Shown here: positions 1 through 14,618 of the stretch, in pieces
How the letters are laid out: every line of letters starts with the position of its first letter
Position numbering within the stretch: position 1 is the first letter of the stretch
Assembly (NCBI GenBank): GCA_011051425.1
Contig: DRLF01000166.1
Span: 1 to 14,618, forward strand
Length of the DNA: 14,618 nt
Source: Thiolapillus brandeum
GTDB taxonomy: Bacteria; Pseudomonadota; Gammaproteobacteria; Chromatiales; Chromatiaceae
Direction of reading: 5' to 3'
Translations under genes and position numbers: made by a program
Notes under the pieces: model-generated
Database searches by the model: none
What the model saw: the letters and a program-made list of their open reading frames with translations, nothing else
What the model was told of the DNA's origin: nothing

Positions 1-159
1 CAGGGAGGTGCAGGAGCGGCGCATGTCCAGGGATGGACGGTATGCCGCGGGCACAGGGAGGTGCAGGAGCGGCGCATGTCCAGGGATGGACGGTATGCCG
101 CGGGCACAGGGAGGTGCAGGAGCGGCGCATGTCCAGGGATGGACGGTATGCCGCGGGCA
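1..159. repeat. Three exact tandem copies of a 53-bp REP-like unit
   Basis: The units lie at 1-53, 54-106 and 107-159 and appear identical; a fourth begins at 160 and diverges after about 6 bases. The left edge may cut further copies. Each unit can fold into an interrupted hairpin. In the first copy, GCGGC (16-20) pairs with GCCGC (44-48), AT with AT, and GTCCA (25-29) with TGGAC (34-38) around a GGGA loop. This is the design of REP/BIME-type extragenic palindromes. All three forward frames are open through the repeats because 53 is not a multiple of 3 and the unit lacks stops, so apparent ORFs here are artefacts. There are no unique spacers, so this is not a CRISPR array. Confidence 0.9.
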
Positions 160-166
160 CAGGGCA

Positions 167-191
167 CTGGAAATGCTCCTGGCATTTCCAG
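167..191. repeat. Perfect 10-bp stem hairpin (REP-like)
   Basis: CTGGAAATGC (167-176) and GCATTTCCAG (182-191) are perfect inverted repeats around a TCCTG loop. It is the first of two homologous hairpins in the repeat cluster. Confidence 0.85.
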
Positions 192-242
192 CATTCCCTC
201 CATCCCTGGAGGTCAAGTGCAGGAGCGGCGCATGTCCAGGTG

Positions 243-267
243 CTGGCAACTGCTCCTGCGTTGCCAG
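243..267. repeat. Perfect 8-bp stem hairpin, homologue of the one at 167
   Basis: CTGGCAAC (243-250) pairs with GTTGCCAG (260-267) around TGCTCCTGC. Compared with the hairpin at 167-191, the inner stem bases differ on both arms in a compensating way, which keeps the pairing. Confidence 0.85.
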
Positions 268-300
268 CATTCCCTCCATCCATGGAGGTCATGTGCAGGA

Positions 301-489
301 TTGAGAGGTTTTCCCCGGCTCAGACTCCCGCTTTACCGCCTTCGTCCTCGGTGGGTTTGCGGGTACACGAAAGTTTTTGCAAACCTCACAGAGTACCGGT
401 TGCACCTGAATTTCCGGCATTTCGACGGTCTGTGTTAGGATGATCTTCCCATACCGTTGCCCTCAAGCTGATTCAACAGAGCGTCTTAC
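301..489. other. Spacer upstream of the small membrane gene; no feature assigned
   Basis: This stretch follows the repeats and must hold any promoter for the gene at 490. TTGCAC at 400 and TAGGAT at 436 resemble promoter boxes individually, but they are 30 bp apart and do not form a proper pair. I saw no FNR-type box, terminator or convincing ribosome binding site here. Confidence 0.4.
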
Positions 490-714
490 ATGAGTAAACA
501 GAACCTGACCCAGAAGATTTCCGTAGTATTTGCTTTCATTTTCTATATTGCTGCGGTCGTCAGTGTCTCGGCGGTGGCTTATTTTTACATCCAGCACGGT
601 GGCAATCATCCCGCAGTGGCAGCCTGGTCTGCGGCCATCGTGTTTTTCGTGGGTGGTGGCGTGGTCTTGCATGTCATGGGCAAGGCGGACATCCCGGATT
701 TTCGTATCAAGTAG
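490..714 (+). CDS. Small two-helix inner-membrane protein, function unknown
   Basis: This 74-residue protein begins MSKQNLTQKI and has two likely membrane helices, at about residues 10-34 (rich in Ala, Val and Phe) and 42-62 (ending FFVGGGVVL). They are joined by a short loop IQHGGNHP, and a polar tail GKADIPDFRIK follows. I do not recognise the family. The start is the first ATG in frame; no strong ribosome binding site precedes it. The gene runs in the same direction as yhcC-ubiUV, but 78 bp and an FNR-type box separate them, so it is probably a separate unit that may read through into yhcC. The amphipathic, compact layout and lack of repeat character support a real gene. Confidence 0.65.
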   Translation: MSKQNLTQKISVVFAFIFYIAAVVSVSAVAYFYIQHGGNHPAVAAWSAAIVFFVGGGVVLHVMGKADIPDFRIK

Positions 715-745
715 GCACCAGAATTTCTGACTTTTTCCGTTGGTT

Positions 746-759
746 TTGATCAGCATCAA
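746..759 (+). promoter_or_regulatory. Perfect FNR/ANR-type box upstream of yhcC-ubiUV
   Basis: TTGAT-CAGC-ATCAA matches the FNR consensus TTGAT-N4-ATCAA at every fixed position. Its centre (752.5) lies 40.5 bp upstream of the A of the yhcC ATG at 793. FNR and its relatives activate class II promoters from about -41.5, so the predicted start point falls on or next to that ATG. E. coli ubiUV are known to be under Fnr control, which fits. Confidence 0.85.
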
Positions 760-781
760 GCCGGGGAGGAAGTATTTGTGT

Positions 782-787
782 CATAAA
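782..787 (+). promoter_or_regulatory. Candidate -10 element for the FNR-dependent yhcC promoter
   Basis: CATAAA matches the -10 consensus at 4 of 6 positions and is centred 32 bp from the FNR box centre, as expected for a class II site at -41.5. It predicts a transcript starting at about 793-794. No separate -35 is expected because the activator overlaps it. Confidence 0.5.
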
Positions 788-792
788 GCGCC

Positions 793-1764
793 ATGCCTGA
801 AAGTGCGCTGTTTTCTTCCGTAGTTCTTTCTGACCGGGTCAATACTTTTGGCCAGGACCTGCTGCGCCGCTATGGTGAGCGGGTGCACAAGCTGGCTGTA
901 AATGCCGGTTTCACCTGCCCCAACAGGGATGGCACCAAGGGGCGTGGTGGCTGTACTTTCTGCAACAATGTTTCTTTCAGTCCCAATGCACGCCGTGAGC
1001 CGGATGTGCTGGGCCAGTTGGCCTCCGGCCGCAAGGTGCTCGCAAAACGTACCGGCGCCAGGAAATTCCTCGCCTATTTTCAGGCCTATACCAATACTTA
1101 TGCCGATGTGGATGATCTGGACAGGATGTATCGCCAGGCCTTGTCCCAACCTGATGTGGTGGGCCTGTCGGTGGGCACGCGCCCGGACTGTGTGCCGCCC
1201 GCAGTGCTGGACCTGCTGGCGTCCTACCAGGAAGAAGGTCATGAGATCTGGCTGGAACTGGGCCTGCAGTCTGCCTTCGATCAGACCCTGGAACGGGTCA
1301 ACCGGGGCCATGATTTTGCTGAATACCGGCAGGCTGTCATTGCCGCCCGGGCCCGCGGATTGCAGGTCTGCACCCACCTGATCGTCGGGCTTCCCGGAGA
1401 AACTGCGGCCGATTCCCTGCTCAGCCTGGATCGGGTGCTGGATCTGGGGGTGGAAGGCCTGAAAATCCACCCCCTGCATGTGGTGAAAGGAACCCGGCTG
1501 GCCAACGACTGGCGGCGGGGTGGGTACGAACCCCTGGTATTCGATGACTATATCGACACGGTGGTGCAGATGGTGGCGCGCACCCCCAGGGAGGTCGTTT
1601 TTCACCGCCTGACCGGTACCGCTCCCCAGAACATTCTGCTCGCACCCACGTGGTGCAACTGGAAATGGCGCGTGCTCAACGCCATTACCCGGAAGCTGGT
1701 GGAGAAAGGCCTTGAGCAGGGCGCCCTGGCGGCTACCCTGCCTTCCGCTGTTAATTCTGACTAG
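793..1764 (+). CDS. yhcC: YhcC-type radical SAM protein (TIGR01212 family)
   Basis: This 323-residue protein matches E. coli YhcC in its opening (NTFGQDLLRRYGERVHKL, then GFTCPNRDGTKGRGGCTFC). Cysteines 42, 54 and 57 form the C-X11-C-X2-C cluster motif of this radical SAM family, expected to bind a 4Fe-4S cluster and S-adenosylmethionine. The substrate of the family is not established. ATG 793 is the first start after an in-frame TAA at 784. A purine-rich GGGGAGGA at 763-770 is about 22 bases upstream, too far to serve this ATG. It heads an apparent operon with ubiU (9-bp gap) and ubiV, under a perfect FNR box. Co-transcription with anaerobic ubiquinone genes suggests, but does not prove, a role in anaerobic metabolism. 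Confidence 0.92.
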   Translation: MPESALFSSVVLSDRVNTFGQDLLRRYGERVHKLAVNAGFTCPNRDGTKGRGGCTFCNNVSFSPNARREPDVLGQLASGRKVLAKRTGARKFLAYFQAYTNTYADVDDLDRMYRQALSQPDVVGLSVGTRPDCVPPAVLDLLASYQEEGHEIWLELGLQSAFDQTLERVNRGHDFAEYRQAVIAARARGLQVCTHLIVGLPGETAADSLLSLDRVLDLGVEGLKIHPLHVVKGTRLANDWRRGGYEPLVFDDYIDTVVQMVARTPREVVFHRLTGTAPQNILLAPTWCNWKWRVLNAITRKLVEKGLEQGALAATLPSAVNSD

Positions 1765-1773
1765 AGGTTTTTC

Positions 1774-2769
1774 ATGCAACTCGTATGTCCTGCAGGTAAC
1801 CTGCCGTCACTCAAGGCTGCCATCGATGAAGGCGCCGATGTTGTCTACCTGGGATTCAGGGACGATACCAATGCCCGCAATTTTGCGGGTCTGAACTTCA
1901 ACGACAAGACCCTGGCCCAGGGACTGGACTATGTGTGCGGCCGGGGCAGGGAGGTCTACGTGGCGCTCAACACCTACCCGCGCCCCCAGGGCTGGAAGCG
2001 CTGGCAGGCAGCCGTGGACAGGGCGGCGGAGATGCAGGCCAATGCCCTCATCGCTGCCGACATGGGGGTGCTGGACTATGCGGCAAACCGCTATCCGGAT
2101 CTTCCTCTGCACCTGTCGGTTCAGGGTTCCGCCACCAACTACGAAGCCCTGACGTTCTACAGGGAACGCTTCGGTATCCGTCGCGCCGTGCTGCCCCGGG
2201 TGCTGTCCATGCCCCAGGTGAAGCATGTGGCAGACAACGCCCCGATGGAAATCGAGGTGTTCGGTTTCGGCAGCCTGTGCGTGATGGTGGAAGGGCGCTG
2301 CCTTTTGTCGTCCTATGCTGCCGGACAGTCGCCCAATACCCACGGCTGTTGCTCTCCCGCCGGGGAAGTGCGTTATGAAGAGACAGCGACGGGCATGGAG
2401 ACACGTCTCGGTGGCGTGCTGGTGGACAGGGTGGGCAAGGGCGAGAACGCCGGTTATCCCACCGTGTGCAAGGGCCGCTATGATGCCCTGGACAAGACCT
2501 ATTACGCCATGGAAGAGCCCACCAGCCTCAATACTCTCGATCTGCTGCCGAAACTGCTGGCTGCCGGCATCGCCGCCATCAAAATCGAAGGCCGCCAGCG
2601 CAGCCCGGCCTATGTGCGCCAGGTGACCCGGGTGTGGCGTCAGGCCATCGACAGTTGCCTGAGCGACCCGGCCGGCTTTCAGCCCCGTGGTGAATGGATG
2701 CAGCAGCTTGGCGCGGTCTCCGAAGGGCAGCAGACGACTCTGGGTGCCTACCACAGAACCTGGCAATGA
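1774..2769 (+). CDS. ubiU: UbiU, O2-independent ubiquinone hydroxylation (U32 family)
   Basis: This 331-residue protein belongs to peptidase family U32 and has the same length as E. coli UbiU (YhbU). It begins MQLVCPAGNLPSLKAAIDEG, typical of the family. Cysteines 169, 176, 193 and 232 are all present, the positions known to hold the 4Fe-4S cluster in E. coli UbiU; a further Cys sits at 192. UbiU forms a heterodimer with UbiV that hydroxylates the ubiquinone precursor ring without oxygen. AGAGG at about 1763-1767 is a reasonable ribosome binding site for ATG 1774. The stop overlaps the ubiV start (ATGA at 2766-2769), indicating translational coupling and matched amounts of the two subunits. 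Despite the family name, proteolysis is not expected. Confidence 0.95.
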   Translation: MQLVCPAGNLPSLKAAIDEGADVVYLGFRDDTNARNFAGLNFNDKTLAQGLDYVCGRGREVYVALNTYPRPQGWKRWQAAVDRAAEMQANALIAADMGVLDYAANRYPDLPLHLSVQGSATNYEALTFYRERFGIRRAVLPRVLSMPQVKHVADNAPMEIEVFGFGSLCVMVEGRCLLSSYAAGQSPNTHGCCSPAGEVRYEETATGMETRLGGVLVDRVGKGENAGYPTVCKGRYDALDKTYYAMEEPTSLNTLDLLPKLLAAGIAAIKIEGRQRSPAYVRQVTRVWRQAIDSCLSDPAGFQPRGEWMQQLGAVSEGQQTTLGAYHRTWQ

Positions 2770-3662
2770 GTGACGACAGCATGAAACTATCCCTTGGTCC
2801 CGTGCAGTATTACTGGTCCCGGGAGGATCTTCTGGATTTCTACCGGCAGGTGGCGGACATGCCCGTGGATTTGGTTTACCTGGGCGAAACCGTCTGCTCC
2901 AAGCGTCGCCTGTTCCGTTTCGACGACTGGATGGACACCGCCCGCATGCTGCGGGATGCCGGCAAGGAAGTGGTGCTTTCCACCCTGGCGCTGCTGGAGG
3001 CCGAATCCGAGCTCAAGACTCTGCGGCGCATCTGCGCCAACGGTGAATTCCTGGTGGAAGCCAACGACATGGCGGCGGTACAGTTGCTGTCGGCGGCAGG
3101 CCTGCCCTTTGTGGCAGGGCCGACGGTGAACATCTACAACGCTGCGACCCTGGGCGTGCTGGCGGACGCGGGACTGAAACGCTGGGTACCCGCCGTGGAA
3201 CTGGACAAAGACACCCTGGCCGCCATCGGGCAGGAAGCTCCGGAGCAGGTGGAAACCGAGCTGTTCGCCTGGGGCCGCATGCCCCTGGCCATGTCCGCCC
3301 GCTGCTATACCGCCCGGGCCTATGACCTGCCCAAGGATGATTGCCAGTATCGCTGTCTGGATCATGCCGACGGCCTGACTCTTCGCACCCGTGAGGGCGA
3401 GCCCTTCCTGGCCATCAACGGCATTCAGACCCAGTCCGCCCTGACCTGCAACCTGCTGCCTGAAATCAAAACCATGGACGGACTGGGCATCGATGTGTTG
3501 CGTATCAGCCCTCAGGCGCGGCATACGGATCGCATCGTGCAGGCTTTTGCCGAGGCACTGCAGGGCGGGAGCGAACTGCCCGACCTGCAACGCCTCATGC
3601 CTGTGGGTGGCTGCGATGGCTACTGGCACGGCGAAGCAGGGATGCGCCGGCATTCAGCTTGA
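2766..3662 (+). CDS. ubiV: UbiV, partner of UbiU in O2-independent ubiquinone synthesis
   Basis: With the start at the ATGA overlap with ubiU (2766), the product is 298 residues, close to the 292 of E. coli UbiV (YhbV). An upstream in-frame ATG at 2694 lies inside ubiU and is unlikely. Cysteines 44, 180, 193 and 197 (SARC at 177-180, DDCQYRC at 191-197) match the four cluster ligands of E. coli UbiV; the last three have the same residue numbers. The protein begins MSDDSMKLSLGPVQYYW and carries the U32 fold segment VDLVYLGETVCSKR. It works as the UbiU-UbiV heterodimer in the anaerobic branch of ubiquinone synthesis. It ends 14 bp from the converging gene at 3677, and no obvious terminator lies between them. 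Confidence 0.95.
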   Translation: MSDDSMKLSLGPVQYYWSREDLLDFYRQVADMPVDLVYLGETVCSKRRLFRFDDWMDTARMLRDAGKEVVLSTLALLEAESELKTLRRICANGEFLVEANDMAAVQLLSAAGLPFVAGPTVNIYNAATLGVLADAGLKRWVPAVELDKDTLAAIGQEAPEQVETELFAWGRMPLAMSARCYTARAYDLPKDDCQYRCLDHADGLTLRTREGEPFLAINGIQTQSALTCNLLPEIKTMDGLGIDVLRISPQARHTDRIVQAFAEALQGGSELPDLQRLMPVGGCDGYWHGEAGMRRHSA

Positions 3663-3676
3663 AACACGTGGCATGC

Positions 3677-5704
3677 TCATCTGCGCCGCAGGTAAGGCGC
3701 GCAACTCAGATCTGAACAATGGACAGCCCGCAAAGCGCTGATGCTTCCGCTAAAATAAACAAAGATGGGTAAGCCGTCAGCGCCAATGGTCAGTGATGTT
3801 TCACCGGGCTGGCCGCCAAAGACTGCGCTGTCATTGATTTGGTCACTGGTGCAGCCGGCATCGTTGCACTGGCTATAGTAAATGCGGCTACCGTTTCCCC
3901 AGCCATAGGTGATGCGTCCCAGTCCATCGGGAGCCAGTGTGATGGAAAAATACCGAAACTCGGTTCCGAAGATCAGCGCATTGACAGTCGCTGTGGAACA
4001 GTTGAAATTGGTGCAGTGGGCCACAAAGGCTGCGGAGCCTGGATTTGGTTTGCCATAGGCGATCAACGGCCGGCCATCGGCAGCGGCGGTGATCGAAGTC
4101 CACAGCCCTGTGTCTTCATCGCTGCCGCCGCTGGCGCTGGTGGGGGAGCCATCCACCGTGGCAATGAGCGGGCTGCTGCAGCTCATGTTGGTGCAGCGGG
4201 CGACTTTCAGATCACCGTTGCTCCTGTCGTAGTAACTGATCCAGGCGTCATCCCGCCCATTGCGCATCACCGAACTGTATTCGCCCACACTGCCGTTACT
4301 GTCAATGGTCCAGACGCTGGAGCTGCTGCAGGCTTCGTTGTTGCACCTGAGCACTTTCAGGTCTTTGTTGCCATCATCGAAGTAGGAGATAAAGGCATAG
4401 CCGGAGCCAGTCGTTGTGATCGATGTCCACTTCCCGACAGCACCTGCCGTGTCGAGGGAAGATACGATGGCGCTGCTGCAGGCGCGGTTCTGGCAGCGGG
4501 CCAGCTTTAGATCGGCATTGCCTGCATCATAGTAACTGATCAAACCAAAACCGTTGCGGCCGATGGTAATCGATGAATATTGCCCTACCGATCCTGTGGT
4601 ATCGATGGCAGTGGCGGTGCCGCTGGAGCAGGTCAGATCATCGCAGTGATAGACATAGAGATCCTGTGTGGTCGCGTTGTAGTAGCTGATCAGGGGCAGT
4701 CCGTCCAGGCCGATGATGATGGCCGGTTGCCTGCCGGTGTCACCCACGCTGTCCAGGATGGTGGAAGTGTGGCCGGGTTTGGGCAGGGTGGCAACGCGCA
4801 GGGTGTTGCCATCGTAGGTCAGGCCCTCCCCGGCAGTGGCATGGGTGTCAGCCTGGCAGACGACGCTGCCGTTCTGGTGGATCCCGCGAATACTCTGTCC
4901 GGATGGACAACCGCTGGAGACTCGTGCCTGAATGGCGCTCGTGTTCACGCTCAGGGTTACATCGCCGCTGCTGCCACCACCGCTCAGGCCATTACCTGCC
5001 GTGATGCCGGTGATGCCGTTGGAGGCAGAGGCAGCGCAGAGCCACTGGCTGCCGTCCCAGCGGGCAATTTCATCGTTGGCGCAGCTTTGCGGTAACTGGT
5101 AAGCGGTTTCCAGACTCAGGGTCAGGTCGCCGCTGCTGCCGCCGCCGGAGAGGCCGGTACCGGGATTGACCGCAGTGATATTGCTGCCACTTGTTCCCAC
5201 ATCATCGGTTTCGCAGGTCACATTGCCGTCGGCGTCGATGGCGCGGATGGATGAACCTGCCGGACAGCTGCCGGCGCCGCCAAACACCTGTTCCAGCGCG
5301 GCGGTATTGGCGGCGGAGGTCTGCAGACTGTTATCGGGGAAACGGAATCCCGTGTTGCTGGTAATCTCGCCTTCGCTGGTGAGTCCGCCGGGCGTTGCCG
5401 CCTGGATACGGATGCCGCTCGGCTGTTCGTCTACCATCACCTCTCCCCACAGGGGGCGCGGCAAATTGCTGTCGATGTGGATACTCCACACAGGGCTGCT
5501 GTTTTTTTCTGTGAGCTGCCATTGGTCAGGCGTCAGCAGGTGTTCCTCCACTGCCTGGGAGGCGTCCGGACCGGTGTAGAGCAGCAGGCTGATGCGTTTT
5601 GCCCTGGCAGGATCGACAGCATCCGCCGCCGGTGTAAACAGATACTCATGGGCCTGCAGTCCCGTGCTCAGGACCAATAGCAAAATCATTGGCAATGTGT
5701 GCAT
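3677..5704 (-). CDS. Secreted repeat protein, predicted seven-bladed propeller with one Cys pair per blade
   Basis: This 675-residue protein has a signal peptide (about 1-18, cut near LQA/HE). Residues 19-105 are unassigned. Residues 113-131 (EITSNTGFRFPDNSLQTSA) resemble linkers seen in phage-tail-like and surface proteins. Two copies of GLSGGGSSGD (184-193, 239-248) and two C-P-x-G-x-S-I-R modules (147-164, 266-283) follow. From about 310 to the end there are seven repeats of about 50 residues, built around SIT-x-G-x-G-LISYYD-x-x-x-x-DLK-x-x-RC-x4-C. Each has a C-X4-C pair, starting at residues 354, 404, 454, 504, 564, 613 and 663. Seven such repeats suggest a closed beta-propeller with disulfides formed outside the cytoplasm. 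AAAGGAG upstream serves ATG 5704. It lies 41 bp after the protease gene, probably in one operon. Function unknown. Confidence 0.85.
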   Translation of the reverse strand: MHTLPMILLLVLSTGLQAHEYLFTPAADAVDPARAKRISLLLYTGPDASQAVEEHLLTPDQWQLTEKNSSPVWSIHIDSNLPRPLWGEVMVDEQPSGIRIQAATPGGLTSEGEITSNTGFRFPDNSLQTSAANTAALEQVFGGAGSCPAGSSIRAIDADGNVTCETDDVGTSGSNITAVNPGTGLSGGGSSGDLTLSLETAYQLPQSCANDEIARWDGSQWLCAASASNGITGITAGNGLSGGGSSGDVTLSVNTSAIQARVSSGCPSGQSIRGIHQNGSVVCQADTHATAGEGLTYDGNTLRVATLPKPGHTSTILDSVGDTGRQPAIIIGLDGLPLISYYNATTQDLYVYHCDDLTCSSGTATAIDTTGSVGQYSSITIGRNGFGLISYYDAGNADLKLARCQNRACSSAIVSSLDTAGAVGKWTSITTTGSGYAFISYFDDGNKDLKVLRCNNEACSSSSVWTIDSNGSVGEYSSVMRNGRDDAWISYYDRSNGDLKVARCTNMSCSSPLIATVDGSPTSASGGSDEDTGLWTSITAAADGRPLIAYGKPNPGSAAFVAHCTNFNCSTATVNALIFGTEFRYFSITLAPDGLGRITYGWGNGSRIYYSQCNDAGCTSDQINDSAVFGGQPGETSLTIGADGLPIFVYFSGSISALRAVHCSDLSCAPYLRRR

Positions 5705-5745
5705 GTTAGATTTCTCCTTTGTTTTGATGAATTGATAGAGGTGCC

Positions 5746-7656
5746 CTAAAGCCCGAACCAGCCGGTGACTTCGTTCACTACATCGGAAGCGGTATCTGTC
5801 GCTTCGTCGATGAATTCTTCCACCAGTTCCTCGGCTTCTTCGACGGTATCGTCGACGAATTCCTCTGCCGCATCCCGGGCATCGCCGATAGCATTGGCGG
5901 CGTCCTCGGCTGCCTGTTCGACGGTTTCTGCAGCATTGCCGATGGCCAGCACCAGGGATGCGAGTACGGGGTCTGTCATCATCATGGTGACGAGTTCTTC
6001 GCCCACCTGGTCCACAACAGATTCAGCGTTGTCGCCGAAGACGGTTTCAACCCACCGAGGTGGTGTAAAGCGGTTGCCGGCATTGCCGGTGATATCCACC
6101 CCCAGGAGATTTCCGATATCGTCGATGATGGGTGGGAAGGGAAATCGTCGCGGGTCGGGCAGCGTGCGCCTGTCCATCAGGCCACGCAGGTTCAGGATGC
6201 CGGGTCCGTCCAGGCTGGTGTTCCAGCCCGCCGGCCGTCGTGCTGTCTGCCGCATGTGGGTGCGGAAGAGCTCCTGCAGCGTGCTGCGTCCTGCCAGTGC
6301 GTTGATGAGAGTGTTGCGGTTGAAGCGTTGCAGCCAGAGCGCTGCTGCACCTGCGACGATGGCTGTGCCGAAAGATGTGCCGCGACTGGGTCCGGACGTT
6401 GGATCAGTACCCTGCCAGCCGGGGCGGTGTACACATTCCGAAGGTGCGGAAATGTCGATCAGGCCTTCTCGGAAGTGATCCCTGGCCGAACCTTCCCAAA
6501 CCGTATCCTCGATAGTGGATCCCCCCACGGCGATACAGGAAGGATAGGCGGCGGGATACACCACGAAGGGCCATTGGTTGCCCGCAGCAGCTATGACGAT
6601 GACGTTGTTTGCCACTGCCCAGGCGACGGCCCACTCCAGAATGGGCGCAGGATAACCACCCAGGCTCATGGAGATCACATGCGCACCCGCATTGACCGCG
6701 GCGACGATCGCTTGAGCAACGTTGATGTCTCCAATGAGCACCACGCTGTTTATGGTCCGGATGGAGACAACGGCAGCGCCAGGCGCCAGGCCATTCACCT
6801 GATTGTCGGCGCTGCTGATCAGCAGGCCACCGGTCGCGGTGCCGTGATGTGCGTTGAGCGCGGCAGAAGGTACGGCTTCTTCCGCCGAAGCCGAGTTGGG
6901 GTCAAAGATACTTACATCGGCGTCCAGGTCATAGTTTGGGCTGGTGCCATCCGGCGCAAAATTAAGCTGATCATGGGGTGTCCACCCTGTATCGGGATGG
7001 CCGATGCGAATGCCTGATCCATCCACGTCTGCCGGCACCGCGTCATAGCCGATATTGTCGAGGTGCCAACGGCTGCCGGTGCCGTCCGGGCAATCGCGAA
7101 AATTTCCCAGCAGCGTGGAATAGGCCTGGTAGTGAGGGTATTGAAGGTCGGGCACCACGGACGCCAGACCGCATTTTTTCTGTAGCTGGTAACCGATATC
7201 AAACAATGTGCCCTGGGGTTTGCATTGCTCACGGCGGAAAGTGCCTTCGTAGTAAGGGACAGTAAGTATGAAAAACTGATGGCGTGAGAGTCCGGGCGCC
7301 ATTTTTGAAGAGCGTGTTTTTCTGTCGGGCATGAAAGGCGCCAGTCTGAGTGGCAGTCCGGGTGGTTTGCCGTTTTTCACGAGTTCATGCCGCTTTTTCA
7401 GTGTGGCATCATCCACAAAATATGGAGCCCGATGTCGTGTGACGGTCTTTTTACGAAAATTGAACGGATCGGGACGGCGGCCGTTTTTTGCATGGTAGTC
7501 CCAAAAAGATTTGTCCACGCGCAGCAGTTCCGGCATGTATTCCAGCGCGATAGCGCCCAGTGCAAGCTCGATGCAGGCGAGCAATTCCTTTTCATCGACT
7601 TCTTTCGTCGTATGCAGTGCAAACCGCAACAGACGATCTGGCTGTCCTGTTCTCAT
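5746..7656 (-). CDS. Subtilisin-like (S8) serine protease with long N- and C-terminal extensions
   Basis: This 636-residue protein has a complete S8 catalytic set: Asp222 (GHPDTGW), His271 (NAHHGT), oxyanion Asn360 (AAAGN) and Ser428 (RGTSFGTA). The protease domain spans about 205-495. The first 200 residues carry no obvious signal peptide or membrane helix, and I do not recognise them; they may be a propeptide or a substrate-recognition domain. The tail (about 540-636) is predicted helical and very acidic, rich in Ala, Glu and Asp, ending TGWFGL. Cysteines lie at 145, 162, 189, 374 and 408. AAGGAGG at 7665-7671 gives a strong ribosome binding site for ATG 7656. It is the first gene of a likely two-gene operon with the secreted propeller protein, and a 637-bp control region precedes it. 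How it leaves the cytoplasm, if it does, is unclear. Confidence 0.9.
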   Translation of the reverse strand: MRTGQPDRLLRFALHTTKEVDEKELLACIELALGAIALEYMPELLRVDKSFWDYHAKNGRRPDPFNFRKKTVTRHRAPYFVDDATLKKRHELVKNGKPPGLPLRLAPFMPDRKTRSSKMAPGLSRHQFFILTVPYYEGTFRREQCKPQGTLFDIGYQLQKKCGLASVVPDLQYPHYQAYSTLLGNFRDCPDGTGSRWHLDNIGYDAVPADVDGSGIRIGHPDTGWTPHDQLNFAPDGTSPNYDLDADVSIFDPNSASAEEAVPSAALNAHHGTATGGLLISSADNQVNGLAPGAAVVSIRTINSVVLIGDINVAQAIVAAVNAGAHVISMSLGGYPAPILEWAVAWAVANNVIVIAAAGNQWPFVVYPAAYPSCIAVGGSTIEDTVWEGSARDHFREGLIDISAPSECVHRPGWQGTDPTSGPSRGTSFGTAIVAGAAALWLQRFNRNTLINALAGRSTLQELFRTHMRQTARRPAGWNTSLDGPGILNLRGLMDRRTLPDPRRFPFPPIIDDIGNLLGVDITGNAGNRFTPPRWVETVFGDNAESVVDQVGEELVTMMMTDPVLASLVLAIGNAAETVEQAAEDAANAIGDARDAAEEFVDDTVEEAEELVEEFIDEATDTASDVVNEVTGWFGL

Positions 7657-7823
7657 GGTTCTTTCCTCCTTTGGTTTCCGGTACCGGTCATTGATTCTTG
7701 TTGTGGCCGGTGTCGTCGATCTCTTGTTGCATCTCCGTGTATGGCATCTTCCACAGCCTCATTCCGTCGAAGGTTTGCCGTGAGTGATTGCTGCTTCCGT
7801 AGTCTCGATTGTTGTGGATGGTG

Positions 7824-7852
7824 GTAATAACGCTTGAATCAAGCTTGAACAA
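7824..7852 (-). promoter_or_regulatory. Weak candidate promoter for the protease-propeller operon
   Basis: On the minus strand, TTGTTC (7847-7852) and TATTAC (7824-7829) are separated by 17 bp. They match the consensus at 3 of 6 and 4 of 6 positions, typical of an activator-dependent promoter. The leader would be about 160 nt. One copy of a 13-bp direct repeat ends 6 bp upstream of the -35. Confidence 0.3.
7833..7848. promoter_or_regulatory. Overlapping palindromes CTTGA-A-TCAAG and TCAAGCTTGA
   Basis: CTTGAATCAAG (7833-7843) and TCAAGCTTGA (7839-7848) are each perfect palindromes sharing TCAAG. They lie within or beside the -35/-10 spacer of the candidate protease promoter, so a protein bound here could act as a repressor. 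No known operator is identified. Confidence 0.4.
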
Positions 7853-7858
7853 AGTTTG

Positions 7859-7871
7859 AAGAAATGTAAAA
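7859..7871 (-). promoter_or_regulatory. 13-bp direct repeat, promoter-proximal copy
   Basis: The minus strand reads TTTTACATTTCTT, identical to the copy at 7932-7944. It resembles the T-rich half-sites bound by OmpR-family winged-helix regulators. A regulator with such a domain is encoded by the neighbouring gene at 8294-10318. Confidence 0.45.
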
Positions 7872-7920
7872 TTCAATAAAAACAATGAGTTGTAGGTGAT
7901 TGTTCCTGGTGGTGTGCTGA

Positions 7921-7944
7921 TTGAAATTTCAAAGAAATGTAAAA
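7921..7944 (-). promoter_or_regulatory. Perfect 12-bp palindrome abutting the distal 13-bp direct repeat
   Basis: TTGAAATTTCAA (7921-7932) is a perfect palindrome. The second TTTTACATTTCTT copy (minus strand, 7932-7944) overlaps its last base. The two repeat copies are exactly 73 bp apart, close to seven helical turns, so proteins bound at both would face the same side of the DNA. Confidence 0.45.
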
Positions 7945-8293
7945 CAGGACAGGTGTCGGTCCTTTTCAGGTCCTGGTGTATGCGCACCGAAACACGGACC
8001 GGTGTTCCGGGTGGTCGTGGAAGGTGACCTGCTGAGGAGGGAGTGGAGTCTGGCCCGCATATTTCACCGGAATGCGCATTTTTTCCCGAAGAGATTTTCG
8101 TTGAGATCGTTCGAACGGCCAAAAGTCGATGTCATTCATCGGCTTGCAGGCCGTTCGGGCGGGCTGGGCGGAAAGATCCCTGGAAAAAGCGCATAGCGTC
8201 AAAGTGACAGCTTGTTCCAGGCCCGTTTACAGCGAGCATTAGACTACCGCTGTTATCTGCGGCTTTATCGAGCGTTCTGGTGAGATATGCGAG

Positions 8294-10318
8294 CTAGAGA
8301 CCGGTTGTCTGTTGCGCTGACGCAGAGGCTATCTTTTCCAGCAGCATCTGATGTTCAGGTTTCCAGGCACTGCCGGTCTTTTCCCTTACCTGCAGGGCGA
8401 TTTCCCGTGCCTTGGCGTATTTCTGCTCTTCAAAGGCCAGGCGTGCGGGCAGCAGGGCGATGCCTGGGTCGGTCGCCTGGAATTCCGTGCCGGTTTGAAT
8501 ATGTGTTTTTGCCGCGGAGGGCTGGTGTTTGTCCAGGTAGGCAGCCGCCAGATAGTTGTGCGCCTGGTATTCGACATAACCCAGCTCTTTTTCCCGCAGG
8601 ACGGGAAGCAGGTTTTCCAGATACCGTATCCCGGCTTCTGTTTTACCCCGTAAGATATCGATACGCGCCATGTCCACCTGTGCCAGCGCAGCCCCTTCCG
8701 TATCGCCGAGCTTCTCGAACACAGGTATCAGGGTCTCCAGTTTCTTCCTGGCCTGTTCCAGTCTGCCGGTGACCTTGAGCAGGTTGGCCTGCTGAAACCC
8801 GACCATGGCGATAAGCTGGCGGTTACCCAGCTGCTGAAAGATCAACTCGGCTTGCCGGTAATAGGGCTCGGCTTTCCGATAATTGTTAGCGCCCGTGTGG
8901 ACGTTGCCGATATTGAACAGCACTTTACCTATGCCGGGCCTGAATTTTGCCTGCCGGTACAGCTGTTCAGCAGATAGCAGGTAGGACAAAGCCCGGTCAT
9001 TGTCGCCACTGGCCTGGTAACTGGTGCCGATATTCATCAGCTCTGCAGCCTGGGCAATCAGATCGCCCGATGCCCGGGCCAGTTTCAGCAATTGGTCTGA
9101 CAGGTTGCGTGACTCCGCCAGTTTTCCCTGGGCGTACAGCAGATTGGAGCGCACCCGTAGTGTCTGGAAGTAGATGTCTGCGGGCAGATCTTCCGTGCTC
9201 AAAAGCCGGGTGATCAGTTGCTGTGAGGTATCCAGGTCGTTCAACCGGTAGAGGGCGTCGGCAAGCCGCACCTTTGCCCACAGAAATTCCGGATCGATGC
9301 CCAGGGCGATACGCAGGTATTGCGCGGCGGCTTTGGGCTCGCCGTTGAACAGTTCCTGGGAACCCATGGCATAAGCGCGGTTTGCCGCTTTGTCCGCAGA
9401 ATAGCTGACAGCGGTATCCACGATCCAGGGGCGGGCAGGGTCGACCCAGCGGGTAATCTCCCGGGCAACGCCGGAACCGGCTTCCAGCACCGTGTTTGCC
9501 GTAATGACACGTAAAGGGTGCAAGCCCTTCGCGGTGGCAAGCTGGTAGCTCAGATGGGCGCCGTCAGATACTTCATCCAGACGGGCTGAGAGCAGGATCT
9601 GACAACCCAGGGCCGGGCAGATGCTGTCGAAAGCCTTTTTCAGTTTGTGAGGGTCAGAAAGGTTTTCCGGCAGAGGGTTGTTTTTCAGGAAAGCGAGTAC
9701 CTTGTTGGTGTCCAGGGTATTGATGCCTGCCGATTCCCCCAGCATCTGGCCAAGCATGTCCATAAGCCCCAGTTCCACCCAGGAATAGGCGGGATTGGCG
9801 CTGTTGTTCTCCAGGGGCAGCAGCGCGACTGTATAGGGATAGCCTTCGAGGTCTGCCAGGGGATTCCCGAGAGCGGGGCGTTGCTGTTGTTTCAGCCAGC
9901 CAAACAGTGCCAGGGACAGCAGCAAAAGGGCAGGCAATCCCCAGAGCCAGCGCTTTCTTTTCCTGTGCGCCGGGTCGGTGGCAGGCAATGATGATGGTGA
10001 TGGTGTTTCTGTGAGTACGGGATCGACCAGAAAGCGTACGCCGACACCGTGCATGGTCTTGATATAGGTGGGGTTGCGACTGTCATCATCGAGCAGTTGC
10101 CTGGAACGCCGGATAAGCTGGGACAGGGACCAGTCGCTGACTTCCTGGCGGGGCCAAAGTGTCTCCAGCAGCTCACGGCGGCTTACGGTTTCCGGATAGC
10201 GCCGCAACAGCAGATGCAGCAGCGCCACCACCCGGGGCTCGGCCTCGATCAGCTCATTGTCGCGGTACAGCAGTTTCTTCTGTGGATTCAGCCGATATTG
10301 ATTGAAACGGTATTCCAT
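8294..10318 (-). CDS. Membrane-anchored winged-helix regulator with periplasmic TPR domain (CadC/ToxR-like)
   Basis: This 674-residue protein has an OmpR/PhoB-type DNA-binding winged helix at about residues 1-98 (YRFNQYRLNPQKKLL at the start, NPTYIKTMHGVGVRFLV at the end). A linker, a basic patch HRKRKR and one membrane helix (about 124-142) follow. Residues about 155-300 form a periplasmic domain resembling FlgO/TolB N-terminal modules (YPYTVALLPLENNS), with a Cys pair at 234 and 239. Tetratricopeptide repeats fill about 310-640. This is the plan of one-component membrane regulators that read a periplasmic signal and bind DNA directly. I chose ATG 10318 because AGG lies five bases upstream; GTG 10324 is an in-frame alternative. 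It is on the same strand as the protease operon and is its most likely regulator, an inference from position only. Confidence 0.88.
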   Translation of the reverse strand: MEYRFNQYRLNPQKKLLYRDNELIEAEPRVVALLHLLLRRYPETVSRRELLETLWPRQEVSDWSLSQLIRRSRQLLDDDSRNPTYIKTMHGVGVRFLVDPVLTETPSPSSLPATDPAHRKRKRWLWGLPALLLLSLALFGWLKQQQRPALGNPLADLEGYPYTVALLPLENNSANPAYSWVELGLMDMLGQMLGESAGINTLDTNKVLAFLKNNPLPENLSDPHKLKKAFDSICPALGCQILLSARLDEVSDGAHLSYQLATAKGLHPLRVITANTVLEAGSGVAREITRWVDPARPWIVDTAVSYSADKAANRAYAMGSQELFNGEPKAAAQYLRIALGIDPEFLWAKVRLADALYRLNDLDTSQQLITRLLSTEDLPADIYFQTLRVRSNLLYAQGKLAESRNLSDQLLKLARASGDLIAQAAELMNIGTSYQASGDNDRALSYLLSAEQLYRQAKFRPGIGKVLFNIGNVHTGANNYRKAEPYYRQAELIFQQLGNRQLIAMVGFQQANLLKVTGRLEQARKKLETLIPVFEKLGDTEGAALAQVDMARIDILRGKTEAGIRYLENLLPVLREKELGYVEYQAHNYLAAAYLDKHQPSAAKTHIQTGTEFQATDPGIALLPARLAFEEQKYAKAREIALQVREKTGSAWKPEHQMLLEKIASASAQQTTGL

Positions 10319-10547
10319 CGCCACCTGTCAATTGTGATGCCTGAACATAAGGATAGACTACCTGTTTGGTTTTATTCCCGGATTTTTTTCCTGCTTTTGT
10401 TGGGCCAAGTGGTGGTGGCTGCGGCTTACCGCATGCCTGTTGAGCCACAGGTAACGGCTGCCGCGCCTGAAAATCAGCGGAAGGCAGCGGCGCACCCTCT
10501 CATCCGGTTCGTTATCCTGATCTGCTGTTTGAATATATCTTGTCTTT

Positions 10548-10563
10548 TCATCAGAACTGATGA
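10548..10563. promoter_or_regulatory. Inverted repeat TCATCAG-AA-CTGATGA
   Basis: Two perfect 7-bp arms flank AA, giving a 16-bp operator-like site beside the AT-rich GAATATATCTTG. Its place in a divergent spacer suggests a regulator site. The binding protein is unknown. Confidence 0.45.
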
Positions 10564-10621
10564 TGACTTTGGGCTTTGTCGGGGTCTAAGTTGTACCTGA
10601 AGCTGATAAAGCGGAGAAAGG

Positions 10622-10642
10622 AACCACAAAAAAGAGGTGGTT
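10622..10642 (+). other. Small hairpin in the leader of the secreted-protein gene
   Basis: AACCAC (10622-10627) pairs with GTGGTT (10637-10642) around an A-rich 9-base loop, about 50 bases before the ATG at 10695. It could shape the leader RNA; no function is implied. Confidence 0.3.
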
Positions 10643-10694
10643 TCTGCCAAGTACATAGAAGGAAGAGCGACTGATACACCATAAGGAGCAAGAC

Positions 10695-11033
10695 ATGAAC
10701 ACTAAAACAGTGAAAACTACAATTTACATTCTGATCATCTTTCTAAGCCAAAACCTGTTTGCAGAACAATCGGTTACGAAGGAAATGGAGAGCTGGTCCA
10801 TGAAGGCGATCTATGAACCCAGTCAGCACCAGCTCGAAAGGGAGAAGCGTGGGCTGGTGAATATCTACGACGGTTTTACCGATACCCAGGTCAACCGGGT
10901 GATGGACGACAAGTTTGGGCGTATCGATCACATGATGTTCACGCGCGTCAAATCCACCGGCGATGACGGACAAGTGTTGAAAGACCCTGAAAGCGGTGAA
11001 GAGGTTGTCGAAGACGATGGCTGTGATGACTGA
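10695..11033 (+). CDS. Small secreted acidic protein, function unknown
   Basis: This 112-residue protein has a clear signal peptide: MNTKTVKTT, a hydrophobic stretch IYILIIFLS, and a cut site at about LFA/EQ (residue 23). AAGGAG at 10683-10688 stands six bases before the ATG. The mature part of about 89 residues is polar and charged. It includes WSMKAIYEPSQHQLEREKRG, a Tyr-Asp-Gly-Phe segment, and an acidic end (EEVVEDDGCDD) with the only Cys. I do not recognise a family. It is followed by a hairpin and a LuxR-type regulator on the same strand, so the regulator may control it or share its signal. It is divergent from the membrane winged-helix regulator, which could also bind upstream of it. 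Confidence 0.8.
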   Translation: MNTKTVKTTIYILIIFLSQNLFAEQSVTKEMESWSMKAIYEPSQHQLEREKRGLVNIYDGFTDTQVNRVMDDKFGRIDHMMFTRVKSTGDDGQVLKDPESGEEVVEDDGCDD

Positions 11034-11051
11034 GTGCTGAGCGGTTTAACA

Positions 11052-11075
11052 GGCGGTCACAGTGATGTGGCCGCC
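11052..11075 (+). other. 9-bp hairpin after the secreted-protein gene, no T-run
   Basis: GGCGGTCAC (11052-11060) pairs with GTGGCCGCC (11067-11075) around AGTGAT, with one wobble pair in RNA. It lies 18 bases after the stop, as a terminator would, but GGATTCAG follows instead of a T-run. It may be a 3' processing or stability hairpin, or an operator for the promoter just downstream. Confidence 0.5.
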
Positions 11076-11093
11076 GGATTCAGAATACCCGAC

Positions 11094-11099
11094 TATAAT
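11094..11099 (+). promoter_or_regulatory. Consensus -10 (TATAAT) upstream of the LuxR-type gene
   Basis: TATAAT is a perfect -10 hexamer and predicts a start near 11106, giving a leader of about 53 nt. No good -35 is found 16-18 bp upstream (CCGCCG region), so an activator may be required. Confidence 0.55.
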
Positions 11100-11123
11100 A
11101 CTAAGTTAATAGCAACAGCATGT

Positions 11124-11140
11124 GGTGCCACGCAGGCACC
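11124..11140 (+). promoter_or_regulatory. Palindrome GGTGCC-ACGCA-GGCACC in the LuxR-type gene leader
   Basis: Two perfect 6-bp arms flank 5 bp, lying between the predicted transcription start and the ribosome binding site at 11150. It could be an autoregulatory operator or a leader hairpin. Confidence 0.4.
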
Positions 11141-11158
11141 CTGACAATCGGAGGAATC

Positions 11159-12298
11159 ATGGAGATAAACCCGATCGAATTCAGAGAAACACTGCACAGT
11201 ATCCCGTTCTCGGCAGATTCATGGAATGACCTGATCAGTCTCATCAAGACATCCACGCAAAGCCAGGCCGGGATCATGATGATCACCCGGGATCAGGACC
11301 ATGACATACTGAACAGCCACTCGCCGGATTTTGTCATGTCTCAGGATGTTCGCTGTGCATTTGAAGAAAGTGAATGGTTCACGGCGGCGCTGCCGGAAAA
11401 ATGGTCCCGGAGCTATCTGGGCAAAGGCGTGGTGCTGGGCACGGATATCGTACCGCAGGAAAAGATGCGCACTACGCCGTTTTATCAGGAGGTACTCAGC
11501 TCACTGGGACTGGAATACCTGATGGCTGGTATCTCCCTGTATGGTGAGGATTACCGTACACTGCTCAAGTTTTTCCGGGAAAGCAAGCAGGACAATTTTA
11601 CCGGCGATGAGGTGCTGGGGCTCTCCGTGCTGATGCCGGAAATACGCCAGATGATGCGCTTCACCGAGCGACTCTACGAGCGCATGGTCGTGGAGACAGC
11701 GGAAAGCAGGGCGGGTGCACCGCGGGGGGCTGCGACCATCGTCATCAATGAACGGGGTGAGATCGTGCAGACCAATCAGGTGGCCGATGATCTGCTCAGC
11801 AGAGGCAGGATCCTCGACGCCAGACAGAAGCATCTCTATGCGCCGGATTCCCTGGACAGCAATGCGCTGAGCCGCGTGATGGCAAATGCCCTGGGCAATA
11901 CGGGCACCCCTGTGCAGGGCTGCGCCCTGGTTGGGGAAGGCAGTGACCTGGGAGTACATCAGTTGCTTGCTTTGCCTGTACCGCTGGAAGAGCCGCCATT
12001 CCCCTGGATGGACGCCCTGCGGGTGGCGGTTGTGGTGGTGATCGATCCCATGCGCAAGGTCAGGGTGGATGGCGGGATACTGAAAACCCTCTACCACATC
12101 ACCCCGGCGGAAGTTGCTTTGGTCAATGCCATGGCGAACGGGATCAAACCCGTGCAGTATGCGGCCCAGGTGAACCGGTCAGTGGCCACGGTGCAGACAC
12201 AGCGCCAGTCTGTCTTCCAGAAGATCGGTGTGAGCAGCCAGTTGGAGCTGATGAGCGTGTTGCGTGATCTGACGACTTCTTTCGAAGCGCCGGAATAG
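11159..12298 (+). CDS. LuxR-family transcriptional regulator with two N-terminal sensor-like regions
   Basis: This 379-residue protein ends in a LuxR/GerE-type helix-turn-helix at about residues 308-372 (ITPAEVALVNAMANGI, then RSVATVQTQRQSVFQKIGV), matching the family pattern of TPAE and a recognition helix before KIGVSSQLEL. Residues about 15-165 look like a GAF-type sensor. Residues about 190-295 (AATIVINERGEIVQTNQVADDLL) resemble a PAS-like fold. There is no receiver domain or acyl-homoserine-lactone signature that I can recognise, so the signal is unknown. GGAGGA at 11150-11155 supports ATG 11159; an in-frame ATG at 11120 would leave almost no leader after the TATAAT. It converges with ubiT, 22 bp apart. 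Possible targets are the upstream secreted-protein gene and its own promoter. Confidence 0.88.
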   Translation: MEINPIEFRETLHSIPFSADSWNDLISLIKTSTQSQAGIMMITRDQDHDILNSHSPDFVMSQDVRCAFEESEWFTAALPEKWSRSYLGKGVVLGTDIVPQEKMRTTPFYQEVLSSLGLEYLMAGISLYGEDYRTLLKFFRESKQDNFTGDEVLGLSVLMPEIRQMMRFTERLYERMVVETAESRAGAPRGAATIVINERGEIVQTNQVADDLLSRGRILDARQKHLYAPDSLDSNALSRVMANALGNTGTPVQGCALVGEGSDLGVHQLLALPVPLEEPPFPWMDALRVAVVVVIDPMRKVRVDGGILKTLYHITPAEVALVNAMANGIKPVQYAAQVNRSVATVQTQRQSVFQKIGVSSQLELMSVLRDLTTSFEAPE

Positions 12299-12320
12299 TC
12301 CTGTCCCGCTCAGAATCGCG

Positions 12321-12797
12321 TTATTTCAGGACGCCGGCCAGTCTGCTGGCGATGCGATGCAGGGGGTCGGGCAGCAAGTCCCCGTCCAGGGAATAGAGCA
12401 GATTCTTGATCTCCAGGCCCAGTTCCGTATCGCCTTCGAGCTGCAGGCGACGCTGGAAGAACAGGGTGTCCGGGTCTTCCTCGTTGAGTGCCAGCAGCAG
12501 AAACTCCCGTGACCTGCCGCCGAAGCGCACGTCCGGTGCGTTTCCATGGGCAGCTGCGGCAAGCTTTCCCCTGTCCAGGGTCAGGCGGTAATCCAGGGCA
12601 AGGTCCATGACCTCGATCTGCAAAACACGGTCCTGTAAAAAATCCAGTTCACCGCCGGCCAGCGCTTCAGACAACAGCCGGTTCAGCAGCAGGGTCAGCC
12701 CCTGAGAGTGAAGCCGGCCGGGCAGCAACCTGCCGGGCAGGGTGCGCAATGACCCGACACGGGGTGGGGGGAATGGAAGAGGCAGACGTGTAATCAT
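12321..12797 (-). CDS. ubiT: UbiT, SCP2-domain lipid-binding factor for anaerobic ubiquinone synthesis
   Basis: This 158-residue protein carries an SCP2 (sterol-carrier) domain and closely matches E. coli UbiT (YhbT, 174 residues) in its hallmark segment: DPDTLFFQRRLQLEGDTELGL (109-128 region), then IKNLL. UbiT is required with UbiU and UbiV for O2-independent ubiquinone synthesis and is thought to bind the hydrophobic intermediates. The reading frame stays open upstream to 13106, but that part runs antisense through the nnrS start and does not resemble UbiT; MITRLPLPF at 12797 fits the family start. No ribosome binding site precedes this ATG, and an FNR-like box lies exactly 41.5 bp upstream, suggesting a leaderless mRNA. 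Unlike in E. coli, ubiT is not adjacent to ubiUV here. Confidence 0.92.
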   Translation of the reverse strand: MITRLPLPFPPPRVGSLRTLPGRLLPGRLHSQGLTLLLNRLLSEALAGGELDFLQDRVLQIEVMDLALDYRLTLDRGKLAAAAHGNAPDVRFGGRSREFLLLALNEEDPDTLFFQRRLQLEGDTELGLEIKNLLYSLDGDLLPDPLHRIASRLAGVLK

Positions 12798-12831
12798 GAG
12801 CGGAGTTTGCCACGGTTGTCTGGTGGCCCAT

Positions 12832-12845
12832 TTGAGCAACGTCAA
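12832..12845. promoter_or_regulatory. FNR/DNR-type box between divergent ubiT and nnrS
   Basis: TTGAG-CAAC-GTCAA keeps the key TTGA-N6-TCAA of FNR and DNR sites, with one change in each half compared with the perfect consensus. The centre (12838.5) is 41.5 bp from the A of the ubiT ATG, with CAAACT (minus strand, 12804-12809) as a weak -10. It is 76 bp from the nnrS ATG; a class II start for nnrS would fall near 12880, where the -10 is poor (GAAGAT). The site most clearly serves ubiT and may also serve nnrS. Confidence 0.7.
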
Positions 12846-12914
12846 GGAAAGGTCATAAACCGGGAGTGAAGATAGCTGCCCTTCGGGTCTGCCTGGTGTT
12901 GCAGGAGTGAGTAC

Positions 12915-14114
12915 ATGTCTTTGAATATAGGAGAACCCCCGGTAATGCGTAAAAGCGGCAGTTTTGCGCTGTTCGCCCTGGGTTTCCGCCCCTTTTTTCT
13001 GGCAGCAGGTCTTTCTGCGCTGGTGCTGCTGGGTCTGTGGCTGGCGTTCTGGCAGGGCGTGGTGCCGGCGAAAGGCTATTTCACGTTGGTGGAATGGCAT
13101 GCTCACGAGATGCTGTTCGGCTATGCATCTGCCGTGATCGCCGGTTTTCTGCTGACGGCGGTAAAGAACTGGACCGGCATGGCAGTGCCTACTGGAAGGC
13201 TGCTGGTGATCATTTCCAGTGTCTGGTTGCTGGGCCGTGTCCTGGTGGTGACGCCGGGAGCACCCCAGTGGCTGGTGGCCGCGGTGGACCTGGCTTTCAT
13301 TCCACTGGTTGGCTGGTCATTGTGGCGCCCGTTATGGCACGGACAGAACAGGGTCAACCGTATGTTCCTGCTTATTTTCGCGGGCATGACCCTGGCCAAT
13401 CTGCTGGTGCATCTGGACGTGATGGGCGTGGCCAGGAACCTCTGGCCCCGGGGTGTCTACCTGATGGTGGACATGGTATTGCTGGTGCTGTTGCTGGTGG
13501 CGGGGAGGGTGGTGCCTTTCTTTACCGAGAAAGCTGTTCCCGGGGCGCGCTCCACCGTGCGGCCCTGGGTGGAGAAAGGTACGTTCATCAGCATGGTGAT
13601 TGCCGCGGGGGCGGAACTTGCCTTGCCGCACGGACCTGTGGCAGGTGCAGCCCTGCTGGCCGCGGCCCTGATACAGGGTATCCGTCTTGCCGGCTGGTAC
13701 CATCCCGGCATCTGGCGTGTACCCATCCTCTGGGTGTTGCACGTCGGCTATGCCTGGCTGGTGCTGGGCCTGACGCTGCGTGGTCTTTCGGGATTCGGTG
13801 TGCTGTTGCCGTCGGTGGCGCTGCATGCGATCACGGTGGGCGGCATCGGTGTGCTCACCCTGGGTATGATGTCTCGTGTGGCTCTGGGTCATACCGGCCG
13901 CAATATCAACGATACCGGGCCTTTCATCCCCGTGGCTTTCGTGCTGCTCAACCTCGGAGCCGTGATGCGCGTGTTCGGCCCCTGGCTGGCTCCGCAGCAA
14001 TTCAACCTGTGGATCAATATCGCCGGTGGCTTGTGGATGCTGGCCTTCCTGCTGTTTGCGCTGGTTTACACGCCCATACTCATCCGCCCCCGCATCGATG
14101 GCCGACCGGGTTAA
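12915..14114 (+). CDS. nnrS: NnrS family membrane protein, nitrosative-stress protection
   Basis: This 399-residue, strongly hydrophobic protein has about twelve membrane helices, the length and layout of NnrS. Family marks are FALGFRPFFLAAG (about 20-32), WHAHEMLFGYASAVIAGFLLTA (61-82; His62 and His64 are possible heme or metal ligands), NWTG (85-88), and GGIGVLTLGMMSRVALGHTGR near residue 320. NnrS is a heme- and copper-containing membrane protein linked to denitrification that protects cells from nitric oxide stress. AGGAG at 12903-12907 supports ATG 12915; an ATG at 12945 is a less likely alternative. It is divergent from ubiT across an FNR-type box and overlaps the next gene by 17 bp. 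Confidence 0.93.
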   Translation: MSLNIGEPPVMRKSGSFALFALGFRPFFLAAGLSALVLLGLWLAFWQGVVPAKGYFTLVEWHAHEMLFGYASAVIAGFLLTAVKNWTGMAVPTGRLLVIISSVWLLGRVLVVTPGAPQWLVAAVDLAFIPLVGWSLWRPLWHGQNRVNRMFLLIFAGMTLANLLVHLDVMGVARNLWPRGVYLMVDMVLLVLLLVAGRVVPFFTEKAVPGARSTVRPWVEKGTFISMVIAAGAELALPHGPVAGAALLAAALIQGIRLAGWYHPGIWRVPILWVLHVGYAWLVLGLTLRGLSGFGVLLPSVALHAITVGGIGVLTLGMMSRVALGHTGRNINDTGPFIPVAFVLLNLGAVMRVFGPWLAPQQFNLWINIAGGLWMLAFLLFALVYTPILIRPRIDGRPG

Positions 14115-14289
14115 ATGCCTCTATTGCGGGGAAAAGATCCCCGCAGACAGCGCGCATTGCCCGAAATGTGGCGCCGTGTCGCATTTTCAGGAACGGGGCT
14201 ACCGTGCCGGAGTGCGTGGCAAATTCATCTTCTGGTTCGTGGTGCTGGTCATTGTCTGCGCCATCATGATCCTGTGGCTGCCGCGCTAG
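14098..14289 (+). CDS. Small zinc-ribbon membrane protein overlapping nnrS
   Basis: This 63-residue protein begins MADRVKCLYCGEKIP. Cys7-X2-Cys10 and Cys21-X2-Cys24 form a zinc ribbon of the double CxxC type. A single membrane helix follows at about 43-61 (FIFWFVVLVIVCAIMIL), leaving LPR at the end. The start lies 17 bp inside the end of nnrS in another frame and lacks its own ribosome binding site, so translation is probably coupled to nnrS. A longer in-frame ATG at 14026 would run deeper into nnrS and adds nothing family-like. Coupling suggests a helper role for NnrS, for example metal or redox related, but this is inference from position. The two-helix fold and four-Cys pattern make a real gene likely. 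Confidence 0.75.
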   Translation: MADRVKCLYCGEKIPADSAHCPKCGAVSHFQERGYRAGVRGKFIFWFVVLVIVCAIMILWLPR

Positions 14290-14318
14290 AAAGGCAGCGG
14301 CGGTACATCCGGGTTTTT

Positions 14319-14618
14319 CTACATGACTTCGCTGAGATAGGCACCCAGATCCATGTCGGCACCCAGGATATGCCCCGTCAGCCAGTGCTCCAGAAATTCA
14401 ATGTCGTCCTGGGTGACTGAGATGCCTTCCTTCTTGCGCTCCTGCTGCAGCGCTTTGATGCTTTCGATCAGTTCTTCGTGTTCTTTCCTGTGTTCTGAAT
14501 AACCGTCGTAAGCATACTTGAGCATCAGCCGTTCTTCGTGCCTGAAATGCCAGACGGTGCAGCTGATCAGTTCTTCCAGTATCGCATCGATATAGTCCTT
14601 CTTTTCTCCGTCTTCCAC
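14319..14618 (-). CDS. Bacteriohemerythrin, N-terminus cut by the window edge
   Basis: The 99 visible residues match the last three quarters of single-domain bacteriohemerythrin (usually about 135 residues). Five iron ligands of the di-iron site are visible in the expected spacing: H-x3-E in HFRHE, H-x3-H in HRKEH (with the family's EE), and H-x4-H-x4-D in HWLTGHILGAD. The first conserved His lies in the missing N-terminal part. The GTG at the very edge (14616-14618) is an internal Val codon, not the start. These proteins bind O2 and in some cases NO, and are proposed to deliver or scavenge O2 in microaerobic cells. It converges on the nnrS zinc-ribbon unit, 29 bp apart, and its promoter lies outside the window. 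Confidence 0.92.
   Translation of the reverse strand: MEDGEKKDYIDAILEELISCTVWHFRHEERLMLKYAYDGYSEHRKEHEELIESIKALQQERKKEGISVTQDDIEFLEHWLTGHILGADMDLGAYLSEVM

Follow-up and report, generated by a model that had tools for sequence, protein, structure and literature searches.

Probable class II FNR promoters for leaderless or near-leaderless ubiT and yhcC-ubiUV mRNAs

Introduction

In E. coli, fusions and site mutations have shown that FNR activates ubiUV and ubiT (PMC10470549), and FNR control of both is already on record in the available text of this and a second publication (PMC11707229). Leaderless genes have also been catalogued. For instance, the consulted part of one survey reports them in 15 of 239 gammaproteobacterial genomes, with a share of 3.0-5.7% (PMC3160421), and in Salmonella, according to the portion of text at hand, there are 16 fully leaderless genes plus 17 with leaders of 1-6 nt (PMC3293720).

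The window analysed here (the whole stretch of DNA, 14,618 nt) is contig C166 of a 2.74 Mb genome that consists of 479 contigs and is 84% complete. The eight nearest named UbiU loci (87-93% identity) come from six MAGs of Sedimenticola sp., one Chromatiaceae bacterium and one Gammaproteobacteria bacterium. An earlier note on this DNA had proposed that the anaerobic ubiquinone genes form a leaderless set driven by the same regulator. From the comparison of sequences presented below, we consider it probable that class II FNR promoters give leaderless or near-leaderless ubiT and yhcC-ubiUV mRNAs.

Gene content of the window

The genes yhcC, ubiU and ubiV lie at 793-3662 on the plus strand, and ubiT, 8.6 kb further on, is found at 12797-12321 on the minus strand, divergent from nnrS (12915-14114, plus strand; Pfam NnrS). 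The presumed operon is headed by yhcC (793-1764), which codes for a radical SAM protein of the MnmL/YtqA tRNA-modification family (TIGR01212, 377.7 bits), followed after 9 nt by ubiU (1774-2769; NF047963, 547.4 bits) and then by ubiV (2766-3662; NF047965, 402.8 bits on 2769-3662), which overlaps the end of ubiU and whose start was picked by eye. The product of ubiT (12321-12797, minus strand) matches NCBIfam NF047962 UbiT (134.8 bits) and Pfam SCP2. The family models of UbiU, UbiV and UbiT all score above cut-off, while the best model for yhcC is one of tRNA modification, not ubiquinone, and this gene is tied to the pathway by gene order alone. Additionally, ubiU would not be leaderless, since an AGAGG Shine-Dalgarno-like motif precedes it. 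Consequently, the proposal of a leaderless set is supported for the ubiT and yhcC promoters, but it does not extend to ubiU, and yhcC itself is a MnmL/YtqA gene.

Several observations concern the surroundings of these genes. About 8.6 kb of other genes (3677-12300) part ubiV from ubiT in the window; in G029, G126 and G077, ubiT is convergent and at most about 1 kb from the end of ubiU. The contig end (1-164) is a perfect tandem repeat with 3.1 copies of a 53-bp unit. Just 5′ of yhcC, positions 484-714 code for a small protein, membrane-like by eye and with no family model above cut-off, which is matched in 12/12 yhcC loci of the genus (L225-L236). Within 793-2769, the second-best model for UbiU is the tRNA hydroxylase TrhP, below cut-off; together with a MnmL/YtqA gene heading the ubiUV set, this match raises the possibility that tRNA modification and anaerobic ubiquinone are connected.

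The probable ubiT and yhcC promoters

Class II FNR sites are centred at -41.5 from +1. The FNR-type box of ubiT (TTGACGTTGCTCAA; 12832-12845, read 12845-12832 on the minus strand; centre 12838.5) appears on the plus strand as TTGAG-N4-GTCAA, with one mismatch to TTGAYN4RTCAA, and in window coordinates its centre and the A of the ATG (12797) are 41.5 bp apart, so that strand, box and distance are as the earlier note had claimed. The same note saw no ribosome binding site at this ATG, and we likewise found no Shine-Dalgarno motif upstream of it by eye. An extended -10-like element, TGG-CAAACT (12804-12812, minus strand; hexamer 12809-12804), lies between box and ATG, with the hexamer 22 bp past the box and 6 bp before the ATG; CAAACT has only 3/6 matches to TATAAT. 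Given a class II centre at -41.5, the predicted +1 of ubiT is the A of its ATG.

The box of the yhcC-ubiUV operon (TTGATCAGCATCAA; 746-759, plus strand) is a perfect consensus and lies 40.5 bp from the ATG at 793. Its extended -10-like element, TG-T-CATAAA (779-787, plus strand; hexamer 782-787), has the hexamer 22 bp past the box and 5 bp before the ATG, and CATAAA lacks the final T of TATAAT. As the hexamer contains an in-frame TAA, the ATG is the first possible start, and no further ATG, GTG or TTG occurs in the window between this ATG and the conserved core. The predicted +1 is the T of the ATG or, one base earlier, its A, and yhcC in the window would need an RNA start 6 bases past the hexamer, which is below the usual length. 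It is the -10-like hexamer 22 bp past the box, in a class II layout, that leads us to predict an RNA start at or near the ATG, with a leader of about 0-1 nt. It had been claimed that yhcC repeats the arrangement of ubiT; the gap of 22 bp between box and hexamer does recur, but the distance to the ATG is 40.5 instead of 41.5. The further claim that both start codons fall on the predicted +1 agrees, if worded as on or next to it, with the class II layout and the conserved spacing.

The alignments of these promoters (8 ubiT, 9 yhcC) contain only genomes with 41.5 or 40.5 spacing. Among the eight ubiT promoters, 2/14 positions of the box are variable, TGGCAAACT is unchanged in 8/8, the 19-nt spacer before the -10 has a mean identity of 53%, and the 6-nt stretch from the -10 to the ATG has 42% identity with no changes in length. 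In the nine yhcC promoters, the -10 region TTTGTGnCATAAA has a mean identity of 93%, compared with 43% for the spacer. The ubiT starts at 41.5, placed by alignment, are all ATG where inspected (the window and the aligned genomes).

Two FNR-like proteins of the same genome (L187 and L188), which has six HTH_Crp_2 proteins, carry CX2CX5C and an ETVSR helix, a combination that we take to indicate FNR with iron-sulfur cysteines.

Spacing in the genus and chance expectation

A ubiT match was found in 13/15 genomes of the genus and a yhcC match in 14, one of them cut off (G195); the counts that follow refer to related genomes, not to independent events. The box is at 41.5 from ubiT in 9/13 (G000, G029, G198, G126, G195, G106, G197, G077 and G177) and elsewhere in the other four, namely at 67.5 in G190, 69.5 in G167, 230.5 in G141 (which has extra sequence) and 67.5 in G196 (by eye). 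As found, leaderless-type ubiT would be confined to one part of the genus. For yhcC, the distance is 40.5 in 10/13 readable genes, 43.5 in G196 (by eye) and 204.5 in two cases, G177 and L110, the latter equated with G197 through its ubiT promoter. In these last two, an insertion of about 165 bp separates the yhcC -10 from the ATG, which is now preceded by GAGG, so leaderlessness appears to be dispensable at yhcC. Extra stretches of about 165 bp between -10 and ATG were seen at yhcC in L049, L110 and L111, where the inserted sequence ends in GAGG before the ATG, and at ubiT in L025.

A box of the quality of that of ubiT is, by itself, not rare; at up to one mismatch, the window has three matches compared with 1.29 expected, and 28/200 shuffles reached as many. 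Perfect boxes number 19 in the window's own genome, against two for the reversed pattern. When the whole geometry was used as the pattern (box, 22 bp, hexamer, 5-6 bp, ATG), the 15 genus genomes gave 29 matches, ten of them at yhcC and nine at ubiT, and the reversed pattern gave none. The 194 family genomes gave 79 rows, including 24 for yhcC (23 placed by locus and one, from G031, by likeness only), and again none with the reversed pattern; the strict form used for the family misses the yhcC and ubiT sites of the window itself (hexamer end, box mismatch).

Geometry matches in general were rejected as further leaderless genes, since most give short ORFs and few real genes. Among the ten genus matches that are neither yhcC nor ubiT, L207 (404 aa) and L219 (244 aa) stand before real ORFs, and L217 (81 aa) perhaps does as well. 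In the family, the 30 rows read comprised nine yhcC, the ubiT of G088 and 20 giving ORFs of 2-129 aa; 20 further non-yhcC rows gave 17 ORFs of 2-49 aa and three of 263, 301 and 177 aa; the remainder is made up of 15 yhcC rows and 14 unread there, two of which had been read earlier. The ubiT of G088 was dropped as an additional leaderless case because another in-frame ATG precedes its start by 9 nt. The 404-aa ORF at L207 (G155:C102) resembles NosD by eye and shares the geometry from box to ATG, in a single genome.

We also discarded the idea that all FNR genes of the genus are leaderless, as in G000 and G077 the distance between perfect boxes and ATGs varies widely. Beside 14 other boxes of the window's own genome, 20/24 called ORFs start 65.5-217.5 bp away and 17/24 have a Shine-Dalgarno motif, in calls made by a crude script that favours Shine-Dalgarno starts and that surely include some ORFs that are not genes; four more of the 19 sites are without a locus, and one is the yhcC site of the window.

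Spacing across the family and beyond

In the family, ubiU is present in 159/194 genomes, and the upstream sequence was read for 145 of 150 listed places, window included; 117 of the 145 have a yhcC match, 113 with a readable upstream (two without a called start). A box with at most one mismatch lies within 200 nt of 70 of these 113 yhcC genes and is perfect in 49. With start codons picked by script, 33 of the 70 have their ATG at 40.5 or 42.5, in eight genera and two parts of a quick tree. The perfect boxes are distributed as eight at 40.5 (genus g1), 24 at 42.5 and 17 scattered over 63.5-119.5; the 21 boxes with one mismatch include a single one at 42.5, with the others ranging from 30.5 to 135.5. 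The 42.5 type is found in g19, g23, g24, g28, g33, g49 and g57, mostly as a TAGnTT hexamer, 7 bases and the ATG, and its leader is predicted to be 0 or 1 nt long. In g27, the ATG is at the same place in 7/8 genomes without such a box, and three g57 genomes also have none.

In the yhcC tree (112 rows, a quick FastTree run), the 40.5 and 42.5 types form distinct groups, and other lineages are placed between the two. Two origins at yhcC look likelier than one, the alternative being one origin followed by losses; the tree count of six changes includes at least one too many, as G098, with boxes at 78.5 and 112.5, had been mislabelled as near.

Outside g1, counting perfect boxes within 200 nt at loci with at least 200 nt upstream (duplicates retained), we found them at 11/47 yhcC, 24/92 ubiU and 2/68 ubiT. 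The ubiU boxes of other genera are mostly at 57.5-70.5 (18 of the 24 loci). One ubiU, L122, from a MAG labelled uncultured Sterolibacterium, has its box at 42.5, followed by TATAAT, 7 bases and the ATG, and its N-terminal extension holds no other start. In related genera, 9/40 ubiT upstreams have a box at up to one mismatch, none of them at 40-44 (distances counted by hand). A wide 41.5 rule for ubiT is ruled out by the exceptions in the genus and by these distances in other genera. A tight peak of the kind that would support the earlier proposal (40-42 bp) is thus seen at yhcC, at 40.5 or 42.5, but not as a general rule at ubiT or ubiU.

Start codons and Shine-Dalgarno motifs

All 33 yhcC genes of the 40.5 and 42.5 types start with ATG, which is partly by construction because the script prefers this codon, and 32 lack a Shine-Dalgarno motif. 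It is also absent from 34/37 yhcC genes whose box lies elsewhere, so the missing ribosome binding site is weak evidence. In an ungapped comparison of 25 related yhcC rows of the 42.5 type, third positions of codons 2-8 are the most variable (0.574), ahead of first (0.345) and second positions (0.177); the control, 21 nt 5′ of the ATG, is also uneven, though to a smaller degree (688, 878 and 483 of 2100 by phase; 0.230-0.418), and, given this control, the likeness to translated sequence is suggestive. The yhcC orthologues elsewhere mostly start about nine codons later. Counted to this later position, the g1 distance is 67.5 (40.5 + 27), near the 63.5-69.5 of several leadered orthologues, which otherwise range from 48.5 to 134.5, and this suggests that a leader was taken into frame.

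In a 400 kb sample of G077 with 346 ORFs of at least 100 aa, 144 ORFs have no Shine-Dalgarno motif. A -10-like hexamer stands 5-7 nt before the ATG in 16/114 ATG genes without the motif, compared with a mean of 5.0 per equal window elsewhere, and in 2/140 genes with it, compared with a mean of 6.8. About 3% of G077 genes (an excess of 11/346) may be leaderless, which is near the published share, and, as the ubiT and yhcC hexamers fail the rule used, the true share may be higher. The existence of such a class makes it less likely that leaderlessness is peculiar to anaerobic genes; the recurrence of leaderlessness at the yhcC-ubiUV operon makes it more likely.

Discussion

That FNR binds here, where the RNA begins, that yhcC-ubiUV form an operon, how translation proceeds and how the arrangement evolved are all inferred from these sequences. 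At low oxygen, FNR in its iron-sulfur form would bind the box at about -41.5 and contact RNA polymerase, and transcription would begin 6-9 bases past the -10 hexamer, at the A of the ATG or no more than a few bases from it. With the RNA start at the ATG, the ubiT and yhcC-ubiU-ubiV mRNAs would begin with AUG; UbiT and YhcC would be translated via recognition of the 5′-terminal AUG, and ubiU and ubiV from initiation sites of their own. At yhcC, a short leader of about 25 nt without a Shine-Dalgarno motif, which persists in some lineages, was probably absorbed as an N-terminal extension.

Whether such leaderlessness serves a purpose is a separate matter, and here we lean slightly towards a reading that is compatible with the promoters proposed: leaderlessness would be real without having a function of its own, short leaders devoid of Shine-Dalgarno motifs behind class II FNR promoters being easily absorbed once an in-frame ATG appears at +1, in a genus that tolerates leaderless genes. 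The hexamer peak before such ATGs in G077 is consistent with this, as are the share of leaderless genes in the available text of the published survey (PMC3160421), the nearness of the g1 distance to those of leadered orthologues and the insertions that undid leaderlessness. However, there seem to have been at least two origins at yhcC, one at ubiT and one at the betaproteobacterial ubiU, the arrangement has been kept across genera, and few other real genes were found among the geometry matches read. It seems unlikely to us that leaderless initiation has been selected repeatedly as a component of anaerobic ubiquinone control, with about four origins (yhcC twice, ubiT and ubiU); if this were true, FNR together with 70S or low-initiation-factor translation of UbiT and of YhcC, as a tRNA-modifying enzyme, would couple oxygen sensing to a translational gate when oxygen falls.

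We also judge it unlikely that the boxes are real and the main transcripts start further upstream, from another promoter or in a class I arrangement, with ordinary leaders lacking Shine-Dalgarno motifs. Such starts are indeed common, both among the yhcC genes with boxes at other distances and among the G077 ORFs, and the available text on E. coli describes a second, upstream promoter for ubiT (PMC10470549). By contrast, the hexamer lies exactly 22 bp past the box in both genes and conservation is highest in this hexamer and the box; in the aligned genomes the hexamer also keeps a constant distance to the ATG although the intervening bases vary.

It is very improbable that the box at 12832-12845 serves the divergent nnrS (nitric oxide response, through FNR or a DNR-type regulator) and that its distance to ubiT is incidental: nnrS is divergent beside ubiT in 13/13 genus genomes having ubiT, and DNR/NNR regulators bind boxes similar to those of FNR, but the distance from the box to the nnrS start varies from 66.5 to 204.5 in eight of the nine 41.5-type genomes (starts found by script, each with AGGAG) and is about 597 in the ninth (G197), while that to ubiT stays at 41.5, so that the box appears to be positioned for ubiT.

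Comparison with known systems

In the literature searched, we found no description of leaderless ubiT, ubiU or yhcC, nor of leaderless genes in this bacterial group. In their accessible text, the E. coli study (PMC10470549) mentions neither leaderless mRNA nor yhcC, the 2024 article in ISME J contains none of the terms yhcC, leaderless and promoter, and the published lists of leaderless genes are genome-wide and make no tie to FNR or the ubiquinone pathway (PMC3160421, PMC3293720). Apparently new in this literature are the yhcC promoter, the fixed distance to the ATG, its probable repeated origin and the prediction of leaderless mRNAs. With the promoters proposed here, the FNR map of the pathway would gain that of yhcC, about 1 kb 5′ of ubiU; they predict an oxygen-controlled set of leaderless messages in these sulfur-oxidising bacteria and related genera, with an exact RNA start, and suggest a route from a short leader to an N-terminal extension.

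The 2024 article in ISME J, as far as its available text goes, reports, across the Pseudomonadota, conservation of FNR sites in front of ubiT and ubiU, from a scan of 450 bp upstream of ubiT, ubiU and ubiV; the yhcC boxes, at about 1 kb from ubiU, fall beyond the 450 bp scanned. As regards the promoters themselves, the likeness to leaderless bacterial genes led by TA is that the -10 stands directly before the start codon (PMC3160421, in the part consulted). Finally, the window shares with ubiUV and ubiTp2 of E. coli the same pathway genes and FNR-type sites upstream of them, but, in the available account of that system, ubiU and ubiT share one intergenic region, with sites 36 nt and 33 nt ahead of the RNA starts (PMC10470549).
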